DNA from: Leeuwenhoekiella aequorea
GTDB taxonomy: Bacteria > Bacteroidota > Bacteroidia > Flavobacteriales > Flavobacteriaceae
DNA length: 64,000 bases
Assembly: GCF_004104375.1 (NCBI RefSeq)
Contig: NZ_QOVM01000001.1
Span: 310,001 to 374,000 of the forward strand
Direction of reading: 5' to 3'
How positions within the stretch are numbered: position 1 is the stretch's first letter; each line of letters begins with the position of its first letter. This document shows, in pieces, positions 1 to 64,000 of the stretch. The notes beneath the pieces were generated by a model that saw nothing but the letters and a program-made list of their open reading frames with translations, was not told where the DNA came from and ran no database searches. A program made the position numbers and the translations under genes.

Positions 1-1726
1 TATCTACATCATATATATAATTCAAACTTGTTGGAAACGGGCGATCTTCAGTAAAATCTGACTTGGCGTACGCCGAAATAAAAGCACCAATACTTACAAG
101 CGCAAATGCGATGGCAAGTTTAGCTTTCATTCTATAATACCCAATTACCGGAAGCAATAAGCCAAAAAGCAGAACAGTTAACATTAAGGCTGCAACCAGC
201 ATTTTTAAACCTAACCCTACCGGAAATTCTTTAATGTAGTGCGCTACAATAAATATAGCTGGAGCACAGAGAAGTGTTAGAATAAATAAGTTGGGTTTGC
301 CGCTTTGCAAAATCACAAAAACAGCTAGTAATCCAAAATAAACTGGAATTACAAAAAAGGAAGCGCCTTCTAAATAAATACCTACACCAGTGGCAATTAA
401 TAACCAAAAAAACAACGGTGCAAAACTTAACGATGCAGCATCATTGGGTTTATAAAAGAAATAATAAACAGCAAAGGTTATAGCGATCATTAGCGCCACA
501 AAACCGGTTAATAATTCATAACCATTATAAGGAAAACCTTGTAAAATATCTGCCTGTGCAGGGTCTATAGCTAGGATTAAATTCCATCCAAGACTTAGAA
601 TGTAGCCTACAATTAATGATATTATTAAAGGTAAGAAGCCGCGACCAATAGTAATAAGTTTAAGTTCTTTTTTCTTTACTGCATATATTAGTAGAGCTAT
701 AAATAGAATCCACGCACCCACTAACATAGGTAATATCCAGCTAAATGGATAATACATCATTTTTAGTAGGGGCATATTCAAGTAAACATAATCCTCTTCT
801 GCTTTTAAATTTAGATTTGCGTCTTGAAAGTAGTCGAGTAGTGCTGTCAAATATCTTCCTTGATGTTCTAATGAAGCAGGATCTAACCGTGAAGGAATAT
901 CATTGGCCGTATGGTAATCAAAATGATCACCAATAAATGCAAAAAAGAAACCATCGATATCTCCATCTTCACGTAACACTGTAGAATCTGTATCATTTGG
1001 TAGAAGCTTGTAAACGCTATACATTAACGAGTTTGCAAAAGGATGAGAAGGATTAGCTTTTGCAAATGCTTTGATAAGAGCTCCGTTTCCGCCATTTGTT
1101 TCAACAATCATGTTAGAGGGGCCGCCGCTGCCTCGAGCTTCAAAATTGAGGGCTAGGTCAATATCTTTTGCCCATTTATGCTTATTTACAAAAATAGAAG
1201 CCCCATTGAGACCTAATTCTTCAGCATCTGTAAAGAGAATAATTATATCATTTTTTGCCTTTTTACCTTTAGCTTTAAAGGAACGCACAGTTTCTAAAAT
1301 TGCAGCAACTCCGCTTCCGGCATCACTCGCGCCACGTGATTGCGTATGTGGAGCACTATCATAGTGGGACATTAATAATAATGTTTGTCCAGAACCATCG
1401 CCGGGAATTTTTGCAATAATATTTTCAGCTCTGCTTAAAGCTCCCCATCCCGGCTTATACGCAAAATCACTTTGAAGTTCTACCTTGAGACCCATAGCAG
1501 TCAATTGTTGAACAATATAATCCTGAACTTTTTTATGGGCAGGCACCCCTACACTGTGAGGATGCTGAGCAAGAGAGTCTACATAACTCATAGCTCGGGT
1601 AGTTGAGAATTGTGTTAATGGCGTTTCAGCTCCAGAAATAGATTGTGGTTTATGAGTAGAAAAACTATAATAGAAAAGGCCTAACAGAAGTAAAAACGAG
1701 AGAATTGCAGCGTAATTAATTTTCAT
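1..1726 (-). CDS. M28 family metallopeptidase with membrane C-terminus (partial, runs off the left edge)
   Basis: A zinc-dependent exopeptidase of the M28 (aminopeptidase) family, probably cutting peptides on the outer face of the cytoplasmic membrane. The frame is open from the ATG at 1726 to the window edge, giving about 575 residues with no stop. Residues 4-22 form a signal anchor. The catalytic domain shows the zinc ligands H121 and D123 in SHYDSAPH, D135 in GASDAGSG, the E169-E170 pair in DAEELGLNG, and a later HTANDIPSRL with the last His ligand. The second half holds several hydrophobic helices, as in M28 proteins with a multi-pass C-terminus. The substrate is not known. It is divergent from the CBS gene at 1862. 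Confidence 0.85.
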   Translation of the reverse strand, partial: MKINYAAILSFLLLLGLFYYSFSTHKPQSISGAETPLTQFSTTRAMSYVDSLAQHPHSVGVPAHKKVQDYIVQQLTAMGLKVELQSDFAYKPGWGALSRAENIIAKIPGDGSGQTLLLMSHYDSAPHTQSRGASDAGSGVAAILETVRSFKAKGKKAKNDIIILFTDAEELGLNGASIFVNKHKWAKDIDLALNFEARGSGGPSNMIVETNGGNGALIKAFAKANPSHPFANSLMYSVYKLLPNDTDSTVLREDGDIDGFFFAFIGDHFDYHTANDIPSRLDPASLEHQGRYLTALLDYFQDANLNLKAEEDYVYLNMPLLKMMYYPFSWILPMLVGAWILFIALLIYAVKKKELKLITIGRGFLPLIISLIVGYILSLGWNLILAIDPAQADILQGFPYNGYELLTGFVALMIAITFAVYYFFYKPNDAASLSFAPLFFWLLIATGVGIYLEGASFFVIPVYFGLLAVFVILQSGKPNLFILTLLCAPAIFIVAHYIKEFPVGLGLKMLVAALMLTVLLFGLLLPVIGYYRMKAKLAIAFALVSIGAFISAYAKSDFTEDRPFPTSLNYIYDVD

Positions 1727-1861
1727 ATATCTAAAATGAAGGATAAAGGTAGTTGGATTAGGCATTATGCACAATATCTAAAATTAGCTTATAGAGCTCA
1801 AAAAAGGAGCTCGTGATTTCCAAAAAAAATAGGTAACTTAAGGAATCTAAAATCTAATCAT

Positions 1862-2323
1862 ATGGGAATCAAGAGTTTTATGGGCAAGCGCTCAAAGGTC
1901 ATTGCAGATGAAGTAAATATTACGGTAGCAGATTATATGACTCGGAAATTAATAACATTTACTCCAGATCAATCTATTATGGAGGTTATGGAAAAACTTA
2001 TTAAAAACCGAATCTCTGGTGCTCCTGTTATAAATGAAAATAATGAGCTCTTAGGAGTTATTTCTGAAGGAGATTGTATCAAACACATATCTGATAGTCG
2101 GTATCATAATTTACCTATGCTTAATGCCACTGTTGGACAAAATATGGCTATTGATGTAGAAACAATAGATGCTAATATGAATGTTTTTGATGCAGCTCGT
2201 TTTTTTATTGAACGTAAGCACAGACGGTTTCCCATTGTTGAAGATGGAAAACTTATAGGCCAAATAAGTCAAATGGATGTTATAAAAGCAGCATTACAAC
2301 TTAAAGGAGCTACCTGGAAGTAA
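1862..2323 (+). CDS. CBS-domain pair protein
   Basis: A 153-residue cytoplasmic protein made almost only of two CBS domains (about residues 25-80 and 95-150), the pair that forms a Bateman module binding adenosine nucleotides. The first contains VADYMTRKLITF and ISGAPVINENNELLGVISEGD; the second contains RRFPIVEDGKLIGQIS. No enzyme or transporter domain is attached, so it probably acts as a free energy-state sensor on an unknown partner. It stands alone, with only five bases to the convergent gene at 2329, and nothing nearby identifies the partner. Confidence 0.85.
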   Translation: MGIKSFMGKRSKVIADEVNITVADYMTRKLITFTPDQSIMEVMEKLIKNRISGAPVINENNELLGVISEGDCIKHISDSRYHNLPMLNATVGQNMAIDVETIDANMNVFDAARFFIERKHRRFPIVEDGKLIGQISQMDVIKAALQLKGATWK

Positions 2324-2328
2324 CTGTT

Positions 2329-2676
2329 TTATTTACGCTTTACCAATGCGTAAAAGTCTCCATCTAAAGGAAGATATCCCTGATCGTACACAAAGAAATA
2401 TGTTGTGCCAGCTTTTGTGGTGTATATACTCGTAAATAACTCAAAATCAAAACCAGCAAGAACTAGTTTTTCTCTAGTGGTTTTGGTTTTAGTATCAGGA
2501 TTTAGTTTTTCTAATATTCTATAATTCTTGCGTAGCTTATTATTGGTGTTACGCACAAGATTCTTACTGTCTGTATTTAATTTATTATTGGCAGAATTTC
2601 TACATGCATCACTACAATACTTCTTATCTGCTCTGCCTATAATTTTATCACCACACTCTGGACAAGTCTTCTGCAT
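2329..2676 (-). CDS. Small zinc-ribbon protein
   Basis: A 115-residue protein whose N-terminus has the zinc-binding pattern CPECGDKI followed by KKYCSDACRNSANN, that is C-x2-C and C-x3-C, as in short DUF2116-like zinc ribbons of Bacteroidetes. The middle (residues 35-70) is basic and polar and could bind nucleic acid. The C-terminal 45 residues form a compact conserved-looking segment with YTTKAGTTYFFVYDQGYLP. No catalytic motif is visible. It is monocistronic and convergent with the CBS gene. The function is unknown; nucleic-acid binding is inferred only from the ribbon and the charge. Confidence 0.7.
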   Translation of the reverse strand: MQKTCPECGDKIIGRADKKYCSDACRNSANNKLNTDSKNLVRNTNNKLRKNYRILEKLNPDTKTKTTREKLVLAGFDFELFTSIYTTKAGTTYFFVYDQGYLPLDGDFYALVKRK

Positions 2677-2787
2677 AAGAACTAAGTTAATTACTAAAAT
2701 ATGATATTAGTAGTTGATAATCAATTTGTTGTGTGTTAAATACGGTTATTAGATTGATGTATTTAAAAATTTAAATAGTAAAAATCA

Positions 2788-3288
2788 CTAACGTCTAAAA
2801 ACTAATGCTTTTCCATAATTATCTCGATCTCCTGCTGCAAAAATCATCAGATTTTCTTCTAGTTCTACTAATTGTAAACTAAAGAATATCGATTTTGTTA
2901 CTTCATCTAATTCGGCATTTTTCGCATATCGAATATACACACTTCCATTATCTTCATTAAATATATAAGTAACAATAGTGTTTTCAGTTTGTGTATCATC
3001 TGCAAAACAATTTATGTCTCCAGATAAAACATCTACCGCTCCATCTTCTAAAAAGGTATACTTCTCATCTATGAAACACGCATTGTCAGAATTTAATGAT
3101 TTTGAATTGTAATTATTGTAGTGTGCTTCTAGATTCCAACCTTTGGAGTCACCATTATGAATGACTTCTAGATCCTGTAACGTGTAAGAAACCTTATAAT
3201 TTGTATTGTTATCATCAGTTGAACAGGCTGTAAAAACGACTATAAGTAGTAGTGTATATAGTAGAGAAAATTGTTTCAACCTTATCAT
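2788..3288 (-). CDS. Predicted lipoprotein, lipocalin-like size, unknown function
   Basis: A 166-residue exported protein. From the ATG at 3288 it starts MIRLKQFSLLY, followed by a hydrophobic stretch and a lipobox FTAC with the lipidated Cys at residue 22, then a polar STDDNN linker. An in-frame ATG seven codons upstream (3309) would only lengthen the n-region. The mature part alternates beta-like strands and contains two Cys residues (in NACFID and INCFAD) that could form a disulfide, as in small beta-barrel lipoproteins of Bacteroidetes. I recognise no family with certainty. It is monocistronic, with a 290-base AT-rich gap upstream shared with ssb. Confidence 0.6.
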   Translation of the reverse strand: MIRLKQFSLLYTLLLIVVFTACSTDDNNTNYKVSYTLQDLEVIHNGDSKGWNLEAHYNNYNSKSLNSDNACFIDEKYTFLEDGAVDVLSGDINCFADDTQTENTIVTYIFNEDNGSVYIRYAKNAELDEVTKSIFFSLQLVELEENLMIFAAGDRDNYGKALVFRR

Positions 3289-3421
3289 AACAATGAGTTT
3301 TTTGAGCATTTAATTAAAATTTAAATATATAGTTAATAGTTAGCTTACGTATAACTACTTCTAATTTTTAGTGCACAATGATTTTGATGTGAAGTAGAAA
3401 CTAGAGATGATATAAGATGTA

Positions 3422-3450
3422 ATTGTAAGTGATTGTAAGCGTTTACAATC
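3422..3450. promoter_or_regulatory. Operator-like palindrome with tandem half-sites upstream of ssb
   Basis: The leader of the SSB gene contains GATTGTAA-GCGT-TTACAATC (3431-3450), two perfect 8-base arms around four bases. It is preceded by a second copy of the half-site, ATTGTAAG at 3422-3429, in direct repeat with 10-base periodicity, and followed by a degenerate inverted copy near 3441-3461. There is no T-tract, so it is not a terminator. The layout resembles a binding site for a dimeric regulator, lying 150-180 bases before the ssb start. Confidence 0.4.
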
Positions 3451-3602
3451 GACAATAAACGTAAGTAACTGATTAATAAACGAGTGATTCTCTTAGGCTA
3501 CTTCATCTTTGCAGTGTCATTAAGTTGCAATGCTTACAGCTTACTGACCTAAGTATTCGCCTTTGCGAAAATAAATTAACTGTTTAACGAAAAATAAAAA
3601 TC

Positions 3603-3935
3603 ATGAGCACATTAAGAAACAAAGTACAGTTGATCGGAAATTTAGGTAATGATCCTGAAATCGTCAATTTAGAATCAGGTAAGAAACTGGCAAAATTCAG
3701 TATCGCTACTAATGAGAATTATAAAAATAACAATGGAGAGCGCATTACCGATACGCAGTGGCATAATGTTGTTGCCTGGGGTAAAACAGCAGAATTAGTA
3801 GAAAATTATGTTGCTAAAGGTAAAGAGATCGCGATAGAAGGTAAACTTACCTCTAGATCATATGAAACTAAACAAGGTGAAAAACGGTATATCACAGAAA
3901 TCGTTTGTGACGAATTATTGCTTTTAAGTAAATAG
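3603..3935 (+). CDS. ssb: Single-stranded DNA-binding protein, short form without the acidic tail
   Basis: A 110-residue OB-fold SSB. The start MSTLRNKVQLIGNLGNDPE, the TQWHNVVAWGKTAELV core and the final beta strand RYITEIVCDELLLL are typical of the family. Ordinary bacterial SSBs are 150-180 residues and end in a flexible linker and an acidic DDIPF-like tip that recruits repair and replication enzymes. This protein stops directly after the OB fold with LLLSK, so that tip is missing. It is therefore probably a paralog used for a special task such as DNA uptake or stress, not the main replication SSB. The gene stands alone behind an unusual repeat-rich leader. Confidence 0.9.
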   Translation: MSTLRNKVQLIGNLGNDPEIVNLESGKKLAKFSIATNENYKNNNGERITDTQWHNVVAWGKTAELVENYVAKGKEIAIEGKLTSRSYETKQGEKRYITEIVCDELLLLSK

Positions 3936-3940
3936 ATTTT

Positions 3941-4333
3941 TTAAAACGTTAGATTTCTAAAAATCCAAAATGTAAAGATTATTCCTAGAATACACCAGAT
4001 AGCTGTGGACCCAAAAAAGCGCTTTCTAATATTCAATAATTTTTTACTCAATGGTTTTTTAAACTCTAAAAAGAGTCCAAGTAAAACATAGGGCATTGCT
4101 AATAGTAGTAACGCATTTTGTTTAAAAGCATTTACAAAATGGCCATTTAAAAGATGATGTACGGCACGTTGTGAACCACATCCTGGGCATTGCAAACCAG
4201 TAAGTGATAAAAAAGGACACTTTGGAAAATAGGAATGCACTTCTGGATTATAGGTTTTATAAAATACGAGTAAACCTAAACCCAAAAGTGCAAAACCTAT
4301 ATAATAATATGTTTTAGTATTAACTTCCGACAA
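3941..4333 (-). CDS. DUF2752 family membrane protein
   Basis: A 130-residue protein with three hydrophobic segments (about residues 8-25, 75-92 and 107-127). Between the first two is the DUF2752 signature, FLSLTGLQCPGCGSQRAVHHL, in which a CPGCG knuckle precedes a conserved arginine and histidine. The role of the family is not established. The coding region overlaps the upstream CD225-like gene by 14 bases, which implies translational coupling and suggests that the two membrane proteins act together. It is convergent with ssb, six bases away. Confidence 0.8.
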   Translation of the reverse strand: MSEVNTKTYYYIGFALLGLGLLVFYKTYNPEVHSYFPKCPFLSLTGLQCPGCGSQRAVHHLLNGHFVNAFKQNALLLLAMPYVLLGLFLEFKKPLSKKLLNIRKRFFGSTAIWCILGIIFTFWIFRNLTF

Positions 4334-4583
4334 AGCCTAACATAGTACCTATAAAAGCTAACACAACAACAAGAACTCCTAGAGCAGCACTTATAAGTGT
4401 CCACTTTTTTGCATTTGCTGAAGCGCGTTCTGCGCCTTCTAGATCTCCCTGAGCAAATTTTGATTCTACTTTAGCAGCGTTTACAATTCCTGCAATACCA
4501 AATGGTAAGCAACAGAATATTGTGGCTAATATAGATTCTACCAACCAAGATTTAGGAGGGTTTTGATTGTTAATAGTATTCAT
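4320..4583 (-). CDS. CD225/dispanin family small membrane protein
   Basis: An 87-residue protein with the CD225 (interferon-induced transmembrane/dispanin-like) layout: a short polar N-terminus rich in N and P, a first intramembrane helix containing ATIFCCLPFGIAGIVNA, a charged loop with AQGDLEGAERASANAKKW, and a second membrane helix to the end. The paired cysteines in the first helix match the family pattern. It is the first gene of a two-gene unit with the DUF2752 gene. Bacterial members have no assigned function; a membrane-organising role is inference. Confidence 0.8.
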   Translation of the reverse strand: MNTINNQNPPKSWLVESILATIFCCLPFGIAGIVNAAKVESKFAQGDLEGAERASANAKKWTLISAALGVLVVVLAFIGTMLGFVGS

Positions 4584-4698
4584 GCTGTATTTTAATAGGT
4601 TAGTAAACGACTAAATTAATAATTCTTTTAGAAGAGCGCATTTAATTAAAAGTAAAGTTATTTAAAACTTCAGTTTATAACTGATTACAACCAGCTTG

Positions 4699-6612
4699 TT
4701 AGCTGCTTATAACATTTTCCATTAGCTCTTCAACAATTTCGGGATTCAATAAAGTACTTGTGTCTCCAATATTTGAAGTGTCGTTCGACGCAATTTTACG
4801 TAGAATTCGACGCATTATTTTTCCGCTTCGTGTTTTTGGTAATCCACTCGTAAATTGAATTTTATCCAATTTTGCAATGGGTCCAATACGATCTGAAATT
4901 AATTGATTTATTTCTTTTCTAAGATTGTCTTGATTACGGGTTTCTCCAGTTTCTTTCAAAATTACGTAACCATAAAGCGCACTTCCTTTAATCTCATGAG
5001 GGTAACCCACAATTGCACTTTCTGCTACAGCGGGGTGTTCATTAATTGCATCTTCAATAGGTGCAGTTCCTAGATTATGACCACTTACAATTACCACATC
5101 ATCAACGCGTCCTGTAATTCTATAATAACCCACACTATCACGCAAAGCCCCATCACCGGTAAAATACATTCCTTTATATGCAGAAAAGTAAGTTTCTTTA
5201 TAGCGCTGGTGATTATTCCAGATTGTACGTGCCATCGATGGCCACGGAAATTTTATACAAAGACGTCCATCTACTTGATTGCCTTTTATTTCTTTGCCTT
5301 CTTCATCCATTAAAGCAGGTTGTATTCCAGGTAATGGTAAAGTAGCAAAAGTGGGAATTGCCGGTGTAGAATAGGGAATAGGAGAGATCATAATTCCTCC
5401 GGTTTCAGTTTGCCACCACGTATCAACAATAGGACATTTTTTCTTACCTACGTTCTCATCATACCAGTGCCACGCCTCTTCATTAATAGGTTCACCCACG
5501 GTACCTAAAATCTTAAGACTTGATAAGTCATATTTCTCGACATATTCTGTTTTCTCTTTTGCCAGGGCGCGTATGGCAGTTGGAGCCGTATAAAACTGCG
5601 TTACTTTATGTTTTTCTACAATTTCCCAAAAACGACCATAGTCGGGATAACTTGGAACACCTTCAAACATAACTGTCGTGGCTCCATTTGCTAATGGTCC
5701 ATAAACAATATAGCTATGACCGGTAATCCAGCCGATGTCTGCTGTACACCAGTACACATCATCTTCTCTATATTGAAATACATTTTTAAAGGTAAAAGCA
5801 GCGTATACCATATAACCTGCAGTGGTATGAACCATCCCCTTAGGAGTGCCGGTAGAACCAGAAGTATATAAAATAAATAATGGATCTTCAGCATCCATTA
5901 TTTCTGGTTCGCAAGAGGAAGAAGCATTGTCCAGTAAAGGTTGCAACCAGATATCCCGACCGTTTTGCATAGAAATATTGGTTTCAATACGCTTCACCAC
6001 CAGCACATTTTCTATAGACTCACAATTTTCTAATGCGGCATCCACTATTCCTTTTAAATCAATTTTTTTATTTCCGCGGAAAGATCCATCGCTAGTAATT
6101 AACATTTTACACGAAGAATCATTAATACGAGTAGCTAGTGCTTTTGAAGAAAAACCTGCAAAGACTACAGAGTGAATAGCTCCAATACGTGCACAAGCTA
6201 GTACTGAAACAGCCAATTCTGGAATCATAGGCAGATAAATACATACGCGATCACCTTTTTCCACCCCTTTATCTTTCAGCACATTCGCCATTTTACAAAC
6301 TCGCTCGTGGAGTTCGTTGTAACTTATATGTTGTGCTTTTTCAGTAGTATCATTTGGTTCAAAAAGTATAGCAGTCTTGTCTCCTCGGGTTCTTAAGTGC
6401 CGGTCGATGCAATTTTCGGTAATGTTTAATTTTGCGCCTTTAAACCATTTAAATTCCGGTTTTTCAAAATCATAACTTAAAACTTCATCCCACCGTTTGT
6501 GCCACAGAAAGTGTTCTTCAGCAATTTCTTCCCAGTAACTTTCTGGATTGCGCACAGATTTACGATAAACTTGAAAATACTCTTCTAAGTGTTTTATGTG
6601 ATAATTACTCAT
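4699..6612 (-). CDS. acs: Acetyl-CoA synthetase (AMP-forming)
   Basis: Makes acetyl-CoA from acetate, CoA and ATP through acetyl-AMP. At 637 residues it has the usual length. The adenylation P-loop LYTSGSTGTPKG, the acetate-pocket motif VDTWWQTETGG, and the C-terminal GLPKTRSGKIMRR are present. The GK lysine in the last motif is the one controlled by acetylation in known Acs enzymes. The N-terminus carries the ACAS domain motif EEHFLWHKRWDEVL. It is transcribed alone, with 180 bases of AT-rich DNA upstream. I see no acetylase or deacetylase gene beside it, although an HDAC-family gene lies about 1.4 kb away at 7971. Confidence 0.97.
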   Translation of the reverse strand: MSNYHIKHLEEYFQVYRKSVRNPESYWEEIAEEHFLWHKRWDEVLSYDFEKPEFKWFKGAKLNITENCIDRHLRTRGDKTAILFEPNDTTEKAQHISYNELHERVCKMANVLKDKGVEKGDRVCIYLPMIPELAVSVLACARIGAIHSVVFAGFSSKALATRINDSSCKMLITSDGSFRGNKKIDLKGIVDAALENCESIENVLVVKRIETNISMQNGRDIWLQPLLDNASSSCEPEIMDAEDPLFILYTSGSTGTPKGMVHTTAGYMVYAAFTFKNVFQYREDDVYWCTADIGWITGHSYIVYGPLANGATTVMFEGVPSYPDYGRFWEIVEKHKVTQFYTAPTAIRALAKEKTEYVEKYDLSSLKILGTVGEPINEEAWHWYDENVGKKKCPIVDTWWQTETGGIMISPIPYSTPAIPTFATLPLPGIQPALMDEEGKEIKGNQVDGRLCIKFPWPSMARTIWNNHQRYKETYFSAYKGMYFTGDGALRDSVGYYRITGRVDDVVIVSGHNLGTAPIEDAINEHPAVAESAIVGYPHEIKGSALYGYVILKETGETRNQDNLRKEINQLISDRIGPIAKLDKIQFTSGLPKTRSGKIMRRILRKIASNDTSNIGDTSTLLNPEIVEELMENVISS

Positions 6613-6795
6613 GGAGGCTAATAATTGTAGTTGTAACCTTTAAAATTACTAAAACGTTGTCGATTTAGAGGCAAGTATTGAGTCTGCTTATGATAAATAT
6701 AACGAGACTTTTTACTATTATTTTTGAAGATAAAGTGAATTAAACTGATTATCAGCAGGTAAGATGATAAGGTGAATTTTTATTCATAAAATTAC

Positions 6796-7197
6796 TTAGA
6801 TGGCATTATTTACTTCAATCCAATAGCCATCGGGATCTTGAAAATAAACCTGAGCAATACCATCTTTGCGAATGTAATCTTTTGTTAGGGTGCCACGCCA
6901 GTCTGAATATTCGATATTTAAATCGTTGAGGTGCTGTATAAATACATCTAAATCTGGTGTAGAAAGCGCAAAATGAACAGCTTTATTGGTTTTGATAATG
7001 GCTTCGGGTCGGGGTATGAAATGAAGTTGTCTTCCTTCTCCTATTTCTAGCCAGCGCGTATTAGACGAGGATGCAGTATTTTCAATTTCAGGAAATTGAA
7101 AAATGCTTTGATAAAAGGCTATAGAGTTAGCCACATCCTTGACAGATAATGCTATATGATTAAATTTAAAATCGAGCACAAGATTTAATTTACTCAA
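6796..7197 (-). CDS. VOC superfamily protein (glyoxalase/dioxygenase fold)
   Basis: A 133-residue protein with two beta-alpha-beta-beta-beta modules of the vicinal oxygen chelate fold. The first module has FNHIALSVKDVANSIAFYQ and the second has KAVHFALSTPDLDVFIQHL and ends with the metal-ligand region VYFQDPDGYWIEVNN. His in FNHIAL and in AVHFAL and Glu in WIEVNN are candidate metal ligands. The sequence resembles the lactoylglutathione lyase branch, but the substrate cannot be assigned. The gene is separated from the next upstream gene by a strong terminator. Confidence 0.8.
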   Translation of the reverse strand: MSKLNLVLDFKFNHIALSVKDVANSIAFYQSIFQFPEIENTASSSNTRWLEIGEGRQLHFIPRPEAIIKTNKAVHFALSTPDLDVFIQHLNDLNIEYSDWRGTLTKDYIRKDGIAQVYFQDPDGYWIEVNNAI

Positions 7198-7280
7198 ATG
7201 TCGGTAATATTTTTAATTTTATAGAATGGGATTTTCTATACTTACTTATCTTGATTATGCATTGCAGTACTACATAAAAT

Positions 7281-7310
7281 AAAAAACCCGATGCAGTGCA
7301 TCGGGTTTTT
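7281..7310 (-). terminator. Intrinsic terminator after the 7333-7869 lipoprotein gene
   Basis: A perfect hairpin: CCCGATGCA and TGCATCGGG (7287-7295 and 7297-7305) flanked by A- and T-runs, so the stem can extend to 14 pairs and works in either direction. It lies 23 bases downstream of the stop at 7333 and upstream of the VOC gene. Confidence 0.85.
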
Positions 7311-7332
7311 GTTTTAAATTTTAAAACTGCTG

Positions 7333-7869
7333 TTAGATAGCATCTACAACTACATTTACTTTTGCTTTAACGCGTACAACAAATGTCACCGGTGACGCAG
7401 ATACTGTTCCGGTTGCAATAATAGAAGCAGTTGCTCCACTTCTTAAATCTGCTTCAAATGCGCTTATAACATCTTCGTCGACTTCAATTTCATAAACGGT
7501 TCCAGCCTCGGCTGCAGCGGTAAGGTTAACAAAGTCGCTCTCTGAATAAGAGAACCATGGGAAACTACTGCTGGCTATTGAAAACTCTCCGATAGCAGTT
7601 ACATTTTCAGTCCCGCTAACACTTATAATTTGATAGGTTAGGCTTTCAATTTCTATATTTTCTATTTTATCAAGATTGTCTTGAACATTTTCATCATTAA
7701 TACTTACAGAAAGTGATTCTGAAAATGTCTCTCCCTCAGTTACTACAATAGTAAAATCTTCAGAAATTTCAGTATCAACTTCAATTTCAGTAAGATCATC
7801 AACTGCATCGCATGAGATTAGAGAAGTAGCTAAAATAAAAAGGGCAAAAAAGGTTTTTAAATTTTTCAT
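7333..7869 (-). CDS. Predicted lipoprotein, acidic, unknown function
   Basis: A 178-residue exported protein. MKNLKTFFALF, a hydrophobic core and the lipobox SLISC place the lipidated Cys at residue 20. The mature protein is strongly acidic and almost without Lys or Arg up to the last strand. It is predicted to be mostly beta strands, ending in TVSASPVTFVVRVKAKVNVVV, which resembles a beta-sandwich. No known catalytic motif is seen. It is monocistronic, with its own terminator. Confidence 0.6.
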   Translation of the reverse strand: MKNLKTFFALFILATSLISCDAVDDLTEIEVDTEISEDFTIVVTEGETFSESLSVSINDENVQDNLDKIENIEIESLTYQIISVSGTENVTAIGEFSIASSSFPWFSYSESDFVNLTAAAEAGTVYEIEVDEDVISAFEADLRSGATASIIATGTVSASPVTFVVRVKAKVNVVVDAI

Positions 7870-7970
7870 ATCAAATAGGTTATGTGATTTACAAAATTAA
7901 AATTAATATACTGAATATCAATGTTTTAATTTAAATATGGGAAAAACACCCAACTTTTTAAGTTAATTGG

Positions 7971-8873
7971 CTAAAAATAAAGAGCTTGAGCAAGCCTATA
8001 GGTATTGGCGTGCGCATCAATAATAGTCTTTATTTGAGGAGAATAACCACCACCCATACTTACTTGAACGGGTATTTCACTATCGCGAAAACATTCTAGT
8101 GCAAAACGATCGCGCTCTTTGCAGCCTTCTACTGTACAAGAAAGTCGTCCCAATTTATCGGTTTCTAAAATGTCAACACCGCTGAGGTAAAAGATAAAAT
8201 CTGGATTTACTTTCTTAATTAATTCCGGTAAGGTTTCTTTTAGCAATGCTAGATAAATGCGGTCGTCACTTTTGTTTGGCACGGCAATGTCGAGATCAGA
8301 AACTTCTTTTCTAAACGGATAATTACCTGCGCCGTGCATGCTAAATGTAAACACCGAGTCATCTCCCTGAAAAATTTCTGCTGTACCATTGCCTTGATGT
8401 ACATCCAGATCTACAATAAGAATCTTTTGAGCTAACTCATTAGCCTGAAGGTAGCGTGCTCCAATCGCTTGATCATTTAATAAACAAAAGGCTTCCCCGT
8501 GATCGCTGTAAGCGTGATGAGTACCACCTGCAATGTTAAAAGAAATGCCATTTTCTATAGCATATTGACAGCCCAGAATCGTTCCTTGAGCGATGATTTG
8601 TTCACGATCTACCAATTCTTGAGACAGCGGAAAACCATTTTTGCGTATCGCTTTTCGGTCTAGATTGAGCTTCTTTAAATTATCTACATACGCAGCAGTA
8701 TGAACAGCTTTAAGATATTTTTCCTCAGGAAAACCAGGTTCAAAAAAGTTGACTTCAGTGCAGGTGCCTTCGTGCAAAAGTTGCTTTGGGAGCAAATCAT
8801 ATTTTTCCATCGGAAAGCGGTGTCCTTCGGGTAAAGGATGCTTATAAATTGGATGATAGGCAATTTTAAGCAT
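7971..8873 (-). CDS. Histone deacetylase family (arginase/deacetylase fold) hydrolase
   Basis: A 300-residue zinc hydrolase of the class II HDAC/acetoin-utilisation/polyamine-deacetylase superfamily. The catalytic His pair H119-H120 is in GGTHHAYSDHGEAFC. Zinc ligands D155, D157 and H159 are in VDLDVHQGNG, and the third metal Asp is in the YLSGVDILETD region. It removes acyl groups from lysine or a small amine; the substrate is unknown. The gene overlaps the 3' end of tex by eight bases, so the two are cotranscribed and probably translationally coupled. Confidence 0.88.
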   Translation of the reverse strand: MLKIAYHPIYKHPLPEGHRFPMEKYDLLPKQLLHEGTCTEVNFFEPGFPEEKYLKAVHTAAYVDNLKKLNLDRKAIRKNGFPLSQELVDREQIIAQGTILGCQYAIENGISFNIAGGTHHAYSDHGEAFCLLNDQAIGARYLQANELAQKILIVDLDVHQGNGTAEIFQGDDSVFTFSMHGAGNYPFRKEVSDLDIAVPNKSDDRIYLALLKETLPELIKKVNPDFIFYLSGVDILETDKLGRLSCTVEGCKERDRFALECFRDSEIPVQVSMGGGYSPQIKTIIDAHANTYRLAQALYF

Positions 8874-11001
8874 TCAGCTTGTGCAATTTGAGTTGAATAC
8901 GCTTTCGCGGAATATCTACCTCGAGGACTTTTACTACCACATGTTCCTGTAAGGTTACGTGGGCATTTACATCACTTACAAAGCCATCGGCGAGATTTGA
9001 GATGTGAATCAAACCACTTTCTTTAATCCCAATATCTACAAAAGCACCAAAATTAGTCACGTTATTCACAATCCCCGGAAGCAGTTGGCCAACTTCCAGA
9101 TCTTCAATTTTACGTATGTTTTGATTAAAGGTAAAAGCCTTTGCCGGCTCCCGCGGGTCGAGTCCGGGTTTTTCTAATTCGTCTAAAATGTCTTTAAGTG
9201 TAGGTAAGCCCACCTCGTCGGTAACGTAATCTTCGAGGCTTATTTCTTTTAAAATGCTTTTATTTCCTACTAGGTTTGCTACGGAAACTTTTAGTTTTTT
9301 AGCCATTTTTTCGACCAAATCGTAACGCTCGGGATGCACAGCAGAGTCGTCTAGCGGATTTTCACCATCTTTTATGCGTAAAAACCCACCGGCTTGTTCA
9401 TAGGCTTTTGCACCCAATCGCGGAACATTCAAAATTTCTTTCCGCGAAGCGAAAGCACCTTTTTCGTCACGATAGGCAACAATATTTTCTGCCAATTTAG
9501 GACCTATTCCTGAAACATAACTCAACAATGGGACACTGGCCGTATTTATATTTACGCCCACGGTATTTACGCAACTTTCTACCACACGGTCGAGTTCGTT
9601 TTTCAACTTTGTTTGATCTACATCGTGCTGGTATTGTCCTACGCCAATGGATTTTGCATCAATTTTCACCAGTTCAGCAAGTGGGTCTGCAAGACGACGA
9701 CCTATAGAAACCGCGCCGCGCACTGTCACGTCATAATTAGGGAACTCGTCACGGGCAATCTTAGAAGCCGAATAAATACTAGCGCCGGCTTCGCTCACTA
9801 CAAAAACATCTATATTTCTATTGAATTGCATGCGTTTGATAAACTGTTCGGTTTCCCGACTAGCGGTACCATTACCAATTGCAATAGCTTCTATCTTATG
9901 TGCGTCGACCAGAAAACTTATTTTACGCATTGCGCCTTTTGTGTCGTTTTTAGGTGGATGCGGATAGATGGTTTCGTTGTGTTGCAATCCGCCATTTTCA
10001 TCAAGGCAAACCACTTTACATCCCGTTCTAAAACCTGGATCAAGTGCGAGAATACGTTTTTCGCCGAGTGGCGAACCTAATAGCAGCTGACGTAAATTTT
10101 TTGCAAAAACCGAAATCGCTTCGTTGTCTGCTTTATCTTTTGCAGCGCCTAATGACTCATTACTTAATGCGGGAAATAGTAAACGCTTATAAGAATCTGC
10201 AATTGCCATTTGAATCTGGTCTGCACAGGCATTGTTAGATTTTATAATGCGATTCTCGATATTTTGGAAGGCTTTATCATCATCAATCTCAACTTTTAAC
10301 CGAATAAAACCTTCTTCAGCAGCACGCATTAATGCTAAAAACCGATGAGAAGGAATACGCGCTAATGACTCATCCCACTCAAAATAATCTTTGTATTTCT
10401 GCGCTTTTTCTTCGTCTTTTTTAGACTTGACAACTTTAGTGGCAATCTGTGCGTGGCGCTCTAATTGATTACGTAAATAATTACGAATGTCTGCACGCTC
10501 ATTTACCCATTCTGCAATAATATGACGGGCACCTTCCAGCGCATCATCTGTTGAGCTAATTGTATCGTTTTGAAACGTCACAGCAGCAGCTTCCAGATCA
10601 CGGGTATTTTGCGCCATTATGATTTTAGCAAGTGGCTCCAAACCATTTTCACGGGCGGTGTCTGCTTTGGTTTTTCGAGTTTTTTTATAGGGTAAATAAA
10701 GATCCTCAAGAGCGATTAAATCACTGGTGTTACTAATTTGCTTTTTGAGTTCCGGGGTTAAAAACTCCTGCTCCTTAAGCGCTTTTAGAATGGCTGCTTT
10801 TCGCTTTTCCAACGCTTCAAACTGCTCTTTATAGGTTACAATTTCACCTATTTGTACCTCGTCGAGATTCCCGGTACGTTCTTTACGATAACGAGAAATA
10901 AACGGAATAGTCGCATCTTCATCAAGTAACTGCAAGGTGTTTTTAATGCTACTTTCCGGAAGGTTAGTTTGAGATAGGAGGTAGGAGAGGATTGCGGACA
11001 T
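8866..11001 (-). CDS. tex: Tex family RNA-binding protein (S1 domain)
   Basis: A 711-residue Tex/YhgF protein. Domains in order are an N-terminal helical region with the TIPFISRYRKERTGNLDEV motif, an RNase H-like (YqgF) domain with ILALDPGFRTGCK, helix-hairpin-helix DNA-binding motifs around SYVSGIGPKLAENIV, and a C-terminal S1 domain with GIVNNVTNFGAFVDIG. Tex proteins bind nucleic acid and affect transcription. Its length is normal for the family, slightly short at the C-terminus. It heads a two-gene unit with the HDAC-like gene. Confidence 0.95.
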   Translation of the reverse strand: MSAILSYLLSQTNLPESSIKNTLQLLDEDATIPFISRYRKERTGNLDEVQIGEIVTYKEQFEALEKRKAAILKALKEQEFLTPELKKQISNTSDLIALEDLYLPYKKTRKTKADTARENGLEPLAKIIMAQNTRDLEAAAVTFQNDTISSTDDALEGARHIIAEWVNERADIRNYLRNQLERHAQIATKVVKSKKDEEKAQKYKDYFEWDESLARIPSHRFLALMRAAEEGFIRLKVEIDDDKAFQNIENRIIKSNNACADQIQMAIADSYKRLLFPALSNESLGAAKDKADNEAISVFAKNLRQLLLGSPLGEKRILALDPGFRTGCKVVCLDENGGLQHNETIYPHPPKNDTKGAMRKISFLVDAHKIEAIAIGNGTASRETEQFIKRMQFNRNIDVFVVSEAGASIYSASKIARDEFPNYDVTVRGAVSIGRRLADPLAELVKIDAKSIGVGQYQHDVDQTKLKNELDRVVESCVNTVGVNINTASVPLLSYVSGIGPKLAENIVAYRDEKGAFASRKEILNVPRLGAKAYEQAGGFLRIKDGENPLDDSAVHPERYDLVEKMAKKLKVSVANLVGNKSILKEISLEDYVTDEVGLPTLKDILDELEKPGLDPREPAKAFTFNQNIRKIEDLEVGQLLPGIVNNVTNFGAFVDIGIKESGLIHISNLADGFVSDVNAHVTLQEHVVVKVLEVDIPRKRIQLKLHKLNA

Positions 11002-11092
11002 AATTGATAAAATAATTTAATCTGAATGAAAAAGGGCAGACTTTATCGCAAGAAATTTATGCGAAAAACACCACCCTTATTTAGCAAAGCTG

Positions 11093-11121
11093 AAAAACTC
11101 CCATCTTATGAAAGAGGGGAG
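11093..11121 (-). terminator. Intrinsic terminator after metG
   Basis: On the minus strand, CTCCCCTCTT and AAGATGGGAG form a ten-base stem with one mismatch and a TCAT loop, followed directly by five T. It begins 11 bases past the metG stop. Confidence 0.7.
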
Positions 11122-11131
11122 CTTAAAATAG

Positions 11132-13213
11132 TTAACTAATCACCCCACCATTTTTTACACCGGCAGTATCTGGGTTCATAAACACGAGTTTACCTTGTGC
11201 ATCTTCAGTCATTAAAATCATTCCCTGGCTTTCTACACCACGCAATGCGCGAGGAGCAAGATTAACTAAAACAGTAACTTGTTTCCCTATGATTTCCTCG
11301 GGAGTAAAACTTTCTGCAATACCTGAAACAATAGTGCGTACATCAATACCAGTATCTACTTTTAAGACTAAAAGTTTCTTTGTTTTTGGCATTTTTTCCG
11401 CTTCAATAATGGTTCCCACACGCATATCTAATTTGGTAAAATCGTCAAATTCGATGGTTTCTTTTTGAGGTGTTACCGTTGCGTTTTCAGCTTGATTACT
11501 CATTTTTGTGGCTTCTAGTTTATCTAATTGTTTTTGAATCTGCTCGTCTTCAATCTTACTAAAGAGCAATGCAGCAGCATTAATCGTATGACCTACAGGC
11601 AGTAAATCTATTTTTTCGCCTAAGCTTGACCAGCTCAATGGTTGAGGTAATGTCATTAGCGGATCATTACTTTCCATATTCAGCATTTCTTTTAAAGTTT
11701 TTGCGGTGTGGGGTAAAAAGGGCTCGCTTAAAACAGCTAGACTTGCTGCGATTTGTAGCGCAACATACATTACGGTTTGTGTGCGTTCTGCATCTGTTTT
11801 TACCGTTTTCCACGGCTCAGCATCTGCTAGGTATTTATTACCTAATCGCGCTACATTCATCAATTCATTTTGCGCTTCGCGGAAGCGATAACGCTCAATC
11901 GAACTGGCAATCACAGCAGGGTAAGCCTTCATTTCGGCAAGAACACGCTCGTCTTCTTCGTTAAAAGCTGCCGGCTGGGGTATTACACCTTCATAATATT
12001 TACTCGTTAATACAACCACACGGTTGATGAAATTTCCAAAAATAGCAACCAGTTCATTATTGTTTCTCGCTTGAAAATCATTCCACGTAAAATCATTATC
12101 TTTTGTTTCTGGAGCATTTGCAGTTAATGTGTAACGCAAAACATCTTGCTGTCCCGGAAAATCTTGAAGATACTCATGTAACCAAACTGCCCAGTTTTTT
12201 GAAGTAGAGAGCTTATTGCCCTCGAGATTTAAAAATTCGTTTGCAGGTACATTGTCGGGTAAGATATAACTGCCTTCTGCTTTAAGCATGGCAGGAAAAA
12301 TAATGCAATGAAAAACGATATTATCTTTTCCTATAAAATGAACCAGTTTTGTGTCTTCATCTTTCCAGTAAGGTTCCCAATCTTTTCCTTCGCGTGCAGC
12401 CCACTCTTTTGTAGAGGAGATGTAGCCTATGGGAGCATCAAACCAAACATATAAAACTTTACCTTCTGCGCCCTCTACCGGAACTGGAATTCCCCAATCA
12501 AGATCACGAGTTACAGCACGTGGTCGCAAACCATCATCAATCCAGGATTTGCATTGCCCGTATACATTAGACTTCCAATCTTTTTTATGATCCTCAAGAA
12601 TCCACTGTTTTAAGAAGTCTTCATAACGTTCTAAAGGTAAAAACCAGTGTTTGGTTTCTTTCATAACAGGTTTTGCGCCAGATATAGTAGATTTTGGGTT
12701 GATAAGATCTGTCGCATTAAGAGAAGAGCCACAGCTCTCACATTGATCACCGTAAGCCTCTTCATTACCACACTTAGGGCAAGTACCTATTACAAAGCGA
12801 TCTGCCAGGTATTGATTTGCTTCGGCGTCATATAACTGCTCTGTAACTTCTTCTATAAAGTCACCTTTTTCGTAAAGTTTTGTAAAGAATTCTGATGCAG
12901 TATTGTGATGTACTTCCGCAGAAGTACGAGAATAATTATCAAAAGAAATTCCAAAATCTTCAAATGAATCTTTGATAATTTTATTGTATTTATCAACAAC
13001 TTCCTGAGGCGTAATCCCTTCCTTTTTGGCTTTGATACTTATTGCAACACCGTGCTCATCACTACCACATATAAAAGCTACATCTTTGTCAATACCTCGT
13101 AAGTAGCGTGTATAAATATCTGCCGGCACATACACGCCTGCTAAGTGACCTATGTGTATAGGGCCGTTTGTATAAGGCAGTGCTGCGGTTATTGTATATC
13201 TTTTAGGAGTCAT
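11132..13213 (-). CDS. metG: Methionyl-tRNA synthetase
   Basis: Charges tRNA-Met and initiator tRNA. The chosen start gives [26 protein letters not shown], with the class I HIGH motif right where the family has it. The frame is open 23 codons further up to 13282, but that extension has no family match. A zinc knuckle [18 protein letters not shown] and the KMSKS-equivalent [10 protein letters not shown] are visible. The last 110 residues form the EMAP/Trbp111-type tRNA-binding domain ([14 protein letters not shown], ending [14 protein letters not shown]). The protein is 693 residues long, the usual length for the form with the C-terminal dimerisation domain. Confidence 0.96.
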
Positions 13214-13319
13214 AATAAATATAAAATTTTCAGCGGCAAAGATACCATTTATGGGTTTAATCAAAACCAGTGATAGGAGCACATTTATTAAGTATGTATC
13301 TTAGTCGTTTATATCATTT

Positions 13320-13949
13320 ATGAAGAAGCATATTTTTGTGTTTGTAGGGTTTATAATCTTTTTAGGTTGTAAAGAAAAGTTAGATTCTAAAGCCGCTTCC
13401 CCAACTGTTATTCAAGAAGAGACGGTGCAAGAAAATGTATATACAGTTGAAGAAATATACAGACTAGCTGAAGCCAAATCAATTGAAGATACATTCGCTG
13501 AAGAAGATCTTTTAGAAACAAAACAATGGATCGAAGAAGGAAGTATAGAAGTAGTTACCTTGAAAGTCTTTCCCAATACTCCCAGAGAGCTACTAATTAA
13601 TTATACAGATATCAATAAATCTATTGTGCATAGCATTGAAGTATATGCTTACGACAGCCCTTGGAAATCTGAAACCGGAATTTACATGGGAATGCCTTTA
13701 AATGAACTAGAAGCATTAAATAAGAAATCACTTCGTTTTTATGGCTATGAATGGGACTATGCAGGTGCAGTAGATTTTGAAAAAGGTGCTCTGGCGAGTG
13801 AGATTCTTTTTGTCTATTTAGGGACAGATGGTGATGTAGATATGCCAAAAGAATTTATAGGTAGTGATATTACTATAACTGCTGAGCAAGCAAAACAGCA
13901 CAATATTGACTTTAAAGTAACGGGACTTATGTATCGTCCTAAAAAATAA
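13320..13949 (+). CDS. Predicted lipoprotein, unknown function
   Basis: A 209-residue exported protein. MKKHIFVFVGF, a hydrophobic stretch and FLGC place the lipidated Cys at residue 17. The mature part begins with a polar linker and continues with a mixed alpha/beta domain containing GIYMGMPLNELEALN, a pattern seen in small domains that flank a ligand groove, and a C-terminal block ending in KVTGLMYRPKK. I do not recognise the family. It is followed after only six bases by the LD-carboxypeptidase gene, so a cell-envelope role is plausible from context. Confidence 0.6.
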   Translation: MKKHIFVFVGFIIFLGCKEKLDSKAASPTVIQEETVQENVYTVEEIYRLAEAKSIEDTFAEEDLLETKQWIEEGSIEVVTLKVFPNTPRELLINYTDINKSIVHSIEVYAYDSPWKSETGIYMGMPLNELEALNKKSLRFYGYEWDYAGAVDFEKGALASEILFVYLGTDGDVDMPKEFIGSDITITAEQAKQHNIDFKVTGLMYRPKK

Positions 13950-13955
13950 GATTTC

Positions 13956-14861
13956 ATGTTAACTCCCCCATATTTAAAAAAAGGTGATCGAGTAGGTATC
14001 GTTTGTACAGCGCGCAAAGTAGATCTAGATGATCTGGAGAAAGGTATAGTTTATTTAAAAAATATGGGTCTGGTTCCTGTTTTAGGCAAAACAATAGGTG
14101 CTTCTGCAGACCAGTATGGAGGGACAGACAGTGAGCGTGCTGCAGATTTACAAGCTATGCTCGATAATGAAGATATTAAAGCACTATGGTGCGCAAAAGG
14201 AGGGTATGGCACCGTTCGAATTGTTGACGACATTAATTTTTACAAATTTGTAAAATATCCCAAGTGGATTGTAGGGTATAGCGATGTAACAGTCTTACAT
14301 TCTCAAGTGCATATGTTAGGTTTTGAAACCATACACGCTGTGATGCCGGTAGGCATATCTAGAAATACAAAAGAAGCTAAAGAAACACTAAGACGGGCTT
14401 GGTCTGGAAATTCATTAAATTATAGTATTAATTCTACACGCTATAACAGACTCGGTCAAGGAACAGGAGAATTGGTGGGTGGTAATATCTCAATCTTATA
14501 TTCTTTATGCGGTAGTACATCATCTATTGTAACGGACGGTAAGATTCTATTTATTGAAGACCTGGATGAGTATTTGTATCACGTAGATAGAATGATGGTC
14601 AATCTAAAGCGTAATAATATGCTATGTAATTTAAAAGGACTTATCGTTGGTGGCTTAACCAAAATGCACGATAATTCGGTGCCTTTTGGAAAATCGGCAC
14701 GGGAGATCGTATTGGATGCGGTTAAAGATTATAATTTTCCGGTTTGTTTTAATTTTCCGGCGGGTCATCTCAAAGATAACAGAGCGTTAATATTAGGTAG
14801 AAACGTGTCGCTTGAAGTTACAGAAAAAGGTTCTAGACTTGCTTTTGACCACGTAGAATAA
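13956..14861 (+). CDS. LD-carboxypeptidase, peptidase family S66
   Basis: A 301-residue LdcA-type serine peptidase that removes the terminal D-alanine from tetrapeptide stems during murein recycling. The N-terminal domain has KKGDRVGIVCTAR and the nucleophile S109 in WIVGYSDVT. The C-terminal domain provides the Glu (FIEDLDEYLYHVDR) and His (FPAGHLKDNRAL) of the Ser-His-Glu triad. There is no signal peptide, so it should act in the cytoplasm. It sits between a lipoprotein gene (six bases upstream) and yraN (16 bases downstream), probably as one unit. Confidence 0.92.
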   Translation: MLTPPYLKKGDRVGIVCTARKVDLDDLEKGIVYLKNMGLVPVLGKTIGASADQYGGTDSERAADLQAMLDNEDIKALWCAKGGYGTVRIVDDINFYKFVKYPKWIVGYSDVTVLHSQVHMLGFETIHAVMPVGISRNTKEAKETLRRAWSGNSLNYSINSTRYNRLGQGTGELVGGNISILYSLCGSTSSIVTDGKILFIEDLDEYLYHVDRMMVNLKRNNMLCNLKGLIVGGLTKMHDNSVPFGKSAREIVLDAVKDYNFPVCFNFPAGHLKDNRALILGRNVSLEVTEKGSRLAFDHVE

Positions 14862-14877
14862 GTATTAAATCTCTGCT

Positions 14878-15234
14878 ATGAATCATAACGAACTAGGTAA
14901 ATGGGGCGAGCAGTTTGCAGCAGAATATCTAGAGAAAAATAATTATGAGATTATTGAGCGTAATTGGTTTTTCGCTAAAGCGGAAATTGATATTATCGCT
15001 AGAAAAGACAACGAACTAATTATCGTTGAGGTGAAGACCCGTAACTCAGACTTTTTTGGCGATCCGCAGGATTTTGTAACGCCATCTAAGATAAAATTAC
15101 TCGTTAAAGCTGCAAACGAATTTATAATATCTAATGATCTCGAATTGGAAGTGCGTTTTGATATAATCGCAATTCTCAAAAATAAAACACAGGAGCAGCT
15201 TGAACATTTTGAGAATGCTTTTTATCATTTTTAA
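14878..15234 (+). CDS. yraN: YraN/UPF0102 family nuclease-like protein
   Basis: A 118-residue protein of the UPF0102 family, a restriction-endonuclease-like fold. The start MNHNELGKWGEQFAAEYLEKN, the catalytic-like AEIDIIARKDNELIIVEVKTRN (D, E and K of a PD-(D/E)xK core) and the length all fit. Its biological role is unsettled; Holliday-junction or repair functions have been proposed for relatives. It is the last gene of the 13320-15234 unit and ends at a bidirectional terminator. Confidence 0.92.
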   Translation: MNHNELGKWGEQFAAEYLEKNNYEIIERNWFFAKAEIDIIARKDNELIIVEVKTRNSDFFGDPQDFVTPSKIKLLVKAANEFIISNDLELEVRFDIIAILKNKTQEQLEHFENAFYHF

Positions 15235-15239
15235 TTCAA

Positions 15240-15273
15240 AGAGGGAAGGCAATTCTAAAATTACCTTCCCTCT
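15240..15273. terminator. Bidirectional terminator between convergent genes
   Basis: AGAGGGAAGG (15240-15249) and CCTTCCCTCT (15264-15273) form a perfect ten-base stem. An inner AATT/AATT pair closes the loop. It separates yraN on the plus strand from the XRE regulator on the minus strand. Confidence 0.8.
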
Positions 15274-15286
15274 TGTTACTAAACTT

Positions 15287-16108
15287 TTACTGAGAAATTT
15301 GCTTTCTTAAGGTATCAATCGCTTTTAAAATAATTGCAACATACAACCCTTGCACAAGAATGCTTGCGGGTCCTGCCACAACTGTTAGAATGATGGTTAA
15401 GAACATACCGCCAAGCACTAGATTTATAATCCCGGTTACTTTTGGAAGTTGTCCCAAATGGTTGGTTTTTAAAAATGCAATTCCCATACAGATAAAAACA
15501 ACACCAAAAAGCACGCTATAAATTACCGCAAATGCTTTAAGATTGATATACATAAAATGTAAATCAAATACTGAATATAGTGCGATAAGCGTGTTAATTG
15601 CAATGGCAATTATTGCACTTGTCTTTAAAAAATTAGCGTTGAAGAGTTCGCCGATTAACACAAAAATGCGCATATGTAACGCAAAAGCAATTGCAGAAAA
15701 TATCGTGATAATTACGTAGGGTATCTCCCCAAAATAATACGAATTTGAAGTAAGATAGGTAGTTTCTTCTATAAGTTGGAAGACTAAAAGAATCATACTT
15801 ATTATTCCGGCTATCCAACCCAGATTGAGTTGTTTGAATAAAAAGGAAGCATCTTTATTTTCATCAATTTCAATGAGAAAGGCTTTTTTGACCTGTTTCT
15901 CAAAGTAGATTTCCTGCAAATCATCTAAGTCTCTATCGAGTGCGGCTAAAATGGTTTTTATAGTGTACACTCGAGGTGTTACTTCACCGGCTTCAATACG
16001 TTGAATAGTGCGTACAGAGATATTGCATTGCGCTACAAGTTCTTCTTGTGTAAATCCTTTTTGCTGACGTAATTCTAAAATTTTCAGCCCCAATTGTGGT
16101 TGTTTCAT
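15287..16108 (-). CDS. XRE-family regulator with membrane-embedded C-terminal half
   Basis: A 273-residue protein. Residues 1-70 are a helix-turn-helix domain (KGFTQEELVAQCNISVRTI, then RIEAGEVTPR). After a charged linker there are about five or six hydrophobic helices to the end. The domain order suggests a DNA-binding protein held at the membrane that senses a membrane signal. The frame is open to an ATG at 16144, but MKQPQLGLKILELR at 16108 is the natural start of the HTH domain; 16117 is a third option. No target gene is evident. It is convergent with yraN and downstream of no operon partner. Confidence 0.75.
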   Translation of the reverse strand: MKQPQLGLKILELRQQKGFTQEELVAQCNISVRTIQRIEAGEVTPRVYTIKTILAALDRDLDDLQEIYFEKQVKKAFLIEIDENKDASFLFKQLNLGWIAGIISMILLVFQLIEETTYLTSNSYYFGEIPYVIITIFSAIAFALHMRIFVLIGELFNANFLKTSAIIAIAINTLIALYSVFDLHFMYINLKAFAVIYSVLFGVVFICMGIAFLKTNHLGQLPKVTGIINLVLGGMFLTIILTVVAGPASILVQGLYVAIILKAIDTLRKQISQ

Positions 16109-16279
16109 AAGTGACATAAGATTGCTCTTGTAGTTGATGCGCATCTAAAAATACAAGAATGTTAGACACTGCAATACTAAATACAAGAAGCTATTTGCTG
16201 CAATCTTTCAGCTTAAATTTCACCCGTCATTTACCTGACATTGTACTGTTTATAGGGTTTAAGAATAATTTCACGAAGC

Positions 16280-19200
16280 TTATTCTGATTCAGAAACTGT
16301 TTCTGACTTCTTCGGCATAAGAGGTTTTAATACTTCTATTGCTTTGTCTACAGAAGATATACCTTGCGCAGAAAGCAATAAACGCAAACCTTTACTTGTT
16401 TTCTTTTCTTTTAAAGTAACTCTGTTGGCGTGCGTTTGTACAAATTGAAGTACTCTGGAGAAAGCCTGACTCTGGTAAAATTTTGACTGCTGGTCTGCAA
16501 TAAAGAATCCTATTAGTTTTTTGTTTTTCATTACAACCTTCTCAAGGCCATAGTGAGTTGCTACCCATTTAATGCGCACCGAATTAAGCAAGTCATCTGC
16601 TTGTTTTGGCAACTCACCAAAACGATCTATCAATCGGGTTTCAAAAGCTGCCAGTTCTTCTTCAGTTTTTAACCCGTTAAGCTCTGTATAGAGATTCAAA
16701 CGCTCGGTTATATTATTGATGTAGTCATCAGGAAACATAAGGGAAAAATCGGAATCGATTACTGTATCCTTCACATATTCTTTATTAGAATCATCAACAT
16801 CATCTTCTGCGTATAAGTCTGCAAACTCATTTTCTTTAAGCTCTTCAATCGCTTCGTTAAGGATTTTTTGATAAGTATCAAATCCTATTTCATTCATAAA
16901 ACCACTCTGCTCACCGCCTAATAAATCGCCCGCACCTCGTATTTCGAGATCTTTCATCGCGATATTTATACCACTTCCAAGACTTGAAAATTGTTCTAAT
17001 GCCGTCATACGCTTACGTGCATCATCTGTCATTGTAGAAAACGGCGGAGTAATAAAATAGCAAAACGCTTTCTTATTACTACGACCTACACGTCCTCGCA
17101 TTTGATGCAAATCTGATAGGCCAAAATTATTAGCATTATTAATAAAAATTGTATTCGCATTAGGGACATCAAGACCACTTTCTACGATTGTTGTAGAAAC
17201 TAATACATCAAATTCGCCATCCATAAACTTGAGCATTAATTCTTCAAGTTTTTTACCATCCATTTGCCCGTGACCTATACCTATTTTAGCATCTGGCACC
17301 AGGCGCTGTATCATACCCGCGACTTCTTTAATATTTTGCAGTCTGTTGTGTATAAAAAATACTTGTCCGCCGCGCTGTATTTCATAGGATATAGCATCGC
17401 GTATGGTTTCTTCCTGTAAACGTATTATATGCGTTTCAATAGGGTAGCGGTTAGGAGGAGCAGTCGTTATTGTACTCATATCTCGAGCCGCCATTAAACT
17501 GAATTGTAGCGTACGCGGGATAGGAGTTGCCGTTAATGTTAATGTATCTACATTCTCCTTAATCGTCTTAAGTTTATCTTTTACAGCTACACCAAATTTT
17601 TGTTCTTCATCTACAATAAGTAATCCCAGATCTTTGAATTTCACGTTTTTACTCGTGAGTTGATGAGTACCTATAATAATATCTACCCTACCATTTGCAA
17701 GGCGTTCTAAAGTCTCGCGCTTTTCTTTTGCGGTACGGAAACGATTCAAATAATCTACAGTTACTGGTAAATCTTTGAGCCGTTCACTAAATGTTTTATG
17801 ATGCTGAAATGCCAAAATTGTGGTGGGTACGAGTACCGCCACTTGTTTCCCATTATCTACAGCTTTAAATGCAGCCCTAATTGCAACTTCGGTTTTACCA
17901 AATCCTACATCGCCACAAACAAGTCGATCCATAGGGCGAGCACTTTCCATATCTGCTTTTACAGCTTCTGTAGCACTGCTTTGATCTGGCGTGTCTTCAT
18001 ATATAAAACTCGCTTCGAGTTCGTTTTGCAAATACGTATCAGGCCCAAATGCAAAACCCTTTTCCAGACGGCGCTTAGCATATAATTTGATTAGGTTAAA
18101 GGCAATTTCCTTAACTCTGGTTTTTGTCTTTTGCTTTAATTTCTTCCAGGCAGCACTTCCCAGTTTGTATATGGTGGGCGGTTTACCATCTTTACCATTG
18201 TATTTAGTAACCTTATGCAGCGAGTGAATGCTTAAATAAAGTACATCGCGCTCTCCATATATAAGCTTAATAGCTTCCTGTTTTTTGCCTTCAACCTCAA
18301 TTTTTTGAAGTCCGCCAAACTTTCCTATTCCGTGATCAATATGAGTAATGTAATCACCCACCTGTAAGCTGGTTAGGTCTTTAAGAGTAATGGCCTGTTT
18401 TTTTGCATAGCCATCCTTGAGCTTAAATTTATGATACCGCTCAAATATCTGATGATCTGTATAACAGACTATTTTAAAATCTTCATCGATAAAACCGCGA
18501 TAGAGCGGGAGGATTATAGTCTCATATTGTTTTACATCAGACTGTGCATCCTCAAAAATATCTTTAAACCGTTTTGCCTGCTGCTCACTGGCACAACAAA
18601 TGTAGTTAGTATAACCTGCCTCTTCATTCTCATTAAGATTTTCAATAAGTAGATTGAATTGCTTGTTGAAAGCAGGCTGAGGAAATTGATTAAAACTTAT
18701 CTGAATATTTGATTCTTTGCCCGGTAAATCTGAACTTAATTTTACAAGTGTAAAATCTAATAGCTGTCTTTTAATTGTTTGTGAATCACAAAACAGAGCT
18801 TCCGGGGCAGTACGTTTTACTTCACTATCAAGATTGTTATATGCTTCCTGCGCTTTTTCAAAATTAGTGTCTATACGAGCGGCAAGTTGCTCAATATCCT
18901 GAGTGAAAACTACAGTGTCTGTAGCAATATATTTAAAGAAACTGTCGCGAGATTCTTGCAGTGCCTTATTTTCCACATTAGGCATCAAGCTTATTTTCTC
19001 AATCTTTTTTACTGAAAGTTGAGTCTCTACATCAAAAGTACGTATGCTATCAACTTCATCACCAAAAAATTCTATGCGATAGGGCTCATCGTGAGAGAAG
19101 GAGAACACGTCTATAATCCCACCACGTACAGAAAACTCTCCGGGTTCGGTAACAAAATCAACGCGTCTAAACTTGTATTCAAAGAGCATTTCATTTACAA

Positions 19201-19672
19201 AATCGAGTGATAGTTTATCATTCAATTTTACCTTTAATGTGCTTTTATCTAATTCTTTTCGGGTAACAACCTTTTCAAACAGCGCATCGGGATAGGTGAC
19301 TATTAGCGCAGGTTTTTTTCTGCTATTTATTCTGTTGAGAACTTCTGCTCTTAGTAGCACGTTTGCATTATCGGTCTCTTCAATTTGATAGGGTCTGCGG
19401 TAACTTCCCGGATAAAAAAGAACATTAGTCTCTTTAACTAATTGTTCTAAATCATTCAAAATATAGGCGGCTTCTTCTTTATCATTAAGAATGAGAAGGA
19501 AAGGTTTTTCTGCTTTTTTGAAGCTTTCTGCCAGTAAAATAGACAGCGATGAACCTATAAGTCCGCTAATTGAGATTCGTGATGATTTATCGGCGCTATT
19601 AGAAATAGCGTCGTGCAGTTTTTGCATTTGCAAAGACTGTGAAAATGGCTGCGTGATCTTGGTTTTACCCAT
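16280..19672 (-). CDS. mfd: Transcription-repair coupling factor
   Basis: Mfd removes RNA polymerase stalled at DNA lesions and recruits UvrA. At 1130 residues it is full length. The UvrB-like N-terminal region contains FYPGSYRRPYQIEETDNAN and GEFSVRGGIIDVFSF. The RNA polymerase-interacting domain starts near LQVGDYITHIDHGIGKFGG. Translocase motifs include GDVGFGKTEVA (Walker A), VDEEQKFG (DEEQ box) and LTATPIPRTL. The C-terminal TRCF domain follows DLLGGEQSG. It is monocistronic. The C-terminal LMPKKSETVSESE is an acidic tail. Confidence 0.97.
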   Translation of the reverse strand: MGKTKITQPFSQSLQMQKLHDAISNSADKSSRISISGLIGSSLSILLAESFKKAEKPFLLILNDKEEAAYILNDLEQLVKETNVLFYPGSYRRPYQIEETDNANVLLRAEVLNRINSRKKPALIVTYPDALFEKVVTRKELDKSTLKVKLNDKLSLDFVNEMLFEYKFRRVDFVTEPGEFSVRGGIIDVFSFSHDEPYRIEFFGDEVDSIRTFDVETQLSVKKIEKISLMPNVENKALQESRDSFFKYIATDTVVFTQDIEQLAARIDTNFEKAQEAYNNLDSEVKRTAPEALFCDSQTIKRQLLDFTLVKLSSDLPGKESNIQISFNQFPQPAFNKQFNLLIENLNENEEAGYTNYICCASEQQAKRFKDIFEDAQSDVKQYETIILPLYRGFIDEDFKIVCYTDHQIFERYHKFKLKDGYAKKQAITLKDLTSLQVGDYITHIDHGIGKFGGLQKIEVEGKKQEAIKLIYGERDVLYLSIHSLHKVTKYNGKDGKPPTIYKLGSAAWKKLKQKTKTRVKEIAFNLIKLYAKRRLEKGFAFGPDTYLQNELEASFIYEDTPDQSSATEAVKADMESARPMDRLVCGDVGFGKTEVAIRAAFKAVDNGKQVAVLVPTTILAFQHHKTFSERLKDLPVTVDYLNRFRTAKEKRETLERLANGRVDIIIGTHQLTSKNVKFKDLGLLIVDEEQKFGVAVKDKLKTIKENVDTLTLTATPIPRTLQFSLMAARDMSTITTAPPNRYPIETHIIRLQEETIRDAISYEIQRGGQVFFIHNRLQNIKEVAGMIQRLVPDAKIGIGHGQMDGKKLEELMLKFMDGEFDVLVSTTIVESGLDVPNANTIFINNANNFGLSDLHQMRGRVGRSNKKAFCYFITPPFSTMTDDARKRMTALEQFSSLGSGINIAMKDLEIRGAGDLLGGEQSGFMNEIGFDTYQKILNEAIEELKENEFADLYAEDDVDDSNKEYVKDTVIDSDFSLMFPDDYINNITERLNLYTELNGLKTEEELAAFETRLIDRFGELPKQADDLLNSVRIKWVATHYGLEKVVMKNKKLIGFFIADQQSKFYQSQAFSRVLQFVQTHANRVTLKEKKTSKGLRLLLSAQGISSVDKAIEVLKPLMPKKSETVSESE

Positions 19673-19776
19673 AAGCGAGCAAAGATAGTATCTTCTTGTT
19701 TTTTATCATAAACCCTATAAACGATTTATCATTTTTGTAACACAATACGGTAAGAGCCTTTACTACATTTGATAAA

Positions 19777-20187
19777 ATGAAAAATTTAACTAATAAGCAA
19801 CTGGCTTTTTTTCTGGCTCGTATTACGATAGGCATTAATTTTCTAATGCATGGCATTGTAAGATTACCCAAACTTTCTGCTTTTGCATCGGGTCTTACAA
19901 AAGGGTTTTCAGAAACCTATCTGCCAGAATTTCTCATACTTCCATTTGCGTATGTTTTACCATTTCTAGAATTAGCTCTAGGAATATTAATGTTAATAGG
20001 ATTTAAGACACGATCTGCACTTGCAGCTTCTTCTTTTCTGATTGCAATTTTAATTTTTGGTTCTGCATTTAAAGAAGATTGGGCAGGAGTAGGTACACAA
20101 ATGATTTACGCAATCTTTTTCTTCTTACTTATTTCTAAGTTAGAGCATAATGCTTGGGCTGTAGATAGTAAGGTCAAACGAATTTAA
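19777..20187 (+). CDS. DoxX family membrane protein
   Basis: A 136-residue protein with four hydrophobic helices and the DoxX pattern FFLARITIGINFLMHGIVRLPKL, then PFLELALGILMLIGFKTR. DoxX proteins are small quinol-oxidase-associated or redox-related membrane proteins with no uniform function. It begins about 100 bases from the divergent mfd start and lies 22 bases before a FAD-dependent disulfide reductase. The two are probably cotranscribed, consistent with a redox role. Confidence 0.85.
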   Translation: MKNLTNKQLAFFLARITIGINFLMHGIVRLPKLSAFASGLTKGFSETYLPEFLILPFAYVLPFLELALGILMLIGFKTRSALAASSFLIAILIFGSAFKEDWAGVGTQMIYAIFFFLLISKLEHNAWAVDSKVKRI

Positions 20188-20209
20188 ACTAATTCACAAT
20201 TACACTAGA

Positions 20210-21565
20210 ATGGCAATAGAGCACTTTGATATATTTATTATAGGTACCGGAAATGCAGGTAAGCACGTTGCTTATGATGCAGTAGAAGCAGGAAAAAAAG
20301 TTGCAATAGTAGATAACAGAGAGTATGGGGGGACGTGTGCCAATAGAGGGTGCGATCCTAAGAAAGTTTTAGTGGGAATTACCGAAGTTTTAGAACGCAG
20401 TAGAGACCTTAGTGGTAAGGGAATAAATGATTTGCCTACAGTAAATTGGGCAGATTTAATAAAGTTTAAAAATACATTTACTGGAGCCGTACCCTTTACA
20501 ACAGAGCGTAAGCTAGACAAATTAGGAATTAAAATGTATCATCAATCCCCAAAATTTATTGATGAGCACACGCTATCTGTAGAGGGGAAGACAGTAACCG
20601 CAGATAAAATAATTATAGCAACAGGAAATATTCCTTTGGAGTTAAAAATTCCGGGACGAGAACACGTTCTTATTAGTGATGATTTTCTTGAATTAAAAGA
20701 GCTTCCTGAAAGTATGTTGTTTATAGGTGCAGGATATATAGGAATGGAGTTTGCACATATTGCTGCTCGTTGCGGAGTTAACGTGACGATGGTGGACATA
20801 AACGACCGAATTCTTTCAAATTTTGATGAAAATTTATCTAAATATCTACAAGAAAATTCTGAGCAGATAGGGATCAATTTTGTTTTTAAGGCCAGAGCAA
20901 CTTCCGTAGAAAAGCTTCGTAAAAATTACAGAGTAACGGTAAATCAAGATGGAGAAACGAAAGAACTTAAAGCAGAAATGGTATTTAATACCGCTGGCAG
21001 AGTTCCGTCTATTGAAGATCTTGAACTAGAAAAGGGTAATGTGGCTTTTACTAAAAGAGGGATCACGGTTAATGAATATATGCAAAGCACAACAAATCCC
21101 AATGTTTATGCGTGTGGAGATGTTGCTGCCAGCAATTCATTGCCACTAACGCCTACTGCACATCAAGAAGCCAGAGTGGTTTCAAAAAACGTATTGAAAG
21201 GTGAAAACTACCTCAAGCTAGACCTTCCGCCTACACCATCTGTTGTGTTTACACAACCTCAATTAGCTACTGTGGGTTATAATGAAAAAGAAGCCAGAGA
21301 GCAGGGTTATGACATAGTTGTAAAAGAAGAAAATGTTCCAAGCTGGTTTAATTCGAAACGGATGAATCAAAATTGTTATGCATTTAAGACTATCGTAGAT
21401 AAAAAAACAGGCTATATTTTAGGAGCTCATCTCTTAAGTTGGGATGCGGCAGAAACTATAAATATGTTTGTTATGGCAATGTGTGGAAACCTGGACGTAA
21501 ATACCTTAAAAGGAATGATTTTCACTTATCCCAGCTGGTCGTATGATATAAAATCTATGATCTAA
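20210..21565 (+). CDS. Pyridine nucleotide-disulfide oxidoreductase (glutathione reductase-like)
   Basis: A 451-residue class I flavoprotein disulfide reductase. It has the FAD-binding IIGTGNAGKHVAYDA, the redox-active pair C43 and C48 in GGTCANRGCDPKK, the NAD(P)-binding FIGAGYIGMEFAH, the second FAD motif NVYACGDVAAS, and a dimerisation domain from PTPSVVFTQPQLATVGYN. The usual C-terminal His-x4-Glu base motif is not present; the end reads FTYPSWSYDIKSM, with no HxxxxE, as in the less characterised mercuric-reductase-like branch. The substrate is unknown. It shares an 11-base 3' overlap with the convergent gene. Confidence 0.88.
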   Translation: MAIEHFDIFIIGTGNAGKHVAYDAVEAGKKVAIVDNREYGGTCANRGCDPKKVLVGITEVLERSRDLSGKGINDLPTVNWADLIKFKNTFTGAVPFTTERKLDKLGIKMYHQSPKFIDEHTLSVEGKTVTADKIIIATGNIPLELKIPGREHVLISDDFLELKELPESMLFIGAGYIGMEFAHIAARCGVNVTMVDINDRILSNFDENLSKYLQENSEQIGINFVFKARATSVEKLRKNYRVTVNQDGETKELKAEMVFNTAGRVPSIEDLELEKGNVAFTKRGITVNEYMQSTTNPNVYACGDVAASNSLPLTPTAHQEARVVSKNVLKGENYLKLDLPPTPSVVFTQPQLATVGYNEKEAREQGYDIVVKEENVPSWFNSKRMNQNCYAFKTIVDKKTGYILGAHLLSWDAAETINMFVMAMCGNLDVNTLKGMIFTYPSWSYDIKSMI

Positions 21566-22352
21566 AACGCTCTTTACATTTTTCAACCGGACTCGTGTCT
21601 TTATTTTTAAAAGCGTGTAAACCGGCAGATATAACAAGTAAAATACAGCCTAAAAGTGCAAAATATGCAACGCTTTCTAGGCTGTTTTGATGTCTGATAA
21701 AGATGGCAAATAATGCCCAGGCACCTACAAGAGCAAATTCGCGCATATTTCTCAAATTTATCATAAGTAGGTTTATATATACCGCAGCCGTTATCATGAC
21801 CATGGTTGCTATTATTTGTACTAATTCGCTACCTGCTAATTCAAGTTTCACTAAAAATGCAGCAATATTAGCAATAGTTGCAACCGCAATCCATCCACTG
21901 TAAAAGCAAATAGGCCACCATACAAAAGCAATTATTTCTATGGGAGCATCCCAGCGTTCCATATTTGTTTTAAAAACAATTTTTATAAGACTTACTAAAA
22001 TCCCCAGCATGATAATTACAGATAATCCTACATAATTATGCATAAATGCTATTACCCATAGTGTATTAAGCACATTTGCAATAGCAAACCAATATCCCGT
22101 TTGCTCAATATGTGGAGTCTCTTTCTTACTGAAAAATGCGCGTTTAATTCCAAATACAGCATAGGCAAATAAACTTAAGAATATCATTCCCCAAATTGAA
22201 AATGCGTAACCGGCAGGAGTAAATAAATTATTATAATTACTACTCATTTCTCCTATTGTCGTATCATTCCAGCGTTGTGCCTGAGATAATCCGTTTACCG
22301 CAATAACCAGTAAAACAGAAAAGAGATTAAGGATTGCAAGTTTCTTTTTCAT
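21555..22352 (-). CDS. TspO/MBR-related membrane protein (tryptophan-rich sensory type)
   Basis: A 265-residue protein with about seven or eight hydrophobic helices. The first half resembles TspO/MBR proteins, with FTPAGYAFSIWGMIFLSLF matching the family's FxPPxWVFxxxW-type motif, and IANVLNTLWVIAFMHNY matching its second helix. Canonical TspO has five helices and about 160 residues, so this is the extended form found in Bacteroidetes. Ligand and role are unknown; tetrapyrrole or lipid binding is inferred from the family. The 3' end overlaps the reductase gene on the other strand. Confidence 0.7.
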   Translation of the reverse strand: MKKKLAILNLFSVLLVIAVNGLSQAQRWNDTTIGEMSSNYNNLFTPAGYAFSIWGMIFLSLFAYAVFGIKRAFFSKKETPHIEQTGYWFAIANVLNTLWVIAFMHNYVGLSVIIMLGILVSLIKIVFKTNMERWDAPIEIIAFVWWPICFYSGWIAVATIANIAAFLVKLELAGSELVQIIATMVMITAAVYINLLMINLRNMREFALVGAWALFAIFIRHQNSLESVAYFALLGCILLVISAGLHAFKNKDTSPVEKCKERFRS

Positions 22353-22386
22353 AATAAATGGGAGCTAAGCGTATCGATAAATTAGA

Positions 22387-23022
22387 TTAACACACTTGTA
22401 TAACTTCGTTTTTTGTAACTGCATAAACCTGATCGCCAGATTTTGGTTCCAGGTAATAATTACCTGTAAATGTACCGAAAGCTGGTAATATCAATTGATT
22501 TTCAGTCTTAAAGAAACATGAAAGTTTTAATACTTGTCTGCCTATTCCACCCAGCCTAATGCCAGGATGTATGTGTCCACAAAAATTAAAAAAACCGCTT
22601 GTTTCTTCTGGGTGATGTGTAAGTAGAAAACCACCACTTCTAATTTCAGAATAAATAGGAATTTTTAAACGCTCGTATTTTACAGGGGTGATAATGTCAT
22701 GATTTCCCGCTACCAGAATAATTTTTTCTTGTCGCGATTGCACCCATTTTTCAAATAAATTCCATTCTGTATTGAGGCTACTGTGAAACAGGTCTCCCAG
22801 AAAACAAATAGCTTCTGTATTAAATGAATCTGCAATACGACTTAATTGTTCAAAATTTTCAGCAACTGCTTTAAAGGGAACAGCGCTCCCGTGTTTTCTA
22901 AAATGGGATATTTTACCCAGATGTACATCTGCAATAAGTAACATTGATTTTTCTTCCCAAAAAATGCCTCCGGCAGGATGTAAAATAAACGTATTGTTTA
23001 AAATAGAAATGGTCTGATTCAT
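22387..23022 (-). CDS. pdeM: Ligase-associated DNA damage response phosphoesterase PdeM
   Basis: A 211-residue calcineurin-like metallophosphoesterase. The metal ligands lie in IADVHLGK, FLGDLFHS, VAGNHDII and FCGHIHPG. The N-terminal strand ILHPAGGIFWEEKSMLLIAD is that of the bacterial PdeM family, which usually lies with an ATP-dependent ligase, a DEXH helicase and an MBL-fold exonuclease. Those three genes are here at 30203-35364, with the thiamine operon in between. The start at 23022 (MNQTISILNN) was chosen over 23052 because the extra ten residues match nothing expected. The exact in vivo substrate is not known. Confidence 0.88.
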   Translation of the reverse strand: MNQTISILNNTFILHPAGGIFWEEKSMLLIADVHLGKISHFRKHGSAVPFKAVAENFEQLSRIADSFNTEAICFLGDLFHSSLNTEWNLFEKWVQSRQEKIILVAGNHDIITPVKYERLKIPIYSEIRSGGFLLTHHPEETSGFFNFCGHIHPGIRLGGIGRQVLKLSCFFKTENQLILPAFGTFTGNYYLEPKSGDQVYAVTKNEVIQVC

Positions 23023-23071
23023 AGCACTGCAAATTTCAGTCATTTTGACCACTTCATAAACTCAGGCGCAT

Positions 23072-23102
23072 AAAAAAAGCCGAAGCAAGACTTCGACTTT
23101 TT
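23072..23102 (-). terminator. Intrinsic terminator after the PhnB-like gene
   Basis: On the minus strand AAGTCGAAG-TCTTG-CTTCGGCTT forms a stem of about nine pairs with one mismatch, followed by a run of seven T. It lies 20 bases after the stop at 23123. Confidence 0.75.
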
Positions 23103-23122
23103 AAATTATGTATTATTACTAA

Positions 23123-23527
23123 CTACATATCGTAGTTAAGCATCCAGTTTACACCATATTTATCTCGTACACGTGCATAATATGCATTCCAGCTGGTTTC
23201 TTGCGGTTTTGCAAGACTTTGTCCTTCAGCCTCTAATTTTTTAAATAGTTCATTTACTTCCTCTTTACTTTCAAGATCTGCGCCTAGTTGAACTTGATTA
23301 CCGTGTTGCAATGGTGTATCTGGTGATGCATCATATGCCATTAAGTGTATTCCTTTTCCTTTTAATTCTGCGTGCTGTAATTTATCTCTGTAGTTACCCG
23401 GGATATCGATATCTTTTCCTTCATACGTTTCCTTATTTACAATATCTCCGCCAAAACAATCTTTATAAAAATTTAAAGCTTCTTGACACTCACCTCTAAA
23501 CGTTAAATATGGTTTTACAGTCTTCAT
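23123..23527 (-). CDS. PhnB-like VOC family protein
   Basis: A 134-residue protein of the PhnB/DUF1428-like glyoxalase branch. MKTVKPYLTFRGECQEALNF, YKDCFGGDI, KLQHAELKGKGIHLMAYD and the C-terminal RDKYGVNWMLNYDM are typical. The usual metal-ligand His and Glu positions are only partly kept, as in many PhnB proteins without proven enzyme activity. It has its own terminator. The function is unknown. Confidence 0.85.
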   Translation of the reverse strand: MKTVKPYLTFRGECQEALNFYKDCFGGDIVNKETYEGKDIDIPGNYRDKLQHAELKGKGIHLMAYDASPDTPLQHGNQVQLGADLESKEEVNELFKKLEAEGQSLAKPQETSWNAYYARVRDKYGVNWMLNYDM

Positions 23528-23890
23528 AATTTTGATTTTTTAGTTATTCTAAAATTACAAAGCGAGGCGTGTATTTATGGGCTCTTTCGTGTTATTTTGT
23601 TCTTAATCAAAGGCTAAATAATGTTAAGTAGGATGATGCCTTTTTAAAATTTTCAAATCACAAGTGCAGTAGGTCTCCAATTAATGTATAGCTTTACGTT
23701 GTAAACTTTAGGGGCGCTGATAGCAATATCGGCTGAGATAGTACCCTTTGAACCTGATCTGGTTAGTACCAGCGAAGGGAAAAGTGAAAACTTTCCACAA
23801 TAGATAGGATCTTTTATAAAGATTCCATGCTAACGGGTTGTTGCTTTTTGGCGTATGCCACCTTCAGTTTACAGTTTAAAACTATTTTAA
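23528..23890. other. Intergenic leader of the thiamine operon
   Basis: This 363-base gap separates the divergent PhnB-like gene and thiS. It holds the TPP riboswitch (23705-23785) and two hairpin possibilities after it (23778-23796 and 23807-23826). Neither hairpin is followed by a T-tract. I see no open frame of note and no clear TAnnTTTG promoter element. Confidence 0.7.
23705..23785 (+). promoter_or_regulatory. TPP riboswitch (THI element)
   Basis: The conserved THI-box parts are all present: GGGGCGC (23711-23717), GGCTGAGA (23731-23738), ACCCTTTGAACCTGATCTGG (23743-23762) and TTAGTACCAGCGAAGGGA (23763-23780). P1 can be closed by ACTTT (23705-23709) with AAAGT (23781-23785). It lies about 105 bases before thiS and should lower expression of the thi genes when thiamine pyrophosphate is plentiful. 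The 3' strand of P1 can also pair with ACTTTCC at 23790-23796, a likely alternative fold. Confidence 0.95.
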
Positions 23891-24094
23891 ATGATCACTG
23901 TAAAAGTCAACAATCAATCACATTCTTTCGCCAAAGAGCTTTCGCTTTCAGAACTTTTAAATCATCTGAACATCGTGCAAAAAGGCATCGCTGTGGCTGT
24001 TAACAACGCCATTGTTACCCAAACTGCATGGGATGATTTTATGCTGAAAGATGGTGCTCTGGTACTTATAGTTAAAGCCACGCAAGGCGGATAG
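23891..24094 (+). CDS. thiS: Sulfur carrier protein ThiS
   Basis: A 67-residue ubiquitin-fold protein ending in the required Gly-Gly (KATQGG). ThiF adenylates this C-terminus, it becomes a thiocarboxylate, and ThiG uses it as the sulfur source for the thiazole. The features IAVAVNNAIVTQTAWDDFML and LVLIVKATQGG match the family. It is the first gene after the TPP riboswitch, and thiC follows after 43 bases. Confidence 0.95.
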   Translation: MITVKVNNQSHSFAKELSLSELLNHLNIVQKGIAVAVNNAIVTQTAWDDFMLKDGALVLIVKATQGG

Positions 24095-24119
24095 TATTAT
24101 TGATTTGTGACACGTATAA

Positions 24120-25994
<1,875 letters not shown>

Positions 25995-26004
25995 ACCATT
26001 AAAG

Positions 26005-26598
26005 ATGCTGGTTGTTATTACTGCTGAAACATTTTTTATTGCTGAAATAACCCAAATCAAACAAATGATTGATTTGGGTTTAAAACATGTTCACATCCGC
26101 AAGCCACGGGCTTCTTATGCTGAATTGAAAAGTTGGTTGCAGCAGTTTGAGCCTCATTATTTAGCGACCATGATGCTTCATCAACATCATGTTCTTGCTG
26201 AGGAATTTTGCTGTAAGGGAATGCATTTTAAAGAAATGCAGCGCAATACAGAGTCAGAAGCTTTTAGATTTCAATTAGAAAAACTTAAAAAGAAAGGGTT
26301 TCAGGTGAGTACCTCTTTTCACGAGATAAACGAACTCAATAGTTATGCAGCACTTTTTGATTACTGTTTTTTAAGTCCGGTTTTTACTTCGATTTCGAAA
26401 ACAGGATATGAAGGGAAAGGGTTTGAAGTACACAATATCCCACAACAAATAATCGCTTTGGGCGGAATCACTTCAGAAAAAATAGCAGAAGTACAGCAAC
26501 GGGGATTTAGCGGAGCTGCCTTTTTGGGAGCAATCTGGCTTTCTGAAAATCCCGTAGAAGCTTTTATTAAAATTAAAAATGAGTATGAACACATTTAA
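26005..26598 (+). CDS. ThiE/TenI-like protein (probable thiazole tautomerase or divergent ThiE)
   Basis: A 197-residue TIM barrel related to ThiE and TenI. The barrel end IIALGGITSEKIAEVQ and GAAFLGAIW matches the phosphate-binding part. The HIRKPRASYAELKSW motif replaces the ThiE QLRxK site, and the ThiE NDxxxxA region is not recognisable. A His is kept in STSFHEINELN, near where TenI has its catalytic His. A full ThiE is encoded next, so this copy may be a TenI-type tautomerase. That assignment is inference. It starts 10 bases after thiC and overlaps the next gene by 20 bases. Confidence 0.7.
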   Translation: MLVVITAETFFIAEITQIKQMIDLGLKHVHIRKPRASYAELKSWLQQFEPHYLATMMLHQHHVLAEEFCCKGMHFKEMQRNTESEAFRFQLEKLKKKGFQVSTSFHEINELNSYAALFDYCFLSPVFTSISKTGYEGKGFEVHNIPQQIIALGGITSEKIAEVQQRGFSGAAFLGAIWLSENPVEAFIKIKNEYEHI

Positions 26599-27259
26599 AG
26601 ATAAAACCCGTGTAAATATGGAGATCTCTCATTTGCACTATATCTCTCAGGGTGCAGATGGCAAAGCCCATTTAGAACATATAGATCGGGTTTTAAAGGC
26701 GGGTTGCAACTGGGTACAGCTGCGAATGAAAAATACAGCTTTTGAAGAGGTTCTTGAGACTGCGCATAAAGCGAAAAAATTATGCGATAAATTCAATGCA
26801 AAACTCATTATAAATGATAATGTGAGTATTGTACAAGAGGTAGATGCAGCTGGTGTTCATTTGGGGCAACAGGATATGTCAACCGCAGAAGCGCGAAAGA
26901 TTTTAGGCGAGTCTAAAGTAATTGGCGGTACTGCAAATACATTGGAGCAGTGTTTAGATCACTTAAAAAATGGGGTCGATTATATTGGTTTAGGCCCCTT
27001 ACGATTTACTTCAACTAAAGAAAAGCTGAGTCCTATTTTAGGAATAGATGGGTATTCAAGCGTGCTTCAGAAGTATTTAAAAAATCAAAATACAGTACCT
27101 ATTATCGCTATTGGTGGCATTACCAAAGAAGATTTTGAGGCATTAAAAAGCTGCGGAATACACGGTGTTGCGGTTTCAGGATTACTTACTCAATCACAGA
27201 ACCCCGAAGAGCCTATTAATCAGGTTTTCCGTTTATGGCGAAAAAATAAAATATTTTAA
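26579..27259 (+). CDS. thiE: Thiamine-phosphate synthase ThiE
   Basis: Joins HMP diphosphate to thiazole phosphate to make thiamine phosphate. Conserved parts are WVQLRMKNTAFEEV (diphosphate site), KLIINDNVSIVQEVDAAGVH, HLGQQDMSTAEAR and the closing IIAIGGITKEDFEAL. The 226-residue length fits. The first 13 residues overlap the previous gene; a start at 26618 (MEISHLHYISQG) is equally reasonable and would avoid the overlap. Confidence 0.93.
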   Translation: MSMNTFKDKTRVNMEISHLHYISQGADGKAHLEHIDRVLKAGCNWVQLRMKNTAFEEVLETAHKAKKLCDKFNAKLIINDNVSIVQEVDAAGVHLGQQDMSTAEARKILGESKVIGGTANTLEQCLDHLKNGVDYIGLGPLRFTSTKEKLSPILGIDGYSSVLQKYLKNQNTVPIIAIGGITKEDFEALKSCGIHGVAVSGLLTQSQNPEEPINQVFRLWRKNKIF

Positions 27260-27262
27260 AAA

Positions 27263-28033
27263 ATGGAAAAATTAAGAATAGCAGATAAAACCTTCAGTTC
27301 AAGACTGTTTACAGGAACCGGAAAATTCAGCAGTTCGCAATTGATGCGCGATGCGATTTTAGCTTCAGAAAGTGAGCTGGTGACTGTTGCTTTAAAACGC
27401 GTAGAAGCAGGAAATACTGAGGATGATATGATTAGCAACCTCGCTCATGAAAGCCTGCATCTCCTTCCTAATACCTCTGGAGTACGCACCGCTAAAGAGG
27501 CGGTGTTTGCAGCACAGATGGCTCGGGAAGCTTTACAAACAAACTGGGTAAAAGTGGAGATTCATCCAGATCCTAAGTACTTGTTGCCCGATGCAATTGA
27601 AACATTAAAAGCGTGTGAAGAGCTGGTAAAATTAGGTTTTGTGGTGATGCCCTATATTCAGGCAGATCCGGTGTTGTGCAAGCGTCTTGAAGAAGTAGGT
27701 GCACAATGTGTGATGCCGCTGGGTTCGCCTATAGGCAGTAACAACGGACTTAAAACACGGGATTTTTTAGAAATCATTATAGCGCAAAGCAATGTGCCGG
27801 TTATCATAGATGCGGGGATTGGCAGACCGTCTCACGCGGCAGATGCTATGGAGCTGGGTGCCGATGCCGTTTTAGTAAATACAGCAATTGCTGTTTCTCC
27901 AGATCCTGTGATGATAGCAAGAGCGTTTAAAATGTCTGTTGAAGCCGGTAGAATGGCATATACGGCACGATTTGCACCGCAAGCTACATACGCACAGGCA
28001 AGCAGCCCACTAACTCAATTTCTGTATGACTAA
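27263..28033 (+). CDS. thiG: Thiazole synthase ThiG
   Basis: A 256-residue TIM-barrel enzyme that builds the thiazole ring from deoxyxylulose phosphate, dehydroglycine and ThiS thiocarboxylate. [19 protein letters not shown], the Schiff-base lysine region [30 protein letters not shown] and [19 protein letters not shown] are family signatures. It begins three bases after thiE and overlaps thiH by eight bases, so ThiG and ThiH are made in a coupled way, fitting their known complex. Confidence 0.97.
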
Positions 28034-29135
28034 TTTTAAAGAGCACTTAAACGCACACTCCTGGGATGCCGTTTTAGAATCTATTTTTTCAAAAACAGAA
28101 CGGGATGTGGAGTTGGCGTTGGCCAGTGCTAAACCCAACCTAGAGGACTTTAAAGCTTTGATTTCGCCTGCGGCAAAACCTTTTTTAGAGCAAATGGCGG
28201 CAAAAAGCAAGGCGATTACGCAGAAACGGTTTGGCAATACGATGCAAATGTATGCGCCTTTGTATTTGAGTAATGAGTGTCAGAATATTTGTACTTATTG
28301 CGGCTTTAGTCTTACAAACAAAATTCCCAGAAAAACGCTAACTGATGCTGAAATTCTTAAGGAAGCTCAGTTTCTAAAAGATAAAGGTTTTCAGCATATT
28401 TTATTGGTTACCGGTGAAGCGAATCAGACGGTAGGCGTGGGGTATATTGCTAATGCGATACGCTTATTAAAACCGCATTTTGCAAACATTTCAATAGAAA
28501 TACAGCCGTTAGATCAGGATGAGTACGAGCTTTTAATTAAAGAAGGTTTGTATGCCACATTGGTATATCAGGAAACGTATCACGAGGCAACCTATAAAAT
28601 ACACCATCCCAAAGGAAAAAAATCAAACTTTGATTACCGGTTAGAAACACCAGATAGGTTAGGAAAAGCCGGAATTCATAAAATAGGAATTGGCGCTTTA
28701 TTTGGACTTGAAGATTGGCGGGCAGATAGTTTTTTTACAGCCTTACATCTCAAATATTTACAAAAAACCTATTGGAAAACGAAGTATTCTATTTCGTTCC
28801 CCAGATTGCGTCCTTTTAGTGGCGGTCTCGAACCTAAAGTAGCAATGACAGATCCAGATTTGCTGCAACTAATTTGCGCCTATCGTATTCTTGATGAAGA
28901 TGTAGAATTGTCTATTTCTACACGCGAACAGGAAAAGTTTAGAGATCATATTGTGCATTTAGGAATCACTTCTATGAGTGCGGAGTCAAAAACAAATCCC
29001 GGAGGTTATGTGGTAGAACCGCAGTCTTTGGAGCAGTTTGAAATTTCAGATGAGCGCAGCACCGAGGCTATTGCTCAAATGTTACGCGATAGCGGTCGTG
29101 AACCGGTATGGAAAGATTGGGATCAAAACTGGTAA
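28026..29135 (+). CDS. thiH: 2-iminoacetate (dehydroglycine) synthase ThiH
   Basis: A radical SAM tyrosine lyase giving dehydroglycine for ThiG. The cluster ligands are C85, C89 and C92 in [14 protein letters not shown]. Other family parts are [36 protein letters not shown] and [12 protein letters not shown]. It has 369 residues, the usual length. Its presence, with no thiO gene here, means glycine oxidase is not needed in this pathway. It overlaps thiG and is followed directly by thiF. Confidence 0.96.
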
Positions 29136-30206
29136 ATGATGTTAACTATTAAAGATAAAAAGCGGTATTCCAGACATATTCTACTTGATGAGGTGGGAGA
29201 ATTAGGGCAGCAAAAACTTAAAAATGCTCACGTGCTTGTAATTGGCTGTGGTGGTTTAGGTTGTCCTGTTTTGCAGTATTTAGCTGCTGCCGGAATAGGG
29301 CAATTAGGGATTATAGATGATGATCGCGTTGATGTTAGTAATTTGCAACGACAGATTTTATTTACAGAGAATCACGCTGGAGCATTGAAGGTTGAAGCTG
29401 CAAAAGAGGTGTTAACCAGGCTGAATTCACAATTAAAAATTGAGACTTACCCCACACGCTTATCTGCGGATAATGCACTCGATTTGTTTGCTAAATACGA
29501 TGTTATTGTTGAAGGTAGCGATAGTTTCAGTACAAAATATCTGGCGAATGATGCTGCGGTACTAACCAATAAGCCACTGGTTTTTGGATCTATTTTTAAG
29601 TTTGAAGGGCAGGTTTCTGTGTTTAATTACAAAAACGGCCCTACTTACCGTTGCGTGTATCCCGAGCCGGTTTCAGAAGCAGAAATGCCTACTTGTAGCG
29701 AAGTAGGTGTACTGGGAATTCTACCCGGAATTATAGGAATGTTTCAGGCAAATGAAGTGCTTAAGATTATTTTAGATTTGGGGAATGTGCTTTCAGGGAA
29801 ACTTCTCATTTACAATAGTCTTGAAGCCTCTCAAATACTGCTTCCGTTTGCAAAAAATGAGGCCATCAAAATCTCAGAACTTATTGAACTGGATTTGAGT
29901 TGTACGATACCTTCAATTCCTGAAATAGATTATTCCGCCTACGCGGAAGCTAAAGAAATCTATTTTTTAGTAGATGTACGGGAGCAGGAAGAACGGGAAC
30001 ATTTCAGTTTAGGTGGTTTGCACATTCCTTTAAAAGAACTATTAGCTAATCCTCAAGTACTCGCAGCGCAGGAAAACCTCGTATTGTATTGCGCTTCCGG
30101 GAAACGTAGTGCTGTTGGGGTAAAAGCACTTATAGAACATTTTCCGCTTAAAAAAATAGTGAATTTAAAAGGAGGAGTTTCAGCTGTTATTTTTACCGAA
30201 AGCTAA
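29136..30206 (+). CDS. thiF: ThiF/MoeB-type adenylyltransferase fused to a rhodanese domain
   Basis: Activates the ThiS C-terminus by adenylation. Residues 1-250 form the E1-like domain: RYSRHILLDEVGELGQQ, ATP-binding VIGCGGLGCPV, DDDRVDVSNLQRQILF and the RCVYPEP/PTCSEVGVLGILPG region. The MoeB-type pair of CxxC zinc motifs is not evident. Residues 265-356 are a rhodanese domain with VDVREQEEREHF and the persulfide Cys in LYCASGKRSAVG, so sulfur transfer and adenylation are joined in one protein. It is the last gene of the operon. Its stop overlaps the helicase gene on the other strand by four bases. Confidence 0.92.
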   Translation: MMLTIKDKKRYSRHILLDEVGELGQQKLKNAHVLVIGCGGLGCPVLQYLAAAGIGQLGIIDDDRVDVSNLQRQILFTENHAGALKVEAAKEVLTRLNSQLKIETYPTRLSADNALDLFAKYDVIVEGSDSFSTKYLANDAAVLTNKPLVFGSIFKFEGQVSVFNYKNGPTYRCVYPEPVSEAEMPTCSEVGVLGILPGIIGMFQANEVLKIILDLGNVLSGKLLIYNSLEASQILLPFAKNEAIKISELIELDLSCTIPSIPEIDYSAYAEAKEIYFLVDVREQEEREHFSLGGLHIPLKELLANPQVLAAQENLVLYCASGKRSAVGVKALIEHFPLKKIVNLKGGVSAVIFTES

Positions 30207-32671
30207 ATCTTATCTAGATACCTCAGCATATTCTTAATGCGATCTTCGAGTTTTTCACTACTCAGTTTTTCGCGTAGGCGATCTGTAATAATAGGGAAGG
30301 AGAACGGCGTTGCTTTCTGGCACGCTCTTACAATTATTTCTTGTTTTTCGATGCGCTCTAAGGCAATACGCAAGCGGCCTTCTTCAAGTTGGTGCTCAAA
30401 CGTCTCACGATACGCCTGCTGAAACAACAAATTTTCGGGCTCATAATCCCGAAACACTTCAAACAACAACTGACTATTACTTTGCAGGTGTTTGTTTTTG
30501 ACTATTTTCCCCGGAAAACCGGTAAAAACCATTCCGCTAATTACCGCAATATCTCTAAATTTTCTGCGTGCCATTTCGGTGCTGTTTAAGCTTTTTTGCA
30601 GATCTTCAAATAAAAATTCTGAAGTAAAAAGATCATTATCAAGCACCTGTTGCATATCTATTTTCTGGTCTGACAAGATCTCAAAACCATAATCATTAAA
30701 GGCAATGCTAAAGGTTATGGGCGAAAGTAAACTAATGCGATATGCTAGTAGACTGCCTAAAGCTTCGTGTACAAATCGTCCCTCAAAAGGGTAAAATATA
30801 TGGTGATAGCCCTCTCTACTTTTAAAGGTTTCTATGAGAAACTCATCATTTGTAGGGACAATAGATTCCAAACGCTGGCGCTCAAAAATTTCTTTCAAGG
30901 CCTGCAGTTCGCGGGTTTGTTGTGCAAAGGGTAAGTTTGCAGAGTAGAGCTCTTCGCGCAGCAGTTCGCTCATTTGAGCAGATAAGGTGAGTCTACCTCC
31001 CATCCAACTAACCACGCGGGCTTGTTTTTTAGTTTTTGCCTTTTTGACTAAAACCTGCATTCCTTTTATGCGATAAAGTTCGAGGTTTTTACCAGCAAAC
31101 GTAAATACATCACCCGGTGATAATTTTGAGATAAACCATTCTTCAACACTACCTATAAAACCACCTTTTAGATATTTTACCTGCAGTACGGCATCGCTCA
31201 CAATAGTTCCTATTTGCAAGCGGTGGCGCATTGCAACGGCTTTGCTGTTTACTTTAAATTTTCCATCGTCTTCAATTTCAATTTTTTTGTATTCGTCGTA
31301 CGCTTGTAAAGACTGACTACCTTTTGTGATGAAGTTGAGAATCCAACGCCATTGATCTTCGGTCATTGCCTGAAAACAGAAGGTCTGTTTAATTTCTTTC
31401 CAGATATCTGCTGGGTAAAATCCATCAGAAACCGCCAAAGTCGTCAAATACTGAATCAACACATCAAAACTTAATAAATACGGTATGCGATCTTCTACCA
31501 CTTGGTTAATAGCTGCTTTCCCCAATGCCGAAGCTTCGATTAACTCAATCGCATGTGTAGGTAAAAAATAGATGACGCTTTGTTTTCCCGGCTGGTGACC
31601 ACTGCGTCCTGCACGTTGTAAAAAGCGCGCAACGCCTTTAGGTCCACCTATTTGGATAATGCTTTCTACAGGAGCAAAATCTACACCCAGATCAAGGCTA
31701 GAGGTACAAATCACGGCTTTTAGACTCTCGTTGCGAATGGCTTCTTCCACCCACAATCGGGTTTCTTTATTTATACTTCCGTGATGCATTGCGAGTTCGC
31801 CGGCATACTCAGGATGTTTATGCATCAATTTCTGAAACCACAATTCGCATTGCGCTCTGGTATTTGTAAACAATAAAGTTGTTTTGCTGTTATTGATTAT
31901 AGGCACAACTTCTTCAACCAGATGTAAACCCATGTGACCGCGCCACGGAAATTTTTCCATAGTCTCAGGGATAATGCTTTCTACTTTATACGATTTCCCA
32001 AGATTTGCTTTTATCAATACTGAATTTTCAAAAGCCTCAGAGTCGGTTCCTAAAAGCACTTCGCGTGCCTGGTTGAGATTTCCTATAGTTGCTGAAATTC
32101 CCCAAATACGCAGTTTTGGAGCAATTGTCTTAAGTCTTGATAATCCCAACTCTACATGAACGCCTCGTTTGCTGCCTAAAAGTTCATGCCACTCATCAAT
32201 TACAATTGCTGTACAGTCTTTAAAAACCTTGTCGTAGCCCTTAGAAGTTAGTAAAAGCTGTAAGCTTTCTGGAGTAGTGATGAGCAAATCTGGCATTTTG
32301 CGTTTTTGCTTCGCGCGCTCGGCTTGAGGCGTGTCTCCTGTACGTATACCTATAGTTAGTTGAGTTTCCAAACCATCAGAAAACCGTTGCGCCGCCTGTG
32401 CAATTTCTACTGAAAGCGCCCGCAGTGGTGTAATCCATATTGCTTTTAATCCCGGCTTGTGTTTAGTTTTATAATCAGGATTATTTTTAATGTAGTCTAA
32501 AACAAACCCGGCCCACAAGGCATAGGTTTTACCGCTTCCTGTTGGCGCGTTTAACAAACCATTTTTACCCGCCAAAAATGCATCCCAACTTTCTTCCTGA
32601 AAGGGAAAAGGTTTCCAGCCCTGAGATTTAAACCAGGATTTTGCGAGTGTATGTAGCTGTTTATTTGTCAT
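30203..32671 (-). CDS. Ligase-associated DEXH-box helicase (Lhr-like)
   Basis: An 822-residue superfamily 2 helicase of the ligase-associated DNA damage response family. Motifs in order are FPFQEESWDAFLAG (Q motif), NAPTGSGKTYALWAG (Walker A), LLITTPESLQLLL, VIDEWHELLGSKRG (DEWH), WGISATIGN, and the second RecA domain with CTSSLDLGVDFAPVESI and FLQRAGRSGHQPG. A long C-terminal region, as in Lhr, follows. It is the last gene of a three-gene unit with ligase (six bases apart) and exonuclease. It likely unwinds DNA for repair; the precise substrate is not known. Confidence 0.93.
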   Translation of the reverse strand: MTNKQLHTLAKSWFKSQGWKPFPFQEESWDAFLAGKNGLLNAPTGSGKTYALWAGFVLDYIKNNPDYKTKHKPGLKAIWITPLRALSVEIAQAAQRFSDGLETQLTIGIRTGDTPQAERAKQKRKMPDLLITTPESLQLLLTSKGYDKVFKDCTAIVIDEWHELLGSKRGVHVELGLSRLKTIAPKLRIWGISATIGNLNQAREVLLGTDSEAFENSVLIKANLGKSYKVESIIPETMEKFPWRGHMGLHLVEEVVPIINNSKTTLLFTNTRAQCELWFQKLMHKHPEYAGELAMHHGSINKETRLWVEEAIRNESLKAVICTSSLDLGVDFAPVESIIQIGGPKGVARFLQRAGRSGHQPGKQSVIYFLPTHAIELIEASALGKAAINQVVEDRIPYLLSFDVLIQYLTTLAVSDGFYPADIWKEIKQTFCFQAMTEDQWRWILNFITKGSQSLQAYDEYKKIEIEDDGKFKVNSKAVAMRHRLQIGTIVSDAVLQVKYLKGGFIGSVEEWFISKLSPGDVFTFAGKNLELYRIKGMQVLVKKAKTKKQARVVSWMGGRLTLSAQMSELLREELYSANLPFAQQTRELQALKEIFERQRLESIVPTNDEFLIETFKSREGYHHIFYPFEGRFVHEALGSLLAYRISLLSPITFSIAFNDYGFEILSDQKIDMQQVLDNDLFTSEFLFEDLQKSLNSTEMARRKFRDIAVISGMVFTGFPGKIVKNKHLQSNSQLLFEVFRDYEPENLLFQQAYRETFEHQLEEGRLRIALERIEKQEIIVRACQKATPFSFPIITDRLREKLSSEKLEDRIKNMLRYLDKI

Positions 32672-32677
32672 ACCGGA

Positions 32678-34288
32678 TTATTCACCTTTTTCAGGCTTCG
32701 GAATCAATTGCTTGAGGTCTTCTAAGGTATTGGCATCCTCAATTTTTTTGTCTTTACGCCAGCGCAGCATTCTGGGAAATCGGGTAGCTACGCCGCTTTT
32801 GTGACGTTTAGATAGCGCGATGCCTTCAAAGGCGATCTCAAAAACATGATGTGGTGTGACACTGCGCACGGGACCAAAACGTTCTAACGTATTTTTTTTA
32901 ATCCATGCATCCAAACTGCGAAACTCGGCATCTGTTAATCCCGAATAGGCTTTAGCAAATGTTACAAGTTCTTCTTTGTCATCATCCCAAAGACCAAAGG
33001 TGTAATCTGTAAACAGGTTGCTGCGTCTCCCGTGACCCCGCATTGCATACGTGAGAACAGCATCTATAGTAAGCGGATCGACTTTCCATTTCCACCAATC
33101 GCCTTTTTTACGGCCTACGAGGTAAGGAGAATCTTTCCGCTTGAGCATTAAGCCTTCAGACATCACTTCCCGGCTGCGCTCTCGTTCTACTGCTGCCTCT
33201 TCCCAATTTGAAAACTCGATGGTTTCTGAAAGATGTAATGGTAATTCTTCAGTTTTAACTTCGGCATATAGCTTTTCTAAAAGTTTACGCCGTTCGGCGA
33301 AAGCCATATCACGTATGTCTTTACCATCCCACTCCAGAATATCGTAGGCTTTAAGAATTACAGGAGTTTTTTTGAGTTGGGCTTTGGTAATATTTTTACG
33401 ACCGATTCGGGTTTGTAAATCATTAAATGTGCCTATTGTATTTTTTTTATAAGGGAGAATTTCGCCGTCTAGTACGGTTCCGTTAGGTAATGCTGAAACA
33501 AAAGCTTCAAACTCAGGATATTTATCGGTAACGAGTTCTTCTCCGCGGCTCCATACAAACAATTCTTCATTACGAATAATTACCTGAGATCGTATTCCAT
33601 CCCATTTATGTTCTGCGTACCAATTATTTACATCACCTAAATCTTCTGGTTTGTCTTCAATAGCATAGGCGAGGTAAAAGGGATAGGGTTTGCTGAGGTA
33701 ATCTGCTGCATTTTCTTCTAAAATAAGTTCTTGAAAACTAATTTTTTTAGGATCCCAATTCCCCATTAATTTGTAAGCTAAAACATCAATGTCTATACCT
33801 GTAGCTTTTGCCAGTGCACGCGTCATTAACTTCTGACTCACACCAATTCGAAAACTTCCGGTAATGAGTTTAGTAAATACAAAGCGCTCGTAGTAGTTGA
33901 GGTTTGTCCAGTTTTCATGAAGATATTCTCGCTTTTCTTCTTCGGTTTTTTTCTTAAGGGCAATCATTTCTTCAAGAAACTGAGTCAGGCTTTTTTCGGT
34001 ACTATCTTCAGAAGCCGGAATCACAAGTGCAATAGTTTCTGCGAGATCACCTACGATATGATAGCTTTCTTCAAACAACCATAAGGGAATATTGGCGAGT
34101 TCCGTCGCCCAGGTACGCAATAATGTGGTGTTTACCGGTCGTGGTGGGCGACGGTGTGAAAGAATAGCAATCGTCCACACTTTATCTTTAGGGGAAGCTT
34201 CCTGAAAATATTGGGTAAGTGCATCTACCTTAACATTAGTTTTGTTAGTGCTGTCTATTTTCTTAATAAGTTGTGCAAATGCCTTCAT
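32678..34288 (-). CDS. ATP-dependent DNA ligase (ligase-associated repair module)
   Basis: A 536-residue single-subunit ligase. The adenylated lysine is in AEHKWDGIRSQV (motif I, K228). Motifs III and IV are WSRGEELVTDKYPEFE and DGEILPYKK, motif V is SEGLMLKRKDSPYLVGRKKGDWWKWK, and an OB domain follows. The N-terminal 200 residues form the helical DNA-binding domain. I chose the start at 34288 (MKAFAQLIKKIDSTN). The in-frame ATG at 34303 lies inside a palindromic repeat and adds only five residues. It is grouped with the helicase and exonuclease genes. Confidence 0.94.
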   Translation of the reverse strand: MKAFAQLIKKIDSTNKTNVKVDALTQYFQEASPKDKVWTIAILSHRRPPRPVNTTLLRTWATELANIPLWLFEESYHIVGDLAETIALVIPASEDSTEKSLTQFLEEMIALKKKTEEEKREYLHENWTNLNYYERFVFTKLITGSFRIGVSQKLMTRALAKATGIDIDVLAYKLMGNWDPKKISFQELILEENAADYLSKPYPFYLAYAIEDKPEDLGDVNNWYAEHKWDGIRSQVIIRNEELFVWSRGEELVTDKYPEFEAFVSALPNGTVLDGEILPYKKNTIGTFNDLQTRIGRKNITKAQLKKTPVILKAYDILEWDGKDIRDMAFAERRKLLEKLYAEVKTEELPLHLSETIEFSNWEEAAVERERSREVMSEGLMLKRKDSPYLVGRKKGDWWKWKVDPLTIDAVLTYAMRGHGRRSNLFTDYTFGLWDDDKEELVTFAKAYSGLTDAEFRSLDAWIKKNTLERFGPVRSVTPHHVFEIAFEGIALSKRHKSGVATRFPRMLRWRKDKKIEDANTLEDLKQLIPKPEKGE

Positions 34289-34296
34289 ATCGCTGT

Positions 34297-34335
34297 ACCT
34301 CATCCCCAGCCCTTCTCAACAGAGAAAAGGGAGCG
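34297..34335. repeat. REP-like palindromic element between exonuclease and ligase genes
   Basis: On the minus strand this reads as a CCC-TT-TTCTC / GAGAA-GGG hairpin (arms at 34322-34331 and 34310-34317, two-base bulge, four-base loop), followed by CTGGGGATGAGG. That G-rich tail after a hairpin is the layout of dispersed REP-type elements seen in many genomes, including Bacteroidetes. It fills nearly the whole 53-base gap. Only this copy is clear in the window. Confidence 0.45.
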
Positions 34336-34341
34336 GAGTAG

Positions 34342-35364
34342 TTAATTTTCTTCAGATTCTTCTTTTTTATTTTCTTCTCCGAGTTCGCCTTCATATTGTG
34401 TAGCTTCGGTACGTGCGTCGTAACCTTGTTCCAGTAAAAAGCGCGTAAAAATATCGGTATAACCGTGTGTGCTGATGATCTTTTCTGCACCTGTAGCTTT
34501 CACACTTTCTAGTAAACCTTGCCAGTCACAATGGTCGCTTAGTACAAAACCTTTATCAATCGCTCTTCTTCTTCGCGCTCCGCGAAAAGTCATCCAACCA
34601 CTCGCAGATGCGGTAACGTAGGGAACCATCTTACGTATCCACGTACTGCCGTGCGCGCTGGGCGGTGCAACTACAATATTGCCTATAAAATCTTCTTTTT
34701 TGGTATCTCGGGTTACACGCGTAGTTACCGGCATTGAGGTAAGGGGTCGTATGACTTCGGTCATGTTTTCTATTGCCCCATGGGTATATATCTTACCAAT
34801 GTCTGTATCTAGATAGCGCAACAAGCGCTGTGCTTTACCCAATGAATATCCAAATATTATAGAAGTTTTGCCCTCAGCTTTGTTTTCTGCCCACCAATTG
34901 TTGATGTCTGTAAAGACTTCAGCTTGCGGGCGCCACTTAAAAGCAGGAAGACCAAATGTGCTTTCTGTTATAAAAGTGTGGCACTTAACCGGTTCATAAG
35001 GTACAGCAATACCATCATCTTCCGTTTTATAATCTCCAGTAAATACCCATACTTCACCTTTGTGCTCTACGCGTATTTGAGAGCTGCCAATAATATGTCC
35101 GGCGGGATGCAGGCTAAATTTGACATTGTTAATTACAAAAGTTTCGCACCATTCTTTACCAGTCACATTAATCTCACCAAGCCGATGTCGTATAATAGGA
35201 ACATTAGTGTGGTGTGTGATATAAGACTTATGCCCATATCGACTATGATCTGCATGACCATGAGAAATAATGGCTTTATCTACCGGTTTCCAAGGATCGA
35301 GATATACATTGGCTGCTGCACAAAATATACCTTTGTCGTTAAATTGTAAGAGAGGCTCTGCGAT
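34342..35364 (-). CDS. Ligase-associated MBL-fold exonuclease with an apparent non-AUG start
   Basis: A metallo-beta-lactamase/beta-CASP-type nuclease of the ligase-associated repair module. The frame reads back from the first GTG (35166) through about 66 further conserved residues to a stop at 35401-35403. That extension holds the essential metal motif ISHGHADHSRYGH. The region IAEPLLQFNDKG matches the expected N-terminus of the family, yet contains no ATG, GTG or TTG. ATC at 35362-35364 is the best placed start (340 residues), with ATT at 35386-35388 as an alternative. Later motifs are SLHPAGHIIGSSQIR, GDYKTED, ITESTFGLP and LSDHCDW. The C-terminal tail is acidic. Confidence 0.82.
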   Translation of the reverse strand: MAEPLLQFNDKGIFCAAANVYLDPWKPVDKAIISHGHADHSRYGHKSYITHHTNVPIIRHRLGEINVTGKEWCETFVINNVKFSLHPAGHIIGSSQIRVEHKGEVWVFTGDYKTEDDGIAVPYEPVKCHTFITESTFGLPAFKWRPQAEVFTDINNWWAENKAEGKTSIIFGYSLGKAQRLLRYLDTDIGKIYTHGAIENMTEVIRPLTSMPVTTRVTRDTKKEDFIGNIVVAPPSAHGSTWIRKMVPYVTASASGWMTFRGARRRRAIDKGFVLSDHCDWQGLLESVKATGAEKIISTHGYTDIFTRFLLEQGYDARTEATQYEGELGEENKKEESEEN

Positions 35365-35575
35365 GACTAAGTGGTTTTTATTTAAAATTACGAAGCCCGA
35401 TTACTACTCTTTATAGGATTAAGAAAAGATTAGCTAGAATTATAACTTATTAAGAATTACTAGTTACCAGTGGGCGAGTTGCTAAAGTAGAAATCACTAA
35501 AAACTCAAATGCCTTAATAGCTAGTAAGAGCCCTAAATTAATACTGTTTAAATTTCTAAACGATTGCAGAATATC

Positions 35576-35583
35576 TATCTTTG
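35576..35583 (+). promoter_or_regulatory. Candidate -7 element upstream of the TerB-like gene
   Basis: TATCTTTG fits the Bacteroidetes -7 consensus TAnnTTTG and lies 20 bases before the ATG at 35603. No convincing -33 TTG at the usual spacing is seen. Confidence 0.4.
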
Positions 35584-35602
35584 ATCTTTTAAAATTAGAA
35601 CC

Positions 35603-36028
35603 ATGTCTTTTACAGATTTATTTGATAGCGGAGAGCACAGACGTAATTTAGGTCATTTTGCAGCAATTGCAAATATGGCAACTGTTGATGGTGAACTAAA
35701 CGCCGAAGAAACAAAACTTTTAAAGCGTTTTGCAGTTAAGCTTGATATTGATGAAAGTGAATATGTCGATATCGTAGAGAATGCACGCAAGTATCCTATA
35801 AACCCTCCTAATACTTCAGAAAAACGTTTAGAGCGTTTGCATGATTTATTAAGAATGATATTTGTTGATCATACTATAGACGACCACGAGCGTTTTTTAA
35901 TAGAAAAATATGCTATAGGTTTAGGTTTTAGCGCAGAACGTGCTAAAATGATCATTGAGCGCTCTATAGATATTTTTCAAGGTGGTGTAGATTTTGAAGA
36001 TTATCTATATCTACTAGAGAAAAAATAG
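35603..36028 (+). CDS. TerB-like protein
   Basis: A 141-residue all-helical acidic protein of the TerB/DjlA-N family. Two repeats of the pattern appear: AIANMATVDGELNAEETKLLKRFAVKLDI, and LLRMIFVDHTIDDHERFLIEKYAIGLGF. In each, the D-G-x(n)-E or D-D-H-E acidic positions resemble the metal-binding residues of TerB. The family is linked to tellurite and stress responses, but solitary members like this one have no fixed role. It is monocistronic, with its own terminator. Confidence 0.82.
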   Translation: MSFTDLFDSGEHRRNLGHFAAIANMATVDGELNAEETKLLKRFAVKLDIDESEYVDIVENARKYPINPPNTSEKRLERLHDLLRMIFVDHTIDDHERFLIEKYAIGLGFSAERAKMIIERSIDIFQGGVDFEDYLYLLEKK

Positions 36029-36049
36029 CATAATTAGAATATTAATTAC

Positions 36050-36082
36050 TACCCGCACAAGTTTATTGTAGCGGGTATTTTT
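36050..36082 (+). terminator. Intrinsic terminator after the TerB-like gene
   Basis: TACCCGC (36050-36056) pairs with GCGGGTA (36071-36077), an inner ACAA/TTGT extends the stem across a bulged A, and five T follow. Confidence 0.8.
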
Positions 36083-36174
36083 ATTTATACCCGGTAGAAT
36101 TATAGGTAACCCTAAGAGATTACTAATTTTCTTCTTTTATTAAAAATGTATCTTTATCCGCAAATTAATTAGGT

Positions 36175-36666
36175 ATGAATGCACAAATACGTATAGCCGA
36201 ATCTAACGATATGGCTCAGGTTTTAAGACTTATAACAGAACTTGCAGTGTATGAGAAAGAACCAGATGCGGTAGAAATTACGGTAGATGATTTAATTGCT
36301 TACGGAACCGGAGAAGATCGCGATTTTACCTGTTTTATTGCTGAACGCGATGGAGACATATTAGGTATTGCGTTAGTTTATTTTAGATTTTCTACATGGA
36401 AAGGACGCACGGTACATCTAGAGGATTTAATTGTACGAGAGCAGTACAGAGGTCAAGGTATAGGAATGGCCTTATATACCGAAGTAATTAATTACACATA
36501 TAGCTTGGGCCTAAAACGCGTAGAGTGGGTGGTGCTGGACTGGAATACGAATGCTGTTGATTTTTATAAGAGATCGGGTGCAATTGTAATGCAAGAATGG
36601 AATACGGTGCAGATGGATACACAGGCTATGAAGCAGTTTCTAGTTTCAAAAGGAAAAATCGATTAA
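36175..36666 (+). CDS. GNAT family N-acetyltransferase
   Basis: A 163-residue acetyltransferase resembling the diamine (spermidine/spermine-type) acetyltransferase branch. The acetyl-CoA site is VREQYRGQGIGMALYTEV (R/Q-x-x-G-x-G/A). VHLEDLIV before it and LDWNTNAVDFYKRSGAIVMQEW after it are typical. The substrate is not known; a polyamine or amino acid is likely from the resemblance. It ends six bases before the aspartate kinase gene, so the two are probably cotranscribed. Confidence 0.87.
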   Translation: MNAQIRIAESNDMAQVLRLITELAVYEKEPDAVEITVDDLIAYGTGEDRDFTCFIAERDGDILGIALVYFRFSTWKGRTVHLEDLIVREQYRGQGIGMALYTEVINYTYSLGLKRVEWVVLDWNTNAVDFYKRSGAIVMQEWNTVQMDTQAMKQFLVSKGKID

Positions 36667-36672
36667 CAGCTT

Positions 36673-37929
36673 ATGAGTTTTGAAGTTTACAAATTTGGAG
36701 GAGCTTCTGTATCTACTGCAGACGGAGTGCGTAACCTTATTGCTATCCTAAATAAAAGCACTTCTAAAGATATAATCATTGTAGTCTCTGCAATGGGAAA
36801 AATAACAAATGCATTAGAGCGCGTCGTAGCATCTTATTTTGAATCTAAAGAATTATGTGTTGAAGCCATTCAGCCAGTTATAGAATATCATTTTTCACTT
36901 GCTGAAGATTTATTTGAAAACCACGCCACACCGGTTTTTAAAAAATTACAGCGACTATTTGAAGAGTTAAACGGTTTTCTAAATCGAAACAAGTCTCCAG
37001 ACTATGATTTTGTTTATGATCAAGTCGTGAGTTACGGAGAGTTATTGAGTACTACCATTGTAAATGCTTATTTAAGTGAAAATGGGTTTGCGAGTGTTTG
37101 GCACGATGTGCGCGAGTATATTAAAACAGATGCTACGTATCGAGAAGGCAAAGTAAACTGGGAGTTAACAATGCAAAATCTTAGTACGGAACTTCCTAAA
37201 ACTGGAATACACCTAATGCAAGGTTTTATAGGGTCTGAAGCAAATGGCTTTACCACTACATTAGGGAGAGAAGGGAGTGATTATACTGCAGCAATTATTG
37301 CCTACTGCTTAAATGCAAAAGCTGTTACTATTTGGAAGGACGTCCCGGGAGTTTTAAGTGCAGATCCAAGGTATTTTGACCACGCAGTTTTACTTCGGTT
37401 TATATCTTATCAGGAAGCGATAGAGCTTGCCTTTTACGGGGCCTCGGTCATACATCCTAAAACATTGCAGCCCCTACAACGTAAAGAAATACCCTTATTT
37501 GTAAGGTCATTTAATGATCCTGATGCACCCGGAACTCAAGTGAGTTTAGGTCAAGCTATTGAACCAGAAGTTCCTTGCTATATTTTAAAAAAGAATCAAG
37601 TGTTGTTAGAATTGGCCTCTCTGGATTTTTCCTTTATGGCAGAAGAAAATATAGGAGAGATTTTTAAGCTTCTTGGCATTTATAAGATGAAGGTAGATTT
37701 GATTCAGAATTCTGCAATTAGTTTTTCGGTTTGCGTCGATAATAAATTTAAGAACCTGGAAGTTCTTGTAGCTAAATTACGTGCAGATTTTAAAGTGACT
37801 GTACATCAGAATGTAAATCTGTATACTTTAAGACATGCCACTTCAGAATCTATCGAGATACTGGAGCTAAATAAAGAGATTTTATTAAAACAAGTTGCAC
37901 AAAATACCGTTCAACTCGTTACATTATAG
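36673..37929 (+). CDS. lysC: Aspartate kinase (monofunctional)
   Basis: Phosphorylates aspartate in the first step to lysine, threonine and methionine. The 418-residue protein starts with the kinase motif VYKFGGASVSTADGVRN. TTLGREGSDYTAAIIAY and ITIWKDVPGVLSADPR-like sequence (here VTIWKDVPGVLSADPRYF) are the substrate and nucleotide sites. The C-terminus from about residue 300 is an ACT-type regulatory region, shorter and more divergent than in enterobacterial LysC, so feedback control may be weak or different. Confidence 0.93.
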   Translation: MSFEVYKFGGASVSTADGVRNLIAILNKSTSKDIIIVVSAMGKITNALERVVASYFESKELCVEAIQPVIEYHFSLAEDLFENHATPVFKKLQRLFEELNGFLNRNKSPDYDFVYDQVVSYGELLSTTIVNAYLSENGFASVWHDVREYIKTDATYREGKVNWELTMQNLSTELPKTGIHLMQGFIGSEANGFTTTLGREGSDYTAAIIAYCLNAKAVTIWKDVPGVLSADPRYFDHAVLLRFISYQEAIELAFYGASVIHPKTLQPLQRKEIPLFVRSFNDPDAPGTQVSLGQAIEPEVPCYILKKNQVLLELASLDFSFMAEENIGEIFKLLGIYKMKVDLIQNSAISFSVCVDNKFKNLEVLVAKLRADFKVTVHQNVNLYTLRHATSESIEILELNKEILLKQVAQNTVQLVTL

Positions 37930-37950
37930 GATGCTTGCTTCGTTTTTGCT

Positions 37951-37958
37951 TATATTTG
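37951..37958 (+). promoter_or_regulatory. Candidate -7 element upstream of the OlsF-type gene
   Basis: TATATTTG matches TAnnTTTG, with a TTG 13 bases upstream (closer than the usual spacing). It lies between the lysC stop and the acyltransferase gene and would give a leader of about 100 bases. Confidence 0.3.
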
Positions 37959-38068
37959 TTTTCTACCTTTTTTGGTTGTCTGTAAGTAGTAGGCCCTACC
38001 TTTAAAATAATTGAGTTAAAACTATATACCTTTAGTATTTTTCAAAAGGTCTTGAACACTAGAAATTA

Positions 38069-39880
38069 ATGGGATTAGTTACCGCAAAAGAAGTCGCAAA
38101 AGCAATTAACGTAGATAAATTTGGTTTTGCGGGTACATTTATGGGTTGGACACTTATGAAAGTGCTAAAAATCTCAAAAGCAAATGAAATTTACAATCGT
38201 AACAAGCATTTGAGTGATCTGGAATTTCTGAATGAGATATTAGGCGAATTTGAGATTGATTTTGATATTCCGGAAGAAGATTTAAAGCGCCTCCCCAAGA
38301 ATGGAAGTTATATCACCATTAGTAACCACCCTCTTGGAGGAATAGATGGTATTTTGCTTTTGAAACTTATGATAGAGCAGCGACCAGACTTCAAGATTAT
38401 AGCTAATTTCTTGCTGCACCGCATCGAGCCGCTTAAGCCCTATGTAATGCCTGTAAATCCTTTTGAAGATCACAAGGACGCTAAGTCAAGCATTGCAGGT
38501 TTTAAGCAGGCAATTACGCATTTACGGGAGGGGCATCCTCTAGGGATATTTCCTGCCGGTGAAGTTTCTACATATAAGGATGATAAACTTATTATAGATA
38601 AGCCTTGGGAAGAAGCCGCTATGAAACTGGTTCAACGTGCTGAAGTTCCTATTGTACCCATTTATTTTCACGCAAAAAATAGTAGGCTATTTTATCAATT
38701 ATCACGTATTAGCGATACGCTGCGTACTGCAAAATTACCATCAGAATTACTTACTCAGAAAAAGCGAACCATACACGTGCGCATAGGAAACCCTATAAAT
38801 GTTGCTGCTCAAAAAGAGCATACTACATTAGAGGAGTTTACAGAATTTATACGTAAGAAAACCTATATGCTTGCTAAGACTTTTGAGAAAAAGTCAATTT
38901 TAAGTACCATTCCGCAATCTTTAAAAGTTCCTAGAGAGCCCAAGAAAATTGTAAAAGGAGTGAAGTCTGAACTTATTGAACAAGAGGTCAATAACCTTAG
39001 AAATATTGAGCGTAGACTGCTGCAAAGTAAGAATTACGAAGTGTTTTTGGCATCCGCCGAAATCATTCCGAATATATTAAATGAGATAGGTCGTTTGCGG
39101 GAAATTACCTTTAGAGAAGTAGGCGAGGGGACAAACGAGCCTACAGATCTCGATAAATATGATCATCACTACCACCACTTGTTCTTGTGGGATGAAGACA
39201 ATAAAAAAATTGCAGGAGCTTACCGTATGGGTCTAGGATCGCAAATTATGCCACAACACGGTATAAACGGATTTTATTTACAGAGCCTCTTTAGATTTGA
39301 GCCCGAGTTGCATAAGATGATGGGAGAAAGTATAGAGATGGGGCGTGCATTTATCATTAAAGAGTATCAGCAAAAACCTATGCCACTGTTTTTACTTTGG
39401 AGAGGTATTGTACATACCACATTACGATTCCCGGAGCATAAATATTTGATAGGTGGAGTAAGCATCAGTAATCAATTTTCAAATTTTTCAAAGTCATTGA
39501 TGATTGAGTTTATGCGCTCGCATTATTATGATCCGTATATAGCACAATATATTAGGCCTAAAAAAGAATTTAAGGTAAAGCTTAAAGATGCCGATAAAGA
39601 GTTTGTTTTTGATGAAACTGAAGCAGACTTAAACAAGTTTGATAAAATCATTGAAGAGATGGAAACCGGTAACCTGCGTCTTCCGGTTTTAATTAAAAAG
39701 TATATTAAACAAAATGCTAAAGTGGTGGCCTTTAATGTAGACCCACTTTTTAATGATGCTATAGATGGTTTAATGTATATACGTATAGAGGACCTCCCGG
39801 AAAGTACTGTAAAACCAGTATTAGAAGAATTTCAGGCAGAACTGGAGCAAAAGCTAGAGCAGGCTAAAAAAGAAGAATAG
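38069..39880 (+). CDS. Bifunctional acyltransferase, OlsF type (ornithine lipid synthesis)
   Basis: A 603-residue two-domain protein. Residues 60-280 resemble PlsC/OlsA O-acyltransferases: SNHPLGGIDGILLLK (the His and Asp are separated by five residues rather than the canonical four), FPAGEVSTY and PIVPIYFHAKNSRLF. Residues 310-520 resemble the OlsB N-acyltransferase (GNAT fold), with REITFREVGEGT, YRMGLGSQIM, IEMGRAFIIKEYQQKPMPLFLLWRGI and a C-terminal basic region. This domain order and length match OlsF, shown in Flavobacterium johnsoniae to make ornithine lipids by itself. Activity here is inferred from the family. Confidence 0.8.
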   Translation: MGLVTAKEVAKAINVDKFGFAGTFMGWTLMKVLKISKANEIYNRNKHLSDLEFLNEILGEFEIDFDIPEEDLKRLPKNGSYITISNHPLGGIDGILLLKLMIEQRPDFKIIANFLLHRIEPLKPYVMPVNPFEDHKDAKSSIAGFKQAITHLREGHPLGIFPAGEVSTYKDDKLIIDKPWEEAAMKLVQRAEVPIVPIYFHAKNSRLFYQLSRISDTLRTAKLPSELLTQKKRTIHVRIGNPINVAAQKEHTTLEEFTEFIRKKTYMLAKTFEKKSILSTIPQSLKVPREPKKIVKGVKSELIEQEVNNLRNIERRLLQSKNYEVFLASAEIIPNILNEIGRLREITFREVGEGTNEPTDLDKYDHHYHHLFLWDEDNKKIAGAYRMGLGSQIMPQHGINGFYLQSLFRFEPELHKMMGESIEMGRAFIIKEYQQKPMPLFLLWRGIVHTTLRFPEHKYLIGGVSISNQFSNFSKSLMIEFMRSHYYDPYIAQYIRPKKEFKVKLKDADKEFVFDETEADLNKFDKIIEEMETGNLRLPVLIKKYIKQNAKVVAFNVDPLFNDAIDGLMYIRIEDLPESTVKPVLEEFQAELEQKLEQAKKEE

Positions 39881-39906
39881 TAGCTTTTGTATTAAATTAA
39901 AAAACT

Positions 39907-39943
39907 AAAAAAGCTCAACATATTTTTATGTTGAGCTTTTTAA
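39907..39943. terminator. Bidirectional terminator between convergent genes
   Basis: AGCTCAACATA (39912-39922) and TATGTTGAGCT (39927-39937) form an eleven-base perfect stem with a TTTT loop, flanked by an A-run and a T-run. It serves the OlsF-type gene and the TM2 gene. Confidence 0.85.
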
Positions 39944-39962
39944 TTATATAGCAACTGGTTTC

Positions 39963-40310
39963 TTAGAACCAGGGTTTTCTTCCCACTTGGTATGTCTGAT
40001 AAAATTCTTCATCAGATTTTGTTAAATAGATAATCCCTTCAATAAAGCCAATAATTCCTCCTATTCCACAAGTAACAATCGAAACTATAATCTGAATAAT
40101 TCCCTCCTTAGTATAACCAAGGATAAATTTGTGAATACCTAAGTATCCGAAAAGAATTCCTAAAATTCCGCAAAGAAGTTTTTTGTTTTCGCCGTGATTA
40201 GTAGTTTGATTCCAGCTTTCTTTAAAGTCGTTAGCTGAATTTTTTGCACCATCACTAAAATTATTTGCAGTTTCTCTGGCTTGATCTCCGAAGTTTTTAT
40301 CTTCATTCAT
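39963..40310 (-). CDS. TM2 domain-containing membrane protein
   Basis: A 115-residue protein. The first 45 residues are polar and rich in N, D and K. A TM2 domain follows: NKKLLCGILGILFGYLGIHKFILGYTKEGI, then a second helix IIQIIVSIVTCGIGGIIGFIEGIIYL. The GIHKFILG turn is the TM2 signature. The C-terminus FYQTYQVGRKPWF is cytosolic or periplasmic. The function is unknown. It is single, with a terminator. Confidence 0.85.
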   Translation of the reverse strand: MNEDKNFGDQARETANNFSDGAKNSANDFKESWNQTTNHGENKKLLCGILGILFGYLGIHKFILGYTKEGIIQIIVSIVTCGIGGIIGFIEGIIYLTKSDEEFYQTYQVGRKPWF

Positions 40311-40342
40311 AGAATAACGGTTGTTAGGTTGTTTTTTAAAAT

Positions 40343-40738
40343 TTATTTATTTTCTAAAAATACAGAATCATTAGGTTCCCACAATTCAATTTTGTTGTTT
40401 TCGGGATCCAAAATCCAACCAAATTTTCCGTAGTCGTATTCTTCAATATCCCCTACCACAGTAACTCCTTCTTCTTTAAGAACTTTAAGTAATTCAACTA
40501 GGTTTTCAACTCTAAAGTTCATCATAAACTGCTTTTCACTAGGTTTGAAATAGCTGGTGCTTTGTTGAAACGGACTCCATTGTGTTGAGCATTTCTCACC
40601 ATTTTCATCATACCACCAGAATGTCCATCCATATTGATCTGTAGGTATTCCTAAATGAGTTTTATACCACTCTTTAATTTGATCTGGATTTTCTGTCTTG
40701 AAGAAAAATCCGCCTAATCCGGTTACTCTATTTTTCAT
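40343..40738 (-). CDS. VOC family protein
   Basis: A 131-residue glyoxalase/bleomycin-resistance fold protein with YKTHLGIPTDQYGWTFWWYDENG in the first module and MMNFRVENLVELLKVLKEEGV, then FGWILDPENNKIELWEP in the second. The final Glu of IELWEP is a family metal ligand. The substrate cannot be assigned. It lies between the TM2 gene and a 2-hydroxyacid dehydrogenase gene without strong coupling. Confidence 0.82.
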   Translation of the reverse strand: MKNRVTGLGGFFFKTENPDQIKEWYKTHLGIPTDQYGWTFWWYDENGEKCSTQWSPFQQSTSYFKPSEKQFMMNFRVENLVELLKVLKEEGVTVVGDIEEYDYGKFGWILDPENNKIELWEPNDSVFLENK

Positions 40739-40805
40739 ACTTGATTATTTTAAGCTCTCTTAGAAACGATGCTCGAACGTGCCATTATAACATTTTAAGC
40801 TATAA

Positions 40806-41738
40806 CTAAAGCTTTAAAATCTTGTCCACGATTGTCTGTGAGAGTTTTATTTTACTTTCTACCGTCCATCCTGCAATGTGAGGAGTAAGTACAACCTGAT
40901 CTGCATTGATCAAATAATGTAAAGGCTCGGGCATATCTTCGGCTGTAAAAAGATTTTCAAAGGATAACTTTTCATATTCCAGGACGTCTAGTCCGGCACC
41001 CTTAATTTTACCTGACTTTAAGGCTTCAACTAGATCTGCGGTTACTACACTTTTACCACGCGCAGTATTAATAAGCCAAAACGGTTTTTTAAATCCGCTG
41101 ATAAAGCGGGTATTTACCATTTTATCAGTTTGGGGTGTCCACGGCGTATGCAGACTTAAAACATCTGATTTTTCTTGCAATTCTTCTAGTGATACCTGTC
41201 GTGCATTTGCGTTACCCAATCCCGGTCTAATATCGTAACACAGGACCTCGCAATCAAAACCTTGTAGCTTTTTTGCAAAAGCATTTCCCATATTTCCATA
41301 TCCTATTAAGCCTACGGTTTTACCTTCAAGCTCCAGACCTCTGTTTTTCTCTCTATTCCATTGCCCCGCTCTAACCTCAGCGTCGGCTAGTTTTAATTTA
41401 TTAAAGAGCATTAAAAGCATTCCCAGAGCGTGCTCACCTACAGCATTTCTATTTCCTTCGGGAGCAGCAATTAGATGTATCCCTTTTGACTCTGCATAGG
41501 GGATATCAATACTTTCTAAGCCTGCACCTACACGAGCTATGAATTTTAGGTTACTTGCTTTATCAATAAACTGTTTGTCTATTTTAAACCTACTTCTTAT
41601 AACCACACCATCATACTCATCTATTTTAGCTTCGATATCCTCTTTAGAGGAAGAGTAGTCTTCGTGATTTATATGGCCGGCTGTTGCTAACTGTTCAATC
41701 ATCAATTCATGATTGCTGTCAATATGTAAAATTTTCAT
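40806..41738 (-). CDS. D-2-hydroxyacid dehydrogenase family protein
   Basis: A 310-residue NAD-dependent dehydrogenase related to SerA and glyoxylate/lactate dehydrogenases. The Rossmann fold has KTVGLIGYGNMGNAFAKKL. The catalytic residues appear in INTARGKSVV (Arg), GLDVLEYEKLSFENL (Glu) and TPHIAGWTVESK (His). An N-terminal VVIRSRFKIDKQFIDKASNLKFIARVGAGLESID is typical. It lacks an ACT domain, so it is not a long-form SerA. The next gene is 21 bases upstream, and thioesterase and dehydrogenase may be cotranscribed. Confidence 0.88.
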   Translation of the reverse strand: MKILHIDSNHELMIEQLATAGHINHEDYSSSKEDIEAKIDEYDGVVIRSRFKIDKQFIDKASNLKFIARVGAGLESIDIPYAESKGIHLIAAPEGNRNAVGEHALGMLLMLFNKLKLADAEVRAGQWNREKNRGLELEGKTVGLIGYGNMGNAFAKKLQGFDCEVLCYDIRPGLGNANARQVSLEELQEKSDVLSLHTPWTPQTDKMVNTRFISGFKKPFWLINTARGKSVVTADLVEALKSGKIKGAGLDVLEYEKLSFENLFTAEDMPEPLHYLINADQVVLTPHIAGWTVESKIKLSQTIVDKILKL

Positions 41739-41759
41739 AGGGAATAAATGTGAGTAATT

Positions 41760-42167
41760 TTATTGATTTACTTCTTCGTAATAAGCAGCAAAACCTTCTG
41801 GAACACGTAGTGGTTTACGCGTTTCCATATTGAGTAAACACCAGTTTGTTATTGCAGTTGCGAGAACTTTTTGATCTGCGGGGCGGTAAATTCTTGTACG
41901 TCTAAATGACCGAACCCCTTCAAACTTTTCTATCCAGGTTTCTATAGTAATCTGTTCTCCTTCAAATGCTGGCGCGTGGTATTTTATAGTATGTTCTAGA
42001 GCTACCCACGCATATATTTGTAGCATTTCATCTGTAGAATTATGCTGCCAGTGCGCTTCTGCGACATCTTGAACCCATTGCAAGTAGATGACATTATTTA
42101 CATGACCAAGATTATCTATGGCTTCTGGAGGAACAGTTATGTTAAGTTTGAAAGTTTTTGCATTCAT
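41760..42167 (-). CDS. Acyl-CoA thioesterase, 4HBT hotdog fold
   Basis: A 135-residue hotdog thioesterase. The catalytic-region pattern DNLGHVNNVIYLQWVQDV (Asp/Asn-x-x-G-H-x-N-N) at residues 17-35 is that of YbgC/4HBT enzymes. WIEKFEGVRSFRRTRIYR and ATAITNWCLLNMETRKPLRVP complete the fold. Substrate length is unknown. It lies upstream of the dehydrogenase in the same minus-strand block. Confidence 0.9.
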   Translation of the reverse strand: MNAKTFKLNITVPPEAIDNLGHVNNVIYLQWVQDVAEAHWQHNSTDEMLQIYAWVALEHTIKYHAPAFEGEQITIETWIEKFEGVRSFRRTRIYRPADQKVLATAITNWCLLNMETRKPLRVPEGFAAYYEEVNQ

Positions 42168-42256
42168 TCTTCAAAAATACTAAACTAAAATCTGCAAGCA
42201 GATTTTAGAATCTATTTTGAGAATATTTTGGGAAGATTTTTATATTGAAGTGCTTT

Positions 42257-43606
42257 CTAAAAGCCCAGCATAAGTTTCGCTAGACTGAAATAAATTAAAA
42301 TCCCAAAAATATCATTGCTGGTAGTTATAAAAGGACCAGTAGCTATCGCAGGATCAATACCTTTCCAATTGAGTAATATAGGCACAAATGTACCTACTAA
42401 TGCAGCTACTATTATCACCGATAGCATGGCTGTTGCCACGGTCAAACTAAGCATCCATCCAAAACCGAATATTAAACCAAATGTAATTACTAGAATTCCT
42501 AGAGCTATACCATTTATAAGACCTATGCTTATCTCCTTAAGTAGTCGTAACCAAAGACTACCGGTAACATTATCATTTGCTAGACCTTGTACGATAATTG
42601 CACTCGACTGAACGCCAACGTTTCCTGCTACCGCAGCGACTAACGGAGTAAAGAAAAATAGTTCGGGATGTACTTGTAAAGCGCCCTCAAAACTCTTCAT
42701 GATATTTACTGCCCCCAGACTTCCTACAAGTCCTAAAACCAACCACGGAAGACGTGCACGTGTAAGTTCCCAGGTGGTATCATCTGCTTCAGCGCTTTGT
42801 GATAAACCAGCTGCCATACGATAATCTTCATCGGCCTCATCTCGTATAAAATCTAAAATATCATCGATCGTTATTCTACCCAATAACACTCCAGAATCAT
42901 TTGTAACAGGTACAGCTTCCAGATCGTATTTCTGCATTAAACGAGCGACATCTTCACCAGAATCATGAACATTTACAGAGTCTACGTTGGGAATATAGAT
43001 ATCAGAAATTTTTGATTTTGCTTCTGCTGTAAGTAAATCTTTAAGTGAGAGTCGTCCTATAAGATGATCTTTTTTATCAACTACATAAACCGAATGCACG
43101 CGGGTTACATTTTGTGCTTGTGCTCTCATTTTACGTACACAACCCGCTACAGTCCAGGTTTCACGAACCCTTACAAGCTCTTTTGCCATTAGACCCCCGG
43201 CTGAATCTTCTTCATAAAGAAGCATTTCCACAATATCGCGGGCGTGCTCTTCATCTTCAATAGCGTCAATTACCTGCTTTTGGATCTCATCAGACAGCTC
43301 AGATAAAAAGTCTACCGCATCATCAGTATCAAGTTCATTAAGCTCATCTGCAATTTCCTGAGGGGAAAGATTATCAAGAATATCTTCTCGCAAATCTTCA
43401 TCCAGCTCCATAAGAGCTTCAGAAGTAGTTTCACTATCAAGAAGTTTTACCAGATAGGTAGCTTCTTCGGTAGTAATCTCATCAAAAATCTCTGCAATAT
43501 CTGCGTGGTGAACTTCATCAAGAAGTTCTAAAATAGCAACATCATTACGAGCCTCGATTAAGTTTTCGATTTGCTCTATAAGGTCTTCGGTAATTTCAAA
43601 AGCCAT
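42257..43606 (-). CDS. mgtE: Magnesium transporter MgtE
   Basis: A 449-residue channel-like magnesium transporter. The cytosolic N domain (about 1-130) has repeated acidic helices ending at ELNELDTDDAVDFLSEL. Two CBS domains follow (AGGLMAKELVRVRETWTVAG, then IGRLSLKDLLTA and VSNDSGVLLGRITIDDIL-like sequence), then five C-terminal membrane helices with GNVGVQSSAIIVQGLA and WKGIDPAIATGPFITTSNDIFGI, where the pore Asp is located. Cytosolic magnesium gating through the N and CBS domains is established for the family. It is a conserved neighbour of rsmA in flavobacteria. Confidence 0.96.
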   Translation of the reverse strand: MAFEITEDLIEQIENLIEARNDVAILELLDEVHHADIAEIFDEITTEEATYLVKLLDSETTSEALMELDEDLREDILDNLSPQEIADELNELDTDDAVDFLSELSDEIQKQVIDAIEDEEHARDIVEMLLYEEDSAGGLMAKELVRVRETWTVAGCVRKMRAQAQNVTRVHSVYVVDKKDHLIGRLSLKDLLTAEAKSKISDIYIPNVDSVNVHDSGEDVARLMQKYDLEAVPVTNDSGVLLGRITIDDILDFIRDEADEDYRMAAGLSQSAEADDTTWELTRARLPWLVLGLVGSLGAVNIMKSFEGALQVHPELFFFTPLVAAVAGNVGVQSSAIIVQGLANDNVTGSLWLRLLKEISIGLINGIALGILVITFGLIFGFGWMLSLTVATAMLSVIIVAALVGTFVPILLNWKGIDPAIATGPFITTSNDIFGILIYFSLAKLMLGF

Positions 43607-43803
43607 AGTTGCTCACTTATCGGGTTATTGCATTCTTTTTTGAGTCTGGCAAATATAAATAAACTAGTGTGAGACAAGAGTGAGTTTGTGACAGATTTAC
43701 GGGTCATAACGCATTTAAAATACTTCCTACATCAAGGATATGCTTTGTATTTTTAAAGCGAAAGTATGAGGTTTTCTTCTTGGGTAATCTGTAGTAATTG
43801 CAG

Positions 43804-44661
43804 CTATTCTTCGGTATTCAAATCTTGGTTAATAGCTTGAGTAAGTGCAATAAATTGTGCGACATCTAACTGCTCAGGACGTTTATCGAATAGGTCTTTT
43901 GCTCTTAGTGTGTCGCTTAAATCTAATTGTTTTAAACTGTTTCTAAGCGTTTTACGACGTTGTTGAAATGCCATTTTCACAACTTTAAAAAGTTCGTCGG
44001 GATCACATGCAAGCTCTTTATAATTTGCTTTACGAGTAAGTTTAAGAACGCCGCTATCTACTTTTGGCGGCGGGTTAAAAACTTCCGGGGGCACTGTGAA
44101 TAAATATTCTGCATCGTAGAAAGCCTGTGCCAGAACAGAGAGAATACCATACGTTTTACTCCCAGAAGGTGCGCAAATACGCTGTGCAACTTCCTTTTGA
44201 AACATTCCGCTAAATTCAGGCACCTGATCCCGCCATTCAAGCATTTTGAATACAATTTGGGTAGAAATGTTGTACGGAAAGTTTCCAGTTATGGCAAATG
44301 CTTTATCTGCATATAGTTCACTAAGATTACATTTTAGAAAATCTGCTTCAAGAACGGTCAATGAGCCAGTTTCAAATAATGCCGGATATTCTAACGGGAA
44401 GCTGTGGTTGAGATAAACTATAGATTCACTGTCAAGATCCATTGCAGTGATATGACTTTTCTCGCGCAAAAGGTATTTTGTTAAAACACCGGTACCCGGA
44501 CCTATTTCTAACACATCATCATAACCAGAATGCGATAAAGTATCTGCGATCTTCTGGGCAATACTCTCGTCTTTCAAAAAATGTTGACCCAGATGTTTTT
44601 TCGCCTTTATAGGGTCGTCTGCTGTAGGTTTAGAATGTGATCTGGTAAACTTTTTTTTCAT
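43804..44661 (-). CDS. rsmA: 16S rRNA dimethyladenosine transferase RsmA (KsgA)
   Basis: Dimethylates the two adenines of the helix 45 loop of 16S rRNA. A 285-residue protein with [20 protein letters not shown], the SAM motif [25 protein letters not shown] (the catalytic NLPY equivalent, here NFPY) and the C-terminal domain with [15 protein letters not shown]. The first 18 residues are a basic extension. It lies 29 bases downstream of the DUF4286 gene in the serS-TPR-DUF4286-rsmA-mgtE series. Confidence 0.96.
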
Positions 44662-44690
44662 CTGAGTTCTGTGAATGGTTTTATCGAGTA

Positions 44691-45017
44691 CTATTGAGCC
44701 TTGAATTCTGTTTGCTCAGAAACGATTTCAAGTTCAGTTCTAAAGGCAACAATTTTGTCTCCAAAGCGAGCAGCAGCCTGTCTAAGTCGCGGAGCGTCTT
44801 CTTTGTAATATCGCGTTAAACTGTCTTTGCTTTTAGCAGTGTATTGTACCGAATAGGTTTTTCCACCCATTTCTTCTTCTACTAAAACTTTTGTCATTAA
44901 AGCTTTTAAGAATTTTCCGGTTTCTAATATCTCAGGAATATGCTCATTGCGCATCCAGTAGAGCCAATCTTCGTGAACACTATCGTCAACATTTACGGTA
45001 ACATTATATATAATCAT
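44691..45017 (-). CDS. DUF4286 family protein
   Basis: A 108-residue protein with a ferredoxin-like dimeric alpha-beta barrel pattern: [22 protein letters not shown], then [12 protein letters not shown] and [20 protein letters not shown]. This matches DUF4286, a Bacteroidetes family of unknown function. It is placed between a TPR protein gene and rsmA, and short spacing on both sides suggests cotranscription. Confidence 0.85.
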
Positions 45018-45052
45018 AGGAGCTTTTTATTTTGTGCAGGCAAAGATACGCC

Positions 45053-46837
45053 TCAGTTGATAGCGTCTCCTCTTAATTTGCGATATTTCTGTTGGGCTTC
45101 TACATAAAAGATACTATCTGCAAAATTAAAAATGATTTGCTCATACTGAATTTTAGCTTTCTCCGGCTGGTTAAGTACGGTAGCATATAGGTTGCCTAAT
45201 CTATAAAATGCATCATCAGCTAAAATATCCTCTTTATGTAGGGTAGTAATTTTTATATAATTCTGTTCTGCTTTATTAAATTCTTTGTTTTTTTCAAATA
45301 ATATAGCCTGAGCTAACAGCGCTTCATCTTCAATAGATTTGCCCTTTTGTGAGATGAGGAGGCTGTCGTAAGCCGCAAGAGCTTCAGTATTTCTATTTTG
45401 ATAGTGTAGCAATTCTGCTCGGGCAAAAGCTTTTAAGCCCGTATACGTAGAGTCTTCTATTGCATTGTCTGTAATGAGCAGATAAAGATCTTGAGCGTCA
45501 TTTGCAATAAGTTGAGTTGCCGAAGACTTTAAAACTTTTAATTGGGTCTTTGCCCATTCAAAATCTCCTTTATAATAGCTGGCCTTTGCCACTTTAAACC
45601 GGGCTTCTTGAGCTATGGGATTATTGGGTAATAATTTTTGAATTTGAGAATAATATATAAGAGCTGCATTAAAACGTTCTTCTAGAAGTAGAATATCTGC
45701 AAGTTCCATTTTTATACGTGCCTGCTGAAAAGCATCTAATGGAAGGTCAAGAGTTTCTTGTAAAAATAGAGATGCGGCAGTATATTCTTTTTTATTGAAC
45801 GCAAGAAAATGAGCATAATCTGTCTGAAGATTTAATGTGGCTAGTCCTTTGCCATATTCAGCAAGTAGATTTTGGTAAGCCGTTTTTATAGTTTCAAGTT
45901 CGTTTGGTTGAGCTGTTTTGATCTGTAACTCTAGAATTTTTTGGCTGGCGTGTAATTTTAGCTCGCTAACAGTTGTTGTTTCGATAATATAATTCAGAAT
46001 AGATACTGCCAGATCATCCTCTTCATTATCTAATGTCACATCTGCAAGTCTCAATATCCCCAATAAATTATTGTTGCTTCGCTTTGCAATAGCTTTTTCC
46101 TGTAAAAATGCTTTGTTGTATTCTTTCTGCTGAATAAAAAGCCAACTTAATTTGCGGTTGTATAGTAAGTTGGGGTCTTCTTGCATTCGTTTTAGAAGTA
46201 TTTTTCTCAGGATTTGATTAGCGTCATTTTCGGGATCTTCAGTAATAAACTCATTAAAATAACGCTGTACAATTCCTTCCTGTTTTTCGTCTTTTAAAAT
46301 AAGATCGAGATAAGCATTAAACATCTCATCAATTTTACCTTGTTCGCCGTAAATGCGCGCTAAGGCCGACTCAAAATTATATCGGGAATCCTGTAAAGAA
46401 GCTTTTGTATAGACTGTTGTGGCTTCATCAAGTAAACTATATTGCTGAAAAGCATTTCCTACTTGATAGGCAAAAGCTGTATTTTCTGCAATGCTGGCGA
46501 TAGCAAGATCATAGTATATTTTTGCCTCGTGCTTCTTTCCTTGTAATTGATAGGTGTACCCAAGGTCGACTAACAACGTTTTGTTGTTTTTAATTTTTGA
46601 AATTGACTCAATAAGTAAGTTTTCTGCAGCCTCAAATTTTTTTAACTGATGATAAACTCCTGCCAGTGATCGTATGTAATTAGAATTTAAAGGAGCCTCT
46701 TTTAAAAGCTCCTGATAGCTTAAAGCCGCCTTTTCATAAGCTCCTTGTTCTACATAGTTACGAGCCGACTCATCTTGTGCAATACCGTTTAAAGATGTGC
46801 AAAGCAAAATAAGTAAGACTAAAAGGGCGCGTATCAT
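45053..46837 (-). CDS. Tetratricopeptide-repeat protein, exported
   Basis: A 594-residue protein. Residues 1-20 (MIRALLVLLILLCTSLNGIAQ) are a signal peptide with a cleavage site near IAQ-D. The rest is a series of TPR and TPR-like helical hairpins, for example AYEKAALSYQELLKEAPLNSNY, FNAALIYYSQIQKLLPNNP and ADDAFYRLGNLYATVLNQPEKAKIQYEQI. The last repeats resemble the BamD/YbgF type. It is probably a periplasmic scaffold; the partner is not known. It lies downstream of serS and upstream of DUF4286. Confidence 0.85.
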   Translation of the reverse strand: MIRALLVLLILLCTSLNGIAQDESARNYVEQGAYEKAALSYQELLKEAPLNSNYIRSLAGVYHQLKKFEAAENLLIESISKIKNNKTLLVDLGYTYQLQGKKHEAKIYYDLAIASIAENTAFAYQVGNAFQQYSLLDEATTVYTKASLQDSRYNFESALARIYGEQGKIDEMFNAYLDLILKDEKQEGIVQRYFNEFITEDPENDANQILRKILLKRMQEDPNLLYNRKLSWLFIQQKEYNKAFLQEKAIAKRSNNNLLGILRLADVTLDNEEDDLAVSILNYIIETTTVSELKLHASQKILELQIKTAQPNELETIKTAYQNLLAEYGKGLATLNLQTDYAHFLAFNKKEYTAASLFLQETLDLPLDAFQQARIKMELADILLLEERFNAALIYYSQIQKLLPNNPIAQEARFKVAKASYYKGDFEWAKTQLKVLKSSATQLIANDAQDLYLLITDNAIEDSTYTGLKAFARAELLHYQNRNTEALAAYDSLLISQKGKSIEDEALLAQAILFEKNKEFNKAEQNYIKITTLHKEDILADDAFYRLGNLYATVLNQPEKAKIQYEQIIFNFADSIFYVEAQQKYRKLRGDAIN

Positions 46838-46900
46838 GTAGTTATAATTTTAATAAATATACTAAAGTTGCGCTAGTATTAGTCTGGGTAGCTATAGGCT

Positions 46901-48169
46901 TTATATTCTTTCAAAACCACAATACGGAATCAAAACCTCAGGGATTTCAATACCAGTTAATGTCTGATAATTTTCTAATATGCCGGCTAAAACTCGAGGT
47001 AAAGCTAGAGCACTTCCGTTAAGAGTATGTGCTAGTTGCTTGTTACCATCTGCATCGCGGTAACGTAATTTAAGTCGGTTTGCTTGAAATGTTTTAAAGT
47101 TTGAAACACTACTTATTTCTAACCAGCGATCCTGAGCTGTAGAAAAAACCTCAAAATCATATGTTAGAGTAGAAGTAAACCCTAAATCTCCACCACAAAG
47201 TCTTAAAATACGGTACGGTAATTTAAGTTCGTCAAGAATAGATTTTACGTGTTCCACCATTCCATCTAGAGCGGCATCACTATTCTCAGACTTTTCAAGT
47301 CGCACAATTTCTACTTTGTCAAACTGGTGCAGACGATTTAAACCGCGTACGTGAGCCCCGTACGAACCAGCCTCTCTTCTAAAGCAAGGTGTATAGGCAG
47401 TACAGGTTATAGGTAGGTCTTTTTCTTCAAGAAGACTATCGCGATACATATTTGTAACGGGTACTTCTGCGGTAGGAATTAAGTATAAATCATCAATGCC
47501 CGCATGATACATCTGTCCTTCTTTGTCTGGTAATTGTCCTGTTCCAAAACCTGATGCCTCGTTAACAAGGTGTGGAACTTGATATTCCATATAGCCGGCA
47601 GCAGTATTCTTATCTAGAAAGTAATTAATTAATGCGCGCTGGAGGCGGGCACCTTTTCCTTTATAAACCGGAAAACCTGCACCGGTAATTTTATTTCCCA
47701 ACTCAAAATCGATAATGTCATATTTTTTAGCCAGTTCCCAATGTGGTAAACTACCCTCATCTAAAGTAGGAATAGCTCCCTTACGGAAAACCTCTTCATT
47801 ATCATCTTCACTTTTGCCTGCCGGCACACTGTCTTGAGGTATGTTAGGAATTGTATATAACAATTGATCCAGCTCAGCTATCGTAGTAGCTAGAGCATCC
47901 TGCAGGTCTTTAGAATCTTCTTTAAGTTTTACGGTACGTTCTTTTAAAATGTTAGCCTTATGAGCTTCACCATTTTTAAACATCATCCCTATTTCTTTAG
48001 AAAGCTTATTGCTTTCTGCAAGAGTATTGTCTAAAGAAGTTTGTGTGCTACGACGCTTGTCGTCAAGAGAAATTACCTGATCAAATATAGATGAGGCATC
48101 AAAATTACGTTTTGTAAGCGCTTTAATATATTCATCTTTGTTCTCACGAATGTCTGCAAGGTGTAGCAT
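46901..48169 (-). CDS. serS: Seryl-tRNA synthetase
   Basis: A 422-residue class II synthetase. From the ATG at 48169 it starts MLHLADIRENKDEYIKAL, as in the family; the seven extra codons to 48190 are not conserved. A long N-terminal coiled coil (about residues 30-105) binds the tRNA-Ser variable arm. Class II motifs are in YLIPTAEVPVTNMYR, CFRREAGSYGAHVRGLNRLHQF (motif 2) and NGSALALPRVLAGILENYQ (motif 3). Confidence 0.96.
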   Translation of the reverse strand: MLHLADIRENKDEYIKALTKRNFDASSIFDQVISLDDKRRSTQTSLDNTLAESNKLSKEIGMMFKNGEAHKANILKERTVKLKEDSKDLQDALATTIAELDQLLYTIPNIPQDSVPAGKSEDDNEEVFRKGAIPTLDEGSLPHWELAKKYDIIDFELGNKITGAGFPVYKGKGARLQRALINYFLDKNTAAGYMEYQVPHLVNEASGFGTGQLPDKEGQMYHAGIDDLYLIPTAEVPVTNMYRDSLLEEKDLPITCTAYTPCFRREAGSYGAHVRGLNRLHQFDKVEIVRLEKSENSDAALDGMVEHVKSILDELKLPYRILRLCGGDLGFTSTLTYDFEVFSTAQDRWLEISSVSNFKTFQANRLKLRYRDADGNKQLAHTLNGSALALPRVLAGILENYQTLTGIEIPEVLIPYCGFERI

Positions 48170-48260
48170 ATCTAAAATTTTAGACGGCAAAAGTACGTAA
48201 ACCCGATTTAAAAACGGAGCCTAAAATTTCTCGAATATGAACTTAGGTTGAGTAGCTTTA

Positions 48261-49616
48261 TTAATTGCGTACTTCGTATTTATTTGAAGTTTCTGAAGAA
48301 GAGTTGAGCGGAGATGGCAATATCCATTCATTATGCCAGAAATAATCCCATTTTGCAGCAGCCATGTCGACCTCGGGGTCAATAAGAGTATGGTATTTAC
48401 TGTCATTCACGCGTATTTTGCAATTAACGTATATAGCTACATCCTTACCTTTTGCGGCAAAGTCTTTTTTTATACGTTGACAAAATTGCCAGATTACATC
48501 GGGTTTTGTGCCTACTGCGCGTTGTTGTTTTCGAGAAAGCATTTTTGTATGATCAAAAGGGATGGTTAGTCCGGACTCTTTATCAACCACTTTGAAACTT
48601 ATTCTGCCACCTTTTGAGCGTAACATCATTCGCCAACTGAGTCTGTGACCTTCTTCAGTCCATAAAACATCATCACTAATTACCCAATGACGCAATGGTA
48701 AACCTATTTGTATTATAAAATAGATTGCGGCAACAACAAGTATTAGTTTATAATTTGCCGGTTTGATAATTTCCCCTGCTGTATAAAGCTCTTTCTGAGG
48801 AAGAAAAATACGCTGTATGGTTTCCGAAGGAAAAAAGAAAACGGTAAATGCAAGTGACATATATGGGAATATGCCTATTTGAAATACAAAGGAGTTAAAT
48901 AGATGAAAGAAAATTGAAAAAATAAAAGCAAACTTTCTGGTGGGCTCCCAGAGTAATGCGGGAATTATAAAAAGGTCAAAAAATATACCGAAGTAAGCAA
49001 TGGACCAGTGCACCCAATTTAACTGAAGAAAATCACCTATAAGCCAGTAATTAGACTTTGTAAGCATAAGCTGCGCTGCCATACTCGCATCTAGCCAGTC
49101 TGGGTAAAATTTCGCTGCAGATGCATAGGTGTAAACAATCCATAATTGAGCGATTATCACGATATACACCCAGCGCGGCATACTTATCTTTTTTAAACCT
49201 GGGTTTTGCTTTACATCAAGAGATAAGTATCTATTAGCGGGCATACAAGCCATTATCCCCAGTAAAAGCATCAAAAGGTAATAGTGATTATTGTAAGAGG
49301 ATTTTTGCATAAGATAGACGGCAGACCACATTATGCTGTATACAATGATACTAATGCGGTACTTGAAACCGAGCATAACAAATACTCCAAACAGCCCCAT
49401 AATGCCGTAATAATATAGCATCCCATTACCCGGCAGTGGTTGTAAAAAATCTAATCCTATAAAATTAAAGGTAAATTCGCCTTCCATGAGCGTGGTGCGA
49501 ATCCACCCGGTAGCGATAGCGCCCCAAGCTTCAACAGTAATTAAAAAACCAAATAACACTCTAAAAACGATAAGTGCGCTGTTGTCTACACGTTTAAAGA
49601 GATATTGGTTAAGCAT
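48261..49616 (-). CDS. HTTM-domain membrane protein (vitamin K-dependent gamma-carboxylase-like)
   Basis: A 451-residue protein. About residues 1-290 hold four or more membrane helices of the HTTM domain, and the last 150 residues form a soluble beta-rich part. The region YTYASAAKFYPDWLDAS (K169) aligns with the area of the catalytic lysine in gamma-glutamyl carboxylase. This makes it a bacterial VKGC-like protein, but a carboxylase activity is not shown here. It overlaps the ribF stop by eight bases and ends the prs-rplY-pth-ribF series. Downstream of it come only 70 bases before serS. Confidence 0.8.
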   Translation of the reverse strand: MLNQYLFKRVDNSALIVFRVLFGFLITVEAWGAIATGWIRTTLMEGEFTFNFIGLDFLQPLPGNGMLYYYGIMGLFGVFVMLGFKYRISIIVYSIMWSAVYLMQKSSYNNHYYLLMLLLGIMACMPANRYLSLDVKQNPGLKKISMPRWVYIVIIAQLWIVYTYASAAKFYPDWLDASMAAQLMLTKSNYWLIGDFLQLNWVHWSIAYFGIFFDLFIIPALLWEPTRKFAFIFSIFFHLFNSFVFQIGIFPYMSLAFTVFFFPSETIQRIFLPQKELYTAGEIIKPANYKLILVVAAIYFIIQIGLPLRHWVISDDVLWTEEGHRLSWRMMLRSKGGRISFKVVDKESGLTIPFDHTKMLSRKQQRAVGTKPDVIWQFCQRIKKDFAAKGKDVAIYVNCKIRVNDSKYHTLIDPEVDMAAAKWDYFWHNEWILPSPLNSSSETSNKYEVRN

Positions 49617-50544
49617 TTAAAGTTTTTATAAAGTTTTTAGAATAATACTCATCTTCTTGCATCGCTGTGATTAGCTCATCTACAGATTCAAATTTTTTCT
49701 CGTCGCGTACGCGTGTAAGTAATTCTATCTGCAAATGCTTGTCATACAAATCCTCATCAAAATCAAAAAAGTAAGTCTCTACAGTTAGATCGCTTCCGCC
49801 TACTGTGGGATTTGTACCTATGTTCATCATCCCATAAACCTTTTTGTTACCAATAATAGAACGCACTACATAAACCCCTTTTGCAGGAATAAGTTTGTAG
49901 TTTTCTTCGATTTTAAGATTTGCTGTGGGATAATTGAATTTTCTACCCAGACCTTTGCCACGTGTAACTATGCCGTTAAGCATAAAGGCATAACCTAAAT
50001 ATTCATTTGCACGGCCGATATCGCCTTCTAGGAGTGCTTTCCTTATTTTTGTAGAGCTTACAGCAACATCGTCTACATCTTGCTTTGAAATTTCTTCAAC
50101 TTCAAAATTGTACTGCTTACCGTACTCCTTTAAGTCGTCGATATTTGCGTTACGATTACGTCCAAAATGATGATCGTAACCTATTATTACTTTGTGAGCT
50201 TTAAGTTGGTCTACTAAAATTGTCTTCACAAACTCCTCTGCGGTCAATCTCGAAAAATCTTGAGTAAAAGGATGAATGATAAGATGGTCTAGCGTAGTTG
50301 CTTCTAGTAATGCTTTACGTTCTGCAATTGAGTTTATCAATTTTATTTGAGTGTCTTTTTGTAGCACCATACGAGGGTGCGGAAAAAAAGTAAGCACTAC
50401 AGACTCCAGGTCGTTGTTGTATGCGCTCGCCAGTAGTCTATCTATTATTTTTTTGTGGCCCAGATGAACTCCGTCAAAAGTACCTATAGTTACTACGGTA
50501 TGTTTTGAGCCATTAAAGCTTTCTGCAGATGTATGTTGTTCCAA
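49609..50544 (-). CDS. ribF: Bifunctional riboflavin kinase/FAD synthetase
   Basis: A 311-residue enzyme that converts riboflavin to FMN and FMN to FAD. The N-terminal nucleotidyltransferase domain has VTIGTFDGVHLGHKKIIDRL, with the (H/T)xGH motif, and VIIGYDHHFGRNRNANI. The C-terminal riboflavin kinase domain has GIVTRGKGLGRKFNYPTANL and MMNIGTNPTV. It is one base from pth and overlaps the HTTM gene by eight bases. Confidence 0.96.
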   Translation of the reverse strand: MEQHTSAESFNGSKHTVVTIGTFDGVHLGHKKIIDRLLASAYNNDLESVVLTFFPHPRMVLQKDTQIKLINSIAERKALLEATTLDHLIIHPFTQDFSRLTAEEFVKTILVDQLKAHKVIIGYDHHFGRNRNANIDDLKEYGKQYNFEVEEISKQDVDDVAVSSTKIRKALLEGDIGRANEYLGYAFMLNGIVTRGKGLGRKFNYPTANLKIEENYKLIPAKGVYVVRSIIGNKKVYGMMNIGTNPTVGGSDLTVETYFFDFDEDLYDKHLQIELLTRVRDEKKFESVDELITAMQEDEYYSKNFIKTLNA

Positions 50545-50545
50545 T

Positions 50546-51169
50546 TTATTTACCGTTGTACTCGTTCATTGTATTTGTAATTCCCGAAGCTATAAAACTT
50601 TCTATAACTTTACAGGACATATCTAACCTTTCGGGCATATCAAGTTGCTCTTCTTTCACCCATTCACCAAGGACATAATCTACTTGTCTACCTTTACTGA
50701 AACGATCTCCAATCCCAAAACGAAAGCGATTATAGTTTGATGTGAGCAATTGATTTTGAATATCTTTCAAACCATTATGTCCGCCGTCGCTACCTTTAGT
50801 TTTTACTCTGATTGTGCCAAAATCTAGATTGAGGTCATCTGTGATAACTAACAAATTCTCCAGATTAATTTTTTCTTTCTGCATCCAGAAATTCACAGAT
50901 TTCCCACTAAGGTTCATATAGGTATTTGGCTTCAATAAAATTACTGTTTTGCCTTTAACCTTTGTATATGCTACATCACCTAATTTTTCGGTAGTCCAGG
51001 AAGTTTCTTTTAATTCTGCGTATGCGTCCACTACTTTAAAACCTATATTATGGCGGGTTTCTGTGTATTTAGGACCTATATTTCCCAAGCCTACTATTAA
51101 GAATTTCTTCATAGGGTCTACTATTTCTTTTTTTGATGAGCCAAAAAGATTGCTAAAGAATGTACTCAT
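50546..51169 (-). CDS. pth: Peptidyl-tRNA hydrolase
   Basis: A 207-residue hydrolase that frees tRNA from stalled peptidyl-tRNA. LIVGLGNIGPKYTETRHNIGF holds the catalytic His, KPNTYMNLSGKSV and LVITDDLNLDFGTIRVKTKGSDGGHNGLKDI complete the family pattern. The frame begins 19 residues before MKKFLIVGLGN; this extension (MSTFFSNLFGSSKKE) occurs in flavobacterial homologs, but 51112 remains a possible start. It is the upstream neighbour of ribF. Confidence 0.95.
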   Translation of the reverse strand: MSTFFSNLFGSSKKEIVDPMKKFLIVGLGNIGPKYTETRHNIGFKVVDAYAELKETSWTTEKLGDVAYTKVKGKTVILLKPNTYMNLSGKSVNFWMQKEKINLENLLVITDDLNLDFGTIRVKTKGSDGGHNGLKDIQNQLLTSNYNRFRFGIGDRFSKGRQVDYVLGEWVKEEQLDMPERLDMSCKVIESFIASGITNTMNEYNGK

Positions 51170-51349
51170 AGTTATTGTGTGATTTAATCAATGGCACACT
51201 TAATTGATACTTGTGTTGTTTGCAATTTATTTACTAACGCAAGCACAACAAATCCCTGCAAATTTATGATTTTGAATGTATAGATGATTAATAATAGGCA
51301 AAGCTTCTCAGAAAAATTGTTCGAATTGTAGTGGGTTAGGAAATGAGCA

Positions 51350-51378
51350 AAAAAAAACACCCACAAAGTGGGTGTTTT
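51350..51378 (-). terminator. Intrinsic terminator after rplY
   Basis: AAAACACCCAC (51354-51364) and GTGGGTGTTTT (51368-51378) form an eleven-base perfect stem with an AAA loop. On the minus strand the run of T follows. It lies 21 bases after the rplY stop. Confidence 0.85.
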
Positions 51379-51398
51379 CTATTGAGTTTTGAATAAAA

Positions 51399-52022
51399 CT
51401 ATGCTTCAGGATTAGCAGCTTGTTCAGTTGCTTCTGTTTCAGTTTCTTCTTCATCATCATCTTCAAGATCTTCAACCATATTACGTGAAGTTCTAACTTG
51501 ACAAACAACGGTGTTGTCTGGGTGAAGGTATTTCCAATCTCCTTGTTCAACTTCAGTAATGTACAATTTGTCACCAATTTTAAGTTTAGTGATATCTGCA
51601 ATTACAAAATCAGGAAGGTTTTTAGGCAATGCCTTAACGCGTAATGTACGGAATGTCTTACGTAGAACACCACCATTACGTACACCTCTAGAGTTACCTT
51701 CGTAGTGTACAGGGATTGTCATTGTAACTTCTTTACCTTCAAAAATCTGATAGAAATCTACATGAAGAATGCGATCTGTTACCGGGTGAAATTGAATGTC
51801 TTGAAGAATTGCCATGTAGGTAGTTCCGTCAAGCTCCAAAGTCGCGGTATGCGCATCTGGAGTGTAAACCAAACTTTTAAACGCTAATTCTGGTGCGTTA
51901 AAGTGTACTGGCTCATCCCCTCCGTATAATACGCAAGGAACCTCTCCAGCATTACGTAGGGCTTTTGCAGCTTTCTTGCCCACGCTTTCTCTTTTAGATC
52001 CTGTGATCGTGATTGACTTCAT
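51399..52022 (-). CDS. rplY: 50S ribosomal protein L25/Ctc
   Basis: A 207-residue 5S rRNA-binding protein of the long CTC/TL5 form. The N-terminal L25 domain has [20 protein letters not shown] and [11 protein letters not shown]. The C-terminal beta domain has [19 protein letters not shown] and [16 protein letters not shown], followed by an acidic tail ([18 protein letters not shown]). It sits between prs and pth, the common arrangement, with a strong terminator after it, so pth probably has its own promoter. Confidence 0.95.
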
Positions 52023-52048
52023 TTAATTATATATTAAGTATTAATAAA

Positions 52049-52990
52049 TTACATTATAAATTTTGATGCAATTGAAGTGTTGTTGTGAACACGGTGCATT
52101 ACATCTGCAAATAAATCTGCGCAAGTTACTATACGCACTTTATTGCTTTCTCTTCGAGGAGGAATACTATCTGTTACAATAAGCTCTTGCAGCTTGCTAT
52201 TTTCTAAACGCTCGTAAGCATCACCACTTAATAAGGCGTGAGTACAGATAGCTCGTACGCTAATAGCGCCCCGCTCCATCATTAAATCTGCAGCTTTAGT
52301 AAGTGTTCCTGCAGTATCTACCATATCATCAACTAAGATAACATTGCGCCCTTTTACATCACCTATAAGCTCCATATAGCTTATAACATTAGCTTTTTCC
52401 CGTTGTTTATAACAGATAACGACATCACAATCTAAAGCTTTTGAATACGCATAAGCTCTTTTTGATCCGCCCATATCTGGTGAGGCGATTGTAAGATTCG
52501 GTAAATTTAAAGAACGTAAATAAGGTAAAAACACGGTTGATGCAAACAAGTGATCAACAGGACGTTCAAAGAATCCTTGTATTTGATCTGCGTGCAAATC
52601 CATAGTAATTATACGGGTTGCTCCTGCAGTTTCTAATAGGTTAGCCACTAATTTTGCGGCTATAGGAACTCTTGGTTTGTCTTTACGATCTTGTCTTGCC
52701 CATCCAAAATAGGGAAGTACTGCTGTTATATGTCTTGCTGAAGCACGTTTTGCAGCGTCAAGCATAAGCAGCATTTCCATTAAGTTTTCACTGCTAGGCA
52801 TTGTTGAGCCTATAATAAAAACCCGTGTACCCCTTATAGATTCTTCAAATGAAGGCTGAAACTCGCCGTCACTATAAGTTGAAGTGATAATTTTGCCTAG
52901 CGGTTGCCCGTAAGCCTCAGCTATCTTTTCTGCTAAAGCCCTGCTTTGTGTGCAGGGGAATATTTTTGCTTCGGGTTCTTGTAAAGGCAT
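52049..52990 (-). CDS. prs: Ribose-phosphate pyrophosphokinase
   Basis: A 313-residue PRPP synthase supplying nucleotide, histidine and tryptophan synthesis. Family sites are AKIFPCTQSRALAEKIA, STYSDGEFQPSFEESIRG, YFGWARQDRKDKPRVPI, MDLHADQIQGFFERPVDHL (divalent metal and ribose-phosphate region) and ILVDDMVDTAGTLTKA (PRPP loop). Only 26 bases separate it from rplY, consistent with an operon. Confidence 0.97.
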   Translation of the reverse strand: MPLQEPEAKIFPCTQSRALAEKIAEAYGQPLGKIITSTYSDGEFQPSFEESIRGTRVFIIGSTMPSSENLMEMLLMLDAAKRASARHITAVLPYFGWARQDRKDKPRVPIAAKLVANLLETAGATRIITMDLHADQIQGFFERPVDHLFASTVFLPYLRSLNLPNLTIASPDMGGSKRAYAYSKALDCDVVICYKQREKANVISYMELIGDVKGRNVILVDDMVDTAGTLTKAADLMMERGAISVRAICTHALLSGDAYERLENSKLQELIVTDSIPPRRESNKVRIVTCADLFADVMHRVHNNTSIASKFIM

Positions 52991-53031
52991 CTGTATCTTA
53001 TGTTTAGATTAGCTAAATTTATAAGAGGCTG

Positions 53032-53039
53032 CAAAAGTA
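53032..53039 (-). promoter_or_regulatory. Candidate -7 element for prs-rplY
   Basis: On the minus strand TACTTTTG matches TAnnTTTG about 42 bases before the prs start. No clear -33 TTG is present at the usual distance. Confidence 0.35.
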
Positions 53040-53104
53040 TAAATTTAATTGTCTAGTGAAGTTTTTTTAATGATAAATTTTAATGAAAGATTGGTATTTT
53101 TTAC

Positions 53105-53112
53105 TAATTTTG
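53105..53112 (+). promoter_or_regulatory. Candidate -7 element of the tRNA-Leu gene
   Basis: TAATTTTG matches TAnnTTTG and would place the transcript start at about the first tRNA base (53125). A TTG lies 11 bases upstream, closer than the usual -33 spacing. Confidence 0.45.
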
Positions 53113-53124
53113 ACCTCCACATTT

Positions 53125-53204
53125 GCCTCGGTGGCGGAATTGGTAGACGCGCTGGATTCAAAACCCAGTTCTTACGAGTGCGGGTTCGATTCCCGCCCGG
53201 GGTA
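53125..53204 (+). tRNA. tRNA-Leu (anticodon CAA)
   Basis: A full cloverleaf can be folded by eye. The acceptor GCCTCGG pairs with CCGGGGT (one G-U and one U-G pair). The D-arm is GGCGGAATTGGTAGACGCGC. The anticodon stem-loop is CTGGA-TTCAAAA-CCCAG with anticodon CAA (53156-53160 region), an A-C mismatch closing the loop. A short class II variable arm follows (TTCTTACGAGT), then the T-arm GCGGG-TTCGATT-CCCGC. The discriminator is A and CCA is not encoded. It reads UUG codons. Confidence 0.95.
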
Positions 53205-53208
53205 CAAG

Positions 53209-53245
53209 AAGCCGCATATTGCATAAAAGCGATATGCGGTTTTTC
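53209..53245 (+). terminator. Terminator after tRNA-Leu
   Basis: CCGCATAT (53212-53219) pairs with ATATGCGG (53232-53239), and five T follow. It lies 5-10 bases after the tRNA. Confidence 0.8.
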
Positions 53246-53257
53246 TTTTCTAAGCAT

Positions 53258-55426
53258 TTACAACTTTATCTTGAATCCGCCATTGATCACAAATCCATCA
53301 ACTGGTGCATAGATATCTCTAAACTGAGGATCCTCTAAAGTCCCCGTATAAATAGTGTCAAATCGAGTTTGACGCGCGTCTAAGAAATTTTCAAAGTTTA
53401 AAAAGATTGAGAAAGTATCACCTAATTTTTTCTCTGTCATAAGTCCTACTATCCAATAAGACTGGCCTGTAGTCCCGTCGTTTAGCTTTTGCGGACTATA
53501 ATAATATCCTTCGAGACCTACCCAAAAATTATCGTGCTTTTCATACATCAAAACATTATTGAGTCTATGTGTAGCAACTAGTGGATATTGCTCGCGTTGC
53601 CCGTCATAGTGTTTATCTACATCTGCAAGAGTATAGCCTACAAAAAGTTTAAAATCTTTATAACTCCAGCGCATATTTGCTTCAATACCTTTAGTGTCTA
53701 GATGACCGTTAGGTTGAGTAAACTCATAAAACATATTTGAAGTACTGTTTAATAATAAAGGGTCATCTATCCTCGTGTAGAATAATAAAACATTAGTAGA
53801 TAAATTAAGATCATCTGTAATCGACCATTTATAATTACCATCAACATTGAAGCCTATTGAGCGCTCCGCATCTATATCATCAACAGATAAAGGCATTATA
53901 TTTTGAAATTGAAGTCGTTCTACATCTTCTGTAAATAAGGTAGGTGTTTTGTAACCGAGACCACCACCGGCGCGTAATGTAAATTGTGATGAAGGTTTAT
54001 ACATAACAGAAAAACGCGGAAGTAAATAAAACCCATAATCACTCTGGTAATCACCTCTCAACCCAGTTTCTAAAACTATATTTTCTTGTATATCCCATAT
54101 ATTCTGAACAAACATACCAACTGTATAATTAGAGTAGCTCAAATCCTGATTAGGGTCACCTCGATATTGATCAAAATTTTCAGTCCATAGATTAAGTCCG
54201 GCAACCCATTCTATATTTTTTTCAACTGCTGAAAGATTAAGCTCTGAAAATGATGAGATTTGTTTACCGGCAAAATTATAATCTGGTATTTCTATTTTAC
54301 GGTCAAAAAAGCTGATGCTGTTTTTTGCTTCAAGAGATAATTTTTCAGAAAAGTTGTGTCTCCCTAATAATTGAGTAGATAATCTATTTGTGATATTTTC
54401 TTCAAAATAACCACTTTCGGTAGTGTTTTCAATAAAATCTATAGAACCACCCAGGCGTTTTTCAGTAACATAATTAAAGCCTAAATTAAAATTTGTCTGA
54501 TCATTAAGATAAACATAGAATTTAGGATTTATGGTAAAACGATCAAACTTAGGTATCGCTGTAAGCCCTATGTCTGCCGGATCATAAGGAGTAGAAGTAT
54601 TATAACTGGCAAACACAGTTGCTCCTGTATTCTCATATTTTTCAGAATAAAACCCGCTAAGGTCTAATCCCAATGCAGAAGTAGCGTTAGCCATAAAACT
54701 TAACTCCCGCTCTTCTTGTGGCGTTCTAGAAATAAGATTTACTAATCCTGCAATCGCACCGCCTCCATATAATGTAGAAGAGGAACCTTTAATAACTTCC
54801 ACTTGTTTGAGGTCTAGCGGAGCTATTTGCATAAGGCTTAAACCTCCAGAATACCCTGAATATAAAGGTAAACCATCTCTTAAAAGTTGGGTGTACTTAC
54901 CGTCTAAACCTTGAATTCTAATACTGGAGTTGTAACTGGTAGCAGATGTCTGCTGTGTTTGAATACCCGTACTTTCATTAAGTAGCATACGTATGTCACC
55001 GGGCTTCATATTTCCTTTTTCTGACAGTTCTTCACCAGCAATAAATTCTAGTCGTGTCGGGGTATCTTGAAAGGTTCGTGAGCTACGTGTTGAGGTAAGA
55101 ATGATCTCCTCCATTTCTTCGTGAGATTCTTCAAGCTGAAAAATTTCATTAAGCTGATTATTCTCTAGTGGGAATGTACGTATGATTTCTAGTGTTTGAA
55201 ACCCCACATAACGTATTTCAATTTTAAATTGACCGTTAGGAATATTCTGTAATTGTACAGCGCCATCCATATCGGTAACGGCACCTTTGTTAAGTTTTTT
55301 TATAAATACGGAGACTCCATATAACGGTTCATTTGTTTCTGCTTCTTGTATGGTGGCTTTAAAAGTATTTTGCGCCAGAGTAGCGCTATAGACAAATAGC
55401 ACTAACATCAAAAGAGTATATTTCAA
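53258..55426 (-). CDS. TonB-dependent outer-membrane receptor
   Basis: A 722-residue outer-membrane transporter. Residues 1-18 are a signal peptide (ending TLAQN). A carboxypeptidase-regulatory-like domain follows (about 20-105, FKATIQEAETNEPLYGVSVFI). The plug is at about 115-235, with RLEFIAGEELSEKGNMKPGDI and ASSTLYGGGAIAGLVNLISR-like sequence, then the 22-strand barrel ending FVINGGFKIKL. No SusD-like partner gene is present, so a small-molecule or metal ligand is more likely than a glycan. It follows the small Cys-rich gene by 38 bases. Confidence 0.92.
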   Translation of the reverse strand: MKYTLLMLVLFVYSATLAQNTFKATIQEAETNEPLYGVSVFIKKLNKGAVTDMDGAVQLQNIPNGQFKIEIRYVGFQTLEIIRTFPLENNQLNEIFQLEESHEEMEEIILTSTRSSRTFQDTPTRLEFIAGEELSEKGNMKPGDIRMLLNESTGIQTQQTSATSYNSSIRIQGLDGKYTQLLRDGLPLYSGYSGGLSLMQIAPLDLKQVEVIKGSSSTLYGGGAIAGLVNLISRTPQEERELSFMANATSALGLDLSGFYSEKYENTGATVFASYNTSTPYDPADIGLTAIPKFDRFTINPKFYVYLNDQTNFNLGFNYVTEKRLGGSIDFIENTTESGYFEENITNRLSTQLLGRHNFSEKLSLEAKNSISFFDRKIEIPDYNFAGKQISSFSELNLSAVEKNIEWVAGLNLWTENFDQYRGDPNQDLSYSNYTVGMFVQNIWDIQENIVLETGLRGDYQSDYGFYLLPRFSVMYKPSSQFTLRAGGGLGYKTPTLFTEDVERLQFQNIMPLSVDDIDAERSIGFNVDGNYKWSITDDLNLSTNVLLFYTRIDDPLLLNSTSNMFYEFTQPNGHLDTKGIEANMRWSYKDFKLFVGYTLADVDKHYDGQREQYPLVATHRLNNVLMYEKHDNFWVGLEGYYYSPQKLNDGTTGQSYWIVGLMTEKKLGDTFSIFLNFENFLDARQTRFDTIYTGTLEDPQFRDIYAPVDGFVINGGFKIKL

Positions 55427-55464
55427 TGTGATAATCGCGTAAACGAAAAAAATCTGAATTTTAA

Positions 55465-55776
55465 TTATCCCTTTGGAGGCTTGAAAAACGAGGAATTAAA
55501 AGTATCCTGAATAGTCTGATTAATGGATAGTATTTTAGTAGATACTAGTTTATACTGAATAAGATTAAGTGAACCAGAATTAAGTACAATAAATCCTGAA
55601 CAGCTTCCGCAATTAAAAAAAGGCGAACAAGGTAAATGACTTTTTTCAGTATCATTTCCAGAAGCACTCCCGCAAAGTTCTGTGCTCTCTGAATCACATA
55701 CAGACTCGTCTGAGCAGCATGGCGTCACCGAAGCAAACAGCGTAATAAAAGAAAGTAGTATTACCAGAAATCTCAT
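55465..55776 (-). CDS. Small Cys-rich exported protein (DUF6660-like)
   Basis: A 103-residue protein with an N-terminal signal-like helix (MRFLVILLSFITLFASV) and seven Cys in the next 45 residues (C20, C21, C27, C35, C50, C56, C59), in patterns such as PCCSDES and CSPFFNCGSCSG. It resembles the small DUF6660 proteins found before TonB receptors in Bacteroidetes. A metal-binding or metal-sensing role in the periplasm is inferred from the Cys pattern and the neighbour. It is first in a two-gene unit with the receptor. Confidence 0.65.
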   Translation of the reverse strand: MRFLVILLSFITLFASVTPCCSDESVCDSESTELCGSASGNDTEKSHLPCSPFFNCGSCSGFIVLNSGSLNLIQYKLVSTKILSINQTIQDTFNSSFFKPPKG

Positions 55777-55929
55777 CGCGGCAAAAATACTATTAATGTA
55801 AATAAGGCAATACAGTTTTAATCTAAGAATTATCAGTTTTAATACAAATCTTATATCCTGATATTCTAATGAGATTTTAGAAAAGTGTTTAATTTCACTA
55901 ATCTTAATAAAATATTTCTAATTCATTTT

Positions 55930-57033
55930 ATGCACTTGAGTAAACCTTTTTATTATATCATCCTTATTTTACTAGCATTCGCAACGGGTTGCAAACAGAA
56001 CTCTGAGAAAAACACAGAGGAAACTGTTGAGATGCGTGAACCTTTAAAATTAGTAGTCATACAGCCAGATACAGTTGCTACTCCACAGGGGATGGTTTGG
56101 GTTTCTGGAGTAAACTTTACACAAGGAGCTGCAAGTTCAGACGTGCTGGCTTTGCCCCGAGAAAAGCCGGCTCATCCTGTTGCTGTAGATGGATTTTTTA
56201 TTGATCAAACCGAAGTAACAAATGCTCAGTTTAGAAAATTTGTTGAAGCAACCGGTTATATTACAGTGGCAGAGCAGCCTGTAGATTGGGAGCAAATGAA
56301 AAAGGAATTGCCTCCAGGAACTCCAAAACCGGCAGATAGTCTTTTACAGCCCGGATCACTAATTTTTAATAGATCTGTTGAAGGTGTGTCTGATTTAAGT
56401 AATTATGCGCAATGGTGGGAATGGAAAACAGGTGCCAACTGGAAACATCCTCAAGGCCCCGAATCTTCAATTATAAACAAAGATAATTATCCAGTAGTAC
56501 ATATTGCTTACACTGATGCTATGGCTTATTGTAGATGGGCTAACAGGCGATTACCTACAGAAGCAGAATGGGAAGCAGCCGCCTTCGGTAAACTACACGG
56601 GGGTGTTTATACCTGGGGAAATGATGAAAATAGTCTGGTAACTAAAGCAAATACTTGGCAAGGAGATTTCCCAAATAGAAATTCTGCTCAGGATGGTAAT
56701 TCTTATCTCGCTCCAGTTGCCGCCTATGACTCTAATTCTTTAGGGATATATGATATGGCAGGGAATGTTTGGGAGTTTACTGCAGATTGGTTTTCGGTGT
56801 CTTATTACGAAAGCCTACCATTAGATAAAATCACAGTAAATCCTCAGGGACCTTTAAAATCTTATAATCCTCAAAATCAATTTCAGCCTGAAAAAGTAAT
56901 TAAAGGTGGATCTTTTTTATGCGATAAGTCCTATTGCGCCAGTTATCGTATATCTGCTCGTATGGGGCAAACCATAGATTCTGCTTCAGACCATACCGGT
57001 TTTAGAACAGTGGTAGATATCACAATGCTATAA
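55930..57033 (+). CDS. FGE-sulfatase (formylglycine-generating enzyme) domain lipoprotein
   Basis: A 367-residue exported protein. From the ATG at 55930, MHLSKPFYYIILILLAFATGC is a lipoprotein signal with the lipidated Cys at residue 21; the ATG at 55885 only adds an atypical extension. The FGE domain has GFFIDQTEVTNAQFRKFVEATGY, CRWANRRLPTEAEWEAAA, GIYDMAGNVWEFTADW and the active-site segment GGSFLCDKSYCASYR. The two Cys in that segment are those needed in aerobic formylglycine-generating enzymes, so the site looks intact. Export as a lipoprotein is unusual for sulfatase maturation. No sulfatase gene is in the window. Confidence 0.85.
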   Translation: MHLSKPFYYIILILLAFATGCKQNSEKNTEETVEMREPLKLVVIQPDTVATPQGMVWVSGVNFTQGAASSDVLALPREKPAHPVAVDGFFIDQTEVTNAQFRKFVEATGYITVAEQPVDWEQMKKELPPGTPKPADSLLQPGSLIFNRSVEGVSDLSNYAQWWEWKTGANWKHPQGPESSIINKDNYPVVHIAYTDAMAYCRWANRRLPTEAEWEAAAFGKLHGGVYTWGNDENSLVTKANTWQGDFPNRNSAQDGNSYLAPVAAYDSNSLGIYDMAGNVWEFTADWFSVSYYESLPLDKITVNPQGPLKSYNPQNQFQPEKVIKGGSFLCDKSYCASYRISARMGQTIDSASDHTGFRTVVDITML

Positions 57034-57057
57034 TTCGCTGTAATTATTGGGTAATTA

Positions 57058-57073
57058 TTACCCTATCGGGAAT
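57058..57073 (+). promoter_or_regulatory. Putative sigma-54 enhancer (UAS) upstream of the 4HB-nhaA operon
   Basis: TTACCC-TATC-GGGAAT is a half-perfect inverted site, with a further palindrome GGGTAATTATTACCC (57049-57063) overlapping its left arm. Its first base is exactly 114 bases before the -24 TGG at 57172. A site of the same form and spacing precedes the promoter at 61872. Confidence 0.5.
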
Positions 57074-57171
57074 TAATAGACCAGCATTTATTTTTATAAA
57101 AATTATCTTTATGTAATTAAAATGCTATAAATCAAAGAAATAAATACGTTATAACGATGTAGTTGTATATT

Positions 57172-57187
57172 TGGAAAAGACTTTGCA
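57172..57187 (+). promoter_or_regulatory. Sigma-54 (-24/-12) promoter of the 4HB-nhaA-HK-RR operon
   Basis: TGGAAAAGACTTTGCA carries GG and GC with exactly ten bases between them, as required for sigma-54 recognition, and the TTTGCA -12 form. The expected start is near 57198, and the first gene begins at 57230. Because the operon encodes a sigma-54 activator, positive autoregulation is likely. Confidence 0.6.
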
Positions 57188-57229
57188 GAGCTTAGTTATG
57201 TATTCACATCCTTCAATCTCTTCAAATTT

Positions 57230-57835
57230 ATGTCTAGAAAAATATCTATATCAAAACGCATTAACGCAATACTTGCGTTGTTAATTGTATTTTTATTAGT
57301 TCTTGCTACTAACAGAATAGATCAACGAAATTTTGATGTTGCTCGGGAGTGTGTTACAGAAGTCTATAAAGATCGCGTTCTGGTACAAGGATATATATTT
57401 TCTATATCTAATGTAATTACAAACAAAAAACTTTCTTTAAAAGATTCTAGTAGTCAAAACTTTAATCCCAAAGAAAATGAACGCATTGATCAGCTTTTAG
57501 ACAATTTTGAAGCCACCAAGCTTACCATTTCTGAAGGTAATCATCTGAAAAAATTGAGGGAGAGTTTTGAGACCTTAACCAAACTTGAAGCACAGCAAAA
57601 TGTTACAAATTCCACAGATTTAAAGAAAAAAAAAGACACGACTCTTAAAGAAATGAGTGCTAGCTTAATAGATCTTTCAAAAATTCAAATTAGCGCCAGT
57701 AAAGATCTTACGCATAGTGCGCAGAAGTCACTTGAGGTAAGCGAACTTTTATCAAATCTTGAAATTATATTTTTAATAATTACAGGAATTGCAATTCAAT
57801 TTATTCTTTTCTATCGCGTACGGAAAACGAACTAA
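57230..57835 (+). CDS. Membrane protein with a four-helix-bundle sensor-like domain
   Basis: A 201-residue protein with a basic N-terminus, a first membrane helix (about residues 11-26), a long helical segment (27-170) rich in K, E and S, and a second membrane helix (about 176-195) before a short basic tail. This is the topology of the ligand-binding half of chemoreceptors (4HB_MCP), but no HAMP or signalling domain follows. It is the first gene of the putative sigma-54 operon. As the kinase encoded two genes on is soluble, this could be its membrane-side input. That link is inference. Confidence 0.65.
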   Translation: MSRKISISKRINAILALLIVFLLVLATNRIDQRNFDVARECVTEVYKDRVLVQGYIFSISNVITNKKLSLKDSSSQNFNPKENERIDQLLDNFEATKLTISEGNHLKKLRESFETLTKLEAQQNVTNSTDLKKKKDTTLKEMSASLIDLSKIQISASKDLTHSAQKSLEVSELLSNLEIIFLIITGIAIQFILFYRVRKTN

Positions 57836-57895
57836 AAAACTAATGTCAGTCATTTGATTATATCTATTTAGTGATTTGATTAAATGTTATTTAAT

Positions 57896-59197
57896 ATGGA
57901 TAAAAAAATACTTCGTAGTACCCCTTTTCAAAAATTCGTAAAAATTGAAGGCTTCGGTGGGATATTGTTATTGATAGCTACACTTACCGCCTTAATTTGG
58001 GCAAACTCTGCATTGGGAGCTAGTTACACTTCAATTTGGAATTATAAAGTGGGTATTAAAACAGAAAGTTTTGAACTTTATAAGCCGCTCTTGCTTTGGG
58101 TTAATGATGGTCTAATGACTGTCTTTTTCTTTTTAATAGGTCTAGAAATTAAACGGGAAGTACTTATAGGAGAATTGAACTCGTTTAAAAAAATGGCATT
58201 TCCATTATTTGGTGCAATAGGTGGAATGATCATACCAGTATTATTCTTCCTTATTCTCAATCAAAATGAATCTACATTTAAAGGTTGGGGAATTCCTATG
58301 GCTACAGATATTGCATTTTCACTAGCAATTTTAAATGCCTTGGGGAAAAGGGTGCCTTTAAGTCTCAAGATCTTTTTAACGGCATTTGCTATTGTAGATG
58401 ACCTGGGAGCAGTTCTTGTAATTGCAATTTTTTATAGTGGAACTATATCCATGTCTTTACTAGGAACGGCGATAGTACTATTACTTTTCTTGTATTTTCT
58501 TTCTTACAAAAGATATTATTCAAAATTTGTGCTGGTTACAATGGGTGTTATAATCTGGGTTTTGTTTTTAAAATCTGGAATTCATCCTACACTAGCAGGT
58601 GTTTTATTAGCGTTTGCAGTTCCTATAAGGCAATCTATAAATACCCCGGCATTTATAGAAAATCTTGTTACAATTACTAATAATATCAAGGATGCTTCTA
58701 TATCTAAAAAGCCTATCTTAAGTAAGGAGCAAATTCAGGAAATTGATGAACTTCAAGAATGGACCGGTAAATATCAATCTCCCTTACAGCACATGGAGCA
58801 TAGTCTTCACGGCTGGGTTGCTTATTTAATTATACCCTTATTTGCACTAGCTAATGCGGGAGTTGTAATTACCGGAGGAGACAATCTAGATACCATGTTG
58901 ATAATAAATATTGTGGTATGTCTGGTGCTGGGTAAGAGTATAGGTATTACATCAATAGTAGTACTGGCGCAAAAATTAAAACTTTTAACTGTACCTAAAG
59001 AAATATCCCTACAGCATATTATAGGCACTTCCTTTTTAGCAGGTATCGGTTTTACAATGGCAATTTTTGTGTCTAATCTGGCTTTTTCAGATGATCCTTC
59101 TTACAATCTGTCGGCAAAAATGGGAATTTTAATAGGCTCATTAATTGCAGCTATTTTAGGATATTTGATTTTGAGAATAAAACGTACAGCTAATTAA
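57896..59197 (+). CDS. nhaA: Na+/H+ antiporter NhaA
   Basis: A 433-residue inner-membrane antiporter with 12 helices, exchanging sodium for protons. The antiport Asp residues are in MATDIAFSLAILNALG and IVDDLGAVLVIAIFYSG. GLEIKREVLIGEL, GIHPTLAGVLLAFAVP and GIGFTMAIFVSNLAF are family signatures. An ATG at 57884 is also possible. It is located between the 4HB protein and the kinase, which suggests that ion or pH stress is the signal or output of the locus. Confidence 0.96.
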   Translation: MDKKILRSTPFQKFVKIEGFGGILLLIATLTALIWANSALGASYTSIWNYKVGIKTESFELYKPLLLWVNDGLMTVFFFLIGLEIKREVLIGELNSFKKMAFPLFGAIGGMIIPVLFFLILNQNESTFKGWGIPMATDIAFSLAILNALGKRVPLSLKIFLTAFAIVDDLGAVLVIAIFYSGTISMSLLGTAIVLLLFLYFLSYKRYYSKFVLVTMGVIIWVLFLKSGIHPTLAGVLLAFAVPIRQSINTPAFIENLVTITNNIKDASISKKPILSKEQIQEIDELQEWTGKYQSPLQHMEHSLHGWVAYLIIPLFALANAGVVITGGDNLDTMLIINIVVCLVLGKSIGITSIVVLAQKLKLLTVPKEISLQHIIGTSFLAGIGFTMAIFVSNLAFSDDPSYNLSAKMGILIGSLIAAILGYLILRIKRTAN

Positions 59198-59274
59198 ATG
59201 CTTTTTTCGAAGGTGTCTGCACTTAGAATTTTAGCAATTTTAATGGTAAGTTTTATATATTCAAATTAATCAAA

Positions 59275-60366
59275 ATGCTAATAAGGATGAGTAGTAGTCT
59301 TGAAGATGCGCTAAGAGAACGTATAAAAGAGCTTACCTGTTTGTATGAAGTGTCTTCAATTCTAGTTAATGCTAATCTTGATGAACAGAAAGAAACTTTT
59401 AAAGCTATAGCGGTATGTTTAAAAAAAGCTTTTCAGCACCCAGAATTCACTGAAATATCTATTAATCAAGAAAGTGCTCAAATTCATACCGGTAAAATCG
59501 ATATTAATAAATCAATAAGCGCGCCTATAATTTTGTTTAACAAACAAGAAGGTGAGTTGATTGCTTATATCACAAATCCCAAATTGGGTTTTTTACAAGA
59601 GGAACAACAACTTATAGATAATATAGCTCTTAAAATAGGTGATTTTTTAGAGCGGGTGGCCATTCGCCGCAGTGAAGCCCTATTAAAAAGGCAAATGGAG
59701 CACGCAGACAGGTTATCTATACTTGGAGAATTAACAGCTGGTATCGCTCACGAACTCAACACTCCCTTAGCAAATATTCTAGGATTTTCAGAGCTTCTTC
59801 AAGATAGTCTTTCAGAAGATAAAGGTGCTGTGGCAGACCTTGATAAAATAATCAAAAACGCTATTTTCTCACGGGAGGTGGTTAAAAAGTTGATGTTTTT
59901 TGCCTGTGCTATGCCGCAGGAAAAGATGAGTATAAATATTGTTCCGCATATAAATGATGCTATTAATTTACTGGATGCCACTTTTAGAAAGGAGAAGGTT
60001 AAGTACATTGTGAAAATTCAGGAAGAAGAAATGTATTTAAGGGCAGATACCGTACAGCTCACACAAATAATTTTCAACCTTATTATAAATGCTATTTATT
60101 TTTCTCCGGAAAATGGACTGGTAACTATTGAAGCTTTTCAAGATAAGAAAACTATAATTTTAAAGGTAATTGATGAAGGCCCAGGACTGTCTGATGAAAC
60201 TTTAGGTAAGATCTTTCAGCCATTTTTTACCACAAAGCCTACTGGAGCCGGTTCCGGTTTGGGACTTAGTGTGGTACACGGGATTGTTGCAAGTCATCAG
60301 GGAGCCATTGTTGCTTCTAATAATAGTGATAAAGGAGCTACATTTAAAGTAAGCTTACCTAAATAA
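59275..60366 (+). CDS. Soluble sensor histidine kinase
   Basis: A 363-residue kinase without membrane helices. Residues 9-125 form a GAF-like input region with SLEDALRERIKELTCLYEVSSIL. A coiled linker leads to the dimerisation domain with H159 in GELTAGIAHELNTPLANILGF. The ATPase domain has the N box IIFNLIINAIYFSPE, G1 VIDEGPGLSDE, F box IFQPFFTTKP and G2 GAGSGLGLSVVHGI. The kinase is of the HPK4/NtrB-like kind that pairs with sigma-54 activators. It is six bases from the response regulator gene, clearly its partner. Confidence 0.93.
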   Translation: MLIRMSSSLEDALRERIKELTCLYEVSSILVNANLDEQKETFKAIAVCLKKAFQHPEFTEISINQESAQIHTGKIDINKSISAPIILFNKQEGELIAYITNPKLGFLQEEQQLIDNIALKIGDFLERVAIRRSEALLKRQMEHADRLSILGELTAGIAHELNTPLANILGFSELLQDSLSEDKGAVADLDKIIKNAIFSREVVKKLMFFACAMPQEKMSINIVPHINDAINLLDATFRKEKVKYIVKIQEEEMYLRADTVQLTQIIFNLIINAIYFSPENGLVTIEAFQDKKTIILKVIDEGPGLSDETLGKIFQPFFTTKPTGAGSGLGLSVVHGIVASHQGAIVASNNSDKGATFKVSLPK

Positions 60367-60372
60367 TAAGTT

Positions 60373-61698
60373 ATGCAATTACGTAGAGAAAATATTCTTA
60401 TTGTAGATGACGATCTAAATATTTTAGAACTTTTACAGCGTCATTTAAATTCGTGGGATTATCATACCTATAGAGCGGTGTCAGTAAAAGAAGCTGTAAG
60501 TATTTTAAGCGATAGCTCTATAGATCTTTTAATAACAGATCTTAAAATGCCTGAGATTGATGGTTTTGAGCTCCTGAAATTTGTCTCTGAGCATTATCCA
60601 ACTATTCCGAAGCTTATTGTAACTGGTTTCCCGTCTGTACAAGACTCATTGGCAGCAATAAAATCTGGAGTCATCGAATATTTAACTAAACCTTTTACAA
60701 AAGAAGAGCTTAAAACTGCTGTTATTAAAGCGCTCCCAATACGTAATAATGAAGAACCTCCAAAGCCTTCAAATTTTAATAATGAAACGACCTTTAATGA
60801 AATCATAGGGAAATCTGAGAAAATTGAAGAGGTTTTACAGCTAATAGGTCGTGTAAAAAATAATAAGGCAACTGTGCTAGTAACTGGGGAGAGCGGCACT
60901 GGGAAAGAACTTGTCGCACGCGCAATACATTACAGTGGGAAATTTTCTAATGCACCATTTATCGCAGTAAATTGTGGAGGAATCCCCGAAAATCTTTTAG
61001 AAGCAGAGCTCTTTGGTTACATGAAAGGCGCATTTACAGGTGCCGATAAAAACAGAAAAGGAGCTTTTCAGGCAGCTCAGGGAGGCACCCTATTTTTAGA
61101 TGAAATAGGAAATGCATCTTTAGCCGTTCAAGTACGATTATTACGTGTATTACAAGAAAAAGAAGTCGTGCGTATAGGTTCGCAGATTCCTGAAAAAATA
61201 GATTTGAGGGTCGTTGCTGCAACTAATAGCAATTTGCACGAGATGATTAAACAACAAACTTTTAGGGAAGATTTATACTACCGTTTAAGTGTTGTAGAAA
61301 TAGATGTTCCGCCTTTGCGAGAACGGGTTGTTGATATCCCATTACTGGTAGATAAATTTTTATTCAAATATGGGATAGAATACAAGGATCGGTTTATAAA
61401 TATGGATACAGATGCTTTAGAAGTATTAAAGCGTTATCACTGGCCGGGAAATATTAGAGAGCTAGAAAATGTGATACAGCGTGCGGTAATTATGTGCGAC
61501 AAAAAGGTTAGTTTAAGCAATCTGCCAGATCATTTGAAATATACTTTAGATTTTCCTGATGAGGCATTGACAACTCTTGCCAACATGGAAAAGAACTATA
61601 TTTTAAAAGTTTTAAGAGCTACAGGGAATAATAAAACTAAGGCTGCTGAAATTCTTCAAATAACTAGAAAGACACTCCGGGAAAAACTCAAAGATTAA
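60373..61698 (+). CDS. Sigma-54-dependent response regulator, NtrC type
   Basis: A 441-residue regulator. The receiver domain (1-120) has IVDDDLNILELL and the phosphoacceptor D56 in DLLITDLKMPEIDG. The AAA+ domain (about 142-370) has Walker A TGESGTGKELVARA (171-184), the sigma-54 contact loop FGYMKGAFTGADKN (GAFTGA at 219-224) and GGTLFLDEIGNASL. The C-terminal Fis-type HTH is at about 400-440, ending KTKAAEILQITRKTLREKLKD. It is the last gene of the operon and its own promoters at 57172 and 61872 are likely targets. Confidence 0.95.
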   Translation: MQLRRENILIVDDDLNILELLQRHLNSWDYHTYRAVSVKEAVSILSDSSIDLLITDLKMPEIDGFELLKFVSEHYPTIPKLIVTGFPSVQDSLAAIKSGVIEYLTKPFTKEELKTAVIKALPIRNNEEPPKPSNFNNETTFNEIIGKSEKIEEVLQLIGRVKNNKATVLVTGESGTGKELVARAIHYSGKFSNAPFIAVNCGGIPENLLEAELFGYMKGAFTGADKNRKGAFQAAQGGTLFLDEIGNASLAVQVRLLRVLQEKEVVRIGSQIPEKIDLRVVAATNSNLHEMIKQQTFREDLYYRLSVVEIDVPPLRERVVDIPLLVDKFLFKYGIEYKDRFINMDTDALEVLKRYHWPGNIRELENVIQRAVIMCDKKVSLSNLPDHLKYTLDFPDEALTTLANMEKNYILKVLRATGNNKTKAAEILQITRKTLREKLKD

Positions 61699-61757
61699 AA
61701 TTTAATAAGAAGGGAGATTACAATGTGCCTTGTAGGCTACTATTCACTGGATAGTAT

Positions 61758-61773
61758 TTACCCGCCAGGGTAA
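61758..61773 (+). promoter_or_regulatory. Putative sigma-54 enhancer (UAS) upstream of the microprotein gene
   Basis: TTACCC-GCCA-GGGTAA is a perfect six-base inverted repeat with four bases between the arms. It begins exactly 114 bases before the -24 TGG at 61872, as at 57058/57172. It lies inside a larger inverted repeat, GTAGGCTA (61732-61739) and TAGCCTAC (61777-61784). No T-tract follows, so it is not a terminator. Confidence 0.55.
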
Positions 61774-61871
61774 TAATAGCCTACCTGCAAACTTTCACAA
61801 AAGTTTAGAAAAATACATAATGCACTGTATAACAGAATTTTGAAATTTGTATATGTTACTTGATTAGTAGT

Positions 61872-61887
61872 TGGCATTAGTATTGCC
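61872..61887 (+). promoter_or_regulatory. Sigma-54 (-24/-12) promoter upstream of the 45-residue microprotein gene
   Basis: TGGCATTAGTATTGCC has TGGCA at -24 and TTGC at -12 with the GG-to-GC distance of ten bases. The start would be near 61898, 18 bases before the ATG at 61916. It lies 173 bases after the stop of the sigma-54 activator gene. Confidence 0.65.
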
Positions 61888-61915
61888 ATTATGGGTATAG
61901 TTAAAGTAATATATT

Positions 61916-62053
61916 ATGAAAATTAATTCATTTAATATTTGCCCGAGTTGCGTTCATATTACAACCTGCGTATTAACTATGCAAAAAGAGCTTGTATGGT
62001 CTTGCAGTGAATATGACTACGCAACAACTTTAAACGATGTTCAACTAGATAAA
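61916..62053 (+). CDS. 45-residue Cys-rich microprotein under a sigma-54 promoter
   Basis: A short frame beginning MKINSFNICPSCVHITTCVL and ending NDVSTR. It carries four Cys (C9, C12, C18 and C30) and H14, a CPSC-x-H-x3-C pattern like a small zinc or iron site. I recall similar unnamed short proteins in flavobacteria but cannot name a family. It has the right distance from a -24/-12 promoter and an A/T-rich leader, which supports expression. It is followed after 48 bases by a secreted protein gene and then gdhA. The function is unknown; a stress or metal-related regulator or adaptor is speculation. Confidence 0.6.
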
Positions 62054-62070
62054 AATCAAGAGAACTAAGT

Positions 62071-62078
62071 AAATTTGC
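62071..62078 (+). promoter_or_regulatory. Candidate -7 element before the secreted protein and gdhA
   Basis: TAAATTTG matches TAnnTTTG and lies 24 bases before the ATG at 62102. No -33 TTG is seen. If real, it would let the downstream genes be expressed apart from the sigma-54 promoter. Confidence 0.35.
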
Positions 62079-62101
62079 TATTAATTAAAAAATATAAAAC
62101 T

Positions 62102-62464
62102 ATGAAAGCTATTTTATTTACCGTAATCCTCGCTCTGGGAACTTTGAATATTCAAGCTCAGAGAAATTGTGAAACTCCAAAAGTAAAAACCGGGGATATT
62201 TTAAAATTATCTGGAGCAACAAACACGCAATTTGAGCATATAAATTTTCCGAAGAAAAATTTTATTATAAAAAAAGGAGGGATTGTTAATTACAAAAAAC
62301 TACACAACAAAGAGGTTGAAGTGACAGATATCGAAGTTGTTGAAGGTTGTATTTCTAAAATTGACGTTAAACTTGCAGATGGATCAAAGTTTTTCAATGC
62401 AGTTGAAGTAGTTAGCATAAATTTGGAGGGTGCTTTATCATCTGGTGAAGTAACCTTGAAATAA
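62102..62464 (+). CDS. Small secreted protein, unknown function
   Basis: A 120-residue protein starting MKAILFTVILALGTLNIQAQ, a signal peptide with cleavage after IQAQ. The frame is open to 62075, but the nine residues before this ATG do not suit a signal peptide. The mature part is a short beta-rich, basic domain with two Cys (in RNCETPK and EGCISK), probably a disulfide, and motifs such as KTGDILKLSGATNTQFEH. I do not recognise the family. It ends 10 bases before gdhA, so the two are very likely cotranscribed. Confidence 0.6.
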   Translation: MKAILFTVILALGTLNIQAQRNCETPKVKTGDILKLSGATNTQFEHINFPKKNFIIKKGGIVNYKKLHNKEVEVTDIEVVEGCISKIDVKLADGSKFFNAVEVVSINLEGALSSGEVTLK

Positions 62465-62474
62465 TATATTTTAT

Positions 62475-63788
62475 ATGACAAGTCTAGAAAAAGATACAAC
62501 TGTAGTTGTAAACCGTCCTGCAAAGTCTAATGCTACCGGGATGGTAGAAAATGTTCTTGAGCAGTTTAATACTGCTGCAGACATTATCAATTTAAATCCT
62601 AATATACGCAGGATATTAAGCGTTACAAACAATGAAATAATCATACATTTTCCTGCAAAAATGGATAATGGTGATGTGCAAATTTTCACGGGTTATCGTG
62701 TACAACATAACAACGCTTTAGGACCTTATAAGGGTGGATTGCGTTACCACGATACAGTTGATATTGATGCTGCAAAAGCATTAGCGATGTGGATGACGTG
62801 GAAAACATCTCTTGCCGGCTTACCGTATGGTGGTGCAAAAGGTGGTATTCAAATTAATCCTAAAAACTATTCTCAAGCAGAATTAGAGCGTATTACACGT
62901 AGATTTACCTATGCTTTAGGTGAAAATATAGGACCTGAACATGATATCCCAGCCCCAGATGTTAACACAGGAGCGCAAACGATGGCGTGGATTGCAGATA
63001 CTTATATGTCTACAAAGAGTCCTTCTGAGCGTTCTACACATCAACATGTAGTTACGGGTAAGCCAGTTGGTTCTGGAGGTCTTGAAGGTCGTGATCGCGC
63101 TACTGGTTATGGTGTTTACTTATGTATTAAGTTATGGGCAGAAAAGAATAATTTTCCGCTTAAAGGTAAAAAATACATCGTCCAAGGTTTTGGAAATGTT
63201 GGATACTGGGCTGCTTATTTTATGGAGCAAGATGGTGCTCTAATGGTAGGAGTTCAAGATGCTTTTGCTAGTATTTATAAAGAAGAGGGTATAGGTGTTA
63301 AAGATTTATTTAACCATATCAATGCAAATGAAGGAAGTGTACAAAACTTCCCGGGTGCTTCAGAAATAAATAAAAATGAATTTTTTGCATTAGACTGTGA
63401 TTTAATAATTCCTGCGGCTTTAGGTAATCAAATTACAGAAGAAAATGCCGGTGATGTTAAAGCTAAGCTTATTGCAGAAGGTGCCAACGGTCCTACAAAT
63501 GTAGAAGGTGAAAAAATACTTCTTAAAAAGGGTGTGACCATTATACCAGATATTTTATGCAATTCTGGTGGTGTTATTACTAGTTATTTTGAATGGCTTC
63601 AAAATCGTAACGGAGAGTTATGGCAACTTGATGAGGTTATGGAGAAGTTAGAGAAAAAACTGGGTGCCAACTTTAATGATGTAGATGACGCTGCTAAAGA
63701 ACGTAATGTTGATATGCGTACTGCTGCGTATATTTTAGCTATTGAACGTATTGAAAAAGCATACGTACAACGTGGGATTTTCCCATAA
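62475..63788 (+). CDS. gdhA: Glutamate dehydrogenase, short hexameric type
   Basis: A 437-residue enzyme interconverting glutamate and 2-oxoglutarate plus ammonia. Motifs include YRVQHNNALGPYKGGLRYH, AGLPYGGAKGGI with the catalytic lysine, GPEHDIPAPDVNTG, GKPVGSGGLEGRDRATGYG and the Rossmann motif VQGFGNVGYWAAYFM. The length and the GxGxxG-like motif leave NAD versus NADP preference open. Its position behind the sigma-54 promoter and two small genes suggests a possible nitrogen link. Confidence 0.95.
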   Translation: MTSLEKDTTVVVNRPAKSNATGMVENVLEQFNTAADIINLNPNIRRILSVTNNEIIIHFPAKMDNGDVQIFTGYRVQHNNALGPYKGGLRYHDTVDIDAAKALAMWMTWKTSLAGLPYGGAKGGIQINPKNYSQAELERITRRFTYALGENIGPEHDIPAPDVNTGAQTMAWIADTYMSTKSPSERSTHQHVVTGKPVGSGGLEGRDRATGYGVYLCIKLWAEKNNFPLKGKKYIVQGFGNVGYWAAYFMEQDGALMVGVQDAFASIYKEEGIGVKDLFNHINANEGSVQNFPGASEINKNEFFALDCDLIIPAALGNQITEENAGDVKAKLIAEGANGPTNVEGEKILLKKGVTIIPDILCNSGGVITSYFEWLQNRNGELWQLDEVMEKLEKKLGANFNDVDDAAKERNVDMRTAAYILAIERIEKAYVQRGIFP

Positions 63789-63802
63789 ATGAGATAATCG
63801 TT

Positions 63803-64000
63803 GTGAAATACGGAAGCTTAATTTTAGAGAAGAAAGAATACGTTCTTTTAAAACGTATTATGAACATCTCCTATCATTTAGACGATCCTATCATACGCAA
63901 TTCGATTAATAAATTGAATGAAGAATTACAACTGGCCATGATCTGCGAGGATACAGAAATCCCCGCAGATGTGGTTCGGTTTAATAGTAAAGTCACTATA
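63803..64000 (+). CDS. GreA/GreB/Rnk-like protein (partial, runs off the right edge)
   Basis: A GTG-initiated frame, 66 codons long inside the window and open at the edge. It begins with KYGSLILEKKEYVLLKRI and contains a coiled, acidic helical hairpin region (LDDPIIRNSINKLNEELQLAMI), then EIPADVVRFNSKVTI. The last part matches the start of the Rnk/GreA C-terminal domain (VVRFNSxVTV-type motif). The family binds RNA polymerase or regulates nucleotide pools. The preceding ATG at 63788 is followed by a stop two codons later, so GTG at 63803 is the only usable start seen. Confidence 0.7.
   Translation, partial: MKYGSLILEKKEYVLLKRIMNISYHLDDPIIRNSINKLNEELQLAMICEDTEIPADVVRFNSKVTI

What the first reader, a model, noticed from the sequence alone, without database searches (positions are those of the whole stretch)
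57058..61887. Two sigma-54 promoters with identically placed enhancer sites flank an activator operon
Seen: TGGAAAAGACTTTGCA at 57172 and TGGCATTAGTATTGCC at 61872 both have the GG/GC spacing of sigma-54 promoters. Each is preceded by TTACCC-N4-GGG, at 57058 and at 61758. In both cases the first base of the site is exactly 114 bases upstream of the TGG. Known: sigma-54 activators bind inverted-repeat enhancers about 100-150 bases upstream. Inference: the NtrC-type regulator encoded at 60373 binds both sites, controlling its own operon and the genes after it. The equal spacing is unlikely to be chance and defines a small regulon.
Basis: partly seen in the sequence, partly recalled or inferred. 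Interest (0 to 1): 0.85.

Follow-up and report, generated by a model that had tools for sequence, protein, structure and literature searches.

The report
Flavobacterial sigma-54 stress switch with enhancers
A two-component sigma-54 regulator in marine flavobacteria appears to switch on its own operon and the operon next door through a DNA enhancer kept at an almost fixed distance from the promoter in many species; it looks like a solid, so far undescribed member of a well-known kind of regulatory system.

Summary
In 59 orthologous kinase-regulator loci, enhancers picked without promoter information have a strict -24/-12 promoter 40-400 bases downstream in 40; the distance is 112-118 in 39 of those 40. 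The enhancer is larger than reported: about 36 bp, four half-sites 10 bp apart. rpoN is present. Where genes are rearranged, the module stays with its target gene. Targets: an upstream operon (four-helix protein, NhaA, kinase, regulator) and a downstream operon (Cys4 mini-protein, small protein, glutamate dehydrogenase, GreA/GreB-like factor). Against: the upstream, autoregulatory promoter is weaker and less conserved, 5 of 59 loci gave no module even in a relaxed scan, and the window's sites are below-average members. Binding, transcript starts and signal are untested. It is a new local sigma-54 regulon of a known kind; the near-fixed spacing is the unusual part.

The parts
57048..57083 (+). 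upstream enhancer array (four half-sites, contains TTACCCTATCGGG at 57058)
   Evidence: best hit in window of a profile not trained on the window; second of two own-genome hits of R1; kept in nearest relative L275
57172..57187 (+). sigma-54-type -24/-12 element TGGAAAAGACTTTGCA before the regulator operon
   Evidence: GG/GC spacing; same element TGGAAAAGTCTTTGCA in L275 at d=115; TGG-N9-TGC before the same gene in 9 of 12 genus loci
57230..57835 (+). 201-aa four-helix-bundle-like protein with hydrophobic ends (read by eye), no output domain
   Evidence: Pfam 4HB_MCP_1 E 0.0016, below the curated cut-off; same cluster in 16 of 59 loci; alignment A4
57884..59197 (+). NhaA Na+/H+ antiporter
   Evidence: PF06965 E 3e-137; TIGR00773 over cut-off
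59275..60366 (+). histidine kinase (HisKA + HATPase_c); first ~140 residues match no Pfam family at E <= 0.1
   Evidence: match at E <= 1e-40 in 33 of 149 family genomes
60373..61698 (+). NtrC-type response regulator: receiver, sigma-54 AAA+, Fis-type HTH, GAFTGA
   Evidence: residues R432, K433, T434, K438 of the HTH invariant in 59 orthologues
61748..61783 (+). downstream enhancer array (contains the perfect palindrome TTACCC-GCCA-GGGTAA at 61758)
61872..61887 (+). sigma-54-type -24/-12 element TGGCATTAGTATTGCC
   Evidence: strict consensus TGGYAYN5TTGY at 112-118 from the enhancer in 39 of the 40 loci that gave both elements, of 59 examined
61916..62068 (+). 50-aa Cys4 mini-protein, first gene of the downstream operon
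   Evidence: invariant C9, C12, C18, S29, C30 in 25 aligned of 41 available; 44 of 59 loci; no Pfam match
62105..62464 (+). 119-aa protein with signal-peptide-like N-terminus (read by eye)
   Evidence: no Pfam match; 14 of 59 loci; has its own module where relocated in L045-L047
62475..63788 (+). glutamate dehydrogenase
   Evidence: PF00208/PF02812; 51 of 59 loci
63803..64000 (+). start of a 138-aa GreA/GreB C-terminal-domain protein (runs past the window)
   Evidence: PF01272 E 2e-13 on the full gene in L262; cluster in 53 of 59 loci

Best explanation
A phosphorylated NtrC-type regulator (60373), paired with the kinase at 59275, binds as adjacent dimers to a four-half-site enhancer (GGTA-N6-TACC-N6-GGTA-N6-TACC). 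It contacts sigma-54 RNA polymerase at a -24/-12 promoter 114 bp downstream by DNA looping. One copy drives its own operon (four-helix protein, NhaA, kinase, regulator). The second drives the adjacent operon (Cys4 mini-protein, 119-aa protein, glutamate dehydrogenase, GreA/GreB-like factor and two further small proteins). It is a local, positively autoregulated stress or energy-status switch. Shown: the sequence elements, their conservation and spacing, rpoN, and regulator architecture. Inferred: binding, activation, autoregulation. Guess: the inducing signal.
For: Spacing 112-118 in 39 of the 40 loci (of 59) that gave both elements, with enhancers chosen in the held-out half without promoter information. 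At other spacings the count is 0-4 per 10-bp bin against 62 at 110-119 (that matrix was trained on 44 of these loci). That profile R2 hits 11 of 31 kinase-positive genomes at E <= 0.01, all 11 at the kinase locus, and 0 of 33 kinase-negative genomes. Modules go with the target gene when genes move: L125, L127, L128, L280 and L285, L280 upstream array at d=112. Nearest relative has both modules. Regulator has receiver, AAA+, HTH and GAFTGA; rpoN present.
Against: R2 gave no hit at E <= 0.1 for the window's genome in the filtered whole-genome search, and for its nearest relative G155 only a hit elsewhere, so these sites are weak members of the family. The upstream promoter departs from TGGCAY. 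Outside the genus 11 of the 59 loci carry an array upstream of the operon or kinase, but none of them has a canonical TGG-N9-TGC at about 114. Within the genus 4 of the 10 upstream promoters sit at 103-104 rather than 112-115, several of those arrays score low, and for two the best register was 122. Three other strong AAA+ activators are encoded in the genome, so the identity of the binder rests on synteny and co-occurrence. 19 of 59 loci did not give a site plus a strict promoter; 5 of 59 gave no pair in the relaxed scan (L069, L132, L142, L146, L150).
Confidence: 0.9

Rival explanations
1. The palindrome after the regulator's stop codon is an RNA hairpin (terminator or processing signal), and its spacing to the promoter is incidental.
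For: In most orthologues the array begins within about 25 bases after the regulator stop and its arms are complementary; several outer-arm pairs show more complementary pairs than expected from column frequencies (for example pair 7-34, 0.67 against 0.42).
Against: The array lies away from the stop codon and with the target promoter in L125, L127, L128, L280 and L285. It also lies upstream of the first gene of the regulator operon. The inner arms show no excess pairing over column frequencies (pair 13-28 0.82 against 0.81; pair 18-23 0.96 against 0.96). A terminator-like hairpin distinct from the array was found 30-150 bases after the stop in 31 of 59 loci (shuffled control 11).
Confidence: 0.04
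2. The sites are enhancers of a different activator, and the local regulator controls other genes.
For: Four strong sigma-54 AAA+ proteins (this one included) are encoded in the genome.
Against: An array was found after this kinase-regulator pair in 55 of 59 loci (matrix trained on 44 of them). R2 hits at E <= 0.01 occur in kinase-positive genomes (11 of 31) and in none of 33 kinase-negative ones. The regulator's HTH is conserved along with the site.
Confidence: 0.05
3. Only the downstream module is functional; the upstream site and promoter are a degenerate or chance pair, so there is no autoregulation.
For: Weak -24 element; outside the genus the upstream array lacks a canonical promoter at 114 in all 11 loci where an array was found; 2 of 12 genus loci have no such promoter near the gene.
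Against: The upstream array is the best hit of an independent profile in the window. Array, promoter and spacing are kept in L275; weaker arrays lie at 112-114 in L282-L284 and at 112 in the inverted L280 copy.
Confidence: 0.2

Closest known systems
NtrC-type two-component sigma-54 activators in general (NtrC, ZraR, AtoC)
   Same: Receiver-AAA+-Fis HTH architecture, GAFTGA, paired kinase, inverted-repeat enhancer upstream of -24/-12
   Different: Below the curated NCBIfam cut-offs for ntrC (403.9 of 558.6), AtoC (401.5 of 714) and ZraR (384.6 of 760); target genes differ, and site sequences of those regulators were not compared here
Sigma-54 regulome of Desulfovibrio vulgaris (PMC4641369; passages and section 13 read)
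   Same: Several regulators are co-localised with predicted target operons that have conserved sigma-54 promoters and a predicted site, one palindromic
   Different: There the site-to-promoter distance varies: the biggest fraction within 100 nt, four cases over 300; here it is nearly fixed
NmpR of Myxococcus xanthus (PMC11841059; passages read)
   Same: NtrC-like regulator, two adjacent inverted-repeat sites with a preferred spacing, a universal stress protein among the targets
   Different: Different site (GCGCA-N5-TGCGC) and a multi-component relay linked to oxygen; homology of the proteins was not tested here

Membership tests
NtrC-type two-component sigma-54 activators | receiver + sigma-54 AAA+ + Fis-type HTH in one protein | tested here: met
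   PF00072, PF00158, PF02954 all over cut-off
NtrC-type two-component sigma-54 activators | GAFTGA loop that contacts sigma-54 | tested here: met
   KGAFTGA; role of the loop recalled
NtrC-type two-component sigma-54 activators | rpoN in the genome | tested here: met
   one Sigma54_DBD match, E 8.8e-53
NtrC-type two-component sigma-54 activators | -24/-12 promoter (GG-N10-GC) at the target | tested here: met
   both promoters in the sequence; conserved downstream
NtrC-type two-component sigma-54 activators | regulator binds the enhancer and activates transcription | not testable with these tools
   needs footprint and transcription assay
NtrC (NR-I) equivalog | score over the curated NCBIfam cut-off | tested here: not met
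   403.9 of 558.6 bits
ZraR equivalog | score over the curated NCBIfam cut-off | tested here: not met
   384.6 of 760 bits
AtoC equivalog | score over the curated NCBIfam cut-off | tested here: not met
   401.5 of 714 bits

The most novel reading that the evidence does not exclude
A Flavobacteriaceae stress regulon in which the sigma-54 enhancer works only at a ruler-like, helically phased distance (112-118 bp, or about one turn less at some upstream promoters) without a recognisable IHF bend, and in which a separate four-helix membrane protein serves as a detached sensor for a kinase that has no recognised sensor domain. If so, sigma-54 enhancers are not generally position-tolerant in this group.
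Probability: 0.35. Interest if true: 0.6.

Novelty: new member of a known kind. Interest (0 to 1): 0.48.

Why it matters
It supplies a concrete sigma-54 enhancer motif, with a candidate regulator and targets, for Flavobacteriaceae, a group for which the nine paper searches made here found no such system described. It gives orphan genes (the Cys4 mini-protein, two proteins of 126 and 141 aa, the 119-aa protein) a regulatory context beside glutamate dehydrogenase, GreA/GreB-like factors, Usp and a Dps-like protein. The near-constant spacing across many genera is a natural experiment on whether sigma-54 enhancers are distance-tolerant (an NtrC enhancer is cited as working from up to 15 kb; PMC4641369 section 13), and it can be tested with spacer insertions.

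Tried and rejected
Pattern GGGWAA-N93..103-TGGYAYN5TTGY across 33 kinase-positive and 33 kinase-negative genomes: 22 and 10 genomes matched; 10 of the 26 matches in kinase-positive genomes lie at the kinase locus, and the other 16 come at a rate like that of the kinase-negative genomes (13), so I read them as chance (I did not check each one's context). A fixed IHF site in the spacer: 1 of 41 loci, with a recalled consensus. A terminator hairpin in the window's own spacer: none by my criteria, nor by the consensus scan at that place. My first promoter regex had the wrong spacing and was replaced. Rejected: RNA hairpin, chance, different activator, for the reasons under rivals. Literature: nine searches found no description of this system; four papers were looked into by passages (PMC12316311, PMC4641369 with its section 13, PMC3162934, PMC11841059), the rest seen only as listings; most subscription journals are not in the library.

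Rows dropped: A1 used 45 of 55 sites (L045 and L047 as near-duplicates, plus eight others, mostly lower-scoring, by my choice); A5 used 25 of 27 sites of its set (again without L045 and L047); A2 used 25 of 41 mini-proteins; A3 used 54 of 58 kinases. In one search, L138 and L151 were counted twice in the 30 of 33 (two registers of one site). The cross-validation was seeded with the consensus TTWCCCNNNNGGGWAA, which I had chosen after seeing all loci.
Full report
WHAT IS THERE. The two promoters and two enhancer cores are exactly as described, 114 bases apart in both cases. Upstream operon: four-helix protein, NhaA, histidine kinase, NtrC-type regulator, with gaps of 48, 77 and 6 bases (coordinates; annotation). 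Downstream operon: 50-aa Cys4 mini-protein, 119-aa protein, glutamate dehydrogenase, then (partly past the window, read in L262) a 138-aa protein with a GreA/GreB C-terminal domain and two small proteins of 141 and 126 aa without Pfam match. That each set is one transcript is inferred from gap lengths. The genome holds one rpoN and four strong sigma-54 AAA+ activators (E below 1e-60). A genus-mate, G144, has a contig of the same length (149,682) as that of Leeuwenhoekiella polynyae locus L045.

IS IT MORE THAN CHANCE. Taken alone, neither element is rare: the 13-mer has 13 genome matches against 19 for its reversed control, and loose -24/-12 matches are not enriched in the window. I therefore tested conservation. 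The kinase has a match at E <= 1e-40 in 33 of 149 family genomes, the window's own included, and 29 loci with kinase identity of 58% or more came from the species collection (80 loci were returned, the other 51 at 35% or less were not used). Three of the 29 lie on contigs of the same length as three of the 33, so together there are 59 distinct loci with the window; in all 59 the regulator directly follows the kinase.

SPACING. I trained an enhancer matrix on one half of the loci using only sequence near the regulator's stop codon, with no promoter information (seeded with a consensus I had chosen after looking at the loci), and applied it to the other half, in both directions. In 9 of 59 loci no site passed; in 10 a site passed without a strict promoter (TGGYAYN5TTGY) 40-400 bases downstream; in 40 both were present. 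In 39 of these 40 the distance was 112-118; the other was 126. The strict promoter occurs 59 times in 1.94 million strand-bases of these loci, so coincidence is not a reasonable explanation. A joint matrix gives 62 pairs at 110-119 and 0-4 in each of nine other 10-bp bins (that matrix was trained on 44 of these loci, so this figure is only supporting). In that scan 5 of 59 loci (L069, L132, L142, L146, L150) gave no pair.

SHAPE OF THE ENHANCER. The aligned sites (A1) show a 36-bp pseudo-palindrome, majority consensus TGGTACATTTTTACnCAnnTGGGTAATTATGTACCA: four half-sites of alternating orientation whose starts are 10 bp apart. The outer pair was not used to select sites, yet its G (41 of 44) and C (40 of 44) are nearly invariant. 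Two adjacent dimers on one face of the helix is the simplest reading (inference). Inner-arm pairs show no covariation beyond column frequencies, while some outer-arm pairs do show an excess; the excess may be lineage drift of the half-site.

Profile R2, from 25 sites of other genomes (one a genus-mate), ranks 57047-57083 (E 0.0021) and 61747-61777 (E 0.011) first and second in the window. Profile R1, which included the 61746 site, finds exactly these two places at E <= 0.1 in the own genome. In the whole-genome test on genomes outside its training set R2 hit 11 of 31 kinase-positive genomes at E <= 0.01, all 11 at the kinase locus, and 0 of 33 kinase-negative genomes (with over 40 genomes the tool used stricter filters and scored 103 candidates a genome). 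Against this, R2 did not report the window's own genome at E <= 0.1 in that search, so the window's sites are below-average members. With R1 the kinase-negative genomes gave one hit at E 0.004 and the rest above 0.028.

THE MODULE FOLLOWS THE TARGET. In L125, L127 and L128 the mini-protein gene lies farther from the regulator and the array-promoter pair lies with it, 367-1327 bases from the stop. In L045-L047 the 119-aa gene sits downstream of glutamate dehydrogenase and carries its own pair at 113. In L280 and L285 the four-helix/NhaA operon is inverted and away from the kinase, with an array upstream of it, and the mini-protein has its own array and promoter at 116. In L067, L139, L144 and L145 the promoter directly precedes the GreA/GreB-like gene (read by eye). 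In L048 a pair at 114 precedes a ferritin/Dps-like gene. In L263 an array lies between a gene that looks homologous to that one (by eye) and a FUSC-family gene, with a similar promoter on the Dps side at about 113, read by eye. This argues for a DNA element serving promoters, not an RNA element of the regulator transcript.

THE UPSTREAM (AUTOREGULATORY) MODULE. It is the less certain half. 12 of 13 genus genomes have the kinase. Of the 12 loci, 9 have TGG-N9-TGC and one TGG-N9-TGA, 44-68 bases before the four-helix gene; L279 and L285 have none there. Array distances are 112-115 in 6 of these 10 and 103-104 in 4 (about one helical turn less); for two of the latter the best-scoring register was 122, and several arrays score low. 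L275, the nearest relative, keeps array, promoter sequence and distance (115). Outside the genus 11 loci have an array upstream of the operon or kinase, but none has a canonical promoter at 114; three have GGGCAT-N5-TTGA-like elements at 112.

CONSERVED CONTEXT. Within the scanned stretch (4.6 kb before the kinase to 5.5 kb after the regulator, where the contig allows) of 59 loci, clusters were found in: GreA/GreB-like 53, glutamate dehydrogenase 51, 129-aa-type orphans 48, Cys4 mini-protein 44, Usp 23, four-helix protein 16, 119-aa protein 14, NhaA 7 (Pfam). These are lower bounds, since divergent members may not cluster. The content suggests a stress, ion or energy-status response (inference); the signal is unknown. 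The four-helix gene lies directly before the kinase in several loci, for example L048, L050 and L065, and the kinase has no recognised sensor domain, so a split sensor is plausible but untested.

MEMBERSHIP AND NOVELTY. The regulator is an NtrC-type sigma-54 activator by architecture, but not an NtrC, AtoC or ZraR equivalog by curated cut-offs. Co-localised control by such regulators is described for Desulfovibrio (PMC4641369, passages and section 13), and paired sites with preferred spacing for NmpR (PMC11841059, passages). A survey of sigma-54 regulons (PMC12316311, passages) covers Flavobacteriia, but the passages shown do not describe this system; I did not read it whole. It is a new member of a known kind; the unusual feature is the near-fixed enhancer distance across genera.

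Noticed in passing
61916-62068 and orthologues (A2): 50-70-aa mini-protein with four invariant cysteines (CxxC-x5-C-x11-C) and an SCSE motif at the last one, no Pfam match, 44 of 59 loci; a candidate small metal-binding protein.
   Followed up: partly
spacer between enhancer and promoter in orthologues, about -53 from the -24 element: A hairpin AACCCTT...AAGGGTT sits at an almost fixed place (-51 to -54) in 11 of the 40 loci printed, so the regulator operon's terminator may lie inside the enhancer-promoter loop; the window itself has no clear copy.
   Followed up: partly
L048:6870-7537 and L263:1126-1582: The same enhancer lies before ferritin/Dps-like genes, in one case between such a gene and a FUSC-family gene, so the regulon reaches further in some genera.
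   Followed up: partly
57230-57835: Stand-alone four-helix-bundle protein weakly resembling the sensory module of chemoreceptors but with no output domain, directly before the kinase gene in several loci.
   Followed up: partly
L262:6804-7220 and L262:8377-8874: Two proteins with a GreA/GreB C-terminal domain are encoded about 1 kb apart just past the window.
   Followed up: no
53258-57033: A TonB-dependent receptor, a DUF6660-like small protein (below cut-off) and an FGE-sulfatase-domain protein lie upstream; L275 keeps the same order.
   Followed up: no
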